From positions 4,402,001-4,466,000 of the forward strand of contig NC_089390.1 of the NCBI RefSeq assembly GCF_003171515.1: a stretch of 64,000 bases of DNA. The letters run 5' to 3'. Position numbers and translations under genes: made by a program. The stretch is from Pyrenophora tritici-repentis (taxonomy: Eukaryota > Ascomycota > Dothideomycetes > Pleosporales > Pleosporaceae). This document shows positions 1-64,000 of the stretch, piece by piece. The notes below the pieces were generated by a model. It was given only the letters and a program-made list of their open reading frames with translations, did not search any database and was not told the DNA's origin. Positions within the stretch are counted from its first letter, which is position 1. Each line of letters starts with the position of its first letter.

Positions 1-63
1 TATGGAAAGCCCCAAGCTGAGGGGAACAGCGATATCGAGGATAGTGAGAACGAAGACGACTAG
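1..63 (+). CDS. C-terminal end of an unidentified protein (partial)
   Basis: Frame 1 is open from the first base to a TAG at 61-63 and encodes a 20-residue acidic tail ending in DIEDSENEDD. An acidic, Ser/Asp/Glu-rich terminus is common in nuclear proteins and in some fungal transposases, but nothing else of the gene lies in the window and no family can be named. It could also be a chance open stretch. A perfect hairpin follows 114 bp after the stop. Confidence 0.35.
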   Translation, partial: YGKPQAEGNSDIEDSENEDD

Positions 64-176
64 ATTGACAGTCAGTAGTAAAACACATTTCCTCGGCTTC
101 CTTCTTTGCTTCAGCCTCATTCTTGGCGGTCTTGTTGGTCGGACCGGTCTGGTCGGACCGGTCCTTATGTAAGCAC

Positions 177-218
177 CTGGTCTGGTCTGGTCTGTACCCT
201 CAGACCAGACCAGACCAG
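177..218. repeat. Perfect 18-bp inverted repeat (hairpin) built from GGTCT repeats
   Basis: The left arm (177-194) is made of GGTCT/GGTCTG repeats. The right arm (201-218) is its exact reverse complement, and the 6-nt loop is TACCCT. Just upstream, at about 137-164, a related GGTCGGACCGGTCTGG stretch repeats the same theme. The hairpin lies between the end of the first partial gene and the stop of the truncated F-box ORF, both of which point towards it. Confidence 0.75.
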
Positions 219-228
219 ACCATTCCGA

Positions 229-525
229 TCACTGATTCCAATCAGCAGCTCCTGTGAAGGAAGAATACAGTATTGGAGTAGCTATGCGCCGTACATGCTT
301 GTAAGCCAGACAGAGATTGTATAGTGCCAGCTGACGAGCACGATTCTCGGATTCTCGGTCCCTTGAGATGAATTTCTGGAAGTGAAACGACTGTATCTTA
401 TCGGAGCGAATTATGCTGAGGTGTTGCATGATCTCGACTAGAAGTTCATCTGGCAGTCCACAGAGCGTTGTGTTCTCAGTCATCATAGCGAGTTCAGGAG
501 ACAAGTGTATAAAAAAGTGTATCAA
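229..525 (-). pseudogene. F-box protein fragment, truncated after the F-box
   Basis: The ORF encodes up to 98 residues; an internal Met at 486 gives 85 and is as likely a start. It carries an F-box-like opening (LPDELLVEIMQHL) followed by helices (LALYNLCLAYKHVRR). F-box proteins recruit substrates to SCF ubiquitin ligases through Skp1. Fungal F-box proteins usually continue for several hundred residues with LRR or unknown domains. Here the frame stops at 229, next to the hairpin repeat, and no downstream continuation is recognisable. It is most likely a remnant; a small functional protein or a missed intron cannot be excluded. Confidence 0.45.
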
Positions 526-1345
526 GCCAAGGAATGTATGGTGTCTACTCGTTCAGGAGTGGCGAATCTGGCGCATCCGGTTTCCGTCGTCGAAAAGCTG
601 CGTAGGAGATTTCTGAGGACCGAAGATTCTTTCAAGTCATCTGCCAATATCAGATTGAACGTAGATTGAAGTGCTGTGTTGTTGTTTACAACGACGGAGG
701 TTGAGGTGCGGAGGTCGTGCATATGTAATCGATAAGCTGTACCGCAAGTGGTAAGGTGGCTGTCAGCGTTATCCCCGCTATCTCCGGCAGCTTCCCTCTC
801 TTTCGTACAATTGACCATCACAACCGTCGCAAACTTTCCGATTTCATCAAAGAATATTGTATAAACAAGTCCGTACCGTATCAAGAAGCTTCAACCCCAT
901 TATACAGGCCTACTACCCTCAAATCCCACGAGATGACTACAACTACGATTCATCATTCCCAGACACCCTCTAGGATCACTCTTATCGATCAATAGACTAC
1001 TTAATGTCGTGACTACAAGCTTCACAGTTCATGCGCACAAAACCACACGGATTACAACTACAAGTTCACTTGTGAAATGGCACGCCTTCGCGTTAACACG
1101 ACCTGGAAGGCATTCAGTAGACCGAGACAGTTGGAAAATATACGTATATCATTTTCAAGGGTATAATCGTACAACCCTGTTGCACAAGCACTGTCATACC
1201 TCTCCCCATCCATATCCCTCAAACTCCCAAAAGAAAAGAGAAAAAAAATGCTCCCACAAGAAATCACCACGCCATCATCTCACACACCCTCACCCCATGC
1301 CCATCCCACCAGCCCAACCCCCGTCCTCTCTCCTCTCACCACCAC
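526..1345. other. Intergenic, no gene recognised
   Basis: Only short overlapping frames on both strands; none has a recognisable domain or a convincing splice pattern. Confidence 0.5.
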
Positions 1346-1884
1346 CTACAAAACCCTCTTAGTCCGCCCAGTCTCAACCTCGTATATCCACCCGCTAAAC
1401 CGAATGTTCTCCTCAATAGCCTTGATTCTCAACCACTGTACATCCTTCTTAAGCTGAATCTCCAAATCCCTGAAACTCTGGAAATCCATCTTTTCAACTT
1501 CCTGCGCCGCAATCTCGCCTCGCTTCTTCAGCACCACGGCACGCGCGGTTTCGTTGTCAAAGGTCATCATGCCGCAGCATGTGTGCTTTACTATCATGAC
1601 TTCGCGGGTTCCCAGGAGTTGTTGCGAGATGACGATGCTGCGGAAGGCGTCTTTTACGGAGGCGCCGGCGTTGCGGATTACGTGAGCGGCGCCGAGGGGG
1701 ATGCCGAAGGCGGCTGTGGGGTCGATGCGGGCGTCCATGCAGGTTACTGGGGGGGTGTCAGATGGGTGAAGGATTGCGGAGAGGGAGATGAGGAGAACTA
1801 ACCAATCGTGTATCTTTGCGTAGGAGGAAGTTGGAGGTGTCCTTGGTTGAAATGAGCGGAGTAGGCTTCTTGGCCTTGCTCCAT
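1346..1884 (-). CDS. Beta-class carbonic anhydrase-like protein (2 exons)
   Basis: Exons 1884-1803 and 1746-1346, with a 56-nt intron (1802-1747; GTTAGT donor, CAG acceptor), give 160 residues. Beta-carbonic anhydrases are zinc enzymes that interconvert CO2 and bicarbonate. The splice restores the signature VTCMDARIDP (Cys30, Asp32, Arg34), and the second zinc pair is His82 and Cys85 in KHTCCGM. The usual motif is HTGCGM, so Gly is replaced by Cys at position 84, next to a zinc ligand. The ISQQLLGT block is typical of the short fungal and bacterial beta-CA subgroup, which lacks a long N-terminus. Starting at the Met of exon 2 would lose the first zinc ligand, so the two-exon model is preferred. 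No signal peptide is seen; the protein is probably cytosolic. Confidence 0.88.
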
Positions 1885-3616
1885 GTTGCGTTCTCCATGT
1901 GTAGGCATATTGGCAATACGTCTATACGTCTATATGTAAATGTATGTGAGTGTGCGTAAATGCAACACCTGTTCAAAAAAAAAGAAGAAAGCGAGAGTGT
2001 GAAAGAGAGAGACTGATGGTGCTTGTGATGGCTGTCAAAAGACTTCGTTGGCGGACTGGGCTTATACTGTATAACAATGACAACCCCCCCTCGCGCGTAT
2101 GTGGCTTTCTTATATCCACACCCCTTCCTACACCCCCCCCCCCCTCTGCAGCAATCCTGCAACCATAGTGGGGGGTGCGGCGAGCATCCGTGTGTAGAGT
2201 TGTGACAGTTCCCCCCCAGTCCAAGCACTGGACCTTACAACGCCTGCCACTTGATCTGCCCAACTGATACATCTGGCCTTGATTCATCCACAACACATGC
2301 GACACTCTGTACGCCAGCCATCTCCATCTCCCACGCCTTTTCCGCACCCTGCGTGCGAGCTTGACGCTGCACGTGTTTCAGAAGCGGCTAGCGGTCCTGA
2401 GGCTTCGGGCATTGTGAGGAAAAGTGGGGCTCGCGGGTGTCCGTCTTTCTAGCGTGCTGCGTGCTCTCACACCCATGGCCAAGGCATTGGTGTTCCTCAC
2501 ATCCCTGGCGGAACAAGGCATTGAATGGGTAGCCCGCCGCCGGGTTTGAGGTTGGGAAAATCTGAGTGCTGGCAATTTCCGAGGGCACCCGGGCTTTCCG
2601 TGAGCGGTTGGGTTGCGTTTGTAGTATTATGGAGTTGAACATCTCACGATCGGAGCGCGCGCGTTTGTTGTATACCGCCAGACTCGCCGTTTTTCGAGAC
2701 GTGAATTACAGTCAGCACTGGTGATCGAAGCAACATCGAAAAACCCCAATCGTCGATCCTCTTTGCAAGCAAGAGCGAAAATCATTACAAAGCGTGAAAT
2801 TCGAGCGTCGTCTTGAGCTGCGTCTGAGGTTCCAACTAAATCTCCACACGCACTACAACTTGCTGCAATTGGGGTGCTTGCTAGCTGTCACCGACGACGC
2901 AGGCAATATACTTTGACTTGACACTCACACTGACATGTCAGAAAAGGTTAATTGACTGACGAGCGGATCGCGACAACCTGCGGCTCTTGACCAATGCATC
3001 GTTTCATCCACAAGCATGTGCTAGACCGAGTTGAGCATGTGCTGGAAGCGACTCGGCCCGTCCGTTACACCAACCAGACCAGGCATTGACGCATAGACCA
3101 CCAAACCGAAGTTCACGAAGAGACGGCATGCATCCCTACGACTTGGTGATAGCATGCCCGGGAATCCGTCTTTCGGGTTCTTTTCTGCGTGGCTTTGTAT
3201 AAGGTATGTGGGTCTAGTATTTGATCCATCCACCCCGTTAACTGTCTCAATCTGGGTGAGTCAGATGTGAGAGAAGTGGGAAAGGGCATCAAGGAGACGG
3301 GACTATGACCTCCTGCTTTGAGTCTGGTTGCAAGTTATTACTAAAGCTGCTCTCGATTCTCTTGATGTGTTCTTGTCATCTTCACACTGCCGGCCTGAGC
3401 AATGGTCTGTCAATGTAGTGGGTGGGGGCCTCCCGACCTTGGCAACCATTATCGTACGATTCCCATGTGCTTGCGTCGATCTGGTCCCGAACAAGCAGTT
3501 GTGTACTTATGTACTCCACTAGCTCAGCAGCGAGCGGGAGAGCAACAATCGGAAACCAGTCAGTCACCCTGGTTGGCTTGGAAACAGGCCATTCAGTCTT
3601 CAAAGAACTGACAACA
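1885..3616. other. Intergenic with poly-C and low-complexity tracts
   Basis: Poly-C runs lie near 2086-2092 and 2131-2142, and a purine-rich AGAGAG/GAAAG tract near 1985-2012. The short frames here have no recognisable domain. The stretch 2640-3300 shows nothing that can be assigned. Confidence 0.5.
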
Positions 3617-4563
3617 TCAAGAATTGAATATCCTCGAATACAACTTCTCATGCCTCCCCACCCAAAGATCCATAACCGGAACACTCTGTCCCGCATCCTC
3701 AACCCCCCTCTCCCACCCCTCATCCACCAACCCGCGTATCCTATCCTGCAGCTCCCCACTGGCAAGCACCGCTTGCCCCTGATACGGCCCCATGACGCTC
3801 GCCCTAACCGCCGCACTAACCACCGTCCGCGCGTGCGAGAATAGAAACAGGTAAGCCGCCTGTTGCAGCGGGACGGCCAGGATGCTTGTAACGAGACCCC
3901 AGAGCGGGGCCAGGTGCACGTTGATGTGCTCCGAGGAGCGGAGTCCGGCGGAAAAGGTTGCGAGCGCCTTTAATGCTGGTGTCGTGTCCGCTGGGTCGGA
4001 GCCGTCCTGGGTTGTATATTGTGGTCGGAAACTCCGATCCCATACCGCGAGTAATGCTCGTCCTTGTGCTATGCTTGCTCGTCGCGCAACCGTACACGGT
4101 GTACTCGCGTCAAAGTCATTATCCAGCGTCTCGATATCACCCGGATTGCGATATCCAGCCAGTACATATGGCAGCGATGTACTTGCAAGTGTCGACAACG
4201 AGAGGCAGAGAAACGTGTTAAACGCCGGTACCTGCGAGGCCGACGGCGGCGACGGCTTGTGATGCGCAAGATAAGACTCCAAGCCACTGCTAAACGCGAA
4301 CGAACCTAGAGGTAGGGCCGAGTCGGAAAGGAGGAGAAGAGCATGGAGGGCTGCTGCGAGGTGTCAGATGGAAGGGGACAGGGACGAGTAGGCAATGCGA
4401 CAACGGTACCTGTAGCATCACCCGTCACCGCCGACGAGGGTGTCGATGTCGCGTCTCTACATTCTGGACTCAACCGCGCTTTCGCATCACGTAGTCGTCG
4501 TTCGAGCTCCGCTACCTCGTCTCGTACGCATAGAACGCGCTGATCGGGATGTGGTGGTGCCAT
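3617..4563 (-). CDS. ureF: Urease accessory protein UreF (2 exons)
   Basis: Exons 4563-4410 and 4353-3617 (56-nt intron, GTACCG donor) give about 296 residues. UreF works with UreG and UreD/UreH in GTP-dependent nickel delivery to apo-urease. The second exon opens with ALHALLLLSDSALPLGSFAF, the typical UreF N-terminal segment, followed by GLESYL. Towards the C-terminus, LFSHARTVVSAAVRASVMGPYQ is the conserved late UreF block. The N-terminal about 50 residues, with an EVAELERRLRDAKARL helix, are less conserved; the first exon begins at the ATG at 4563. The acceptor is a CAGCAG tandem, so two mRNAs differing by one Ala codon (exon start 4353 or 4350) are possible. No other urease gene lies in the window. 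Confidence 0.9.
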
Positions 4564-4950
4564 CGTGTGGGTCGAGCGGTGGATGCAGCTAGAGAGGCGT
4601 ACGACGTGTGTTTCTTGGCGACATTTCCCAACATAGACGGGAGTATCCATCTAAGCGCTTATGCTTAATATAGTATAACATTACTACATGGCACGCAGAA
4701 GCAATTCCATTCAACTCATCTCGCATTTCATCGTATGCTACAAGTCGAGCAAGTCCGTCGTGGATAATTCCCATTCGTGATAATCGTAACATGAAATCCT
4801 TTCCGTCATTCGATCAAGAATCCAGCTCCACCTATTCAGAGCATGTCATGCCGGCACCAATGCGGCCGTGAAAGAAAAAAGGGTATACAAGAACCACGCT
4901 TACGCCTCAAAAAAGGAAATCCCATCATCACCACACCCCACCCCACTCGT
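4564..4950. other. Intergenic between UreF start and Spo12-like gene end
   Basis: Contains the UreF promoter, and the 3' flank of the next minus-strand gene. No separate gene seen. Confidence 0.5.
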
Positions 4951-5434
4951 TCACACAACCTGGACATCTCCACCCTCATCCGTCTGCGCCACTTTCTTGG
5001 GAATATCAGCGAACACGAGTGCACTGCCATCCTTCAACGGCTCAAAGTTCTTAGCACCCGTCTTCTTAAACAGCAGCTGAGGCTTCGACCTATCCCAAGC
5101 AGTTAGCCTCCTAGTCTCATAATTGTGCATGGTGGTTCGACATACTTCTTCATGGCGTGCTTAGTCTTGAAAGCTTGCAGTTTCTGCGTCGCAGGGCTCA
5201 TAATGTCGTCGGAGGGTGAGACGAATTTTTGCTCTCTACAAGTAAAGGGTGTTAGCGTGGTGTGCTATTTGTAGGCGCTGGGGGATCTTACTGTTCGCCA
5301 TCTTTCATGCGTGACTGCAGGACTTGGCGGTGGAAGGCGAGACTCTTAACATCCTTCTCTGCTGCCTTTTCTGGTGACGACGTGGGTTTGACTTGCGTGT
5401 TGGTGGAGCGGGCGCTGAGGACGTTGGGAGACAT
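4951..5434 (-). CDS. Spo12-family cell-cycle regulator (3 exons)
   Basis: Exons 5434-5292, 5235-5146 and 5089-4951 (introns 56 nt each, GTAAGA and GTATGT donors) give 123 residues. Spo12 proteins are small nuclear regulators of mitotic exit in the FEAR pathway and of meiosis. The family motif, roughly SPSDxIxSPxTxKL, is present as SPSDDIMSPATQKL at residues 54-67, preceded by the conserved DVKSLAFHRQVLQ. The two Ser-Pro sites in the motif are candidate phosphorylation sites. The C-terminal exon has the LLFKKTGAKNF segment and an acidic tail. The ATG at 5434 was chosen over an in-frame upstream ATG at 5572 because homologues commonly begin close to the NVLSAR block; this is inference. No single frame covers the gene, so it is easily missed. 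Confidence 0.82.
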
Positions 5435-6206
5435 TGTGTTACTGTCTGAGGGCGGTAGCTTTACTTGATTGATGGCTTGAATAGAAGGGCAAGGTGAGTA
5501 GTGCGAGGTGAGTCGGTGATGTTGTCTGCTTTTACGTGCGCGGTCGTCGTGGTTATACTCGTCAGTCGACAAGGGTGTATACTAACCGGTCGCACGGGGC
5601 AACACAGGCACGCACAGGAACGCACTGGACGTAATCACCCTGGCATCCCAGCCCTACAACCCTACCTTTGTGCTCCCTGCGCCTCTAGGCCCCGCCTTTC
5701 CTTCCCTTCTGGCTTACGTCTCTTACTTGGTTGGCTCATACGAGTCGTCTTGGTTAGTCTACCGGCCAACCGGCCAACACCACCTGCTCGCCTTCAGATA
5801 TGAGTCACTATTACATTACGTTGCATGGCACACAACCTTGGAATCCTTGACGTTATCTTGATTGCATTCATCCCTTGACCACCATTGACCCGAGCTCCAT
5901 AGAATTCGTCGACTTTCTCTTGCCCGCACACGTCCTGCCAAGTGAAAGCTAGCCCATCTAGCCGAACATGCTGGAAATACATCGCTCTCTGATCGTACAT
6001 AGTCTTACGCTGCCACGCGAACATGAACGCCGTAGAACGCGGCCAAAGGCCATCCGCGAAACGCCAACATATCCAATCCACCAAATAGTGCTCCCGTCAA
6101 CGCTACTGTAAATCTGGAAAAAGGGTACTCGAAAGAAACGCAGGTGATATACATGGGCAGACGTGCCGGCAAATTATAAAAAAAGACTCCCCCAAATGAA
6201 GACGCC
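5435..6206. other. Intergenic
   Basis: Lies between the 5' end of the Spo12-like gene and the 3' end of bre1. Short frames only, none with a recognisable domain. Confidence 0.5.
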
Positions 6207-8532
6207 TTACAAATGCACCCGCATTGTGTCGTTGCTGCCAAACGCCTTGCCGCAGTTGGGACACTTTCTCGCTCGGTTGGTAAGTCGGTCTTGGACGCAC
6301 TGATCGCAGAACATGTGTCCGCAAGTTTTGATGACGGTGTTCTTGAGCTTGCTCTTGCAGATCTGGCACTGAATCAACAGTTCCATGGTCGAAACCTCAG
6401 AGCTCTGGTTGGCCGTGCTCTTCTTCTTGTAAATTTGCACTTGCTTCTCCAATCCAGTGACTTGGGCTGCTAGCTTATCTCGCTCCGTTTCCGATTCGCG
6501 TTGGGCGTGCTTGGCGGCAAGGCACATCGCGTCCTTAGTTTCAACCACCTTTTTCAGTTCTGCTATCTGACTGATGTGACCTTCGGATGTAATGGCGTTC
6601 TCGTTAACCTTCTGCTGCAGTTGGCGGTGCGTAATGGACAAGTCATCCATCTGCGATCGCATTTCCGCAGTCTGCTTCTCCAATTTGTCTACTAGTGACC
6701 GACTGAGAGTATCCGCCTCTTTCAACTGCGCTACAACTTCGGTTGCCTTGCTAGTTTGAGCGCGCAGAATGCGAACCTGTTGTTCCAGCTCTCCCTTGGT
6801 CTTCATAGCCGCGAAATACTTCTGCTCTGCCTTGGCCTTGTCCGCGTTCGCCTTGGCAATGTTCTCCTCCCAAGTGGCGGTGATGGTGATTTTCGAGTTT
6901 GCAGCCCCATGCGCCTTTTTCCATGCCTCCTCCATGCCCAGGAGTTCTGTGCTCAAGAGTTTAGTTTGGCTATCAAGCTTCGAGACTTTGCTGCGCAGTT
7001 GCTCTGGTGTCAAGTCATCCAATCCTGGGGATTCCTGTTCGCTTGACGCCTGGTCCTCCGCAATTTGTGCTCGTAGACGCGCACATTCCTGCTCCAAAGC
7101 GGCGATCCGAAGGTCACATGCGCTGGCAAGCTTTTTGGACTGCTCAATAGACTCTCTGGCATCCTTGTGGCTTGCTTCCAAAACAGTCTTCTGAGTCTGG
7201 AGTTCATCTCGAGCGTTTCGAATGCGCGCACAGTTTGCCTCTGCTTGCGAAACGTGGCTTGCAGAATCTGCCAAGGTCGCACGTACCTCATCGTCAACCT
7301 TAATCCTGTATGCAGTTCGCTCTGCCTGGTACTTTTGCGCCTCCTCTCGTAGCTGAATGTTGGTGGCTTCAAGATTGTTAATGCGTTTGATGACGTCTTC
7401 ATGTTGGCTCTTGATGGCTTTGAAGAGATCCGTTTTGGCGTAATCATCGTCAGACAGCCCAGTGAGCTTCACTTTCAATGCTGAGACCTCTTCAGTAAGC
7501 TTCTTGTTCTCTTGCTCGATCTGCTCAAGCTGCTCCTTTCTCTTGGTCGCCTCAGCTATGGCCTGGTTCTTTGCAGTTTCCAGTTCTTCACTGATAGGCC
7601 CCGGTGAAGTGCCGTTGGCTGCCTGTGTCCCATTGCTTGCAGATGGTGCCTCCTCTTTCACAGCAGCGCTTGCACCAACGGCTTGCTGCTCAAGTCTCTG
7701 GACTTGAGCGCTCCTTAAACGATCACACTTCTTCTCAGACCTGAGGTAACGGTGAGTGGCATCAGTTAGTTGATCGCACAACTGCTCCTTCTCGGCCGTG
7801 ACTTGCTGTAGTCGGACCACGTGATCTTTCTCTATAGCCAGAAGGTCTGAAAGCTTCTGCTGCAAATCTGCTACCTCTGGACTGCTTTGAGGATACTTTG
7901 AAAAGAGATCAGTCAGACAAGCAAGAATCTTGTCCCTGCGGTTAGACAAATGCTTCTTGAATGTCTGATTGTCCTCCCGCAGGAGCGTAGCGGGTATGGA
8001 GGGAGTGAAATTGGCATCAGGCAGGTGACCAGACCCTCGGAGTTTGATCTCATCGATAAGCTAAAAAGCAATTAGCATCACCTCAATCAAATCCCAAGGG
8101 TATACTGACCTGATCAAACCAAGCGTCTATTGTCCGTAGATGGTCATCGTGGTACTGAGAACGTATTTTCAGAGCAGACAGTTGTTCGTCGACCATGTTG
8201 GCTTCGCGTTTGTACTCGCGCATCTGGCGCAGAATGGCATCTTTTTGAAACAGCTGTAGAATCGCAGTGTCAGCGAGTGTGTGCGCCGTGGGCGGAGGAG
8301 GAAGGCGGTTGGTAATCGGGGGGCGAACCTCGATGTCATCTTTCCACGGCGTGTCAGCTTCTGGGTGAGTTCGAGCACCGTTGGCAGTCAACGCTTGCCT
8401 CTTAGCAGGAGGAGCAGCGTCGTCAGTGATGGGCCGCTTCCGGTCCTCCATCTTGACAGCGTCAAGCGATGGGGGTGCGACGGTCCTGGCTTCGAGCCTC
8501 ATCGAGGTGACGCCGGCGAGGTGTGAGGGCAC
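6207..8532 (-). CDS. bre1: E3 ubiquitin-protein ligase Bre1 (histone H2B-specific)
   Basis: Exons 8532-8110 and 8060-6207 (49-nt intron, GTCAGT donor, TTTTTAG acceptor) give 758 residues. Bre1 works with Rad6 to monoubiquitinate H2B, a mark needed for H3K4/K79 methylation and transcription elongation. The N-terminus has the conserved MEDRKRP and PPAKRQ blocks and the DDHLRTIDAWFDQLIDEI segment, which is rebuilt only across the intron. The middle, about residues 130-690, is long heptad-rich coiled coil. The last 56 residues hold a C3HC4 RING (CQICKSKLKN, CGHMFCDQC, RKCPNCGKAF). MEDRKRP starts at 8451 and is an alternative start; the ATG at 8532 is the most upstream one. It is divergent from bdp1. 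Confidence 0.95.
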
Positions 8533-8851
8533 TGAAAACGCGCGCGCTCTCAGATCCTGCAGCGAGATAAAGGAGCGACTTGGGGCACGTGGTTTGACGG
8601 GTGACGGCGAAGTAACAGGAGGGGGTCCGAACGTCGTGTGAGGCCGTGGGTGAGGAGACGGTGGGCGTTGAGCGAAGAGAGTTCCTTTAGTTGCCGTTAG
8701 GTAATCAAGCTAGTGGCGCGCTAGCAGATGGTCTGTGTTTGAGAACGCGACCCGTTCCTCTTCTCTGTCAATCTGCGACTTTTACGTGCCCCGCCAAATG
8801 TGAGGAGAGTGACAGTGGCCATATATTGGCGTTCGACGTAGCCAGTGTGTC
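8533..8851. promoter_or_regulatory. Shared divergent promoter of bre1 and bdp1
   Basis: 319 bp separate the two divergent start codons, so the promoters overlap or are shared. No binding site can be named with confidence. Confidence 0.6.
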
Positions 8852-11061
8852 ATGTCGACCGAGGAGGGTGCCAACCAGGCGTCTGCCGCGCCCAAACCAG
8901 CGGCGGCCTTTAGTTTCTCTATTAATAGTGAGTCGTCCCATGCGATGGTGCTCGCGCCGCCGCTAAGACGTGGGCAGAGAATACAACGAGCAAGAAGTTT
9001 GCACCCAAGGCAGCACGACGAAGACCAGGCGCTCCGCCTGCTGCACCTGCTGCACCTGCTGCATCATCGCCTGCACCGGCATCAGAGATACCCGCATCGA
9101 CTGCCGAAGTGCCCAACCCGCAAGCCGAACCCGAAGCCGAGACCTCGAATGCGCCTGCCGCCGACTCGACACCTGCCGTACAGCTGCCCACGCCTGCCGC
9201 GACTCAAGAGACCGTAAATAGCACTGCTCAAGCCGACCTGTCGATTATTACTGCCACTGCTACTGCGACCGGGACCCCTGCACCCACCGACCCGAATGTT
9301 CAGACGCAGGCAGCCAATGAAGCCAGTGCCGCCCAGCCTTCTACCTCACAAGGCCTCACAACACAGTACCTCGAAGATGAAGTCCAAGCAGGGAGGTCAC
9401 CTAAGAGGCGCCGCCTAGAGTCCCCCGTACAGCCAAGCCAAGAGGTCCAAGTTACTGCACCTGTGAGTGCGCCGGCAACAGCAGATGGAGACGGCGAGCA
9501 ACCACCTGGCGCGAACACTGCCCCGACTCCTGCAGAAAACCAGACTCTCCCACAGCCCAGAAACAGAAGGAAACTGCCGTGGATATCGGTGAACCACTCC
9601 CAAGATGGCGGCGCGGAAACCCCTGCCGGTGCGTCTACCCGGAAGCCTCGCCAACCTCCCAGGCCCCGAGCGAAGAAGAATGCCATGGCGGACGCAGACG
9701 CAGATGCAGATCATGTGGAGGAAGAGGAAGAAGCTGAAGACGACGAAGAGCTACAACCCACGAGAAAACGACCTGGCATAAAGTCCCGCACAAAGAAGAA
9801 AGCCACCGAAGCACCCACACAGGACGGCGAAGAAGTCCCCGCGGCCCCAAAAAGAGCCAAGAAGCCCCGGAAACCTAAAGGCGCCCTGAGTAGCGAGATC
9901 GTCGAAGGAACAGAGGAAGAGGTCGGACGCATCGCAGACGATATCGTAGCAGCCGCCACACGTCGCAAACCGAAGCCAAGGAAAAGGAGGCAGCCCACTC
10001 CCGAGGCCGATGAAGTAGATGGTGTTGAAGGCGAAGAGGGCACACAAAGGGAGAAGAAGAGAAGGGGACGACCGCCGCGCGAGGCCACCCCGTCTGATGC
10101 GGAAGATCAGACCATCGACCCCGATGTCACCTACATGGACTCTCTGGCAGCTCGCCACGTCCATTGGGGAAAACTCTCTACGAGAGAGAGAGAGATGCGC
10201 ACGATAGACTGGGAAGCAGTCAAGCAGCGCCGCAGAGAGGAGGACTCCCGAGAAATAGCTTCCAGGGCCGAGCAGGAAAAAGCGGACAGAGAATTGGCTG
10301 AGCAAGGGGCACAACGGGCTGCGCAATCCGAGTTCGAAAACGTCCGTCTGAACGCAGAGGGTAATTTGGAGATAATACCTCAAGCTGGAATCATTGATCT
10401 TGAGGGCGACGCCGCTCGCGAGATCGATCAGATGGTCGTTACCGAAGACCAGGACATTACTGCACGCCTTACCAATCGTAGCTTCATGAAAAACAACAAG
10501 CGGTTCCCCAACGAGTTTATCCTACCAGGCCAAGGTCGACGATGGAATATGGAACTCACGGAGCTCTTCTACCAAGGCCTCAGATCTTTTGGTACGGATT
10601 TCCAGATGATATCGCAAATGTTCCCCGGTTTCACTCGGCGCTCCATCAAAACCAAGTTCACCCGCGAAGAGCGTGAGAACCCCGACGGCGTCAAGGCAGC
10701 GCTGCAAGGCCGCTGCGAAATGAACGCGGGAGGATGGAACATGTATCTGGAGAAAGCGAACAGGTCCGAGGACTCGTTTGCCAATGTGGATGAGATCAAG
10801 CGCGAAATGGCCGATCTTGAGGCTGAGTACGCGAAGAAGATTGCGGTAGCAAAAGCAGAAGCTTTGGAGAGGAAACGTCAGAGGGAGCTTGCTGGCATTG
10901 ATGAAGACGGAAACCCGCTGGGCCCTGATGGTACGGCGAACAAGGAGAATGGAAAGGGGAAGAAGAAGCGAGGCAAGAACAAGCAGGTCGCTTTCGAAGC
11001 AGAGCAGGGCGTGGAAATTATTGGGGAGATTGGTGATGATGATACTTGGGGTCAAGAGTAG
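8852..11061 (+). CDS. bdp1: TFIIIB subunit Bdp1 (B'')
   Basis: Exons 8852-8927 and 8978-11061 (50-nt intron, GTGAGT donor, CAG acceptor) give 719 residues. Bdp1 joins TBP and Brf1 to form TFIIIB, which places RNA polymerase III on tRNA, 5S and U6 genes. The short first exon encodes MSTEEGANQ and leads into a Pro/Ala/Thr-rich disordered N-half. This is followed by long basic and acidic stretches with several KPRK, RKRR and RGRPP segments that look like nuclear localisation or AT-hook-like sequences. The SANT/Myb domain is at about residues 543-595 (GRRWNMELTELFYQGLRSFG, then FPGFTRRSIKTKF), preceded by the conserved NRSFMKNNKRFP region. Starting at the internal ATG at 9109 would drop the N-terminus. 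A tRNA gene lies 366 bp downstream on the same strand. Confidence 0.93.
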
Positions 11062-11427
11062 CGATGGTGTGAATGACGAAACGATTAAGAAGCATGATAC
11101 CCCATAGATTCCACAGTCTCGATACTGAGATGGCAGATGCGAAGCTGCTCTCAAATACAGTCATATTCAGCCTGGTGTTGGAGTCCTATACTTTTGATTG
11201 CCCAAGATGTGAATTCTAAACTTACCTGAAAGAAAAACTGCATAAGCAGCAGTAATGTCATTATCGTGGTGCGGTCTGTGGGGCCGGCCCAAATAGTCGA
11301 CCGCACAACACACTCGCTTGGCCCAAAGCCCAATTCCCCACACCCACGCATTTGTACCAACATTGTAATACAACTAATTTCTCTGTCTCTCATCAAACAG
11401 CTTGAATTCTCAAGCAAACAACCTATC
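11062..11427. other. bdp1 3' flank and tRNA 5' flank
   Basis: No gene recognised. The stretch directly before the tRNA (about 11405-11427) is A/C-rich, as is usual upstream of tRNA genes. Confidence 0.5.
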
Positions 11428-11557
11428 GGGCTCGTGGTTTAGTGGTATAATACTCCCTTAGCATGGGAGTGGTCCGGGGGTAAGTCACAACTCGCACCTT
11501 CAAGATAAGGTTACAGTCGTACTAACAATCTGCTTAGTTCGATTCCCCGCGAGTCCA
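11428..11557 (+). tRNA. tRNA-Ala(AGC) with a spliceosome-type intron in the T arm
   Basis: Mature parts are 11428-11479 and 11538-11557 (72 nt before CCA). The acceptor stem is GGGCTCG/CGAGTCC (six Watson-Crick pairs and one G-T), with discriminator A. The D arm is GTT...AAT with the AGTGGTA loop. The anticodon stem CTCCC/GGGAG encloses TTAGCAT, so the anticodon is AGC (Ala). The variable loop is TGGTC. The T-stem halves CGGGG and CCCCG and the loop TTCGATT are perfect, but only after removal of the 58-nt insert at 11480-11537. There is no insert at the usual 37/38 position. The 3' end is followed within 10 nt by a T9 run. The nearly intact B box at the second exon (AGTTCGATTCC) suggests it can still be transcribed by Pol III. 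Confidence 0.85.
11480..11537 (+). other. 58-nt GT-AG intron-like insert between tRNA positions 53 and 54
   Basis: The insert begins GTAAGT and ends CTTAG. It carries a perfect TACTAAC branch sequence at 11520-11526, with the branch A 12 nt before the acceptor G. Its length and all three signals match the mRNA introns in neighbouring genes. tRNA splicing endonuclease introns sit next to the anticodon, so this position and these signals point to the spliceosome. Removal recreates a perfect 5-bp T-stem and an ordinary TTCGATT loop. That splicing occurs in vivo is inference. Confidence 0.85.
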
Positions 11558-11566
11558 TCGTGTTTC

Positions 11567-11575
11567 TTTTTTTTT
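11567..11575 (+). terminator. Pol III terminator (T9) of the tRNA-Ala gene
   Basis: Nine consecutive T residues start 10 nt after the discriminator base, the usual position and form of an RNA polymerase III terminator. Confidence 0.75.
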
Positions 11576-12349
11576 GCGGATTAAAGGGCTGTAATTTTTG
11601 GCTATGGGAGGTTGATGCAGAAAGATGAGATGGGTTGAGGGTACGAGGATGGGAGCTTTAGGGTTAGGTGCTGCACTTTTTGCTCCGGCTGACAAAGCGG
11701 GATATGCGAGCTGCACGAAGTTCCTTGCAATGGCACTAGCGTCGACACAACTGCTTGTGGAAACAACGATTACTTAATGACTATATACTAATGTCGCCAT
11801 GTTCAACAACGGCTGTATACCAGTCATGTTTCCAACATGACATTAGAGTTGAGATTAATGATCAAGCTGAACGCTAAACCCCTTGCGACCGGCTAAGCTC
11901 CGAAAGTCCACTAGCGGCTGCCGCTTTGTGTGAGTAAGCCATGATTAGAAAGCATGTCCTGCACGATTTCCTCGTTGTTCCAACAAATTCCTACTTCCCG
12001 AATCAGCAAAGTCGACATGCGTTTCATGTTGACGCTGTGAAATTAAGTTGCGGTAGAATTCCACGGGCCAATCGCCGACGCCGAAAGCGCAGTAGAGGAT
12101 CTGTTGCCGACATGTTTGGTGCGTGGATTTGTAAAGTCAATTGTGGTTTGTGAGATTTGGGATTACAAAGTTCATGTGCGCACGGATATTGGTACGTTGG
12201 TGAGTGCTGGTAAGGATAAGTATGGGTTGAGGTCGTGGTATATTGCTACTTTCTCAGTTCAAACATTTTCATCATCTACAACATCTATCTCCATCCCTCA
12301 CATTACCACGCGTTTGTGAATAAGTACTGGGATCATTACAGCCACCGAA
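11576..12349. other. Intergenic
   Basis: No gene recognised; contains the promoter of the following MFS gene. Confidence 0.5.
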
Positions 12350-14215
12350 ATGGTGTCGGCTCTGATACGCGACGCGCCAATCGGCCAGATCCTCCGATAT
12401 CTCACAAACAACAGAACCCTCAAGTACCCTGAAGAACTTCCCGATTTCGTGATCCCAGCAGCTTACACTTACAACCGACATTCTCGACCCGTCCCGAAGC
12501 GTCATATATCAGAAGTCACTGAAGTAACCCAAGTTGAAAAAGATGAGCCAGCCACAGAAGAAGTATGCTATCCAGATCCGGAAACCGTCATCGAAGAAGC
12601 GTCAGAGAGCGGAGACGACACTACCAGTGACTTGGAAAAGATACAGACGGTCAGGACACTGCACACTGCACGGACACAGATCTCCCGTGTCGGAACACGG
12701 ACAGCGCTGCATAAATCGACAACGCAGGCAGATCTCGAACAGCAATTCTCACTAGCAACAGTAGAGCGTTGTCCAACCCGACCTCTGGAGCCTGAGATAC
12801 TCACCGACGGAATAATTCTAGTAGACTGGTACGACACCGATGATGCCTCCAATCCTCAGAACTGGAGTTTCGGGAAGAAAGCTATTGTCCTCTTCCTCAT
12901 CCTGATGTACACCATGGGGGTTTACATGGGCAGTGCCATCTACAGTCCCAGTATACCTGGAGTCATGGAGCGCTTCGGTGTGGAAATTGGTGCCGCGTCG
13001 CTAGGTCTATCAATGTACGTCTTCGCCTACGGTCTCGGACCACTCCTCTTCTCGCCATTGAGCGAAATCCCTATCATTGGCCGTAACCCACCATACATAA
13101 TCTCCTACGCCATCTTCGTCATCCTAATCGTTCCCTCCGCTCTCGTCGACAACTTCGCCGGACTAATCGTCCTCCGCTTCCTCCAAGGATTCTTCGGAAG
13201 CCCTTGTCTCGCCACCGGCGGCGCAACCCTACAAGATATGTACAGCCTAATCAAACTCCCCTACGTGCTCTCCCTCTGGGCTTTTGCAGCAACATGCGGT
13301 CCAGCGCTCGGCCCCATCATCAGCGGCTTCAGCGTCGCAGCAAAGAACTGGCGCTGGTCCCTGTGGGAAATGCTCTGGCTCAACGGCCCTATCTTCCTCG
13401 CCCTCTTCCTCTTCCTCCCAGAAACCTCCACGTCGACCATCCTCCTCCGCCGCGCCCAACGCCTCCGCCGCATCACCGGCGACGCGCACTTGAAAAGCCA
13501 ATCTGAAATCGACCAAGCAAATCTCACGCCGCGCGCCATCGCCGTCGAAGCCCTCTGGCGTCCCTTCCAACTTATGCTTCTGGATCCTAGTATCGCTTTC
13601 ACGGCTGTCTACACAGCTATCGTTTACGGCATCTTTTACTCCTTCTTCGAAGCATTCCCACTTGTCTACAACGAGATGTACGCTTTCAACCTCGGTGAAC
13701 TGGGTCTCACCTTCTTGTCAGTCACCGTCGGTGTTGTGCTCAGCATAGTGTGGTACTGGTGGTATATCCGCTACCGCGTCGAACCCAGTATCCGACTCCA
13801 TGGTCTCGGGGCCCCAGAACGACGTCTCATTCCCGCGCTCTTCGTCACCTTCTTCGTGCCCGTGGGGCTGTTTATCTTTGGGTGGACGGCTAATAAAGAC
13901 GTACATTGGATTGTATCCTGTATCGGTATTGTGATTACGACAATCGGCATCTTTCTGATTATTCAATGTATCTTTCTGTATTTGCCGCTCGTGTATCCGC
14001 AGTATGCGGCGAGTTTGTTTGCAGGAAATGACTTTTTGAGGAGTGCGCTTGCGACGGGCGCGATTCATTTTTCGTATCCGTTGTTTCATAACTTGGGCGT
14101 CGGGAGGGGGGTCAGTTTGCTGGCGGGATTGGCGGCGGGGTGTAGTGCTGGGGTTTATGTCTTGTTCTTCTTTGGGGCGAGATTGAGGGCGAAGAGCCGG
14201 TTCGCTGCGAAGTAG
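12350..14215 (+). CDS. MFS drug:H+ antiporter, DHA1 (12-TM) type
   Basis: A single intronless frame of 621 residues. The N-terminal about 170 residues are cytosolic, acidic and Ser/Thr-rich. They lead into the family pre-TM1 motif VDWYDTDDASNPQNWS, followed by twelve hydrophobic segments. Conserved blocks include GPLLFSPLSEIPIIGRNPPY (the motif A region between TM2 and TM3), LRFLQGFFGSPCLATGGAT (TM4) and ATCGPALGPIISGF (motif C in TM5, diagnostic for antiporters). This architecture is shared with fungal multidrug and polyamine exporters of the plasma membrane. The substrate cannot be read from sequence. The neighbours do not suggest a biosynthetic cluster. Confidence 0.9.
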   Translation: MVSALIRDAPIGQILRYLTNNRTLKYPEELPDFVIPAAYTYNRHSRPVPKRHISEVTEVTQVEKDEPATEEVCYPDPETVIEEASESGDDTTSDLEKIQTVRTLHTARTQISRVGTRTALHKSTTQADLEQQFSLATVERCPTRPLEPEILTDGIILVDWYDTDDASNPQNWSFGKKAIVLFLILMYTMGVYMGSAIYSPSIPGVMERFGVEIGAASLGLSMYVFAYGLGPLLFSPLSEIPIIGRNPPYIISYAIFVILIVPSALVDNFAGLIVLRFLQGFFGSPCLATGGATLQDMYSLIKLPYVLSLWAFAATCGPALGPIISGFSVAAKNWRWSLWEMLWLNGPIFLALFLFLPETSTSTILLRRAQRLRRITGDAHLKSQSEIDQANLTPRAIAVEALWRPFQLMLLDPSIAFTAVYTAIVYGIFYSFFEAFPLVYNEMYAFNLGELGLTFLSVTVGVVLSIVWYWWYIRYRVEPSIRLHGLGAPERRLIPALFVTFFVPVGLFIFGWTANKDVHWIVSCIGIVITTIGIFLIIQCIFLYLPLVYPQYAASLFAGNDFLRSALATGAIHFSYPLFHNLGVGRGVSLLAGLAAGCSAGVYVLFFFGARLRAKSRFAAK

Positions 14216-15490
14216 GTCTAGTGTCGAGTGTTGGACGTTGAAAAGCAAAGGGGTTGTTTGCAGTTTAGTGGTTCTCTAGTCTAGTCTTGTATGCGGCGGG
14301 TGAGGGCCGTGAGGTGAGTGAGGAGATGAGGGCGGTTGGGGTGGGGCGCAGGATTTTGCGAAGAAGTGGGTGGGCATGGCGGGGGAAGGGGGGTAGAAAG
14401 GATGGTGCGGTCGTGGGGAGGAAGTCTGTGCCAAGAGAGATGGGAAGGAACTAGACATTGTAGACAGCACGGTCAATTGGCATTTATGAAGAAGTATTCT
14501 AAAAGTTTCCTCGCCAAGTACGCCGAAACCTCTACTTGAACACTCGCTCATCAGAGCCACCATGTCCCCAACATCCCAGTCTTCCAAAGCTTCCCATACC
14601 AGACCCTAAGAACCACATTGGAAGTCACGGCCTGGAAATGCACTTCCTTCCTTGCATGTCCCTTGAACCTCAGGCCCGCCCTATATCTGTTAACAAATTT
14701 GAACATTTGAAATCAAAAGCACGGAACGTACGCGGCATTGCCAAAAACAAGGTTTTCCAACCCCCGAACCATTACTACAAGAGTCCAAGCAAGCTGCGCT
14801 TCGCGCCGGTCTTTGGGCAGTAGAGAGACTGCTAAAGTATAGTAGGGCTGTCGCTACCACTTTTAGGACGTGCATGGTGATCGGTAAGGGTTATGGGAAT
14901 AGAGCTTTCGGTAGCTGAATGGTGTTGAACGGTACTGGGAAGACGTTGAAGGCTTAGACTTAATAGGTAGTTAGCGAAGAAACCTTGGAAGGATGAAAGA
15001 GAAAGTTTAACATCTGAACGGCAAGGCGCGTATTTATGCATCAATTTCTCGACGCAGCAACTTTGCGATCGAGAGCCACCAGACTGCATCAAGTTCCTAC
15101 CAACCGTGCTACCTTCTACCTTTGAAAAGGGCCGACTATTTATCACTGCCTCTGAGCACTCAATTTCTCGTCTTAGACAAGCGCGAAGGCCTAACAGTCC
15201 TTAGCTCTGAGGATCTTCGTATCTATCTACTGTTTAATTCTCCCGTTATAGTATTTATATTTCTTATATTAGCATTTAAGCACGGATTAGTAGGCGGTAG
15301 ACTTTCTAGATACAGAGTCACCTTTTGAGATACATATACTCCACACCCCCACACCCCCTTGAAAACCCGAGAAAATCGCAATACAAAGACTAGAAAAGGG
15401 GTTGACTCTCCGTCACCGCCTCCGCAAACTCGATTTTGGAAGACACATCGCTGGGCGGAAAAGGGAGAGTAAGGGATATACGAGATAAGA
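14216..15490. other. Intergenic between the MFS gene and the retroelement
   Basis: Several short frames, none recognised. The part after 14700 is increasingly AT-rich towards the retroelement insertion. Confidence 0.5.
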
Positions 15491-15495
15491 AAAAG

Positions 15496-15632
15496 TGTTG
15501 AGAATATTCCGGTCACCTGTCACGAGGACGCTAAGTCACATGACCCACACCGCTCTATATTAGCCGAGCTTTGTATAGTTAGCAATTGACACACTTACAT
15601 GCCATGACTGAGAGAGTCATTCTTTCTCAACA
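15496..15632 (+). repeat. Left LTR (137 bp)
   Basis: Starts TGTTGAGAAT and ends TTCTCAACA; by eye identical to the copies at 16899-17035 and 55648-55784. Confidence 0.95.
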
Positions 15633-15644
15633 GGTTATGAGCCC
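15633..15644 (+). other. Primer binding site, initiator tRNA-Met anticodon-arm type
   Basis: GGTTATGAGCCC directly abuts the left LTR. It is the reverse complement of GGGCUCAUAACC, the anticodon stem-loop region of eukaryotic initiator tRNA-Met. Priming from a half tRNA rather than the 3' CCA end is established for the Drosophila copia element. Confidence 0.75.
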
Positions 15645-15768
15645 GGCTTACGCGCTTGCGTGTGCATTGTGAGTGTCCGGAGTGTCGTTTCTTCGATATG
15701 GGCAGCAAGCTGGTATATGCGTGTCTACGCCAGAACAACCCAGGAGGTCGTCGCCTTCTATATTCTAA

Positions 15769-15862
15769 GACACTGGGTCGTCGCCCTGGCTGCCGCGAAG
15801 GGTATTAAGTCCTGAAGACACTGGGCCGTCGCCCTGGCTACCGCGAAGGGTATTAAGTCCGA
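15769..15862 (+). repeat. Two 48-bp tandem repeats inside the retroelement
   Basis: GACACTGGG(T/C)CGTCGCCCTGG starts at 15769 and again at 15817. Both copies share the following CCGCGAAGGGTATTAAGTCC. Confidence 0.85.
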
Positions 15863-16380
15863 AGAAAAATGGACTATCGTCCGGAGAAGCTGGGAGCGTC
15901 TCGAAGATACCTTGGGCGAGTTATACCCAATTCCGACGCGCGAGTCGAAGAGAGCAATGGTTGCTCTATCCCTTTTCAACCAACCTTTTGACAACGATTC
16001 GAATACCTACCTACCGACGGTAACCATCGATTCTTCCGAAAACAACTCGAATTGCCTGCCTATCGATAGTAACCTTTCGAGACCTTCTTTTTAAACTAGT
16101 AGCTACAGTTCGACAGCTACTTTCAATTCCTTAAACTCGAAAACCTACCGTTTGACGGTGCTCGAAGTTTTTTTACTCTCTCGAACGCTACCCACCTACC
16201 CCCACCCGATTTCTCGATCGATTTTTATCTTCTTTCCAAAGGATTTCGTTAAATAAACGCAAAGAAGCAAAGGCTTATATAACGATGGGGGAGAATAAGG
16301 GTGTTAGGGTCTGGAGCCCTGAATAGGACACAGACAAGGAGGCAGGAGCGGAGGAACGGAGCGGGGACAACAAGAGAGGA

Positions 16381-16545
16381 GAGCGTACATAGCTAGAGTA
16401 CTGGGAGTACTAAGCTAGGGGAGCGCTAGGATAGAGGAGAGCGTACACAGCTAGAGTACTGGGAGTACCAAGCTGGGGGAGCGCTGGGACAGAGGAGAGC
16501 GTACACAGCTAGAGTACTGGGAGTACCAAGCTGAGGGAGCGCTGA
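16381..16545 (+). repeat. Three 58-bp tandem repeats inside the retroelement
   Basis: Units starting GAGCGTACA begin at 16381, 16439 and 16497. Each contains AGCTAGAGTACTGGGAGTAC and a GGGAGCGCT block, with only a few mismatches between units. Confidence 0.85.
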
Positions 16546-16891
16546 CTCTCACGTAGGAGTCGAGGGAGAGTCGGTATGTTGGTGATATCGATTCTACCTT
16601 GATTTTCAAACGCGAAAATTCTCTCGACCTTCTTTCTCGACCTTCTCTCTCGACCTTCTTTCTCGACCTTCTTTCCTCAACTCTTCACTCGGCCGATACC
16701 TCACTTTACTTGAGGGACTCGCAACGTAACGGCCACTATAGGGTGACAGGGAGGTTTCATTCTTGTTGACAAGGCACTTCTGGGGGAGTGTTGGAAAGTG
16801 CATGCAAGGCGTTCAGTGGAAGCATATAAAGGGAGAAGAAGCTTCGACTGCAAGACCTATACAAAGTAGTGGGTACAGCTGATCGGCTTAT

Positions 16892-16898
16892 GGGGGAG
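16892..16898 (+). other. Polypurine tract of the retroelement
   Basis: GGGGGAG immediately precedes the TGTTG start of the right LTR, the expected plus-strand primer. An identical TGGGGGAGTGTTG string occurs 110 bp upstream at 16781-16793. Confidence 0.75.
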
Positions 16899-17035
16899 TG
16901 TTGAGAATATTCCGGTCACCTGTCACGAGGACGCTAAGTCACATGACCCACACCGCTCTATATTAGCCGAGCTTTGTATAGTTAGCAATTGACACACTTA
17001 CATGCCATGACTGAGAGAGTCATTCTTTCTCAACA
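16899..17035 (+). repeat. Right LTR (137 bp)
   Basis: Identical to the left LTR over its whole length by eye; followed by the AAAAG target-site duplication. Confidence 0.95.
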
Positions 17036-17234
17036 AAAAGTGTGATATAATCAATGGACTACAAGAACTACGTAGGAATGAACAACAACGATGATGAAAA
17101 AGACCCAAAGAGCAAACACAGAAACGAGCCCTCAAACCGACGCCCACGTCAATCCCAGAAACAGCTCAACCACCCTTATCAACAGAATACAGCGGCAACT
17201 TTCCCGGCCAAAACCCACTGTCCTAGCTTTTCCC

Positions 17235-18284
17235 CTAAGCCCCATTTCTCCCCTCCACCCTGCCCTCCATCTCACCCTGACCCTCCCGATTCTCCATTTC
17301 AAGATCGCGCCTCTTCTCCGCACGAGCACGAGACCACCTCCGCAAATACATAGTAGCTGCCACCACAATCGACAGCAAAATCGCAATGGCAACGCAGCAC
17401 CAGATGATGTATACAAAAAGGAAAACTTTTCTCCTGTATGATCTGCCATGGATGATGGATCTTAGGATTTTGACCGCTTTCTTTGCATTGACATCCGCGT
17501 TCCCCCTCTTATCTGCGTGTTCGGTTTGGGGGGATTGCACACCCGCAGATGTTGTTGGAATGGGGGAATATGACGTTGAAGTAGGAGACGGAGGGAGGGT
17601 GTAAGGGTAGGGGTGGGAACGGGTTACCCGGTTGTAGAGTTCGAGGGTGAGGGACGGGAACCAGACAGACGTAGATGTAGGGTCTACATCTCTGTCTTTG
17701 AGGCTTTGGGTCGGGGATGATGACGGGACTCCGGTGTGCCAGTTAGAGGAGTTGGCTGTTATTGTGGTTTCGATGTACCAGGTGTAGAATCTGGTTGTGG
17801 TTGAGGCTTCGGTGTGCCAACTGTACGACTTGGTTGTGGTTGAGGTTCCGGTATGCCAACTGTACGAGTCCGTTGTGGCTGTAGGTATGGCTGTGGTGTG
17901 CGAGTCGTGGATTTTTATCGAAGTGGCTTGGTGCACGGGTAGAGAACGCGTGGTAGTGGTGACAGTAGTAACCGTAGTGAAGATAGTGGTGATGTCGAAG
18001 CTGCCGGCTCCAAGCCCGGTGCTGAGGCTTTGTAGGTAAGCGTACATATCACGTATTTGTATGACAGGGTCGGGGCGTGGAGTGTCCGTAGCTGATGTCA
18101 ATGTAGAGGCCGCGGTAAAGTCTCTCGTAGTGCTGATGGGAGGGCCGAGTGTGAGGCAGCATGTGCTGTTCGCGATGCTGGTATTGTTGATGTTGGTGAG
18201 TGGTAAGTGGAGGAGGTTACGGGCGCTCGCGGCCTTGGGTAGTAGGAGTAATACCAGGACGCAAATGTACAGGTATGTAGACAT
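17235..18284 (-). CDS. Ser/Thr-rich secreted protein with one C-terminal membrane anchor
   Basis: The ATG at 18284 gives 349 residues and a clear signal peptide (STYLYICVLVLLLLPKAASA); the frame extends upstream to 18503, but that start would bury the signal. The mature part is rich in Thr, Ser and His. It contains imperfect repeats of about 17 residues in which Thr-rich linkers alternate with the cores SYSWHTGT, SYSWHTEA, FYTWYIET and SNWHTG. A transmembrane helix near the C-terminus (VYIIWCCVAIAILLSIVVAA) is followed by a charged cytosolic tail. The layout is that of a heavily O-glycosylated wall or plasma-membrane sensor-like protein. No known domain is recognised, and a function is not claimed. 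Confidence 0.72.
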   Translation of the reverse strand: MSTYLYICVLVLLLLPKAASARNLLHLPLTNINNTSIANSTCCLTLGPPISTTRDFTAASTLTSATDTPRPDPVIQIRDMYAYLQSLSTGLGAGSFDITTIFTTVTTVTTTTRSLPVHQATSIKIHDSHTTAIPTATTDSYSWHTGTSTTTKSYSWHTEASTTTRFYTWYIETTITANSSNWHTGVPSSSPTQSLKDRDVDPTSTSVWFPSLTLELYNRVTRSHPYPYTLPPSPTSTSYSPIPTTSAGVQSPQTEHADKRGNADVNAKKAVKILRSIIHGRSYRRKVFLFVYIIWCCVAIAILLSIVVAATMYLRRWSRARAEKRRDLEMENREGQGEMEGRVEGRNGA

Positions 18285-18847
18285 GGCTGAGCGAGAATGA
18301 TGGGTATGATGCGGTATAGCGATGGGATGCGGGATAGCCAATGTCATATGCCGCTCCGAGGGATGTACCACAGCCGCAAGATGTGGGTGACGTTGAAGAT
18401 GGATGAGTGTTGGATGATTTGTTTGGGTAGACATGGGGTTGGTGGTGATTTCTGTGTATGTGATGGGAGACTTGGGCAAGAATGGTGGGAAAGGAGGGAG
18501 CAACGGACGAGGTGGTGGAAAGGAAGGAAGTCACGATCGGAGGCATGACAAGTGACTTAACCCAAGTACATGTGCATTGCTGAAGACTACTGAACTAAAT
18601 TTTCGACCGCTATGTCGAGGTCAAGCGTCCATTCGATAAACTGTATGCAACTCCACAAGATTACCCTGCGCTGAATCGACACTGATGAATCAGTACCGTC
18701 GCTTTCGCGCAATCAATCCGTCCATACAAAGCAAACCCAAGTGAACCGCAGGACGCCGTCAAATAGCTTTTCTGCGTCAATACCATTAAACTCCATTTTT
18801 CGTATCCCGCAAGAAAGTCCTTTCGCTTCCGTACATCCACCCACAAC
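18285..18847. other. Intergenic
   Basis: Carries the promoter of the Ser/Thr-rich protein gene; no separate gene recognised. Confidence 0.5.
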
Positions 18848-19368
18848 CTAGACGAAGTCTTCCTCGTCATCATCTCCTACTTCAGCATATTCCTCAAGCT
18901 CATCCTCGTCATCGACGATGATGATGGGCACAGCCTTGACTTTGGTCGGGGTGTTTGTCTTGCTTCTAGCCTTGGTGACGCGACTGGTCTGAACACCTAC
19001 ACAGCACCTTGTCGTTAGTAAACATCCCACAAGACAAACAATGGTACTCGCCTTTCTTCGTGGGATTCGCCTCTCCCTTCTTGGCCCTAGACTTGGAGGG
19101 GCTCTTGACGGCGATCTCGCGGCCCGATGCAGCAGCCTTCATAGCGGTGGCTTCTTTCTTCCAGGCCCGGAGTCGGTTCTCCAGGGCATTGTATGTCATA
19201 TCTTCACCGTAGAGACGGGCGACCTCGGAGATGTTTATCTAGAGGGTTTGGTTAGTCGGGTGGGGGTACGGGAGAGGTGGGTTGGGTGCGTACTTTGTTG
19301 TCAACAGAAGCGAGCATGGCAATGAAAAGGCGCTCTGTGATTTGCGCATTGTTCCATTGGATGACCAT
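18848..19368 (-). CDS. Small acidic-tailed hypothetical protein, 3 exons, probable GC-AG intron
   Basis: Exons 19368-19294, 19238-19052 and 18996-18848 give 136 residues. Intron 1 is ordinary (GTACGC...CTAG, 55 nt). Intron 2 (19051-18997, 55 nt) keeps the frame only with a GC donor (AAAG|GCGAGT), followed by TACTAAC and TAG. A competing GT donor 2 nt away would give the wrong frame. The protein begins MVIQWNNAQITERLFIAML, continues with INISEVARLYGEDMTYNALE and ENRLRAWKKEA, and has a basic middle and a very acidic tail (DDEDELEEYAEVGDDDEEDF). The N-terminal half resembles a compact helical Myb/winged-helix-like fungal domain, suggesting a nuclear protein. This is inference and no family is named. 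Confidence 0.65.
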
Positions 19369-20203
19369 GTTGACGGTGGGCTACGGTTCCTAGATTGTGT
19401 TAGTAATCGCGGGACTTATAGGATAGGAGGGTAAGGCTGTGTGGAACTATAGGTAAAAAGAAGAGTAAGATGATAAGCTGTTGCCGGCTGTAGAGCGTGG
19501 TGGCGAGCCGTGTCGGCTACATCTAAAGTCTACAGCTGGAGCGTAGGGCTCTGTACAGCGGCATGGCTACAGGACAACTTACAGTCTTGTGCGAGTGAGA
19601 TTGAAACCTGTGGTGGCTATCAAGAGAGCGATCTTCAGTGTCTTCAGTGTGGAGGCTGACAAGAGCAGAAGATGTTGGAGGAAAGCAGAGACGCGGGATG
19701 TAGGAGTTATCTTATGAAGTAGAAGTGAAGGTGAACTCTAAGCGAGGGTGGACCACAGGTTTACCTACTCTTCTTCCCCGCACTTGCGCCGCTTGTGTGG
19801 GCAACCCTTAAGAAGCAAAGTGAAGTTGCACATCTACACGGCGCAATACCTGGTGAAGCCGTGTGAGCTAGAAAGGACTATCCACTGCCTACGGCTCTTG
19901 GAAAATGCGAGGAACGGGTTGAGGTAAACTTGAAATATGTGGAGGATGTTGACATGGAAATAGACACTTCGGACAAATTGTTCGAGGCCCTTGGAACAGA
20001 CGATAGCTCGATCGCAGCCTGCGCATACTCTCTAGAGATTGTCCTCGCACTTGAACGCAACGCAACTACGCTCATAGCACATCGGCACAACCGAGCATTA
20101 CTCACCTAATACGTCATCTCAAAATCTCGATAGCTGTTGCCTGGCATATTCCAGAAAATGCGAATGTGTCTATCTACATGGTCATGACCTGCATACCCAG
20201 ATC
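19369..20203. other. Intergenic
   Basis: No gene recognised on either strand. Confidence 0.5.
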
Positions 20204-21673
20204 TCAACCCTTCAGCTTCTTCCCATCCCACTCCCTCTTCCCCTTGCCTTCAGCCTTGTGTCGTTTTGCTTCCTCCCGCGGATCAATAACAAGCAGTTCC
20301 TCTTCATTCTTCCGTTTCCACTCAAGATCTTTGCCTAACCTATCCTTTGCAAAAGTGAGAGAATGCGACATCCACCCAGCATCGTCATCCGACTCTTCTT
20401 CCTCTTGCTTGTCCCAGGCTTTACACGACTGACAACCTACTATGAAATGCAAGTCACACGCACCCTCCTCGTCGTCCGCTCCGTTTGCATCGCCACTGGC
20501 GTTGCCATTTGTGCTGTCTTCTGGTAGTGCTGGGGTCTCCATCTTCGAGGCTGCTGCCGGTTCTGCAGAATCGAGTTTTGACTTGAACTTTGAAAGAATA
20601 TCCAATGCTGACTGTTCGTCCTTTGCGTTTCCCCCTGCACCTCGCTTTCGCCCCCTTGTGGTAGTCGAAGATACCATGGCTTCTAATAACGACTTCTTCT
20701 TAGTAGGTCCTGTGTCTTGAATTGCCGTATTGCGCTTCATCGACGCCTTGAGGTCTGCAATTTGTTGGTTTACGCGGTCGAGCTTTGCGCGCTTTTCCGA
20801 CTCTGGCGATAGTTCTCTTGGAGGTGTGCGAGCTTTCGGCTTGGGCGATGGTTCTGCGTCGACTTTGGGGACGGGTTTGGGCGATGGGGATCTTGGTGGT
20901 GATTTCCTCGAAGGCTTGCGGATGGGTATGGCTATGTCTGGCTTGGGCGCTTTTATTACGGGCTTTTCGTCTCCTGCACTAACAAGCTTGGTGTTAAACT
21001 TGGGCTTCTTCGCAACTGGGGCAGCCTCGGCGTCGGCTGCATCGTCTCCAAAGCTGAGCACATTCTTGCCAGCCTTCCTCTTCGGCTTCTTGACCTTCTT
21101 TGTCTCTTCCATTCGCGCAGGCGCCTGGACTCTCTTAACCATGTCCTCGAATGGGTTGATGATGATCTCAGCCCCCGTGACTCTGGACGGGTACATTGGC
21201 TGGTCTTCGCTTCCTTCCCGTATCTCGGCCTCAGCCATCTTCATCAGATTGTAAATGGTGTCGCCTGCTATCCTTCCAAACATAGTGTTCTTGTCCTGCA
21301 ATTCTGGCGTCGCGGCCAGAGTGAAAAAGAACTGACTGCCATTGTCATCTTTTTTGCCCGTATTTGCCATACCCAGCAGTCCTCTCCTGGTGTACTTGAG
21401 CCGGCTATGAAACTCATCCGCAAAAGGCTCGCCATCATAACTGCTCTCTCCACCCTGTCCAGTTCCGGTCGGATCTCCTCCCTGCAGGATAAAGCCTTTG
21501 ACTAGGCGGTGAAACACGGTGTTATCGTAATAACCATCGAGACATAGCTGCAGAAAGTTGCGCGAAGTAATAGGCGTCTGCTTGGCGAAGAGCTCAATTT
21601 CAAGGTCGCCCGCGGTGGTGTGAAGGACGACTTTGGCGGTCGGATTCGGCTCGAGATTGTACGTCGAACTCAT
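20204..21673 (-). CDS. cwc27: Spliceosomal cyclophilin-type peptidyl-prolyl isomerase Cwc27
   Basis: A single exon of 489 residues from the ATG at 21673 (MSSTYNLEP); the frame continues upstream to 21775, but homology begins here. Cwc27 associates with activated spliceosomes. The cyclophilin domain covers about residues 10-170 with GDLEIELFAKQTPITSRNFL, FHRLVKGFILQGGDPTGTG, MANTGKKDDNGSQFFFTLA and NTMFGRI. The C-terminal two thirds are charged and disordered (Lys/Pro/Ser-rich). They end with CDLHFIVGCQSCKAWDK and DDDAGWMSHSLTFAKDRLGKD, the conserved Cwc27 tail. Its spliceosomal role is known for the family. Confidence 0.95.
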   Translation of the reverse strand: MSSTYNLEPNPTAKVVLHTTAGDLEIELFAKQTPITSRNFLQLCLDGYYDNTVFHRLVKGFILQGGDPTGTGQGGESSYDGEPFADEFHSRLKYTRRGLLGMANTGKKDDNGSQFFFTLAATPELQDKNTMFGRIAGDTIYNLMKMAEAEIREGSEDQPMYPSRVTGAEIIINPFEDMVKRVQAPARMEETKKVKKPKRKAGKNVLSFGDDAADAEAAPVAKKPKFNTKLVSAGDEKPVIKAPKPDIAIPIRKPSRKSPPRSPSPKPVPKVDAEPSPKPKARTPPRELSPESEKRAKLDRVNQQIADLKASMKRNTAIQDTGPTKKKSLLEAMVSSTTTRGRKRGAGGNAKDEQSALDILSKFKSKLDSAEPAAASKMETPALPEDSTNGNASGDANGADDEEGACDLHFIVGCQSCKAWDKQEEEESDDDAGWMSHSLTFAKDRLGKDLEWKRKNEEELLVIDPREEAKRHKAEGKGKREWDGKKLKG

Positions 21674-21997
21674 GGTCGCGGTCGGAAATGCCCAAGTGAA
21701 TGCACGGTAATATGCGCCGTGAATGCTCGTGGCCGCGCTCGTCGCGTGAGATGGTGTCGCGAAAAAGTTGACCACTGAGCGATGAGATGTACCGCACGGG
21801 CCCCCACCAGCCTTGACGCGACGTCATCTTCGCCCTCAACCTTTCCTACCCCAGCAACCTTCGTACGGTTATTTGCATCCTCACCCCTCGCACGATCATG
21901 CAGACAGGTTGCACATAACGTCGCATTTACTCGCAATCGTGCTTACTACGCCATCTACCCGTGCATCTGCTATCAGATCAGCTTGGCTTTTGGCACC
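21674..21997. promoter_or_regulatory. Shared divergent promoter of cwc27 and the MBOAT gene
   Basis: 324 bp lie between divergent start codons; no specific motif is claimed. Confidence 0.55.
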
Positions 21998-23939
21998 ATG
22001 TTGCCCTACATCAACGCACGTACGTGGAAGTTAACCAAGCTGTCGTCTTGTATACTAATACTATGAAGCATTTGAATATGTGGCCAATATTCTTGGAAAC
22101 TCTACAGATGAGCGTAAGCTACCATGACTAAATTTACGTACCCCTGCTTACTGACGGACCACATAGTGAAGCTCATCTTCACCTTCTACCTGTCCTACCC
22201 CTTGGCTGCTGTCCTGAAAAGGATACCTGACAAGGAACCATGGAAGAAAAACATGTTCGTAATCGGGTAAGTCAAATCATACCATACCCGTAGAATGCCG
22301 TTTTAATGATCCAAGTGTGTCACTGTTCTACCTCGTCGGGCTTTTTGACATGTGGAGTGGACTGCGGACCATCCTCATCAGTGCTGGTGGTGCCTATCTC
22401 ATCTCGTCCCGGATTCACTCCCCATACATGCCGTGGATAGGTTTCGTCTTCCTCATGGGCCACATGTCGGTCAATCACATCTATCGGCAGGCCGTTAACG
22501 ACCCGTCTGCCTTGGACATCACAGGAGCTCAGATGGTACTGGTTATGAAGCTTACCGCCTTTTGCTGGAACGTGCAAGATGGTCGCCTCCCTGATTCCGA
22601 ACTCACTGATGTTCAACAAGAACACGCTATCCGAACCATGCCCAGCCTTCTTGACTACACCGGCTATGTCTTCTTCTTCCCAGCTCTCATGGCAGGCCCA
22701 GCCTTTGACTACTCTGAGTACAGCAACTACATCACCACGACCATGTTCACTCTACCGCCGGGCACTGATCCATCCAAAGCACCTCCAACGCGTAAGAAGC
22801 GTAAGATTCCTCGAAGCGGTATGCCGGCTGCCATCAAGGGCGCTTATGGAACTCTTTGGCTCGTCGCTTTCATCAAATTCTCCAGCTGGTATTACCCCGC
22901 CTTCTATCTTGGCGATGATTACATGCAGTACAACTTTTTCCGCAGGATCTGGCAGCTGTACATGCTTGGTCTCACCACTCGCATGAAGTATTACGCTGTC
23001 TGGAGCTTGTCGGAAGGATCGTGCATCCTGTCCGGTATTGGCTACAATGGAATTGACCCAAAGACCAACCGCCCAAGATGGGATCGCCTCACCAACATCA
23101 AGCCCCTTGAAATTGAGAGAGCGCAAAACGCCCGCGCCTATCTTGGATTCTGGAACATCAACACGAACCAATGGCTCAAAAATTACATGTACCTGCGTGT
23201 GACGCCAAAGGGCAAGAAACCTGGCTTTAGAGCCACACTGGCGACCTTTGTAACCAGCGCTTTTTGGCACGGCTTCTATCCCGGCTACTACCTAGCATTT
23301 GTACTCGCGGCTTTTGTGCAAACTGCCGCAAAGAGTAAGTGGCCTATTACGCTGAGACATATGTAATACTGACACGACATAGACGGCCGTCGCTTAATCC
23401 GCCCACTTTTCATGACACCAGACGGCAAAGCACCGCTTCCATCTAAGAAATACTACGACATGTTTACCGTCTTTCTCACGCAAACTGTGTTTGCGTACGT
23501 TGTCGCGCCATTTATCCTGCTCGGTTTCTCCGACACGATCAAAATTTGGTCACGCGTCTACTTCTACACTCTTATTGGCGTGGCCGGATCCTTTGCACTG
23601 TTCTCACGCTCCTTCCCTTTCCGAAAGCAGCTCGTTCAGCTTCAATCTGCTCGTGCGTCACCCGCAGCTCCTACGTATGACGACCCCGCAATTGAAAAGG
23701 CAGCACGTGAGGAAATTCGGAGAGAACGACTTGCTAGGACAAAATCAACCGATAGTTTTAGCAGCGCAAAGATGCCTCTCCACGGTATCGCTGACGACCC
23801 CGAAGCTGAGATTGATGAAATCGTCGCAGAAGTAAAGGCAGAGATCGAGCAGAGGAAGAGAAGGGGTAGTGTGATGCAAGGCTTCGACCTGAAGAAGGCT
23901 GTGCAAGAGAAGTTGAACCAGTTTAACAAGAAGACCTAG
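21998..23939 (+). CDS. ale1: Lysophospholipid acyltransferase, MBOAT family (Ale1/Lpt1 type), 5 exons
   Basis: Exons 21998-22019, 22069-22113, 22167-22266, 22316-23334 and 23383-23939 give 580 residues. Four introns of 48-53 nt each have clean signals, and the first two exons are only 22 and 45 nt long. Ale1-type enzymes of the ER re-acylate lysophospholipids at sn-2 in the Lands cycle. The multi-pass protein shows the family stretch MGHMSVNHIYRQ, FFPALMAGPAFDYSEYSNYI and the catalytic His (about 374) in SAFWHGFYPGYY. The C-terminal tail is charged and cytosolic, with a short coiled coil (ERRRGSV-like Lys/Arg/Glu-rich end). A model starting at 22317 would lack the first TM helix, so the five-exon model is preferred. 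Confidence 0.93.
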
Positions 23940-25184
23940 GGTATTCTTGCATTGTGAGCCAGTCAAGACAAAACTATATGCCATGTTATAGGTAAGGATG
24001 AGTCCGCGGATGCCGAAGCCGCCTATATAAATAGTCTTATTGCATACGCAGTCAAAACAAGCGTGTCGGAGTCGTCCCGAACCCTCGTGGTAACACCCGG
24101 AGTCTTGCCGGATCATTGTGCACGTACTATATGCCGCCCCCGTCAGGATCCCGGGCATATAATATCCTCCGGTCAAACAACCAGTCTTAGGCGTTAGCGA
24201 CGTCACAAGTCATGGCCTGAGAGAAACTAACAGTAGCTTCACGTGGTTAATGTAGCGCAAACTCTATTTTCGTGGCAGCGCAATATAGTGCCGGGTTTTT
24301 CTCACCGAGCCGCATGGTTCAGCGCCCAACGAACGCCCCGTCGAAAAGACTTCTGTCACGGGCAGCCACATTGGACGGCGCATTTGAAACTACTTGCTAA
24401 TGTATGAACGTTAGCATCTAGAAGCATCCTCGTTGCACATAATACGAGTCGAGCTCCGGCTGAGATACGAGAGGATAGATCGGCCGAAGATCGATCGTTA
24501 ATCCTCCCGTGTGGTCTGAGACTTCCTCGGTGGCGATCCGCAAGGAGCACCGGCCGCTCCGCCCGCGCATTCAACTCATTCTACTTTCCACCTCCCCCCT
24601 TCATCAGCTTGCATCACCTTTACTGCCTAGTCATCCCCGATGGCCCGGTCCCTGGAAGAGGCAACCTTGCGACGTACGGTACGCATGAAGATGTTTTCTC
24701 CTCTGTGCACACCTTGGCTGCCTTTCACGGTTGAAGCTCCGTCCAATGGCCGTCTTTTGCGAAAACATGATCACCCATTTGGTGCACGAGGTCTGCGCTC
24801 GGGAGCGAGGACGGATGCAGTTCTGAACATGTACTAACCCACGCCCATGCCACCCAACCAGCGGGAATCATTGCTCCTAGTGCATTCATTCCAAACGCGC
24901 CATGTCGCGTGTCAGAGCATCTGTCAAGCATCCCATCTCTAGTAATTCTCCTTTATGACCCAACCACGGCGAACACCGATATAGCGTGCATTTAGCTTGT
25001 GGGTATTGAGAGCATTGTGTACGCGAGTCCAGCGTGGATCTTGCAAAGACGGCTTCGCCCCCTCCCGCAACCTACATTCTTTGTTTTTCTTCTCCCCATC
25101 TGTGCGTGGATGCCGATTACGTATGACTGCATACTTCTTTCGGTTACTAATAACGAGTGACCCTCCGGATTGACCTGGTTTGAC
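23940..25184. other. Intergenic
   Basis: 1.2 kb without a recognisable gene. Short frames on both strands have no domain. Confidence 0.5.
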
Positions 25185-26464
25185 ATGGCCGTGCCTGACA
25201 ATGGGCCAGTGATTGTTGGTGTGACTTGGTGGTTGACCATTGCTTGTGGTGGATTTTTGGGAACGAGGATATATGCGAAATTGAGTCGCAAGCAAGGCCT
25301 TTGGTGGGATGACCATATCCTAATAGTATCATGGGTAAGACTTGCAGTTGAATACGCATTGGCGTTGATTCTAACTCGAGTGTAACAGGTCCTCCTCCTT
25401 GCCCAATGTGTCATGACCCAAGCAGGACAATTAATGGGCTTCGGAAAACGCACCTCTGATATTCCAGTCGAGAACCTCGTCACCATTGCCTTGGGCAGCT
25501 CCATTGCAGCCTCGATTTCTTGCTTCGCCTCAACACTTTCCAAAATCTCTTTCGGTGTTACTCTCCTCCGACTTACCACCGGCTACGTGCGCGCATTTGT
25601 GTGGTTCTGCATAATCACACTATTCCTTATCATGATACCCAGCTCAATGAGCACTTGGATCGCATGCAGGCCCGCTGCGAAAGCGTGGAATAGTTCCATT
25701 GAAGGAACATGTTGGGATCCGAGTCGAACAGTCAACTATGGCATTTTCAACGCTGCTTGGTGTGCCGCGGCTGACTTTGCGCTTGCCCTATTGCCATGGT
25801 ACCTAATTTGGGGTTTACAACTGCGACTACGTGAGAAGATTGGCGTGGGTATTGCCATGAGTATGGGTGTTCTGTACGTATACCGTCCATTATCGTTTCC
25901 GATCATCCTATGCGACCTAAAGATGATTGCGAGACCAAAGCCATCCACAATCGCTAACAACCTCCCAGCTCGGGCGTTTGCGCAATCGCAAAAGGTGTCT
26001 ACGTAATCCAACTCCGTCAACAAGACTTCTCCTACAATGGCAAAGAACTCACAATATGGACCACCGTCGAAACCGCCACCGCCATAATCGCAGCCTCCAT
26101 CCCCGTCCTCCGCGTCTTCCTCAAAGAAACAATCTCCTCCTACCGCCCCCACACGCACTCCACCGCCTGCAGCATCCCCTTATCACGCCTACACCAGAGC
26201 CAACACTCCACCACCACCACAAGCGTACATGCCTCGAGCGCACACAAAAAAGAATCCAGGTGGACTATAATGCAGGACAATGACAGTTCCAGCCAACGCG
26301 GCATTCTGGACGAGGAAATGGGCCTTAGAAGTCCAGGGCGAACATTACATTCACGGGGAGGTGATGATTTGGGAATCATGCAGACGAGTACTGTTACCGT
26401 TACTATTGAAAGCGATGCCGTGCCCGCGAGTAAAGAACGTTCTTTCTTCGATTTCTCCCGGTAG
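25185..26464 (+). CDS. Fungal rhodopsin-like 7-TM integral membrane protein, 3 exons
   Basis: Exons 25185-25334, 25389-25873 and 25969-26464 (introns 54 and 95 nt) give 376 residues. It belongs to the large fungal rhodopsin-domain group that overlaps PTH11-like receptors. Evidence is the seven hydrophobic segments and the typical GLWWDDHILIVSW after TM1. Further support comes from the conserved CRPAAKAWNSSIEGTCWDP loop with paired Cys, and YGIFNAAWCAAADFALALLPW. There is no CFEM domain at the N-terminus. The 110-residue C-terminal tail is Ser/Thr/His-rich and cytosolic. These proteins are thought to sense surfaces or nutrients; the ligand is unknown. The GTG/TTG codons before the ATG at 25185 are not used. 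Confidence 0.85.
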
Positions 26465-27424
26465 TGTTGCTAGGGAAGTTTTAGGTAATTCACCTATAAC
26501 TTGAACACGAATAGTTATACAAGTTTCATCTATGTTTATATTCTTTTCAATGCACTATGCAGCCAAAAATCAAATATCTATCCCCCGCCAAGCAGTGACA
26601 TCTACATCACCTAGCCAAGTGCCCACCCCATCCCCACAGCCAAGCCTAAGCCCACGCAATACCTAACCGCATCCACCCCCTCGTATCGAAATCAACCCCA
26701 GACTCCGACGATCCAACCGTAAGCACCAACCGTCCCGGAACGAGGCCTATCCACAGCGCCTACCCCCGTTTCCGTCCTATACCCCGAGTTGATCGCTGAA
26801 AGGTGACATTTCAACCTTCCTTTTCAGGTAATTGATCAACTAGTATACCGAACCATGACAGCGGTAGATGCGGTCGTGGAATAGACACTCTGGTGATATG
26901 AAATTCGTGGTATACTAGTGTAAGAGGCCACTGTAGTCGCTAGACACGCCTGTCAGGCTCTTGAGTATACTGTACAAGTGTTTCATAGAACATAGGTGTA
27001 GGTGTGGAAATACCTCGCATGCGGCTTCGATACGATGGCGATGCGGGCGGGGTTTACTAGGAAGGAAGGAAGGAGGGAGCAGCGGCGGCGGCTAGCTGTT
27101 ACTGGTAGGCGGGGCCGTGGTGTTGATGCGGGAAGGGCACGTGTGGGGTTGCGGGGAGGGGGGAGATGGTTAGATGGGGTAGGTATGACTGTGTGTAGAA
27201 GCTTGATGGTGGTTTGAGCGGGTGGTTGGTTTTGGCTGGTGCTGGTGCTGGTTGTGTCAGTTGTGGGATTTGCGTACATGGGGTTGGTTATTTTGGGCTG
27301 TGAACGTACTGTTTGTTTATTTTGGGTCTTTTTGACGAAGCTCTCCGGAGCTTTTCGCATCCTACTTCTCTTTCTCCTCTGGGGTTGTGAGTGTGTTGGT
27401 AGATTGGGGGTAGTTTTCGCTGTG
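26465..27424. other. Gene-poor region, first part
   Basis: Nothing recognisable. A C-rich stretch lies at about 26580-26790, and purine-rich tracts at about 27060-27180. Confidence 0.5.
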
Positions 27425-27805
27425 CTAGACGGCTAGTTGTAGGGTCTTGAGTGATGCGATAGCGGTGATGATGGCGAGGGCGTGGAAGAGGATGTGAATG
27501 GCCAATGTATTTTCGTCGCTCTCATTTGACTGCATGTTAAGTTTTGAGGTAAGGCGTCGGGAAGATGGAGATGCATCGTCTTCTGTAAAGTGGACATGAT
27601 GGCCGGGGTTTTCGTTACCGGAGACGGAGACGAAAGACAACATGGTGACGTAGCCAAAGAGTAAAGAACGTAAATCGACGACAAGAAGAAAAATGATAAC
27701 AAGTGCTGTTCCACCCGGACCCAACCGCCTTCTTGTACAAACCCCTATGATGAGGATACCATGCAAAAAGCCGCCAAAACGCATTTCTACGCAATCAAAC
27801 CTCAT
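27425..27805 (-). CDS. Unrecognised small hydrophobic ORF
   Basis: 126 residues with three hydrophobic stretches (near the N-terminus, ALVIIFLLVV in the middle, and HILFHALAIITAIASL close to the C-terminus) separated by a polar Ser/Asn-rich region. It could be a small membrane protein or chance. No family is recognised, and a GT...AG pair in the first 60 nt leaves the true N-terminus open. Confidence 0.25.
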   Translation of the reverse strand: MRFDCVEMRFGGFLHGILIIGVCTRRRLGPGGTALVIIFLLVVDLRSLLFGYVTMLSFVSVSGNENPGHHVHFTEDDASPSSRRLTSKLNMQSNESDENTLAIHILFHALAIITAIASLKTLQLAV

Positions 27806-29603
27806 TTCATCATCTTACCTCCATCCCCATCTCATAAGCCATGTCAAACTCCACTCCCGCGACATATAATCTGCCTATCCCATCTACCGTTCCACACATA
27901 CAAGACACCCATGCCACGTCACGCACGACAAGAACCTATGATACAATACCCCCCTCCCTCCCCCGAAAAAAAAAACACAATCCCGCGCGCAGCCTATGCG
28001 CCAAGGCAGATCTAACGTGTAAGCGCGATGAAACAAGCGGCATTTCTGAGTCCTGACTAACTACAACGTCAGCACGCGCAACCTGCTGTAAATTCAAACT
28101 CACGATGCACAGGCACAGGTAACCAACAAAGCCGTTCGGTGTCAGCGTCAGCGTTAAGACAAGAAGAACGAAGGAATAAGCATGACCAGCGCGCAATATC
28201 GCAATACTTTCTCTCTGTCAAACTACATCTTTTTCCATCGCGAAAGGGAAAAAGAAAATCATGTTAATCCGTCCGTACGTTGATTACGTAACTCCATGCG
28301 CGATCCGTCCGTCTGCATCCGCGCAAGGTGGCTAAGTTAACCTACACGAAGCGGTCTCCTATCCGACTACATCCACGCGTGGCTATTGATAACATGGTAG
28401 ATGGTGAGAAAAACACTGTAGCGACGTTTCGCACAGCCACAGCCACAGCCATCGTAAGAACCATAGGTAAGCAAAAACGGCCGTTCATTGTGCTGCGCCG
28501 CATCACCTCCTGCGCTCTAGAACCCCACCCTATGTATGCATGCTTTGTAACACACGCATCAGCCTCCCGCATATGCATCCCATCCGTGCCTAGTAGATAA
28601 CCTCCCCTGGGATAATCCCGTGCAGCCGTGCACCCAAGAGACCCAAGATACCAACCCGTGCACGCTAGATATCGCCAGATATTATAACTAGCGCTTATTG
28701 CTTACACAACACCTTGGCACAACCTCCGCCCGCATGCGTGGGCACGGATGTATGGACGCATGGACATATACGAAATAGGCAAGTCAATGCGGGACCCTGT
28801 CGCGCTAGGTTGGTGGACGGAAGCGGGTTAGAAAGGAATGGTGAAGATCGAGACGTGGTTTGTCATATTTTTGGATGGATGGATGGAAAAGGCAGGTTTG
28901 AGGACGGTGTCATTGTAGGCCAGATGCCGAGGAGGTGATTCGATAGTTTGATAGATGAATTCTTGTTTGCTTGTCTGTCTGGCCAGCTGGCTGGCTGTCA
29001 GATGCGTTGATATCTGGACATCTAGACGACGACGATGCTTGGCATTGACTTCAATTCTCATCACCTTCGTCCGTCCATCACCCGTCGTTATCTTTGCGTG
29101 AACCGGGTAGGATAGAAAACCCGGCTTGTGGAACCCCATGTACATAACCCCCATGTGCGTTATCTCACTATCTCCAGTACGGTATCTCAGTTATCTCGAG
29201 TATCTCGCTCGCTTGTACCTAGTATCTTCCATCCTTCCCATTCCGCAGCTACCGAATACGGGCTTAGTGCGAGATACGTAGAGATACGGTACGGTGGTGG
29301 GCTGGTGGGCACACGTAAGTTCGCCGGATGACTCGGGACCGGGTTCTAGGTTATTTGTGGATTGGGGTTGGTTTTGTATTGCGTGCATTAGGGTTCGGGT
29401 CTGGCAAGGGAGGAAGGAGGATGTGGGCAGGGAAGGAGCTTATCGCCATGGTAAAGGGTCAAGTGTGAAGGTTCGTGCCCACGCGTCTGGTTTCCGGATG
29501 GTGAAGTCTGACTTTGGATTTCATAATGACAAGGTAAAAATGTATTATACCACTCTATCTATCTCTATACCTAACCCAATCCCCTCCAATCCCGTAACCC
29601 CAA
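27806..29603. other. Gene-poor region, second part
   Basis: 1.8 kb with only short frames of biased composition. A run of A lies near 27965-27975, and TGGATGGATGG at about 28872-28885. No gene supported. Confidence 0.5.
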
Positions 29604-31377
29604 CTACTGCACAGCCTTCAAACACTCATCCACCACAGCCGCAACCTGCAAACACTCCTCATCACGCATCTTATTCGTAAAAACCTGTACGGAAAGCGGC
29701 GCACCATGGCTAGCCTTGGGATGATAATCCGGCCCATTCTGTCCCGGTCTCATAACCAAGGGTTGGGCGTCAAGCGTAGCGTCAGCCTTGCCAAACGGCA
29801 GCACAGCAGCAGGGTAATCGAGGACATTGAGAAACAGAGTGTAAGGTGGGAGACCATACGTGTCATGAGGAATGGCCGTGTTCTGAGCTGAAGGCCCGAT
29901 GACGGCGTCGAGTCTTTGGTTTTTCCAGATTTTACGCCAGTTGTCTTGGATTAGCTCGCGCTTTACGTTTAGCGCGGCAATGTGTTGCATAGTGCCTTGA
30001 GGGATTGCGGCGATGTCGTCGAGGAAGGTGGATTTGAAGTTGTGGTATGCGCCCATGGATTGCTCGACTGAGCGGACGGTGGGCTCGTGGCCGTCGTGTA
30101 GGAACTCCATGCCTGTGTGGTCGAGCATGAAGAAGCCAAAGGCTACTGCCAAACTATCGGCGACTTGGGCTTGGTCGGCGGAGATGGGGACGATCTCGTG
30201 GCCCTGGACTGCGAGAGCTTTGGCTGCTGAGGCTAGTGCGCGCTTGACTGGTGGGTGCAACGGGAACGCAGGGTCCTCGGCCACGAGCCCCAGTCTAAGC
30301 TTCGGTGCTGGCTTCGGTAATTCTCGCCAGGGGATGTCCAGCGCAGTGGGGTCGTAGAGGGCTGGTCTGACCGACATGACGGATTTGCAAAGGAGGTCCA
30401 GAGCAGGCATGTCATTTGCTAGCGGCCCGGCTGACGGGTTGAAGAAGATGTTGCCAGGGAGTGAAGGGTTCTGCTGACCTCCGTCAGGTACACGTGCGGT
30501 TGTCGGCTTGAAACCATATGTGCCGCAGCAGAGTGCTGGAATACGGATAGAGCCTGCGATGTCTGTTCCGATACCCAGCGGTGATCCTCGGAAGCCAACA
30601 AGGGCGCCTTCGCCACCGCTCGAACCTCCCGCTGTAAGCGTGGTGTTGTGCGGGTTCAGTGTGCGACCAAAGACGTTGTTCTCCGAGTCAGCCGTCTATA
30701 CTACGTTAGTACTTGTGCATGGGCTATCCGGAATTGGATTGAACATACCATCAACGTTTGGGGAAGGTTGGTCTTGACATAGATGACCGCTCCCAAGTCA
30801 AGCAGAATGTCGACGAGTGGTGAGTTCTCAGTGTCATTGGGATGGTCTAGAAATGAGACATATCCAATGGTAGACGCCGAGCCCTTGATCTTGAACCCGT
30901 CCTTGACACTGACAGGCAAGCCATGGAGTGGACCTACGATACGTCCCTGGGCACGTTCGTTATCAAGAAAGCGGGCCCGTTCCTGTGCTTCGGTAAAGTA
31001 CGTTTCCGTAAGGCATGACAGCTAGAACCGGATTAGCCATGTATATGTGTATGACGTTAATCAAAGTGACGCACGAGTTGCTGTGCTAGAGCCGCACGTT
31101 TAGAAAACGCCACCGTGACCTCGAGGGCCGACAAGTCGCCCTTTGCCAAAAGCGTGAGAAGTTCAGTGACAGTATATTTCTCCGTAATGTCTAGTTCCTT
31201 GTCGGTCATGACACCCGACTTGCGCGGTATCTCGAAGGTATTGGTGGCATGCTCGGACAAGGGAAACTGTAGAGCATCGGTAACCGAGGCTGGAAGGAGC
31301 CAGTCCTTTGGTATCTTTTCGCGAGCAGCCTGCTGCTTCGCCGCAACTTTCGTCTCCCAGGAAGAAGTAGACGCCAT
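29604..31377 (-). CDS. Amidase-signature family hydrolase, 3 exons
   Basis: Exons 31377-31075, 31021-30749 and 30695-29604 (introns 53 nt each) give 555 residues. Amidase-signature enzymes hydrolyse amides to a carboxylic acid and ammonia. The Ser-cisSer-Lys triad is visible as Lys141 (GLPVSVKDGF), Ser217 (GGSSGGEGAL) and Ser241 (GIGTDIAGSIRIPA). Length and layout match fungal acetamidase-like enzymes used for nitrogen supply. The middle exon is needed for the catalytic Lys, so the three-exon model is firm. There is no signal peptide, so it is probably cytosolic. It is divergent from the MFS gene at 32117, and a Zn2Cys6 regulator follows, which suggests uptake and use of an amide-containing substrate (inference). 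Confidence 0.93.
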
Positions 31378-32116
31378 GATGTTTTCGGTTCAAGTGATAA
31401 GGATAGATGGTGAGTGAGGAGTGCTGGAGACTATTGGATGCATCGAATGCAGCCATATATGTACCCTGGTAGCAGCGAGGAAGACCTCGGGATCCCATCT
31501 CGGTACCCATTAAAGGCAGTTTCATGCGGGGTCATCCGTCGAGAATTTTTCAGGATAACCAGGTCGGAGGTTGTGGTTTGAGGTGTTGTCGCCCGTCGGC
31601 GTCGAAGCGCACACGTTTCCAGGACCGACCGCCGGGCGTATTTCGTGTTCTGATGCTCAACGGCAAGTCACTAGTGGCACACTACCCCGTGCCAAGCCGG
31701 TCAATTCGTAGTCGTCTGATTTGTTCGCTTTAGTTCGACCTCAGCTGGCCGAAGGGATGTACGGCATTCCCAGGAAATTAAATCATCTTGTGCGATTGCT
31801 ATCCTATATTAGTAGCATAGCCACTTATTCGGTGAAATACCGTCTTTAGGGCGCTTTGCACGCTCCTCTGAATGGGCTCATTTGCGCCGTGGGTTGTCGC
31901 TGATCGCGAGTTTCCCCAGACGCGGTAGATAGCACGGTCCAGGCTGCGGAAGGTGGTAATGTGCGGAGAAATTGCGACCCTGTATCGTCGTATGTATATA
32001 TACACTGGCACACTCCAGTTGTTTTGACGCCAGGTCCATCCACCCAAGCTTCATGCCTGTGGTAGTCGACAAATTCATTGCTTCATCTCTTCGAACCGAC
32101 GCATTTGTTTGCAAGT
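31378..32116. promoter_or_regulatory. Divergent intergenic region of amidase and MFS genes
   Basis: 739 bp between divergent starts. No specific binding site is claimed. Zn2Cys6 factors often bind CGG triplets, and several occur here, but this is not diagnostic. Confidence 0.45.
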
Positions 32117-33867
32117 ATGAGCGATAGCATGAGCATTCGCAGGGAGGAGGACCCGGCCTTCTGGGCGCCGGGTACTGTTACACTGGAGCAGGGTGAGTTG
32201 GTCGAGCCTGATATCGTCTTCGTGGCGTGCTAATGTTTCGCAGTCAACTCAGTGACATCAGGAGAGCTGATGCTCCACCCGGAGCCCAGCTCCGACCCCG
32301 ACGACCCGTTGAACTGGAGCACGATGCGAAAGCTGATCAACTTTTCCATGGTCGGATCCTTCGTTCTCTGGACTTTTGTCCAGCTCCAGGTCGGACCAAC
32401 AGCATGGGGACCCATGATGTCGCAACTTCATCTCTCAATCGACCAACTGAACCAGGGCAACGCCATGGTGGCTACCGGACTCGCTGTCGGCTGCATTTTG
32501 TTTGTGCCCTTTGTGCACAAGTACGGAAGACGCCCTCTCTATGTCATGAGCTCAGCGATGCAGTTGGCTTCAGTCATCTGGCAAGCCAAGACAAACACCT
32601 ACGGCGATCTGATGGGTGCCAGCACCATTAGCGGACTTGGAGGAGCTGTGGGTGAGGCCATTGTCCAAATCACCATCGCCGACGTCTTCTTCGTACACCA
32701 GCATGGAACCATGAACGCATGGTACCTGATCTTTACATCTGTGGGTGCTACTCTCGGACCGGTCGCCTCCGGCTTCATTGTGCAGAACCAAGGCTGGAGA
32801 TGGACTTGGTGGTATTGCACCATCTTCCTGTCCATCAATCTTTTCCTGGTCATCTTCTTCTTCGAAGAGTCCAAGTACGTGCCTGTAATCCAGGGTCATA
32901 GCGTGCACCACACGACTACTGAAACAGAGACACCGAAGAATGACCGCGCCGACGATTTTGAGCTAGACAAGAAAGCCCGCCGCGAGCAGCACGCTAGCGA
33001 ACTCCAAAGACTCGAGTCTAGAATCGACCCGACTCTGCCTAGGAAGACGTACCGCCAGCGCATGGCCCTTTACACAAAGTCTGAAGGCACAATCATCCAC
33101 CATTTCTACCAGCCAGTTATCATCTTGTTCACATTTCCAGCAGCTACCTACGCAGCGTTGACTTATGGTATGCTTTTGGCATGTCTGGCTCTGATGAGTT
33201 CGATGAGTGCCACCTACATGCTTCAGCCACCTTACAATTTCGGACCATCCGGCGTTGGACTCATCAACCTTGCCCCTTTCACTGGTTCGGCTATCGGATT
33301 CTTTGTCGGCGGTCCTATGAACGACTTGTCCATCAAGTATCTTGCAAAGCGCAACAAGGGTATTTACGAGCCTGAGATGCGATTATGGGTAGGCCTTGCA
33401 GCAGCAATTCTGCTACCGGCCGGTCTCATCATTTTCGGCGTTGGTCTGCAAAAGGTATTTTTAAATTTCTCTCCTATTCGATTCATCTCACTAACCATCT
33501 TTGGCAGGGCATGCATTACATGGTTATTTGCGTCGGCTTTGCCCTCTTTGGCTTCTGCTTCGTTTTCGCCAGCGGTGTCGCTCTCTCTTACACAACGGAT
33601 TGCTACCAGGAGATTCTCGGTGATGTGATGATTGGAGTCACTTTTGTGCGAAACGTCTTCTCCGTCGTCATCCTCTTCGCGCTCACCCCATGGATCAAGA
33701 GGAATGGCATTCAGAATGTGTGTCTTATAACGGCAGGCGTTTGCTTTGTAGTCCTTTTATTTCCCGTTCCCTTGCTCATCTGGGGCAAGCGCATTCGCAT
33801 CGCAACGGCGCAAAAGTACAGGCACATGGCGCTTCTTCAGCCATCTCATCGAACTGTAGAGAACTAG
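32117..33867 (+). CDS. MFS transporter, DHA1 type, 3 exons
   Basis: Exons 32117-32192, 32244-33454 and 33508-33867 (introns 51 and 53 nt) give 548 residues. The pre-TM1 motif SSDPDDPLNWS is followed by twelve hydrophobic segments. HKYGRRPLYV is the motif A equivalent after TM2. VGEAIVQITIADVFFVHQHG lies around TM4, and GATLGPVASGFI in TM5 is the antiporter motif C. A long charged cytosolic loop sits between TM6 and TM7. The first exon is short but splices in frame into the conserved N-terminus. The last exon holds TM11-12. Being divergent from an amidase and beside a Zn2Cys6 factor, it may move the amidase substrate or product, but no substrate can be assigned. Confidence 0.92.
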
Positions 33868-33938
33868 CAGAGCCAGCTCTGTGTTCTCTGTGCTATTACT
33901 CTCAAACGTCTTTTATTTGGGGCATGTCGCAGATTGCA

Positions 33939-35501
33939 TCATTGGGGGAGGCGGGGAATGATGTCGCACCAATGTATCTTATCCTCACAATCTCTCATAG
34001 ACCAAAATGCAGTCAACTGCTGTCTGACCCTTGCTCTGTATTCGCTCGAGAACTCAATGGCATCCTCAACCATGTCCATTACAACCTGACGCTTCGCCCG
34101 ACTGTCGAGCTCAAAGCAAGCAACCATGAAGTTGGCCCTGACAAAGGGCACTGTGCGCTGGGTGTACTCAAGCGTAAGACGCAGTTCATCGATAATCGCA
34201 TCCGCCAGAAGGGACCCTTTTGCCGTCTCGGTCCCATAGGGATGACGTAGTCGGTGTATGATTAGGAGCAGCGACCAACGATAGACCTTTGCTTGGCCCA
34301 ACAGGCTGACCACCTCTTCTTGTAGGAAGCGGGTGGCGTAGCCGTCCGGGAGTGTTGGCGTCCACTCGTCCACGGCACGCTCTATCTTGTCCAGAGCCCG
34401 TGCAATGTCCCCGAGATTGGGGTTCTCTTCATGGCACAGTGCGTGGCTGACGACACAGATGTCGTGCATATGCACTAGCAATGGTGAGGAGATGCCGAGA
34501 TAGCGGTCCACGAAGCCCTCGGGTCGTTGAACCAGGAAACGCAGGGTTGGTAACTCTGCCCGCAGCATGCATTCGTCAGCGTCCTCATGAATGAGACAGA
34601 TGACGAAGGCGTGTGAATCAGAATCAAGCTCCAACGATTGATGGTAGACGGGCTTGATGATGCTGAGGGAGTGCTGAGTAATGGTAAAGGCGGATCCGGT
34701 TATGTGTAGTGCAAACGTGATGGCGCTGATGGCAACGACGAGAATGATGGGAAGGTCACCAGGAGACATCTTGGTGACTGAGCGGAGCGTGGACACGGCA
34801 GATGCTGCGCGTCTATGGCCGATGAGTTGATCTTCCGGATATGGTTCCGGCGAGTATTCGCTGGTCAGAAGAGCCGCGGTGGCAATCAACGCGTCCTGGA
34901 TCCATGGTGAGGCGTCGTAAAGATGACGCGCGACAGCCTTGTGGTGGGCCAGGCGGAAGCTCGGAGCGATGAGGAATTGTTCAATACGCGGTCGGCCCTG
35001 TGAGATGCACGTGATGAGGTGCATCTCCCGCTCGCTGAGGCCCGCCAGTATCGAAGGCGATCTGACGAGAGAGACGAGCTCCACGCGGGGAGTGTGTGGA
35101 GAAGGCGCGGGGGTTATTTCTCCTGCCGAGTATGCGGGGGATGACGCGCAAGGGCTGGCTTCGCTACGGATCCAACGTCCCCGACGTGTAGTCGTATCCT
35201 CAGTGCGCGGGTATCGTGGTTTGCGACCGGCAGTTCCGACGGGCCTCAGGGTTTGGCATGGCTTCTGGAGTCGATGGCACCGTTCGCAGCTGTCCTGGCT
35301 AGGGATCCGGCGACACTTCTCTTTCACCGCATGGCACCTGTCGCACGCTCGTCTAGTCTTTGACCGGTCCATTGCAGACGATCCAAGGCGGGCCGTAGTG
35401 GGTTCATTACTGGACATTTGGCAGTGTTGCAAAGACCAGCTGTCAGCTAATCGGTGCGAAACACCGGCGGATTGCTGAGTAACCACCGGAACACGTGCCA
35501 T
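33939..35501 (-). CDS. Zn2Cys6 fungal transcription factor
   Basis: An intronless frame of 520 residues; a Met at 35417 would give 492. The Zn2Cys6 DNA-binding domain is complete: Cys53, Cys56, Cys63, Cys72, Cys75 and Cys82 (RACDRCHAVKEKC, then SCERCHRLQKPC), followed by a basic linker (GRKPRYPR). The rest is helical, typical of the fungal-specific regulatory region, with no separate recognisable domain. It is convergent with the MFS gene (71 bp between stops), consistent with a pathway-specific regulator of the amidase/MFS pair (inference). Confidence 0.88.
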   Translation of the reverse strand: MARVPVVTQQSAGVSHRLADSWSLQHCQMSSNEPTTARLGSSAMDRSKTRRACDRCHAVKEKCRRIPSQDSCERCHRLQKPCQTLRPVGTAGRKPRYPRTEDTTTRRGRWIRSEASPCASSPAYSAGEITPAPSPHTPRVELVSLVRSPSILAGLSEREMHLITCISQGRPRIEQFLIAPSFRLAHHKAVARHLYDASPWIQDALIATAALLTSEYSPEPYPEDQLIGHRRAASAVSTLRSVTKMSPGDLPIILVVAISAITFALHITGSAFTITQHSLSIIKPVYHQSLELDSDSHAFVICLIHEDADECMLRAELPTLRFLVQRPEGFVDRYLGISSPLLVHMHDICVVSHALCHEENPNLGDIARALDKIERAVDEWTPTLPDGYATRFLQEEVVSLLGQAKVYRWSLLLIIHRLRHPYGTETAKGSLLADAIIDELRLTLEYTQRTVPFVRANFMVACFELDSRAKRQVVMDMVEDAIEFSSEYRARVRQQLTAFWSMRDCEDKIHWCDIIPRLPQ

Positions 35502-35692
35502 CCGAGCCGATTACCTCGGGGGGAGGGGAGCTTGGATTAAGTTTACGCGGTAGGTGCACGGGACAGAATATGGGTGATGGGATAGAGGGCGCTGGATGGA
35601 TTACAACATTTGATTTGCGTCGTCTTATCGTGTACATGTGAAATCTAACAGGATGATCTGCACATGTCTATACCAATTAGTCAAAGGCTAAC

Positions 35693-36691
35693 TTAGTGGG
35701 CATGGTCCTCGCCGCATCCACAATCTAGGCCAAAGTCGCGTCGTGCCTGCTTTGCCTGCTCCTGCCAGGGCTGCAACTTAATCTCCCGCCTTGGCTTCCG
35801 CTCCCACGCTCGCTGGCTGAGAGCCCCCTTTTCATTCAATTCAACGAGTGCATCCAACCAAGCCGCAAGCCTGTATCCAGCTTTGGCAAGCTGCTTGGTG
35901 ACGACGGGAATCACGGAATTATAGTACGCCCCTGACAGTTCTTGAGCGAAGACGGCATCGGGACCATTGGGAATGACGGTGCTGCAGACGAAAGCGTTGG
36001 TGTCCCGCGCCCATGTCATGGAGCTGTTGATAGCATCTGTCGCCTTCAAACCTGCCAGCCACTGCTTGCTCTCCGCCATGAACTTTCCCTTCTTGACCTC
36101 CGCCGTAAGGTTGTTCGACAATGCGAGTGCAGTGGCCTGTGAGAAGGCCCCATACGCCTTTTGTGGAATAGCTGTATCCCAGATGGAATGAAGGTTTGTT
36201 GAGACGCCGTTGAAGGTGACGTTGATAAGGTTGCCCCCCACCGCAAGATTCTCGACGTGTAGCGGTTGGTGCATGTCGCCGACAAAGTGAATGATCCACT
36301 TTAGGGCTTTTTGCTGCTCGGTGGACCCGACTGAGCTTTGAAAGGCGCGGCTAGAGTAGTTGGCAAGGGCGGATACAATGCAGCCTTCTTCTGGACAATC
36401 CCGATCAAAGTCCACGTTGCAGCTTTCCGGTGGATTGTCCAGCGCATCAAGATAGTGGTAGACGGCGGAGAATTGGCCTCCCTTCTCACTGCGGTAGCTA
36501 TCAGCCCACGTGGCAACGTTGGCTAGATACGCAGACGAACTGTCGCCCAAGAGGTCTTGAGCGAATTTGGCAGTCTTGTTCGAGACAAAGTTTTGTGCCA
36601 TGTAGGCGACTGCTGTATGGCCCAGCGAGCCCCAAGCGGAGGCATATGGGGCGGCTGCAAGTAGTGTAAGGAGAGACTTGGAAACAGCCAT
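35693..36691 (-). CDS. Secreted S1/P1-type zinc nuclease
   Basis: Intronless, 332 residues from the ATG at 36691. A signal peptide (AVSKSLLTLLAAAPYASA) ends exactly before Trp of WGSLGHTAVAYMAQ, and in this family the mature N-terminal Trp ligates zinc. Further ligand regions are WADSYRS, YHYLDALDNPP, WIIHFVGDMHQPLHVENL and LHSIWDTAI. Cysteines in CNVDFDRDCPEEGC are conserved for disulfides. The enzyme degrades single-stranded DNA and RNA and releases phosphate outside the cell. Length agrees with fungal S1/P1 nucleases. The upstream in-frame ATG at 36775 would hide the signal peptide and is rejected. Confidence 0.95.
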   Translation of the reverse strand: MAVSKSLLTLLAAAPYASAWGSLGHTAVAYMAQNFVSNKTAKFAQDLLGDSSSAYLANVATWADSYRSEKGGQFSAVYHYLDALDNPPESCNVDFDRDCPEEGCIVSALANYSSRAFQSSVGSTEQQKALKWIIHFVGDMHQPLHVENLAVGGNLINVTFNGVSTNLHSIWDTAIPQKAYGAFSQATALALSNNLTAEVKKGKFMAESKQWLAGLKATDAINSSMTWARDTNAFVCSTVIPNGPDAVFAQELSGAYYNSVIPVVTKQLAKAGYRLAAWLDALVELNEKGALSQRAWERKPRREIKLQPWQEQAKQARRDFGLDCGCGEDHAH

Positions 36692-37185
36692 CTTGATATT
36701 TTGGAACTCTCCAGAAGATTGCTTGTTATGGTACTGGCAGAGATTGTAGGTAGGCAGGGCTGGATCCAAGAGCATGTCAGCTTATAAGCATTACAGTGCC
36801 TAGCTACCATGATGTGATGAACCAATTATTTCGTAAAACCCGGGCATGTCCGTCCTCGCCACGATGCTTGGTTACGATCTTGTACAGGTCGCGGAGATAT
36901 TAGCCCAAATAGGAAGGTGCTAGACCCAGAAAGGTAGGTGCTTGGCGGCAATCTGTGGCTTCAGCCCCAGGTATAGAGCACGCTGTGGCATTGATTGGAC
37001 CTGAACGATACCATAGACCGGAGATGACAATCAGAAGAGGATGCTGGTTGAAGAAGAATTTTGCAATTGTCTAGTGCAATAGATGACTGGCTAATGCAGG
37101 CTGACAATAATCCATAGACAGCTAGGGTATCACAAATAATGAGTCGCCAAACTCCAGATGTAAATGCACTTGTCCTTTATTCGGT
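36692..37185. other. Intergenic
   Basis: Nuclease promoter and 3' flank of the Derlin gene; nothing else seen. Confidence 0.5.
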
Positions 37186-38050
37186 TCACTGAGCAGGCGC
37201 AGTCTCGACCGGGTCATTGTGGTCGACATCCATAGGTACCTCGTCCTCTGTTTGCTCTTCCACAGGAGCTGGACGTCCTTGAATCAGGCGAATCCACCAG
37301 GCGGGAGGGTCGAGAGGGCTGTGGTTGTTGTGCAGCGGCGGGTAGATGTCGTTGAAGTAGTACCAAACTGCCGGTATTAGTACGAGTTAAAAAGAGCGGG
37401 AACTGCGGGGTCTTACTGTGGCCAACGACGATGCCGCACATCTCATCTTTGGGCACGGTGCCATGCATGATGAGCGAAAATGCCAACAGCACCCAAGGAA
37501 GGTACGGCGCCTTGAAGACGAGCAAGCCTAGGAAGCTGAGCATGGTATCCGGGTTCTTTCTGCTCCAGATGTAGATGAGGGTGCTTGATAGGGCCGAGCC
37601 GAGGAAAGCCATGGAAAACATGGGTGCGATGCAGAGGAGGAGCGTGGAGGCGAATGTGAGGAGCCAGGCAAAGTGTGCTGTGGAGCGACCAGACGACTCC
37701 TCGAGGAGTCGCGCATAGCGCTGGAGGAAGAATATGTGGTAGAGAAGGTCGAGACTGAGGGGACCGAAGTAGAAGAAGGTTGTGAGTAATCGCCAGTACT
37801 ACCCTGAGTCAGCCGCCAGTCCATCCATGACTACATCGACTGTACATACCTGGCTCTTGAAGAAGACTGTCCGAACGCTGTAGAACAGCTGGAAGGGTGA
37901 AATGATGTGACATTGCACCAACACACTAGCACTCAACGCCGCCGTCATCCACCACCGAGTACAGATGGGCATCTCGTAGAACCACTGCTCGAGTGGAAAG
38001 CCGCCAACCCCTCCCATCATGCCATCCCCGCCTTGAAGTACGTTTGCCAT
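37186..38050 (-). CDS. Derlin (Der1-like ERAD membrane protein), 3 exons
   Basis: Exons 38050-37850, 37798-37417 and 37367-37186 (introns 51 and 49 nt) give 254 residues. Derlins are inactive rhomboid-fold proteins of the ER that help move misfolded proteins to the cytosol for degradation. Recognisable blocks are EQWFYEMPICTRWWMTAALS, then FYSVRTVFFKSQYWRLLTTF across the first intron, FFYFGPLSLDLLYHIFFLQR, and PYLPWVLLAFSLIMHG. The C-terminal exon holds PPAWWIRLIQG and an acidic tail. It is divergent from the CENP-A gene. Confidence 0.93.
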
Positions 38051-38667
38051 GTTGATGCGCTGCCGGTGTGCGCCGGGACGGATATAGGTTGATGCTATAA
38101 CAGAGTCGGTTGGATTAGGGTGTCAAGGCGAACATGTAGTCAATCAATGTTGAACCTCAGTATATTCAGCCAAGGGGACAGGTGTCGGCTCAGCAAGCGT
38201 AGTGACGCCGGCGGACAGTGAGCGTTGCCATGTGGCTACTGGCTACGTAACTTGTCCGATGTAGCGCCAAGGCGCTAGTCTAATCTAATCAGTTTGCGGT
38301 TCGTGGGTCGCCCTTCCCGCCAGCGTGAAAGACAAGGTCCAAGCTCCTGCCCTTTGCGACCAGCCACATTCATTCCCAACCCCTCGAGCGCAAAAGATAG
38401 AACAGCAATACTCGAGGCTAAGAATGCGCCCGTGCCTTATCCGACTCTAGCACCCCGCTCCTCATCATCATCATCATCATCATCGCCTATCCCTGAAATC
38501 CACCGCATCCGCTTGAACCTATTCATAATTTACTTGGTTGTTTGACGCGCCCAAGTCGAGCCACTCCACGCGCAATACACGCGTCGCGCTTCTTCGCGCC
38601 TGTTTGTCTCACTTGATTTGTTTGATCAACTCTACGCATTGCGCCATCTCCACAAACCAGAATTGTA
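38051..38667. promoter_or_regulatory. Divergent intergenic region of Derlin and CENP-A genes
   Basis: 617 bp, including a CAT/TCA trinucleotide microsatellite at about 38461-38485. No specific site is claimed. Confidence 0.5.
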
Positions 38668-39226
38668 ATGGCACCAAAATCGCCAGCGAGGCGCAATAAG
38701 GCGCGTCCATCGCGGGGTGGAAGAGTGAGCGTCGGAAGCAGAAAGGAATCCGGGAAGCGACGTACGTGGTTGAGTTGAAATTGGAACCCGTCTTGCAGCT
38801 TGACTGACACATGACAGTTGGACAGCCAGGCCCTGCTCCAGACCGCGCGAAGAAGCGGTACAAGCCCGGTACAGTCGCGCTCCGTGAAATCAAACGATAC
38901 CAGAAGACGACAGATCTGCTCCTTCTCAAACTACCATTTCAGCGACTCGTAAGCACCGCCATTGTCGCATTAGGCTCCACCACCATAACTCCATGCTGAC
39001 CCTCGGATAGGTGCGTGAAATCGCCCAATCCGTCACAACCGAAGACGGTCCCAATCGATGGCAAAGTCAGGCCATCATGGCACTCCAAGAAGCCACCGAA
39101 GCTTTCCTTGTCAACCTTTTCCACGATGCAAATCTCTGTGCCATTCACGCCAAGCGCGTCACTATCCAACAAAAGGACATACAGCTCGCGCGTCGCCTGC
39201 GCGCAGCATGGGGTGCGCCGGTTTGA
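38668..39226 (+). CDS. cenpA: Centromeric histone H3 variant CENP-A (Cse4), 3 exons
   Basis: Exons 38668-38761, 38818-38948 and 39011-39226 (introns 56 and 62 nt) give 146 residues. CENP-A replaces H3 in centromeric nucleosomes and specifies the kinetochore site. The basic N-terminal tail is unlike H3. The histone fold starts at [15 protein letters not shown], continues through [17 protein letters not shown], and ends [20 protein letters not shown] and [25 protein letters not shown] hallmarks against H3 are a longer loop 1 (TTEDGPNRW instead of the H3 sequence), Trp in place of Phe there, and the divergent tail. No single frame covers the gene; the final exon alone would look like a bare histone fragment. 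Confidence 0.95.
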
Positions 39227-40102
39227 TCGAGGCAGGTTTCGCGTGTTGGCAGATACCCATTCTTTACTTCCATTGGACTCGCTGTTGAACGAGGAGGCTA
39301 CGTGTATTTGCTTTGCTGGTCCGCTTTGGATGCAAGTCTTCATATCGTCTTTGGGTGGACGAGTAGACGTGATTGGCGTTTCAGGGCGCTTGAATTTGTT
39401 GGCAGACATATCTGCTACCTGTTATTTTTTGGTTTTATTGTTTTTGATCTGCATGACTCTGTTCAGTGCGAGGTTGTTGAGTCTGGAGTTGGAGCAAATC
39501 GCACACGAGGCCGTGTTAGATGCCGATGCTGAAATATTCAAAGGTTCCAATCCAACTATCGATGCACACATGCGGTCGTGTCCTGTGCAAAATTAGCCCA
39601 TCTTTGGTCCGACGGTGATGACGCACAATGACCCGCGCGGTTAGAGCTATATGTTGAACCGAGTACAGTTCAGACGGGACCTCGGAATATGTCCTTATCT
39701 TATCATCGGCAACCTCACACCTTCCATATCCGCCTCCAGGTACAATGCTCGTATTTCACTCAACTGGTAAACCATCATGCAAAACCCCATGTAATTCAGG
39801 TATCTAGATGACGAAAAGCCTCCTTGGCAGCCTTGGCTATGCATCTTCTCCACCCGTAAGCACCTCGCTACAAAGCACTACATCGTCACCGACAGTGGGT
39901 TTGCGCGGGTAGACATGTACGCTTAGCTCAACAAGGAAGCTCAGGCTCTCAATGTCTGTAGATCCAATCATGTCCCCGCGCCCGGTGAGAGCACCACGGT
40001 TCCATGCCTCGTAGTTTAAAGAGAGCGTCCGCTACTTTGACACGATGTACAGTTCCAGGGACCTCCCGCAAACTGCGCAGCTGCTTTCATCGTCTCGTCA
40101 CC
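39227..40102. other. Intergenic
   Basis: No gene recognised between the CENP-A stop and the carboxypeptidase start. Confidence 0.5.
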
Positions 40103-42120
40103 ATGGTCCTAGCCAGGCTTTCGTTGCTGGGAACAGTCGGTCTTTTGAGCGGCCTTGTCAATGCCCAATTCCCTCCGAAACCAGAGGATGTGACCGTTCT
40201 AGAGTCGAAGCTGGAAGAGGGCGTGAGGGTTTCGTACAAAGAGGTATGCTAGCTTTCCTGGACACGATTGTTTCCCAAACTCACCCGTCAACAGACCAAC
40301 CTCTGCGAAACTACAGAAGGTGTTCGCAGTTTCTCCGGCTATGTTCATCTTCCTGCTGGAGCGCTCGCAGACCTCGGCGTCCAAAACCAGACATATGAGA
40401 TCAACACGCACTTTTGGTTTTTCGAGTCAAGAAAAGATCCTGCAAACGCACCCCTGTCAATATGGATGAATGGTAAGCTGCTCATTCAAGGCTTCGATGC
40501 TCGACGCTGACATGAGACGAGGTGGGCCTGGTTCCAGTTCCATGCTCGGGCTTCTACGCGAAAACGGGCCTTGCCATGTCGGTTCCGACTCCAACAGCAC
40601 CTATCTCAATGAGTGGTCGTGGAATAATGAGGGTATGCATACTCATATCCCAAGCTTCGCGACTTGTTCTGACAAACACAGTCAACATGCTATATCTTGA
40701 TCAGCCGGTGCAGGTTGGACTGAGCTACGACAAATTGGTCAACATCACCAGTGACCTCTCTACCGGACAAGTGAAAGTTGTAGACTTCACAAACGGATCC
40801 GTCCCGGAACAGAATAACACCTTTTATGTCGGCACGTACCCTAGCCAAAACTCCAATCTCACCACTCGCGGCACAGAGAACTCTGCACGAGCGCTGTGGA
40901 ACTTTGCCCAGGTCTGGTTCCAAGAGTTTCCCGAACATAAGCCCAACGATGACAGGATCTCTATTTCAACCGAGTCGTACGGAGGACGCTACGGACCTGC
41001 TTTTGCTGCCTACTTCCAGGAACAGAACGACAAGATCAAGAACGGAACTTGGACTGAAGTTGGACAGACCCATATTCTTCATCTTGATACACTGCTCATC
41101 ATCAATGGCTGTATCGACCGCTACGTTCAATGGCCAGGCTACCCCATGATGGCGTACAACAACACATATGGTATCAAGGCCATCAATGAGTCTCGTTACG
41201 AGGAAGCACTCAACAACCTCTACCGCCCCAGCGGCTGCCTTTCGCAAATCGAAAACTGCCGTAACCTGAGTCTCATATACGACCCCACCAACCAAGGTTT
41301 CAACACCACAGTCAACAAAGTATGCCAAGCAGCCGAAACATTTTGTTCCACAACAATCCGCGACCCCTACTTCGACACAGACGTAAACTACTACGACATC
41401 TCCGCGCCCGGCACAGCATCCTTCCCGCGCCCATACTACCAAGGTTTCCTAAGCCAACCTCACGTCCAACAAGCCCTCGGCGTCCCCCTCAACTGGACGC
41501 AATCCAATTCCGCCGTCTCAACCGCCTTCCGCGCCATCGGCGACTACCCCCGCCCCGGCTGGAAAGAAGATTTAGGCTACTTATTAGAATCCGGAATTAA
41601 AGTAACGCTCGTCTACGGCGACAGAGACTACGCTTGTAACTGGTACGGCGGTGAACTCCTCTCCCTCGCCATCCCTTACGATAACACGACCGCCTTCGCC
41701 GCCGCGGGATACGCCCCCGTCATCGTAAACGAGACTTACATTGGCGGCCAGGTGCGTCAATATGGTAATTTATCTTTTACCCGCGTGTATGAAGCTGGTC
41801 ATGAGGTTCCTGCGTACCAACCCGAGACTGCGTATAAGATTTTTACTCGCGCGCTGTTTAATCGCGACATCGCCACTGGCAACGTTTCCACAGCCGTGAA
41901 TCCTGCGTACGCTACTGATGGGCCGAGTAGTGTGGCAAATATTACAAACGAGCCTATTGTTGATGAGGGCGCGCAGTGTTATGTGCTTGATCCTGATACT
42001 TGTACTGAGGAGCAGTATGAATCTGTCGTTAATGGGTCGGCACTGGTGAGAAATTGGATTGTTGTGGATGCTAATACTACGTATTTGTTTCCGGAGCTGG
42101 GGGATAATGGGGGTTATTAA
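40103..42120 (+). CDS. Secreted serine carboxypeptidase (S10 family), 4 exons
   Basis: Exons 40103-40243, 40295-40472, 40522-40632 and 40682-42120 (introns 51, 49 and 49 nt) give 622 residues. S10 enzymes remove C-terminal amino acids at acid pH. The signal peptide [20 protein letters not shown] is followed by many N-glycosylation sites. [11 protein letters not shown], rebuilt across an intron, is the oxyanion-hole motif. The nucleophile is Ser242 in [11 protein letters not shown], the Asp lies in [11 protein letters not shown], and the His in [11 protein letters not shown] frame running from 40522 straight through intron 3 is an artefact that would break the GGPGSS context. There is no GPI signal or C-terminal TM helix, so it is probably extracellular or vacuolar. 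Confidence 0.95.
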
Positions 42121-42622
42121 GACGGGGGTTTGGGGTAGGGTTGGTAGAGGGGTAGTTAGTGGGGCTTGACGTGGGTATCAAGATACTATGTGATTGTTCT
42201 AGATAGAGATAGTATAACTTACCTACCCGCCTCTAATCAATAAAACACCAATGATCGCACTTGTACAGCTTGCGGTAGAGACTCGCGTTGCTTTCCCACA
42301 TACTTTTGATATCTTGGCACTACTTTCCATCTTCGGTAGGATTGACACTAAGAGTTCAGCTCATATGCTATAACCACTTGCAACATCTCCATCACCCACA
42401 CTTCTCTTTATCCGCCCCTACCCTCCTCATCGACACGGAGTTCAATAAAACGGCTTATGCTCGGATGGAAATGTGTACCTGTGACGTCATGACTTACCCC
42501 ATCCACTAGTAATTGCTTCTTCGCATACGTGAACCGTGAAACGAAAACACTCTCCCCTCGCCTTACTTACCTCCCCCCTCCACCCTCCACCCACCGCTTC
42601 TCTCTCCCTCCCACAACCCAAA
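42121..42622. other. Intergenic
   Basis: No gene recognised. Confidence 0.5.
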
Positions 42623-43240
42623 ATGTCTAAACCCCAAACCACACTCACACCCTTCCAAACCCATCTCCTTTTCTTCTCCACCTCAGCCCCCCGACCGCGT
42701 CTAACCCTCACCTCCGCCCTCCTCGCCAGCCTGAACCTCGGCCTCAACCTCCCCCTCGCCATCCTCCTCAGCCTCTCCCTCCGCATCCTGTACGCACCTT
42801 ACCCATTCTTCTGGTCACGCATATACATCGACGAGATACCGCCTTCCCTCCACCGTACACAGCTCAGTTCGGCCGTGCTGGCGAGCGGGAAAACGGGGTG
42901 GACGTGCTCGGAGCTGCTGGGGCTGTTGGAACAGTCCGGGGAGGAAGGGGGCAAGGGGGTTGGGGGTGCGAAGGGCTGGATAAACCACAAAATCAATCAA
43001 GGGCATATAATAGGTTTTTGGACCATGGCCGCGAATTCAAGGACAAATGTTATGAGAAGAGAGGATGTAGAGAGGTTTCAACAAGGGGGTTGGGAGACTG
43101 CTGTTGCGGAGAGGAGGAGGGGGAGGGGTGATGTGCTGCCGGTTTGGAGGGGGGGACCAGGTTGGGTGGGCGGGCATGCGTGGGTTGTGAAGAGGGGGTT
43201 TGGGGTGCAGGTTTATGAGTGTGGGAGGAAGGTGGAGTAG
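42623..43240 (+). CDS. Hypothetical protein with N-terminal hydrophobic segment
   Basis: From the ATG at 42623 the frame gives 205 residues (234 if the ATG at 42536 is used). A Leu-rich hydrophobic stretch (LASLNLGLNLPLAILLSLSL) is followed by WSRIYIDEIPPSLHRTQLSS and a Gly/Arg-rich C-terminal half with many Trp (WINHKINQGHIIGFWTMAAN). The segment TGWTCSELLGLLEQ suggests a small helical domain. The frame is supported by consistent codon use and this block structure, but no family is recognised. The skewed Arg/Gly-rich end raises the chance that the stop or an intron is misplaced. Confidence 0.45.
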   Translation: MSKPQTTLTPFQTHLLFFSTSAPRPRLTLTSALLASLNLGLNLPLAILLSLSLRILYAPYPFFWSRIYIDEIPPSLHRTQLSSAVLASGKTGWTCSELLGLLEQSGEEGGKGVGGAKGWINHKINQGHIIGFWTMAANSRTNVMRREDVERFQQGGWETAVAERRRGRGDVLPVWRGGPGWVGGHAWVVKRGFGVQVYECGRKVE

Positions 43241-44089
43241 GTAGGTAGGTGGAGAGGTTAGGCGCTGCGAATGTTGGGCGGATAAGAGGTTTGAGATGGG
43301 TGTGCGTGGTTTCGGAGAAGTGTCGTTTTCTGCATTGGGCTTGTTTGTAACTGTTCAGCGTGGTTGTTACAGAGTTTGCTCTTGGTATCGTACCGTACCC
43401 GTCTCACTCTTCCGCTGCGGGAGCAGCCTAGCTCCGGGGTGGACGGAGAGCCGCTTATAGAGCTTTCCGCTTGTGTATAAATCACTTACTAAGATGTATG
43501 TAAACAGATAATCCTTAGTCCTACATACTCTAGTCGCAATACGTATTTCCAATCGACAGGCAAAATCGCCAGAAAAACGGTGCCCAGCCGGTCTGGCCCG
43601 TTATCAGACGCAAGGCGTTGGCAGGGTTCGCGTTAATAATCTGCCGAGATTCGGCAGACCCGCTTTTCGTCTTTGCTCTGACGTAGCTGTAGGGCAATTC
43701 CGCGCTCACGTAACATGGTGCTGAAGATTGTTCATCCTGATTCCTTTAGACTGGCGATGATGGGATGCATGAAAGAAAATATGCTGCTGCTATGTATCTT
43801 CAAACTACTATTCACGTCAGGCTGACGCTGTGTTCGGCTGTCTCTCATCGTAAGGTGCTGCTCTTCCTTGTACCATCTGTTTCCGGACGCGCATCGAAAG
43901 TTGAGTAGTGGCGTTACTCATCTATCAACGGCACAACCTCGGAGCGATACTTTCTTGAAAGCGAAAAAGAATATCTACCCTAGACGACGGTGCATGCTGC
44001 AGATTTTGTATCCTGTGAATCTGGTACTTTTTCTTTAAGTAAAAAAACCTCCTCCCCCGCGACTATCATAACGACAGGCAACCCCGACC
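43241..44089. other. Intergenic
   Basis: No gene recognised; includes the promoter of the DHA2 transporter. Confidence 0.5.
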
Positions 44090-45810
44090 ATGGAAAATCC
44101 ACCGGGCTCCCATGAGCCAAAGCTCGACAGGCAGTCAACGGACTCTTCTTCACCAGAGCGCGATTCCGATCAAGACATACTTGACGGCAATATGGACCGC
44201 CAGCATTCCACGCATCATGAAAAGCAGCAAGATGATCTTGAGCTCGCAAAGACGAAATCCATAGCGGAAACCATGTCCCCCATGCGCGAGTTTCTCTTCG
44301 TAGGACTACTGTGTTCGGCGCAAATGGTCACACAAATAGGCCTTTGTAGCGTCTTGACCATCCTCCACATAATCGGGTCCGATCTTGGCATCACTGACCC
44401 GGGCGTTCTCGCATGGTTGATAGCAGGGTATTCGCTGACGGTTGGTACGTTTATCCTGCTGTCTGGTCGATGCGGGGATGTCTTCGGTTACAAGAACATG
44501 ATCGTCGTGGGATACGTTTGGTTCGCCATCTGGAATGTGGTGGCGGGCTGTAGTGTGTATCTCGAGGGAAATGGTGGACAGGTTCTGTTTATCTTTTCTA
44601 GAGTCATGGGGGGTATTGGGCCAGCGATTCTGCTACCTAATGCGCTTGGTTTGCTGGGCGCGACGTACAATGAAGGGGGGAAGAAGGATATGGTTTTTTC
44701 ACTGTTTGGAGCGTGTGCACCTGGTAAATTCGTTTTTGTTGGTGTATATGGCAGTCGACTAATCCTACCCAGGTGGTGCGATAATAGGCGGAGCATTTGC
44801 AGGTCTATGGTCGCTTTTGTGGTGGCCGTGGTCATTCTGGGCTTTTGGAGTCGCCCTCTTCGCAATCGCCATTCTATCCATGTTTATCCTCCCATCAGTG
44901 CCTTTGGATCCGGAGATACGCAGTCTTTCGTACAAGGAGCGGATTCGAGAGCTGGATTTGCTTGGTGCAACAGTCGGCATCACGGCCATGATTCTCTTCA
45001 ACTTTGCGTGGAACCAAGCTCCGGGCTTCGGATGGGAGCAGCCGTATATCTACGCAATGTTGATTGTGGGCATCCTTCTCTTTCCTGTCTTCTTCTGGAT
45101 TGAGATCAAGGTGTCTGAGAAACCACTAATTCCGCTCGATGCACTCAGTACGGACGTCTCGTTTGTGCTGACATGCATCATGTGTGGCTGGGCTGCTTTT
45201 GGTAAGTGATACCGACTTGAACATGGTTGTTTCTCGCTAATGTAACAAAGGCATTTGGGTTTACTACTACTTCCAGTTTTTGCAACGACTGCGAGGCGAA
45301 TCGCCACTTCTCACCATAGCGCACACATGTCCTGTGGCGATATCGGGATTCATCGCCGCCATCACTACCGGCCATGTCATCTCGCGCATCGGTCCGGGCT
45401 GGGTCATGCTCATCAGTATGCTTGCCTTCTTGACAGGTAACATACTCGTTGCTACCATGCCCATACAGCAAATCTACTGGGCGCAGGCTTTTGTGACAAC
45501 CTTGGTCATTCCTTGGGGCATGGATATGAGCTTCCCGGCTGCTACGCTGATCATGAGCAACGCTGTGGCAAAGAGGCACCAGGGCATGGCCGCCAGTCTG
45601 GTGAATACAGTGGTGAACTACAGTATCAGCATTGGTGTAGGTATTGCGGGTACAGTGGAGGCGCATGTGAATAATGGTGGGACAAGGGTAGAAGATGAGC
45701 TGGCTGGGTATCGTGGGGCGTTGTATGTCAGCGTAGGGTTGAGCGGCATTGGTGTCGTGACTAGTTTGGTGTTCCTGCTTAAGATGTGGATGAGGCAAAG
45801 GAGGACATGA
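44090..45810 (+). CDS. MFS drug:H+ antiporter, DHA2 (14-TM) type, 3 exons
   Basis: Exons 44090-44723, 44773-45201 and 45251-45810 (introns 49 nt each) give 540 residues. An about 60-residue acidic N-terminus precedes fourteen hydrophobic segments. LAWLIAGYSLTVGTFILLSG, RCGDVFGYKNMIVVGY (motif A) and FSRVMGGIGPAILLPNALGL match DHA2 proteins such as the aminotriazole-resistance group. GGAIIGGAFAGLWS, rebuilt over intron 1, is motif C. The last exon has GMAASLVNTVVNYSISIGVG. The role is export of small toxic molecules through the plasma membrane; the substrate is unknown. Confidence 0.92.
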
Positions 45811-46095
45811 TCATTATAGAGACAATTAGAGAGATGCATGCAGAAATTGCGCAACGTAGTACGTTCTTCCCGCTGTTCTTTCCGCACCTGCATGAGCTAT
45901 CGGCACGGCTTCCATTGCGGGAGTGAGATTACGTCATCAGCCGAAATCGTCCCACCATTCATACCAAGAGTTGCCAGGCAACCACCACGACAGACGTCGA
46001 ACACGCGGGGCTGCAGCCCACAAGTCAGGACTGAGACATTAGCCACCACCATTGCACTCAACGTGACCCCTCCAGCCTCGCCTTGGAGTTGCGAC

Positions 46096-47640
46096 ATGAT
46101 GGCGTCGTCCAATCCGCCCATCTACCAGCTGCCAGACGAACTGTTAATACATGTCGCCTCTTACCTGCCTGATTCAACTGCCCCCACACACCTGAGGAAC
46201 CTCTCTCTCGTATCGCGCAAACTCCGTCCAGCCGCCCAGGAAACCTTGCACGGCACAGTGAAATTGATCGTTTCCTGTGGTTGCCACCCCAAGGTCAACG
46301 CGGTGCTAAAGCTACTCCGTACACTGTTGGACCGTCCGGACCTAGCCTTAAAAGTCAAGACTCTTCGCATGAGAACGGTTCGCAAGAACATTGCTAAGCT
46401 ATGTGACGACCAGGGCTTTGACCTTGAGCCTTTGCGCACGCGAAGTCTGGCGAGACTGGGAGAGCTGGGTTACACAAAGTCGCATCCGTGGTACCGCACT
46501 GTCCAAAACTCCATTGAATCAGGCTTCGCTGGAGTGTTGATGACACTGGTTCCAACCCTCACTCACCTCGATTTCTGGGTAAAAGATCATCATCGCGGCC
46601 CACCGTCAGGCGAGTGTGTCTCTGGGCTCTTTGGGGGTCTGGGCCTTCCAGATATCATCGTCAAGACATGGGCTAATCTACAACATCTCACAACGAGCGA
46701 TACGCATGTGTTGAAGTGTAATGTTCAGCTCGACAATCTCAAGAGCCTTGACCTAAAGACAGTATCCATTGGCACCGTGCTGCGTCTGAACGGTCCAGGA
46801 TGTCTCCATGGAGCCGAGAACCTTGAAGATCTAGCTATGAGCGTCTCAATGGGGTTTGCGGATCGCATCTTGATGGATACAACAGAGATCGAGCTCAGTA
46901 GCCTTTTCGAGGCGCTGAGCTGCAACCACCTCCGAAGTCTCAAACTAGTTCTGTTAGTCTATACACCAAGTAGACGTTGAACTACTGCTAACTATCATCG
47001 ACCTAGTGTCAACGATGGCTATCACGAAGGCCTCCATGCTCTGGACCCAGGTTTAGGGCTTGACGTGGGATACTTCGTGGATCAGATCGACAGCGTTAAA
47101 CACAGTCTGGAAAGCCTCACCATTATGCTCGAGACGGCGGACGACGATGTTGCCCTCGAATTCAGTGTTGACAACATGATCAGTCCGAAGTTGTCTATGA
47201 GGCACTTTACTGCTCTAAAACATCTCGTCGTGCTACAGGCTTTCATTTGCGATTTCAACAACGACGACGACTGGGCAGATAATTCTTGTATGCCCGACGA
47301 ACTACCACAAAACCTGGAGACGCTGGAAATCATATACCCTACTCCACTCATAGAAGAGTGGGCCAAGTGTCTACGAAGTGAAGACGAGGAGATACTACCG
47401 AATCTTCGGGAGCTTACATTGACCTGCAGTGAAGGGGTAGGCATGCCTGCACAAGTTTTTGAAGATGAGACGCAGGACACGACTTGGTCGGACTTGTCGG
47501 AAGAAGGAATCGAGACGTATGTCTTCTGTCAAACCCGGCAAGTTCGACATAACGTGAAAGATCTCTTTTCAAGGCGCCATTCGAGTGAGGATGACGATAC
47601 TGATGAAGATATGCCGGACCTATCGAATTCAGTGGACTAG
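46096..47640 (+). CDS. F-box protein, 2 exons
   Basis: Exons 46096-46952 and 47007-47640 (54-nt intron, GTTAGT donor, GCTAAC branch, CTAG acceptor) give 496 residues. The F-box is at the N-terminus (YQLPDELLIHVASYL, then LRNLSLVSRKLRPAAQETL). It is followed by irregular leucine-rich segments (LTHLDFW, LQHLTTSDTH, LKSLDLKTVS, ENLEDLAMSV, LRSLKLVL), which suggest a substrate-binding LRR-like array for an SCF ubiquitin ligase. The C-terminus is acidic (SSEDDDTDEDMPDL). The open frame extends upstream to 45838, but the upstream part lacks recognisable sequence and overlaps the transporter 3' end, so the ATG at 46096 is chosen. Fungal genomes carry many such divergent F-box genes; the target is unknown. 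Confidence 0.85.
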
Positions 47641-48091
47641 GCGGAGGACCAACTTGGTATTCTACAGGATCAAAAGTGCATGCTTTGGATGGTAATGCTA
47701 TCTCTCCATATGTACTCGAATGCCGATATGAAGGCAAATAAGGGAAGAATCGCTCACATAGTGAAGGCTAGTAAATATAATAGCTAATGCTTGTGTCTCT
47801 GCACACAAGTCCTATACCGACTTACAAATGCTGTCATCTATTGCATTGCTGCAACATTTATCGTGATGCACGAGGTACTCTGCCGGTTCTAATCGCCGGG
47901 GTCTAGTCTTGTTTAGGAAATACCGGGGCTATCCTGCCTATCGATAAAGCTTGAGTGCTTGTGCAAGGGATCCCATGCGGCGTAGTCAAGCACCAGGCAT
48001 CAGCCACCATAATCAGCACGAAAACATCGCTATTCCTATCGCGACCACCTGTTGGAAAACCTGCAAACGCATACATCACACAAATTCAAAT
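47641..48091. other. Intergenic
   Basis: No gene recognised. Confidence 0.5.
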
Positions 48092-48742
48092 ATGTCTGAC
48101 ACCGAAGCGTGGCCTCCCGCCCAAGGTCTCACGACCAAGATCGTCCCACGCGAGAATGCCATCCTCCAACTACCCTACTCAACCACCATCCACGCACCAG
48201 CCCAACTCGTCTTCGACACCATTCTCAACCTCGCCGACTACCCCAAATGGAACACCTGGATCCCCTCTGGCCGCATCCTCACACAACCCGACTCAGTCGA
48301 CGCCTCTGACTCCAGTCGCATGCACATTGGCACCACCATGGTCTTCAACGTCATCATGAACGCGTCCAAGCCGACTAGCATCACAGAAACTTCGCTCAAA
48401 GTCGTAGACATCAGCACGCCCTCCGCACCCAGCGACTACCTCCCACCCGCGCTGCTCGCCGACCCCTCATTCACCGCCGACGCGAGTAAAGTGTACCGCG
48501 TCAGCTGGACGGGCCACGGCGGCATGGACTCTTGGGGCGTAATGAGGTTGGAGCGGGTGCAGGAGGTTATTGTAAAGGGAGAGGAGGAGTGCGAGGTTAG
48601 GAGTTGGGAGATTATGGGGGGTGTTATGGCGAGGGTTGTTAAGTTGGCGGTTGGGGGTACGTTGGTGGAGAAGACGAGGCTTTGGTGTGAGGATTTGAAG
48701 GGGTTTTGTGAGAGGGTTCATCGGGAAGGGAGGGGGGTGTGA
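48092..48742 (+). CDS. SRPBCC/START-like ligand-binding domain protein
   Basis: From the ATG at 48092 the frame gives 216 residues. The upstream frame to 47951 looks non-coding. The SRPBCC pattern is visible: a first strand and cavity-lining start (YSTTIHAPAQLVFDTILNLA), then DYPKWNTWIPSGRI, a middle strand MHIGTTMVFNVIMN, and a C-terminal helix (VVKLAVGGTLVEKTRLWCED). Proteins of this superfamily bind hydrophobic ligands or act as cyclases. The ligand cannot be inferred, and no polyketide synthase lies nearby. No signal peptide is seen. Confidence 0.8.
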   Translation: MSDTEAWPPAQGLTTKIVPRENAILQLPYSTTIHAPAQLVFDTILNLADYPKWNTWIPSGRILTQPDSVDASDSSRMHIGTTMVFNVIMNASKPTSITETSLKVVDISTPSAPSDYLPPALLADPSFTADASKVYRVSWTGHGGMDSWGVMRLERVQEVIVKGEEECEVRSWEIMGGVMARVVKLAVGGTLVEKTRLWCEDLKGFCERVHREGRGV

Positions 48743-49696
48743 GGGTGGGTGTAGGGGGCTGGGTGGATGGATGGAGAGGGGAGGGGAGATGGAGATGGAG
48801 ATGGAGAGTGTGGGTGTAGTGCGCTGAGAATATGGATGTCGGAGATGGGGAGTATGTGACGTCGGTCTTTGCTTGTTATTCTGGTTCTGGTCCTGGCGCA
48901 CTAGTCAACAGACCGATACCAAAACGTATACTCCCGTAGCGTTGAGACGATTGCACCCGATCTCTAGCATTCACGATCAATTCTAGAAGATTTGGCTAAA
49001 ACGTGCTTGTCAGGTGTCTTTGCCTCGTCTCGGTGACATGGATCCGCCAGTACCAACTTGATACCGATCTTCATAGCTCCATACCTGACGGAGTACTGTC
49101 CTCCGAACGATGCCCAGCAGTCATGTTTACCCAACATTCCCACACTTTCTATTGCTGCAACCGACCTACCATCTTCCCAAACATCGCGTTTCCAATACGT
49201 GCGCAAGTCGGCGGCCGAAAGGCTTCGACAGTGTCAAGCCCAAACGGTTCGCCCTGGCGCAAAGCTTCACATTAGCCAAGCTTCACAATTGCAACCGCAA
49301 CGGGCTTGCAGCCTCGCGCATAACTACCTAAGCGGGCGGCTTACCGTTTTCAGTACCCCGATGCCCCGGCGCAAATTTCTCCACCACCGAAGCAAGGTTT
49401 CGACCACCATGAGCCGTTTTGGGGAGGTTACGCTGTCATGGTAGCATGCGGAGGCAACGGCTGTGTCCAGTCAGAAGAGGGGGACTGACTCTGGGGCCCC
49501 ACGAGCGGAGTGCTCCACAGGTCGGAGGAGAAAAGTGGGCGTATGTGCAACGATATCATCGTGGAATATTCAACCGAAGCGTCTTGAGGTCGTGGTATAA
49601 GATAGCTGGGCCCGCCCATGGTCTTTGGGGTTGTTTTCATCGTTATTGCTGTACCGTTTTCTGCCGGTTCTGCGTCGGACGTAGTCATCCTCGGCC
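48743..49696. other. Intergenic
   Basis: About 950 bp; starts with a purine-rich GGGGAGATGGAGATGG stretch near 48775-48806. No gene recognised. Confidence 0.5.
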
Positions 49697-51410
49697 ATGG
49701 ATCAGATACACAAGCTCAATGTCGTTCATCGACTTGAGAAGCGCAGCTTGCTCATTGCGTAAGATGTTTTCCCTCTATAATCCCATTTCCCTATGCTGAT
49801 GGTGTAACAGAATCAACTGCATCGCCGGTCTATCGATCCTATTCTTCGGTTACGACCAGGGTATGATGGGTGGTGTCAACACGGCATATGACTACTACAC
49901 CCTCATGGGCTTCGGCCACAGAGGTCCTGATGGCGGCCCCGTGGTTGACGATACTTTACTGCAGGGAGGCATCGTGTCCGTCTACTACCTTGGAACACTC
50001 GTAGGGTGTCTGGTGGGTGGCTCGGTTGGTGACCGCTTTGGACGCATCAAGACTATTTTCCTCGGAGCAGCTGTCGCGACGGTCGGTGCAGCCCTACAGT
50101 GCTCAGCGATGAACCACGAATGGATGATTTGCGCACGTCTGGTCAATGGTTGGGGTACTGGTATCCTGAACTCCATTATTCCCGTTTGGGCGACGGAGAC
50201 TGCGGAGCATACCTCGCGAGGTCAATTCATCGCAATCGAGTTTACCCTCAACATCTTTGGTGTGGTGATTGCGTACTGGCTGGAATACGCATGCTCCTTC
50301 TACGGCGACGGCACCTCTTCCTTCATCTGGCGCTTCCCCATCGCGTTCCAAATCCCAATGCTCTTGATTCTCATGGCAGGCGTTATGTTCTTCCCAGAGT
50401 CGCCGCGTTGGCTCATCAAGATGGGTCGTGAGGCTGAAGGGCGCTACGTCCTAGCGCGCCTCCGAGGCGACTCGGGTGAAGACAAGGAAAGAGCCGAGAC
50501 TGAATTCCAAGAAATCGTAGCTTCCTGCGAGCTTGAACGCTCAAACTTCAGGAAGCAGAGCTACTTCCATATGCTGTTTGGTATCGGCTCTGGCAAGCTA
50601 CACACCGGTCGCCGCGTGCAGCTTGTCATCTGGCTCCAGATCATGCAGGAATGGATTGGTATCGCTGGTGTCACCATCTATGCGCCGACCATCTTTGGCA
50701 TCGCAGGCATGAGCCCGTCCAAGCGCCAATGGATCTCCGGTCTCAACAACATCTTCTACATGTTTGCAACACTCATCTGCGTCTTCACTCTTGACCGTAT
50801 CGGCCGTCGCTGGACTTGTTATTGGGGTTCCGTTGGACAGGGCATCGCAATGGCTCTCGCAGGTGGATTCTCGTATCTCGGCCAGCAAGCCACCAAGGAC
50901 GGCGACCTGAGCAAAGCATCTTCATACGGAAACGCAGCTGTGTCCATGGTATTCATCTTTACGGCAGTCTTTGGCGCTACATGGCTTACCGTCCCCTGGC
51001 TTTATCCAGCAGAAATCTTCCCGCTGGAGGTGCGCGCGAAGGGAAATGCTTGGGGTGTCGTGGGTTGGTCCATTGGTAACGGTTGGCTCACGCTCCTATG
51101 CCCAATCATGTTCGAGGCCCTAGGTGAAAAGACGTTATACATATTTGCTGCTTGCAACGCCATTACCATTCCCATGGTATGGGCGCTCTACCCGGAAACG
51201 AACCAGCGTACGCTCGAGGAGATTGACTTGCTGTTCGCGTCTGACAGCATCTGGAATTGGGAGGCGGAGAAGAACTTTGCTGCCTTGAGGGATGAGCTTA
51301 CTTACCATACGGCGGCGACTGCGAAAAAGGACGATATCGAACAACTTTCGCGTCGCGGGTCCAAGAGTAGTGCGGCTCGCGGTGCTAGCATTCATGTTGA
51401 TAAGCTATAG
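49697..51410 (+). CDS. MFS sugar transporter, 2 exons
   Basis: Exons 49697-49758 and 49811-51410 (52-nt intron) give 553 residues. Hallmarks of the sugar porter family are all present: LFFGYDQGMMGGV in TM1, GDRFGRIKTIF between TM2 and TM3, MFFPESPRWLIKMGR after TM6, LDRIGRR between TM8 and TM9, PWLYPAEIFPLEVRAKGNAW near TM10-11, and YPETNQRTLEEID after TM12. The small first exon (MDQIHKLNVVHRLEKRSLLI) is needed to complete TM1. It probably imports a monosaccharide or related compound by proton symport; specificity is not readable. Confidence 0.93.
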
Positions 51411-52071
51411 ATAGTATTGTATTTGAATGACACTCTACTATCTTATCCTACCTATTTCCCTCTTTTTCAAGCAACCCATGGAGCCGTTTGGGCTGGCCGA
51501 AGGCCAAACAAATATTGATTTTTACATGTAATATTCTATGATACTCAAGGCAGTTTCATACTTTACTCGAAAAGAGATTGTACCACATCTCTCATCATGG
51601 GGTGCAGCAAGGTGGTGTTCGGCATAATGGCATCGTCACGGAGCCAAAATGAACACCAGTTCGTGGCATCTAACTGCCGTTGCGCCTGATCCCACAGACG
51701 GAATGCGCAAGCACTGACACGGTACATAAGGTTCCTATGTACGAAGAGCAGGAGCGATGGTGTTCGGCATGATGACATCGTCACGGAGCCGAAACGAACA
51801 CAACTCAACGGCATCTACAGTAACTACGGGTCCCCCTCAACTCACAGACGGAATACACGAGCACCGACAATTTAAACAAAGTTCCTCTGTACGAAGAGCG
51901 TGAGCGAAAACCTTGTAGGTGAGCTGATAATATACTAGGCGCAGAGGCCTACGACAGGCCAGGATGAGTATCGTACCTCTACAACACTCCGACATAATCC
52001 AATTCATCCGCTACCATCGCGCGAGACCTTTTCCTACCTCTACAAGTCCCACTACCCCCGCCACCAACACG
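51411..52071. other. Intergenic with duplicated segment
   Basis: Contains the tandem duplication listed separately at 51613-51907 and the promoter of the first small secreted protein gene. Confidence 0.5.
51613..51907. repeat. Two degenerate tandem copies of about 145-150 bp
   Basis: TGGTGTTCGGCAT starts at 51613 and again at 51758. Both copies continue with ATCGTCACGGAGCC, ACAGACGGAAT and GTACGAAGAGC. Differences are mostly single substitutions and one short indel. Confidence 0.8.
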
Positions 52072-52491
52072 ATGCATTACAGCTATATCCTTTTACTACT
52101 TTGTGGTATCGCGAGCGCAAAGAATTCGAAAAGAGGCGACTTCCATTTCATTCGAATCTATGGAGGCAGATGCGTGCAAGTAGGAGGCATTAAAACAGGA
52201 GTAAGTTAACAACGTTAACATTGAAATCAACAATGAAGTATTAATAATTACATAGCCAAAGTGGAGAATTCCTCATACCTGGCAAGACGATATCAAGGAT
52301 AGACTCATCAAAGCATGCCCTCTTGGCAGCTCACCCAGGCCAGAAGAGGCTATGATGGACCACCCAGAGAATCCATGTGTTAGCGGCAAGGATGGTGTTC
52401 AATTCTTTAAAGTACAGGTAAGGAGCTGCAATCTATATGTCTCCGATATTTAACTAACCTGATTTTATTAAAGGCAGCCTGTTATGTCTAG
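52072..52491 (+). CDS. Small secreted cysteine protein 1 (paralogue family A), 3 exons
   Basis: Exons 52072-52200, 52256-52417 and 52474-52491 (introns 55 and 56 nt, both phase 0) give 102 residues. A signal peptide (HYSYILLLLCGIASA) is followed by a mature part with four Cys in GGRCVQV, KACPLGS, ENPCVSG and AACYV. The exon layout, the signal peptide and the spacing GGxC...P.W......AC...PE(N/D)PC...FF match the gene at 55308, and less closely the one at 54228. Two acceptors are possible for exon 3; the first (52473/52474) keeps a C-terminal Cys aligned with the paralogues and is preferred. Compared with them, it lacks the first Cys and one of the final Cys pair. Function unknown; secreted effector-like protein is inference. 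Confidence 0.7.
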
Positions 52492-52882
52492 CTATAACTA
52501 GTGGAAAAGCTCGGTGAAGCTATCCTGGCAATATTGTAATCGATGATTCTTCAGTTTAATAAATTGGGGTATTTTGTAATGTCGATTCTAAAACGTGAAG
52601 TCCCCTTTATCAGGAACTCTGCTATTTTTTAATACATGTCTTGATTGTAGATGGAATGCTACTATTTCCTCGTCTAGGCACTACAACCTACGTTGTTCAT
52701 CGGCCCTTGGAATAGCATGTTTTACTTTCGTAGTATCTACCAAAAACAAATTCTTGCAAGGAATACAAGTGCAGGACACCTTTACCTTGATGGCATGCGT
52801 AGACTCCGATGCCTGGTAAGAGGGCAACCGTAAAAGCTTTCAACGGTGCCTCATGAGATCCGGTATGCTTGGGCAAGGCGAC
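52492..52882. other. Intergenic
   Basis: AT-rich, no gene recognised. Confidence 0.5.
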
Positions 52883-53142
52883 TTAGACACAATGCCTTCC
52901 TGGGCCCATTTTTGCATTGTTGCTGACATCCAAGTCAGAAAGGTATGCATAGGTATAGCAAATTTAACATACCGTGCACAGCGGCCTTCGTGAAGACTCC
53001 TGTCACCCGTGCACCACAAAAAGCAAGTGGGTGTATCGGGAGGTTTTGCGTTACAATCATCCGATTGGATTGAACAACCGGGTGCCAATGGAGTTACAAA
53101 GGATGCGTAGTACGCAAGAACGGTAAGAGTTATCAAACGCAT
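52883..53142 (-). CDS. Six-cysteine small secreted protein, 2 exons
   Basis: Exons 53142-52973 and 52922-52883 (50-nt intron, GTATGT donor, CAG acceptor) give 69 residues. The signal peptide RLITLTVLAYYASFVTPLA leaves a mature peptide of about 49 residues with Cys at 23, 30, 40, 44, 55 and 68. The last Cys comes only from the 13-codon second exon (CARNNAKMGPGRHCV). The even number of Cys and a tail ending in GPGRHCV resemble compact disulfide-stabilised secreted peptides of fungi. It is unrelated in sequence to the three plus-strand paralogues around it. Reading through the intron would give a 100-residue frame lacking Cys68. No family is named. Confidence 0.65.
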
Positions 53143-54227
53143 GTCTTCTTGGAATCAGTAGTCGTTGGGTCTAGTTGAGGTGGCTCGCAAGTCTTATTCA
53201 GGTCGACTATGCAGGGAAAAGGAGCTTTCGTGCGAATACAAGGGAATGGTAGGAGAACTCGGGTTGCTGATGCCTGGACAGGGAATCTGGTAGGTACGAA
53301 GGCACAAAGAGAAAGCGGATCGACGCAGATGAAAGCGAGATTTATACTTTCTCGATACGAAATCTAGCATTGGTTCCGGGCTATAACTAAGCTGCAGCGC
53401 CTACGGTGTTTAGTGTTAAGCGCTCCTTCCGCATCGCAGTTGTTACTACTTCCATCCACGCAGCGATCTCCCACCCTTTAAGGACACAAACGGTGCTATG
53501 ACTTGCAGGGTTAAGTAAGTAAAGAATTGTTCGACATGACGGCAACAAGCGAAAGCTATTCCGTCGCATCTACCGTGCTGAGCTGACAGGCCAAATGAGC
53601 GAGGGTGGGCACGGTCTGTAGGTAAGCTGACTACCAACACGATAGGTACGTGTACCACGATGATCTATCTGTACATCTCACTATATACGAAACGTACAGG
53701 CAGTGGCAGCCCGGAACACCCACTGCTCTCATGTAGCCACCTTGCATACGCTTGGAGCCTGGAACCTTGCATCGCTGTCTGCACTCATTGCGCGATGAGT
53801 ATCTGCTTCCAGTGCGTACTGTGGCTAGTTAGTCGCGATGGATATCTTCGGCCTGTACGTGACAGTCACAGTACATCGACGTACTGTGCTATTCCGAAGG
53901 CCGCTATATCGATCCAAGACTCAGGTCCGCCCGAGAGTTTGCTTACCTAGTCTAACTAGCCTGCGGAAGACTGCGGATGAAACGTCTAGGCGATCGCTCG
54001 TGTGCTACTTTGCGACCAACGCTGCCCTTGTATTCTTGCTCTCAGCCGCCAGAAACGCCCCACATACCGGGAGTGGCTGGATTCTGTTCCCAGACAAGGG
54101 AACTAACGACTCGCAGACCTGTTCAAGGGGGCTCGAAAGTGGAGTATATATGTGGGCTCAGATCTCATTGATGACATTCGCCTACCATCATCTTCTACCA
54201 TCTTCCATCACCCCTGCAATCGATATC
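53143..54227. other. Intergenic between secreted-protein genes
   Basis: Short frames only, no domain. Nothing else recognised. Confidence 0.5.
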
Positions 54228-54626
54228 ATGCATCTTGTACATCTTCTCCTACCACTAGTTAGCATTGCAAGCGCAGCGAGCACAGACAAATGTTCGACCG
54301 TTAGAGTTTCTCAGGCGGACAAATGTGCGCGTCCCGAAGCGGTAAGTTATCGACTTATTTATCATATATTAGCCAGATACTAACATCGTATAGGGAGTAT
54401 ATCTAGCTCCTAGGCTGGATGGTTACGCTATTAGTAATATGTGGGGCTACGTCTGTAAAGGAATTGCTCAAGGCGGCTCTATTGTCAAACCAAAAAACCC
54501 TTGCTACCCAGTTGGTGACCGCAGATACTTTGACGTATATGTTCGTAATCGCTACCTACTCTATACTGAGCTCTTACTAATTGCCTATGGCTATAGGTCA
54601 AGTGTTGCCCTCTTGGAGGTAGTTAG
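54228..54626 (+). CDS. Small secreted cysteine protein 2 (paralogue family A), 3 exons
   Basis: Exons 54228-54341, 54394-54534 and 54597-54626 (introns 52 and 62 nt, both phase 0) give 94 residues. A signal peptide (HLVHLLLPLVSIASA) precedes six Cys at 22, 33, 59, 75, 88 and 89 (DKCSTV, DKCARP, YVCKG, NPCYP, VKCCPL). The third exon is exactly 30 nt and ends CCPLGGS, as in the paralogue at 55308, whose third exon is also 30 nt. If intron 2 is retained the frame stays open to 54828, which would replace the CC end by an unrelated about 98-residue tail. The spliced form is favoured by the paralogues. Confidence 0.72.
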
Positions 54627-54995
54627 TAAAGATTATTGTCTACCTGGCCTGGAATACCTTACACACGTGGCCTGGAGGCGAAGAGAACTTCTGTTCTGGA
54701 TACTACAGTTTGATGCAACTTACATCAAAAGCCTATCCTATGAGCGAAAGACGTTGATGTCCCTAGTGATCAGCGAGATCCGAGCGTTTGTCTTGAACTC
54801 GCAAGTAGACTCCGCAGATGCCGATTGATACCAGGGGTTTACAACCACGTACCCCATGTGCGCATTTCTTGACGTCTGACGTGAGGCTTCGTGATATCCG
54901 CACCCGTAAGATTGCACGTTCATACTTGGTCGGTGCATTACCAAGCGATTACAGATGTCACTCGTGTTGGCATCCGCTCCAGCGCTTTCGCAAGT
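54627..54995. other. Intergenic upstream of the minisatellite
   Basis: No gene recognised. Confidence 0.5.
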
Positions 54996-55145
54996 TCGCG
55001 ATACTTTCTAGAATATTCTAGGCTATCGCGATACTTTCTAGAATATTCTAGGCTATCGCGATACTTTCTAGAATATTCTAGACTATCGCGATACTTTCTA
55101 GACCGTTCTAGGCTATCGCGATACTTTCCAAGTTGTTCTAGATTT
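54996..55145. repeat. 30-bp minisatellite, five units, each with an HSE-like core
   Basis: Units of TCGCGATACTTTCTAGAATATTCTAGGCTA start at 54996, 55026, 55056, 55086 and 55116. Units 1-3 are nearly identical, 4 and 5 degenerate. Each of the first three contains TTCTAGAATATTC, a perfect TTCnnGAAnnTTC heat-shock element, inside the palindrome CTAGAATATTCTAG. The 30-bp period also creates a false repetitive frame on both strands. Confidence 0.88.
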
Positions 55146-55307
55146 TTTTGCTCAAAACATGAGAGCAACCGACGTTGAGCCTTTAAGCAGTCTGGATATT
55201 AGAGTACTTAAAACGACCTGGTTGCCCTCGGTTTGCTGCGTCCTCTACATCACTGAACATCTAGCTCTACCCTAGAAGTCCTATACACTACCTCCGCCAC
55301 TGACACA

Positions 55308-55868
55308 ATGCACTACGCCTATCTTCTGGTATCGCTTGCCGGAGTCGCAAGCGCTATATGCAAAGAGTTCTATACACAAGGGGGCTATTGCAACCGTGTC
55401 GCAGCGGTATGATATTGACCTAGACACCGCTGTATAGAATAAAGTGCTCAATATTACATAGGGACAGTATAGGGTCCCTAATGATTGGAAGGAGAGGGGT
55501 TTCAAAAGAGCACAAGATGCATGCTTCAACATACACGGGGGGTTGATCGTACCAGGGGAAAGCATCAAGCTCGCTATCCCTGAAGATCCGTGCTATCCTG
55601 CCACTAGCACCGGGACCGCTAGGGATTTCTTTGTAAATGTAAGTGTTTGTTGAGAATATTCCGGTCACCTGTCACGAGGACGCTAAGTCACATGACCCAC
55701 ACCGCTCTATATTAGCCGAGCTTTGTATAGTTAGCAATTGACACACTTACATGCCATGACTGAGAGAGTCATTCTTTCTCAACAGTGTTATTATATTTCT
55801 CTTTTCCTTCTCCTTCTACTAACAACGTAATCTAATAGTATGACTGCTGTGAACTCCGCGCGCTCTGA
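55308..55868 (+). CDS. Small secreted cysteine protein 3 (paralogue family A), 3 exons, solo LTR in intron 2
   Basis: Exons 55308-55406, 55462-55638 and 55839-55868 give 101 residues. Intron 1 is 55 nt. Intron 2 is 200 nt because it holds a solo LTR plus one target-site copy; without them it would be 58 nt, as in the paralogues. Donor (GTAAGT), branch (TACTAAC near 55818) and acceptor (AATAG) of intron 2 are intact. A signal peptide (HYAYLLVSLAGVASA) precedes six Cys (ICKEF, GGYCNRV, DACFNI, EDPCYP, DCCELRAL). The sequence just before the ATG (CC.CCGCCAC..ACA) is also shared with the gene at 52072, so promoter-proximal DNA was duplicated along with the coding part. Confidence 0.75.
55643..55789 (+). 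mobile_element. Solo LTR (55648-55784) with 5-bp target-site duplication
   Basis: 137 bp, by eye identical to both LTRs of the element at 15496-17035, flanked by GTGTT on each side (55643-55647 and 55785-55789). It arose by insertion followed by LTR-LTR recombination. It lies wholly inside intron 2 of the secreted-protein gene, starting 9 nt after the donor. Confidence 0.95.
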
Positions 55869-56841
55869 ATTCACGGACTCTATTATGTCCACGAAATCGC
55901 CCGTCTCATTATCGCCGCATGGCTATCACCCTCTCTTCTAGACTGCTGTGTTTGAATTCAAAGAATCACGATAAAGCATCAAATTCGCGATCGAAGAGAA
56001 GCCCCAGCTTTCATCCTATGAAGTCTATACGAGAGAGCACAATCAGATATCATATCTCTATTCATAAATCCAAAATTCTGCTAAATTTGCTCCGAAAAAG
56101 ACAGGAATTCTCCTTGTGTCTATCGTGCTTTCCAATGAACCAAATAATCTCTAGAGTCGTGAATGGTACTTTGAATATCAGGTGAGATATGCTTTACTGG
56201 AATGGGGAGAGAAGGATTCATGCGGTTGTTGGTGGTGGTATCGATTGTGAGCCCTACCAGCGGTACCCAACCTGCATTATTGTCCTGCAACTGCAATACT
56301 CGACTGCGAAACTAGTTCCCTCTCTTCCTTGAGTGAAAATTTTCAGGACACACATCGATACACAGGAGGAACTGCATCTCATGGTGCTGAGTGAAGTGAT
56401 TCGGCACTGATACATGATCTGGGAGCATAGGATTGATACGATCGTCTTGGAAAAACTCCATAGTCTGCGTACGGGCTTTGCGAAAGGCCACACTACATTC
56501 GCAGTATCGCAGATAGTCTGGGAATGCGTGACTTCATAGGGTGTGCCGTTCTAACCTTGACTTCCTGACATAGTTTGTTCCTTAGCTTTCCTTCGCCGTT
56601 CAGTAAGCCGAGTAAAACAATACAAGTTGAAACTGTTAGTAATTACAATTTTCTTATCCTTAGTAATGTTACTATCTATTGTTATTATAACATGTATCTT
56701 GATTATGGCGTCTCTATACCTTGAATAGGGTAGGAAAGGCTATTCTCTACCTCTTCGTATAGATATCGCTATGACGCATCGAATGCTTATATAATATACG
56801 CCCCTTCCGAGTTTTTCTAACATTAACTAACCTCTTGACCC
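55869..56841. other. Intergenic, AT-rich towards its right end
   Basis: No gene recognised; about 56600-56830 is distinctly AT-rich. Confidence 0.5.
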
Positions 56842-57219
56842 TTAACCAACAGTATCTGCAAAGCAAATGCTTTCATCCGTGATATAGACCAGCCAGGGGT
56901 ACCTGCAGCACCCCTCGACAATCGCAGACATAGAAGCGGGGTTTACCTGCAGGTCTGCCGTGACCAGCCGATCTTCGCGCTTCGGTAATTGGTAGGATGG
57001 CAAAAAGCAAAGGTCGAAAACAAAAGACAGTTCGGACTGTGGAAATGAAGACTTGGAACGCGCAAATTCAGCAATGGCATCTTCATTTGCAGCAGAAAGT
57101 AGGTAGGTAGGGAAATGTTTCTCAGTCCAAGTATTCAGCATTTCATCTCCATCATCATACGACAAGTTGCAGCGCAAGCTTTGACTAGGTGTTTCCATTG
57201 CCACCAAGCTGTCAGCCAT
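56842..57219 (-). CDS. Hypothetical protein
   Basis: An open frame of 125 residues with balanced composition (ADSLVAMETPSQSLRCNLSY, FPTYLLSAANEDAIAEFARS, FVFDLCFLPSYQLPK). There is no signal peptide, TM helix or recognisable motif. Composition and length make it better than chance, but it may be a fragment of a larger decayed gene in this accessory region. Confidence 0.35.
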   Translation of the reverse strand: MADSLVAMETPSQSLRCNLSYDDGDEMLNTWTEKHFPTYLLSAANEDAIAEFARSKSSFPQSELSFVFDLCFLPSYQLPKREDRLVTADLQVNPASMSAIVEGCCRYPWLVYITDESICFADTVG

Positions 57220-58145
57220 CGGTGTCTAAGACTCCTGTACATGGCCGGTCGTTGCGATCAGACTACGCTAGTACTAAAGCTCGCAAGCACAGCCAGCCAC
57301 ACACACTCGGGGCGCGCCAGAAAAAAGAAGAACCATGACCTCGTTTCTTCAGCTAAAACATCGGTTTTCTAGACTACGGACTTGGCTCTTGCTGTGGCGT
57401 TCATAGCACAGCCGATCTCATTGGCCATCAAGCAAAATTGGCTGCAACAAGCCTATGCTGCACATCCACTGTCTAGAACCCATAGACGCCGTCCACCTGC
57501 ATCCACCAACACATTCAACAACGATGAAACAAGGTAACTCATCTCTGGACTCGAAAGGGACGCAGCCTTCCCACACCGCAGCGAAAGATCGACGACTACC
57601 TAGGTAAGATCCTTCAGGCCGGGTCCCGATCACCAGGAACCAGGAGCTACTCGTACCTGCAGCTAGCACCGTAGGTAGGGACCTCTGCATGCGCTCAACG
57701 CCTCCGGTGGCCGTAGCACCCACACATGCGCACCTGCCATGGCCATCCCAACGAACGGAACGGAATGGCCAGACAGCAGCTCATCATTCAGTGGGAAAGG
57801 TGTACACGCGTTCCTGCATCTCCGCGTCTCAGCTACTCCTTCAACGCACATGGCTCTAGCGCCCAAGCTCGATCCAGTTCGTTGAGGTCGTCGAAAAGAT
57901 ATATATCCACCTTGTTTCCTTTCGTTACCGTCTCTTTGGTTCTTCGTCATCCATCACATTCTCTTCAGTTTGATCCTTGTCAACGGCACCCACACTCATT
58001 TGGGCTATTTGTTTACTCCAAGACCTTCCTGTCTTTTCCATCTACCCGTTCGGACAAAAGCTTATCCCATTCCGTTCCATTCAACCACATTTTCTTCACC
58101 TCTCAACCGTCTTCACACATTATATACCCAACCCACCCAGCAAAC
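57220..58145. other. Intergenic and 5' leader of the next gene
   Basis: The last about 200 bp are C/T-rich, typical of a strong fungal promoter and leader ahead of the ATG at 58146. Confidence 0.5.
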
Positions 58146-58535
58146 ATGAAGACCTTCACCACCACCACCGCTCTTTTCACCGCATTCATCGCCCTCGTAG
58201 CTGCCACACCCCTCAACCACGCCGGCCCCTCCCAGGGCACCGGCGCAGGCTCACCACACTTTCACGGCGGTCACAACGGCAGCCACCACCATCCCAGCAT
58301 GAACAATGGCAACCACACCATAAACGGTACATCCACCATCCGTATGACGGTTACCCACACACGTACATCGACTATCTTCGCCGAGCCTACACAGTTCAAC
58401 AACAGTGCGCCGGCAATGGCTACAGATGGCATCTCTGCGCCGTTTACACCTATCGACATGGCTAATGCAACGCCGACACCGTCGAGTGACGAGTCTGACG
58501 ACGCCGGACTCGCTGCCGCGACGGGCCTTTGGTGA
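58146..58535 (+). CDS. Small secreted His/Asn/Thr-rich protein
   Basis: From the ATG at 58146, 129 residues; the longer frame from 57726 runs through the leader and lacks a sensible start. A signal peptide (KTFTTTTALFTAFIALVAA) is followed by a His/Gly/Asn-rich part (HFHGGHNGSHHHPSMNNGNH) with several N-glycosylation sites, then a Thr-rich part. There is no cysteine in the mature protein and no TM helix. The C-terminus (DDAGLAAATGLW) is short and weakly hydrophobic, so a GPI signal is unlikely. It could be a wall-associated, metal-binding protein through its His cluster (speculative). Confidence 0.65.
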   Translation: MKTFTTTTALFTAFIALVAATPLNHAGPSQGTGAGSPHFHGGHNGSHHHPSMNNGNHTINGTSTIRMTVTHTRTSTIFAEPTQFNNSAPAMATDGISAPFTPIDMANATPTPSSDESDDAGLAAATGLW

Positions 58536-59232
58536 TTCTAAAACAGCCTGACCGGGTGTGCATCGCAAGTCGACACGAAGACTACTGCCTGCCGTCTTAC
58601 CTCGGCGCCTTTGCAAGCATGTGACCAAAAAATAACTAAAAAGCGTGGAGAACACAGATATGGTGTTGACTGTTGTGGAGTGGTGTTTCTTCTTCTTTTG
58701 GGATTGGGTCTGGGTACAGTGGAAGAAAATACGCGGTATTGAGTACCTTGTATATATATCAAATTATCTTCTTGTATCAAATATACCATCGCTTACGTTT
58801 CTACGGTCCCTGAGTACGTGTTGTGTTTGCTCAAGTTGCGTTCAGACTGATTGCAACGTGACGCATGAGTAGTGTTCGTTTCAAATAGGAAAGACGTGCA
58901 TGATGCTTGTGTGGATATTGCACAATGTGTTAGGGAAGAGTGTAAGTTGAGAGCATTAGTCGTGTTTGCGATAGTATGTTTACCCACACAATGACACGAA
59001 CCAAATGCCTGGCCCTGCAACACCTCGTATCAAGATGTCGCATTGACGCCTCATCAATGACACGTCTCAAAAAGCTCCGTGGCACTCAACCTCATCGACG
59101 TACTCACCTTACTACTCGTCCTAACATGCTTGGAAGCCTGGGGCCTAATTTCACAGTCAGTTGATTCGTGTTTCTCAACCACGACGCCCAACACCCAACA
59201 CGTCAATCAAACCAGAGAAAAAGAAACTTCAC
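58536..59232. other. Intergenic
   Basis: No gene recognised between the secreted protein stop and the GNAT frame end. Confidence 0.5.
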
Positions 59233-59817
59233 TTACACATCCCCAACCACCTTCCTCAACCTCAAACTATCCACCCATTCTCCTTTAACAAACTCGCCCT
59301 CTTTCATCAAACTATGTCGCTCAAACCCCAGCCGGTCCGCCAACCGACACGCCGCCTCATTCCGCGGATCACATTCAATCTCCATTTCCAGTTTCCCCTG
59401 GTCCTGCAGGCGTCCCTTGAGCGCCTCGATAAAGGCGCTCATGGCTTCTGTGGCGTAACCCTTGCTCTGGTACGCTGGCAAAAAGGAGAACCAGAGGTTG
59501 GCGTGGGTGACGGGTTTGATGGTTGATTCGCCGGGGAGTTTATCGCTGTTTGCTTGCGATGTGCGGGCGCCTACGCGGCCGATGAACTGACCGCCGCCGC
59601 CGTCGTCGCCTGTGGTTTCAACAGCGAGTTCGTAAATGGTGCGCGGGACGTCGTTGTGGTTTCTTATATTTTCAAGGACGAGTTGTCGGGCTTGTTGGCG
59701 GGTGCGCGGGAACCAAGTTTGGTATTTCGCATTTGCGCCATCGCCACCGTCGCCTTCGAGGGCGTAGTAGCCGTCTTCGTCTTTTACGACGAATTCGCGG
59801 AGGAGGAGCCGCGGGGG
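59233..59817 (-). pseudogene. GNAT acetyltransferase domain without its own start, -1 frame relative to GrpB
   Basis: The frame from about 59817 to the stop at 59233 encodes a complete GNAT fold of about 195 residues. It begins PPRLLLREFVVKDEDGYYAL and continues YQTWFPRTRQQARQLV. FIGRVGAR and NLWFSFLPAYQSKGYATEAM follow, with the acetyl-CoA loop QSKGYA; near the end come RNEAACRLADRLGFER and EWVDSLRLRKV. It has no ATG before the domain. The upstream GrpB gene runs into it in the adjacent frame, and no GT donor exists in the about 100 bp before the junction to allow splicing. Either the two were one fusion protein broken by a one-base deletion in a C run, or the join is made by -1 frameshifting, or the assembly lacks one C. 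Confidence 0.7.
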
Positions 59818-60386
59818 TTTTGATTGCCCCCGAAGCGTTCGCCTTTTGTGTTTGCGCGGGCGATGGCGGCGAGGTCTTCTTTGGAAAAAGCATTGGAGGC
59901 TTGTAGAATCTTTTGAATTATCGCGCTTTTGCCGACAATGTAGTCGACGATGTTTGTCGACGTGGCTGCAAGGGCGAGTTTGGTGGTTGCATACTCGGAG
60001 AGGAGGGTGGGGTTGTTGCAGAGGGTGTTGCGGAGACTGAGGTGATTGCGGGTTTGAGGGGCACCATCGACGCAGACGTAGATGTTGTGGCGGGTTGTGG
60101 TGCTGGGGTCTTTGAAGGCATGGCGGTCGACGACGCCTAGTTCACCGAGGTAATCTAGCTTTCCGTTTGCAATGAGTGCATCGATGACGGATTGAACATT
60201 GTCGCGCGTGACGATGATGTCGACGTCAATGAATGGTTTGGCTGCTAGACCTGGTACTGATGTACTACCCACGTGCTCGATCGAAAGGTAGTCGACGCCT
60301 TGTAGATAACCTTCCAAATCTGCCTTTATCCTCTCAAACTGCTGCGGCCATTCCGTGTTGTATTGCTCGACGACGACAGCCATCAC
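59784..60386 (-). CDS. GrpB (UPF0157) domain protein, possibly part of a GrpB-GNAT fusion
   Basis: 200 residues. The GrpB signature is clear: YNTEWPQQFERIKADL, YLSIEHVGSTSVPGLAAKPF, then DVDIIVTRDNVQSVIDAL, with a C-terminal helical part (DYIVGKSAIIQKIL). GrpB proteins have a nucleotidyltransferase-like fold with unknown activity. The expected domain end is near ARANTKGERF; the last about 13 residues (NPRGSSSANSS) are low-complexity and arise from reading GNAT DNA in the wrong frame. Fungal and bacterial genomes contain both stand-alone GrpB proteins and fusions, so the stand-alone form could still work. Confidence 0.88.
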   Translation of the reverse strand: MMAVVVEQYNTEWPQQFERIKADLEGYLQGVDYLSIEHVGSTSVPGLAAKPFIDVDIIVTRDNVQSVIDALIANGKLDYLGELGVVDRHAFKDPSTTTRHNIYVCVDGAPQTRNHLSLRNTLCNNPTLLSEYATTKLALAATSTNIVDYIVGKSAIIQKILQASNAFSKEDLAAIARANTKGERFGGNQNPRGSSSANSS

Positions 60387-60723
60387 GAAAGGCTGTAAGA
60401 GTTTTGGAGAGCTTTAGGCTGGAAATTTGTTGAAGGGGTTCTTCAGCGTAGTCGGCAAAACCTACCACGCCTGTCTGTGAAGGGTGCAGCACTCACCCGG
60501 GCGCGCCCGACGAGGTGCAGGAAAAACAAAGATGGTGTAGTGACAAGCAACAATACGAAAGCGAGCAGCGAATGAAATAACGAATGTAATATCCATGTTG
60601 TACATACAGCCAAGATGCCGCTTGCGCATTTGTGTCCATGCCGTGCGGAGATTCGGGCTACGCTCCGGAAACGCTCCAATTTGATTACGCTCCAGGCCTT
60701 CAGCCCTTTCCAGCCTTTGTACA
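60387..60723. other. Intergenic
   Basis: Promoter of the GrpB gene and 3' flank of the next minus-strand gene; nothing else seen. Confidence 0.5.
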
Positions 60724-61765
60724 CTAATCGTACTCTTCAATCTTAATGACCGGAATGTCCCTATACGGAGGAGGGGCATAGTGGCCCAACAGAGCCGTCT
60801 CGGCGTCCGAGTCCCTGTCATCCTGCTGCCTAGATTGGTAAAACCGACTGGCCATGACAATGCTAACCGATAACAATACAAGTAGCGGCAGCAGCATCAT
60901 GTTGTCTTCGAGATGATCTGACCAGTAGTCGCCGAGCCGGCCAATAACGAGGTTCCAGGTCCTAGACCACGTGCCAAACTTGCCAAATTCATCCCACTGG
61001 TTGGGGTCGAAAGTCGTCTTGACCATGGCCAGCCTACCACATTCCATCCTGGGTGCCTGCGCCATGTTCTTTTCTTGGACAACCTGAACGACGCCGATGG
61101 AAAGTTTATAGTCGTCTTCATCGTCTTCTGCGCGCAAGAGTACTTGGATGACATTTTGCCCCAGTTGAAATGGCTCCGTGTCCTCTCCAAAGGCCAGACC
61201 CGTTACGTTGAACTGCAACCACATGGAGCCAGGTCCTTCAGCACGGAATACACTGTGTTCGTATTGAAGCGGGAATCTCATTCCACCAGGCGCATCTGGC
61301 CTGAAGCCTCGCCCCATCTGCTCATCCAGTGCGCCCTTGTCCATGTCATTGGGTACTTGCATGGCGCCGATGTGAAGGGGCATCGGATCGAGCGGAAAGA
61401 TGCGGTGGTCGTCGAGAAGTAATGCCGACTGAGATTCGTCAAGTTTAAACATGAGCATCTACAATGTCGTCAGTACACGATTCTATACTTGGCTGCGTCG
61501 CGCTTACCAAGGAGTTGTCCGGAGGCGGATGCTGCCACTCCGCCTCATGAGGTCGCTCCCAGCTGACAAACGGACATCCTGCACATTCCAGCTTAACAGC
61601 ATACGTCCTATTCTCCTGCACGACAGTAACGGCTGGAATAATGTCCTTGATGGCCGGGACCTCGATCCCCTCAACCCGATGCGACAGACCCGGAGGCGTG
61701 ACGGACGCGGCTACAACGGCGGCAAGACTGAAATAAGCGAGTGAATGCATCATAATGCTAAACAA
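60724..61765 (-). CDS. Single-pass secretory-pathway membrane protein, 2 exons
   Basis: Exons 61765-61508 and 61458-60724 (49-nt intron, GTAAGC donor, GTAG acceptor) give 330 residues; a second Met at 61753 gives 326. A signal peptide (MHSLAYFSLAAVVAASV) is followed by a luminal or extracellular part with a Cys pair in LECAGCPFVSW, a strand-rich middle (GSMWLQFNVTGLAF, VIQVLLRAEDDEDDYKLSIG) and a TM helix (LLPLLVLLSVSIVMAS). A short cytosolic tail follows (YAPPPYRDIPVIKIEEYD) with a proline-tyrosine stretch that could bind a WW-domain ubiquitin ligase. No family name can be given. Confidence 0.75.
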
Positions 61766-62272
61766 TAAAAGGAAAAACGAGAGACAATGGTCAGTTAGTA
61801 AGGTGGTGGGGTGTATCTACAAAGCAAAGGGAAAGGATAGTCGCAAGATGGGGGACGACGCAACGCGCCTGGGGATACGCCACGCACGCTAGCGCAGGGA
61901 CCATGAACGTGGTGGAGACAGCCTATTCCTGGATCCGCACCATCCCGACGATCCTCTCCACTAAGCTTTACATTTACGATTTTGATTTCTATATGAAGGC
62001 ATATGTGGTTGATGGGTCATGTGCTGATTTTGATCAAGTCACGCTTTTATTATACTTAATATAAGACTCGCTATTCCTCCCCTGACCTCTCCAACAATCG
62101 CTTCCACACTGCCTTCATCCATTCCTGCCGCTTCCACATCGCCTTCATCCATTTCTGCCGCTTCCGCTCCCGCCCCACCCCGGGTCCTCCACTCTCCACC
62201 TTGTACGGATCCCTGCGACTGTTAGCGCGGACAAAAGTATAGAAGAGGAGGTTCAATACGTACCAAGACACA
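61766..62272. other. Intergenic with a two-unit 30-bp repeat
   Basis: CTTCCACA(C/T)... units at 62101-62130 and 62131-62160 differ at a few bases. No gene supported. Confidence 0.5.
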
Positions 62273-62743
62273 TCAAGCGTACGAGAAGAGAGTTATACCA
62301 AGACCCTCCCCGTCTGCGACGCAGCCTACATGCCTAGACTGTCCATAATCCTGCTTTGCGAATTCAAGTGTGGTAGTTTCAACTGAACCACCTATGTGTC
62401 CTCCGAGAATTTCCATAGTCCATGCGCCTTTGTCGTGGACCTCGGCAATAGCGTATAGATAGTTTCCAAGCTCGTTGCAATAAGCGTTTCTGAAGACATG
62501 GAAGGTAAAAGGGGGGCACTCATAGAAGCCAGAGTGGTCAAGCCTGTTGTTGTTGTATAGGCTGCCCAAGTCGACGCTGCACCCGTGTTCTATCACCTTG
62601 ACTCCTGGCGGCGCGGGGTTTGGTGGGCCTCTGTAATATCCAAAGGGCAAAGGGTAAGGTGTATCTTGGGCTGCTGCCTGGTGGCAGAGCAGAAGTGAGA
62701 GAAGTAGGTAGAGGGCGTGCAAAATCATTATGTGTCGGATCAC
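62273..62743 (-). CDS. Secreted four-cysteine hypothetical protein
   Basis: 156 residues from the ATG at 62743, or 151 from the Met at 62728. A signal peptide (ILHALYLLLSLLLCHQAAA) is followed by a Pro-rich start (PYPLPFGYYRGPPNPAPPG) and four Cys in HGCSVDL, YECPPF, AYCNEL and VGCVAD. The even Cys number and lack of TM helices fit an extracellular protein. A possible GT donor near the end (CTTG|GTATAA) would allow a further exon, but no acceptor downstream keeps a convincing frame, so the single-exon model is kept. Confidence 0.6.
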   Translation of the reverse strand: MIRHIMILHALYLLLSLLLCHQAAAQDTPYPLPFGYYRGPPNPAPPGVKVIEHGCSVDLGSLYNNNRLDHSGFYECPPFTFHVFRNAYCNELGNYLYAIAEVHDKGAWTMEILGGHIGGSVETTTLEFAKQDYGQSRHVGCVADGEGLGITLFSYA

Positions 62744-64000
62744 AGATCAACGATATCTCAGCCACGCGATCGGCCGCACTGATCTCGGTCACGCGGACAG
62801 GCGCACTGATCGCGGCATCCGAGCAGCGCTCAGACCAGACCTCCTATATCTAGCTCTTCCATAGTTCTCCTTCGAAGACAATCAATCAGAACCATCACCG
62901 AACAGAATGCATTCCTAGTTATCGTTATTTCCTTTCAGTACTAGTGCTACAGCCCTACCAACATTATGGCTTTTTTGTATCGACAATAACGAAGAGACAA
63001 GTTTTTTCAATTGGGTGGGAAGAGGACAGATGGCGAATCTGCGTTTGTCAGTCTTGCAGAAGAGGAGGACTGAAGGGAGAACAAATGGGACAAGGCAGCA
63101 TGAGACTCTGTAATTAAATGTAGCCCCTTGCAAGAGTCTCCGGGGAGTTGTTGTGATCTTCGATTTCTCTCTGATGAGGGGAAAAGATGAACGTCCGATG
63201 GTGCTTACGTGGGATGCCAGGTCTCATTACAACTCACCGCCCCTTACAATTAACTGCCTACGACATCCTCTCCTCGACCCCAGATATGGACACTTGTGTG
63301 AGAACCTACACAGAACCACAAAACCACTGCCTACGCCAACCATACGAATAGCTCTGCCCATAACTCATGGCGAGCACGAGCTCCCAATCTGTGTCTTATA
63401 AACATCAGCGCACGAGTCTTACCAACATACCCCAGCTCGATACGAGTACGGTCTTACATGGTGTTGGTGGTCCTGTGATCGCGGGCGTTGTGGCGTCGTA
63501 GTACGGGCTTACATCTCCAACACAAACGCAACTCCAGCAAAGTCAGCCAAAGCGAAAAAGGGCGTCTTTTTGCGAGATATCACGGATACCAACTGAAGTA
63601 AGGATTTCCCTCGGCGCAGGAATAAGAGCTTGGGGGTTGCAGAACTACCGTACATTAAAGTATCATACATATATGTTAAAAGTGAGGCAAAGCACATCAA
63701 CAATAGAATAAGTTGTATGGCCAGTATATGGCTGAACTATTTGTATCGTAACCTCTCTGGAAAAAGTCGACAGATGCATACAATTCTCCTTTTTACCTAC
63801 TGTTAATTTCGAGCCATTGCACATCTTACAGAAAGCTTTCCTATATTTAACTTCACTGTTGCTACAAACCTCCATAAACGAAGAAGCCATATAGATACAT
63901 GGGTTGATCCAACGCCAAATCAAGCCTGTAGATTAGAATACATAGGTAGGTAGATTGTTTAAAGGAGGGTTGTTACATAACGAAGGTAGGGGTGGGGGGT
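62744..64000. other. Intergenic to the end of the window
   Basis: 1.26 kb with short frames only; no gene, repeat or RNA recognised. Confidence 0.5.

Follow-up and report, generated by a model that had tools for sequence, protein, structure and literature searches.

A tRNA-Ala(AGC) gene of Pyrenophora tritici-repentis with a putative spliceosomal intron between T-stem and T-loop

Anatomy of the split gene

The window, that is, the whole stretch of 64,000 nucleotides of Pyrenophora tritici-repentis DNA analyzed here, carries a tRNA-Ala(AGC) gene in two pieces at 11428–11557 on the plus strand. The two pieces are separated by an insert that lies between the last base of the T-stem 5′ strand (position 53) and the first base of the T-loop (position 54); its features are collected in Table 1. 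The joined exons form a standard tRNA-Ala of 72 nt—a cloverleaf with the anticodon AGC, the pair G3:U70, and A73. ARAGORN calls tRNA-Ala(agc) on this joined form only; on the unspliced gene, it calls no tRNA, even with anticodon-loop introns permitted. The preliminary description had placed a 58-nt insert at 11480–11537 and none at the canonical position 37/38: the coordinates are exact, the tRNA call depends on the excision, the anticodon loop is uninterrupted, and the presence of a split tRNA-Ala(AGC) gene as first described is confirmed. ARAGORN is permissive, with 600 of the 5508 tested excisions of 20–100 nt leading to some tRNA call, so the boundaries of the insert are not fixed by its verdict alone. 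The empty site as defined by two uninterrupted paralogues, together with a second split paralogue, is the stronger proof of the insert.

Table 1. Positions of the split tRNA-Ala(AGC) gene, its signals, and related features (window coordinates unless a contig, C1 or C4, is named)
Feature	Position	Strand	Remarks
Exon 1	11428–11479	+	52 nt, tRNA positions 1–53; acceptor 5′ strand, D-arm, anticodon arm, variable region, T-stem 5′ strand CGGGG; 52/52 identical to second split copy
Insert (spliceosomal-type intron)	11480–11537	+	58 nt; the C4 copy has a diverged homologue of 55 nt in the same place
Exon 2	11538–11557	+	20 nt, tRNA positions 54–73; T-loop TTCGATT, T-stem 3′ strand, acceptor 3′ strand, A73; 20/20 identical to second split copy
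5′ splice site	11480–11485	+	GTAAGT; GTGAGT in second copy; both fit GTRAGT
Small hairpin, donor-to-branch-site region	11496–11511	+	ACCTT-6 nt-AAGGT; second copy ACCTTG-3 nt-CAAGGT
Branch site	11520–11526	+	TACTAAC; TCGTACTAAC kept in second copy
3′ splice site	11536–11537	+	AG; intron ends TTAG (second copy, CTAG)
Box A	11435–11445	+	TGGTTTAGTGG; first half of the Pol III internal promoter
Box B as in DNA	11536–11546	+	AGTTCGATTCC; opens with the final two bases of the intron
T9 run, likely Pol III terminator	11567–11575	+	read from sequence
Second split tRNA-Ala(AGC)	C4, ends 2291200	minus	insert 55 nt, GTGAGT..TACTAAC..CTAG, same place
Uninterrupted tRNA-Ala(AGC)	C1:4258727		94% identical to joined 72-mer
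Uninterrupted tRNA-Ala(AGC)	C1:6078940		94% identical to joined 72-mer
Frame-joining mRNA intron	23335–23382		48 nt
Frame-joining mRNA intron	30748–30696		53 nt

The Rfam tRNA model, run with permissive filters over 11300–11700, matches the unspliced gene end to end at 37.5 bits (cut-off 29) and puts 64 nt into the T-loop. The fast Rfam pass across the window does not report the gene, and a whole-genome tRNA search in which 63 of 1172 candidates were scored lists both uninterrupted tRNA-Ala(AGC) genes and neither split one. In the same region of 11300–11700, and with E values up to 1, the tRNA is the sole Rfam match. A self-splicing group I or II intron was considered and dropped because the insert is too short—58 nt as against a catalytic core of some hundreds of nucleotides.

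Splice signals of the insert

The preliminary description had read the signature GTAAGT, TACTAAC, and TTAG in the insert. All three are there, with 11 nt from TACTAAC to the intron end, and the second copy keeps GTRAGT, TACTAAC, and AG. Removal of the insert joins the exons into a standard tRNA-Ala, uninterrupted paralogues of the same structure exist, and the insert has the marks of a U2-type intron. The strict signature GTRAGT-TACTAAC-YAG with intron-like spacing occurs twice in the window, both strands summed—at the tRNA locus and at 54342—and in none of 20 dinucleotide shuffles of it. A looser signature is not clearly enriched (12 matches as against a shuffle mean of 6.9 and a maximum of 14). 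The two tRNA introns measure 58 and 55 nt, and two frame-joining mRNA introns of the window, a small sample, 48 and 53 nt.

Pol III promoter and terminator elements

The intron splits box B, and its terminal AG precedes TTCGATTCC. Box B, hence, reads AGTTCGATTCC in the DNA of both split genes and GGTTCGATTCC in that of the uninterrupted ones. Box B is near-consensus in all four genes, that of the split ones having A in first place. Since the AG of the intron supplies the G before TTCGA, box B survives, and Pol III transcription should survive with it. Box A matches the consensus at tRNA base 8 in 4/4 tRNA-Ala(AGC) genes, and the three genes other than that of the window carry T5–T6 runs 2–5 nt past the tRNA. 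The longest T runs within the two introns are 2 and 3, so neither intron should end Pol III transcription early. At the level of sequence, the split gene thus has both internal promoter boxes and the T-run expected of a gene read by Pol III. The gene directly upstream (window 8932–11061, plus strand) encodes a Myb_DNA-bind_7 protein. Bdp1, an initiation factor of Pol III, belongs to this family; the place of the gene beside the split tRNA is probably a coincidence.

Two split and two uninterrupted genes

A protein encoded in the window shares 90% identity with a Pyrenophora seminiperda protein, 88% with one from P. teres f. teres, and 94% with a third protein, in keeping with a Pyrenophora-like fungus. 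The genome—40.9 Mb in 41 contigs—was searched with the joined 72-mer and yields four tRNA-Ala(AGC) genes, two uninterrupted and two split. Two pattern searches for uninterrupted tRNA-Ala(AGC) genes return the same two and no further tRNA. A count of the other tRNA-Ala(AGC) genes had been proposed in the preliminary description; that two of the four carry an intron at the identical place strengthens the splicing reading.

The exons of the two split genes are identical at 72/72 sites, and their introns share 44 identities over 61 columns (shuffle mean 33, maximum 38). At the divergence of the aligned intron sites (8/52), zero mismatches over 72 exon sites have a probability of ~6e-6, a conservative figure because the 52 intron sites include the splice signals. 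The flanks lie near shuffle level, with 129 identities in the 200 bp upstream (shuffle maximum 126) and 118 in the 200 bp downstream (shuffle maximum 125), yet the ~40 nt immediately 5′ keep some likeness. The BLAST match between the split copies spans 180 columns at 82%. Compared with the uninterrupted genes, the split ones feature four differences, which amount to two compensated pairs, 6:67 and 50:64 (pairing by eye), both spanning the intron; C6:G67 and G50:C64 mark the split genes. Exon identity and compensated pairs together suggest selection on the tRNA in its joined form. Some of the exon identity could stem from concerted evolution among tRNA copies, which must then spare the intron lying between the exons. 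Beyond the splice signals, the two introns share TCGCACCTT, AAGGTT, and TCGTACTAACA with the small hairpin—a likeness that may reflect either constraint or recent common origin.

Ordinary tRNA introns and scans for further cases

The genome also contains tRNA introns of the usual kind, located in the anticodon loop: those of two tRNA-Ala(TGC) genes measure 14 and 11 nt, and those of three tRNA-Lys(CTT) genes 35 nt. These introns indicate that the normal tRNA intron pathway is in use and that its introns look different.

Four pattern scans of the genome reveal no third split tRNA of this kind among the matches examined; they depend on CTAAC and on standard T-loops, and cases outside these could be missed. 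The genome scan for CTAAC..AGTTCGA yields 32 matches (pattern read backwards, 137); among the 30/32 examined, only the two Ala loci combine a paired T-stem, a GT start, and CTAAC. For CTAAC..AGTTCAA, there are 44 matches (backwards, 119), and none of the 30/44 examined has a split-tRNA structure. CTAAC..AG located 5′ of an intact T-arm gives 3 matches genome-wide (backwards, 5), all of them tRNA-Lys(CTT) with the anticodon-loop intron, and GTRAGT..CTAAC located 3′ of the T-arm gives 1 (backwards, 2), in which ARAGORN finds no tRNA. Three Ala pattern scans return, respectively, 1 match that is not a tRNA; 10 matches (backwards, 10) consisting of the 2 uninterrupted tRNA-Ala(AGC) genes and 8 non-tRNA sequences; and 16 matches (backwards, 8), among which 2 of the 3/16 examined are tRNA-Ala(TGC). 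A DNA search of the genome with the intron finds no relative; the same search also misses the diverged second copy, so its reach is short and a diverged introner family could escape it. In the prokaryotic and viral collections, which have no bearing on related fungi, GGGAGTGGTCCGGGGGTRAGT has 0 matches (genome_contigs and viral_contigs), ACTAAC..AGTTCGATTCCCCGCGAGTCC has 0 in genome_contigs, the prokaryotic collection, and CTAAC..AGTTCGANTCCC occurs in 77 viral contigs, none with a tRNA-intron structure.

Two further observations concern other tRNA sequences of the assembly. At L191 (G000:C1:458366-458749), an 84-nt tRNA-like sequence is found that has 19 places of equal score (46.1 bits) across nuclear contigs; the copy examined is tRNA-Arg(tct) by ARAGORN, and the sequence is possibly a tRNA-derived repeat. 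The contig G000:C41 (183218 bases) is rich in tRNAs, some of them at equal-score pairs of places, and probably represents a large mitochondrial genome, parts of which are repeated.

Proposed explanation and its alternatives

The gene is probably a functional nuclear tRNA-Ala(AGC) gene that is transcribed by Pol III and carries at 53/54 a U2-type spliceosomal intron for removal by the spliceosome; comparison of the four gene sequences supports the interpretation first given to the locus. Pol III would transcribe the whole split gene as a precursor, on which the spliceosome would recognize GURAGU and UACUAAC. The intron would leave as a lariat, with G53 joined to U54 and the T-loop restored. Processing of the 5′ and 3′ ends and CCA addition would then take place on the completed T-arm and acceptor—presumably in this order, because the T-arm would not be properly formed before splicing, which would have to precede end processing. 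Most likely, the intron was gained once, in an ancestor of both split genes that was later copied to different places; this gain may have come about through reverse splicing, with an abundant RNA as the target.

The two uninterrupted copies also bear on the opposite case, in which the gene fell silent through the insertion and these two alone supply mature tRNA-Ala(AGC). Insertions into the D- or T-arm in one of several eukaryotic tRNA copies are, as reviewed, treated as marks of pseudogenes (PMC4090602). In a dead gene, the exons would drift like the insert; here, 72/72 exon bases are kept at two places despite diverged introns (44/61) and flanks. This contrast between exons and intron speaks against a dead gene, both introns keep exactly the splice signals, and silence of the gene is unlikely. 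Splicing could also be confined to Pol II read-through, for example in the 3′ UTR of the upstream gene, with the tRNA part being incidental; a plus-strand reading frame does end at 11061, 367 bp 5′ of the tRNA. However, the second copy has the same intron amid flanks close to shuffle level, and both copies carry their own box A, box B, and T-run, which makes such read-through a very improbable explanation.

The tRNA splicing endonuclease cuts at the usual place inside the bulges of a bulge–helix–bulge. Its action on the insert as a noncanonical intron of the type found in archaea, nucleomorphs, and one red alga would have precedents in the 53/54 introns known in archaea and the T-arm introns of nucleomorphs (PMC4090602), and both loci allow a bulge–helix–bulge-like pairing to be drawn, with 4/4 central and 4/4 outer pairs. 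In the drawn pairing, however, the junctions lie at the edge of the helix, unlike in a bulge–helix–bulge; the inner helix pairs 2/4 in the window and 0/4 in the second copy; and cuts at the usual bulge place would leave position 54 with G in place of U. Such removal would also leave the spliceosomal signals unexplained, and the tRNA-Ala(TGC) and tRNA-Lys(CTT) introns of the same genome sit in the anticodon loop. Removal by the endonuclease is, hence, highly unlikely. An assembly error was dropped from consideration because the second locus has the same structure.

In an extended reading, the split genes form a nuclear tRNA family dependent on the spliceosome: their Pol III precursors would be its obligate substrates and the AG of the intron would rebuild the internal promoter, and the intron itself may be old, widespread in related fungi, and overlooked. 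This extended reading is likely. Such introns may be overlooked because the detection of noncanonical introns in tRNAscan-SE 2.0 is described for archaeal tRNAs (PMC8450103). Known split tRNA-Ala(AGC) genes of this kind number only two, in one genome. Since two uninterrupted copies exist, the split genes may be dispensable to the cell.

Significance

Two splicing systems are usually kept separate: tRNAs are served by an endonuclease and a ligase, whereas mRNAs and a small number of small RNAs go to the spliceosome. If the proposed explanation is true, a Pol III tRNA precursor can enter the spliceosome pathway, and part of the supply of one tRNA is tied to spliceosome activity. The locus would also document cleanly how a noncoding gene gained an intron, with empty paralogues for comparison, and surveys of tRNAs could miss spliceosome-dependent tRNA genes. 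Among the titles and abstract openings listed by searches of open-licence PMC, none reports a nuclear tRNA gene with a spliceosomal intron, which does not establish absence from print; as far as these searches show, the nuclear tRNA gene is a new host of spliceosomal introns.

Comparison with known systems

Judged by analogy, the introns of the split tRNA-Ala(AGC) genes would work like those of fungal U6, U3, and rDNA genes. The mRNA-type introns of U6 snRNA genes were reportedly treated by Canzler et al. 2016. In Schizosaccharomyces pombe and other fungi, the U6 snRNA genes feature the same arrangement as proposed here—a spliceosomal intron in a small RNA made by Pol III. They differ in that U6 is itself part of the spliceosome, with the intron near the catalytic bases, whereas the tRNA is without such a link. 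The fission-yeast intron is described as spliced out, meaning that the spliceosome acts on a Pol III transcript, and an origin of U6 introns by reverse splicing is thought likely (PMC10484740). In this genome, the best U6 gene has no interruption, which counts against the proposed explanation. Two partial U6-like copies, L052 and L053, are also found: one is a U6 3′ half joined to unrelated sequence, and the other is divergent and under the Rfam cut-off.

The introns of fungal U3 snoRNA genes share with the tRNA introns canonical splice sites and a noncoding host gene, and paralogues within one species may differ in intron presence. They belong to another RNA class, however, and are reported to lie almost only in the first 5′ stem-loop (PMC5832005). 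The introns of ascomycete 18S rDNA include a class from the Pleosporales, Ple.18S1, and are alike in having GT-AG ends, a structural RNA gene as host, and the same order of fungi; their excision was reported by RT-PCR, and reverse splicing was proposed. In contrast to the tRNA introns, they reside in an rRNA gene, with an intron of 355 bp and many known host species (PMC11889510).

Among introns of tRNA genes, those at 37/38 of nuclear genes are substrates of the endonuclease. They interrupt tRNA genes, occur in this genome, and differ from the present introns by their other position, short length, and lack of a comparable set of spliceosomal signals. The introns of archaea, Cyanidioschyzon merolae, and nucleomorphs share a location outside 37/38, with 53/54 among the sites known from archaea and the T-arm among those of nucleomorphs, but are, as reviewed, linked to the endonuclease and the bulge–helix–bulge or are of unknown mechanism, with lengths down to 3 nt; "spliceosom" has 0 occurrences in this review of noncanonical tRNA introns (PMC4090602). 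An intron at position 53/54 has precedents in other organisms—what is new is the set of spliceosomal signals.
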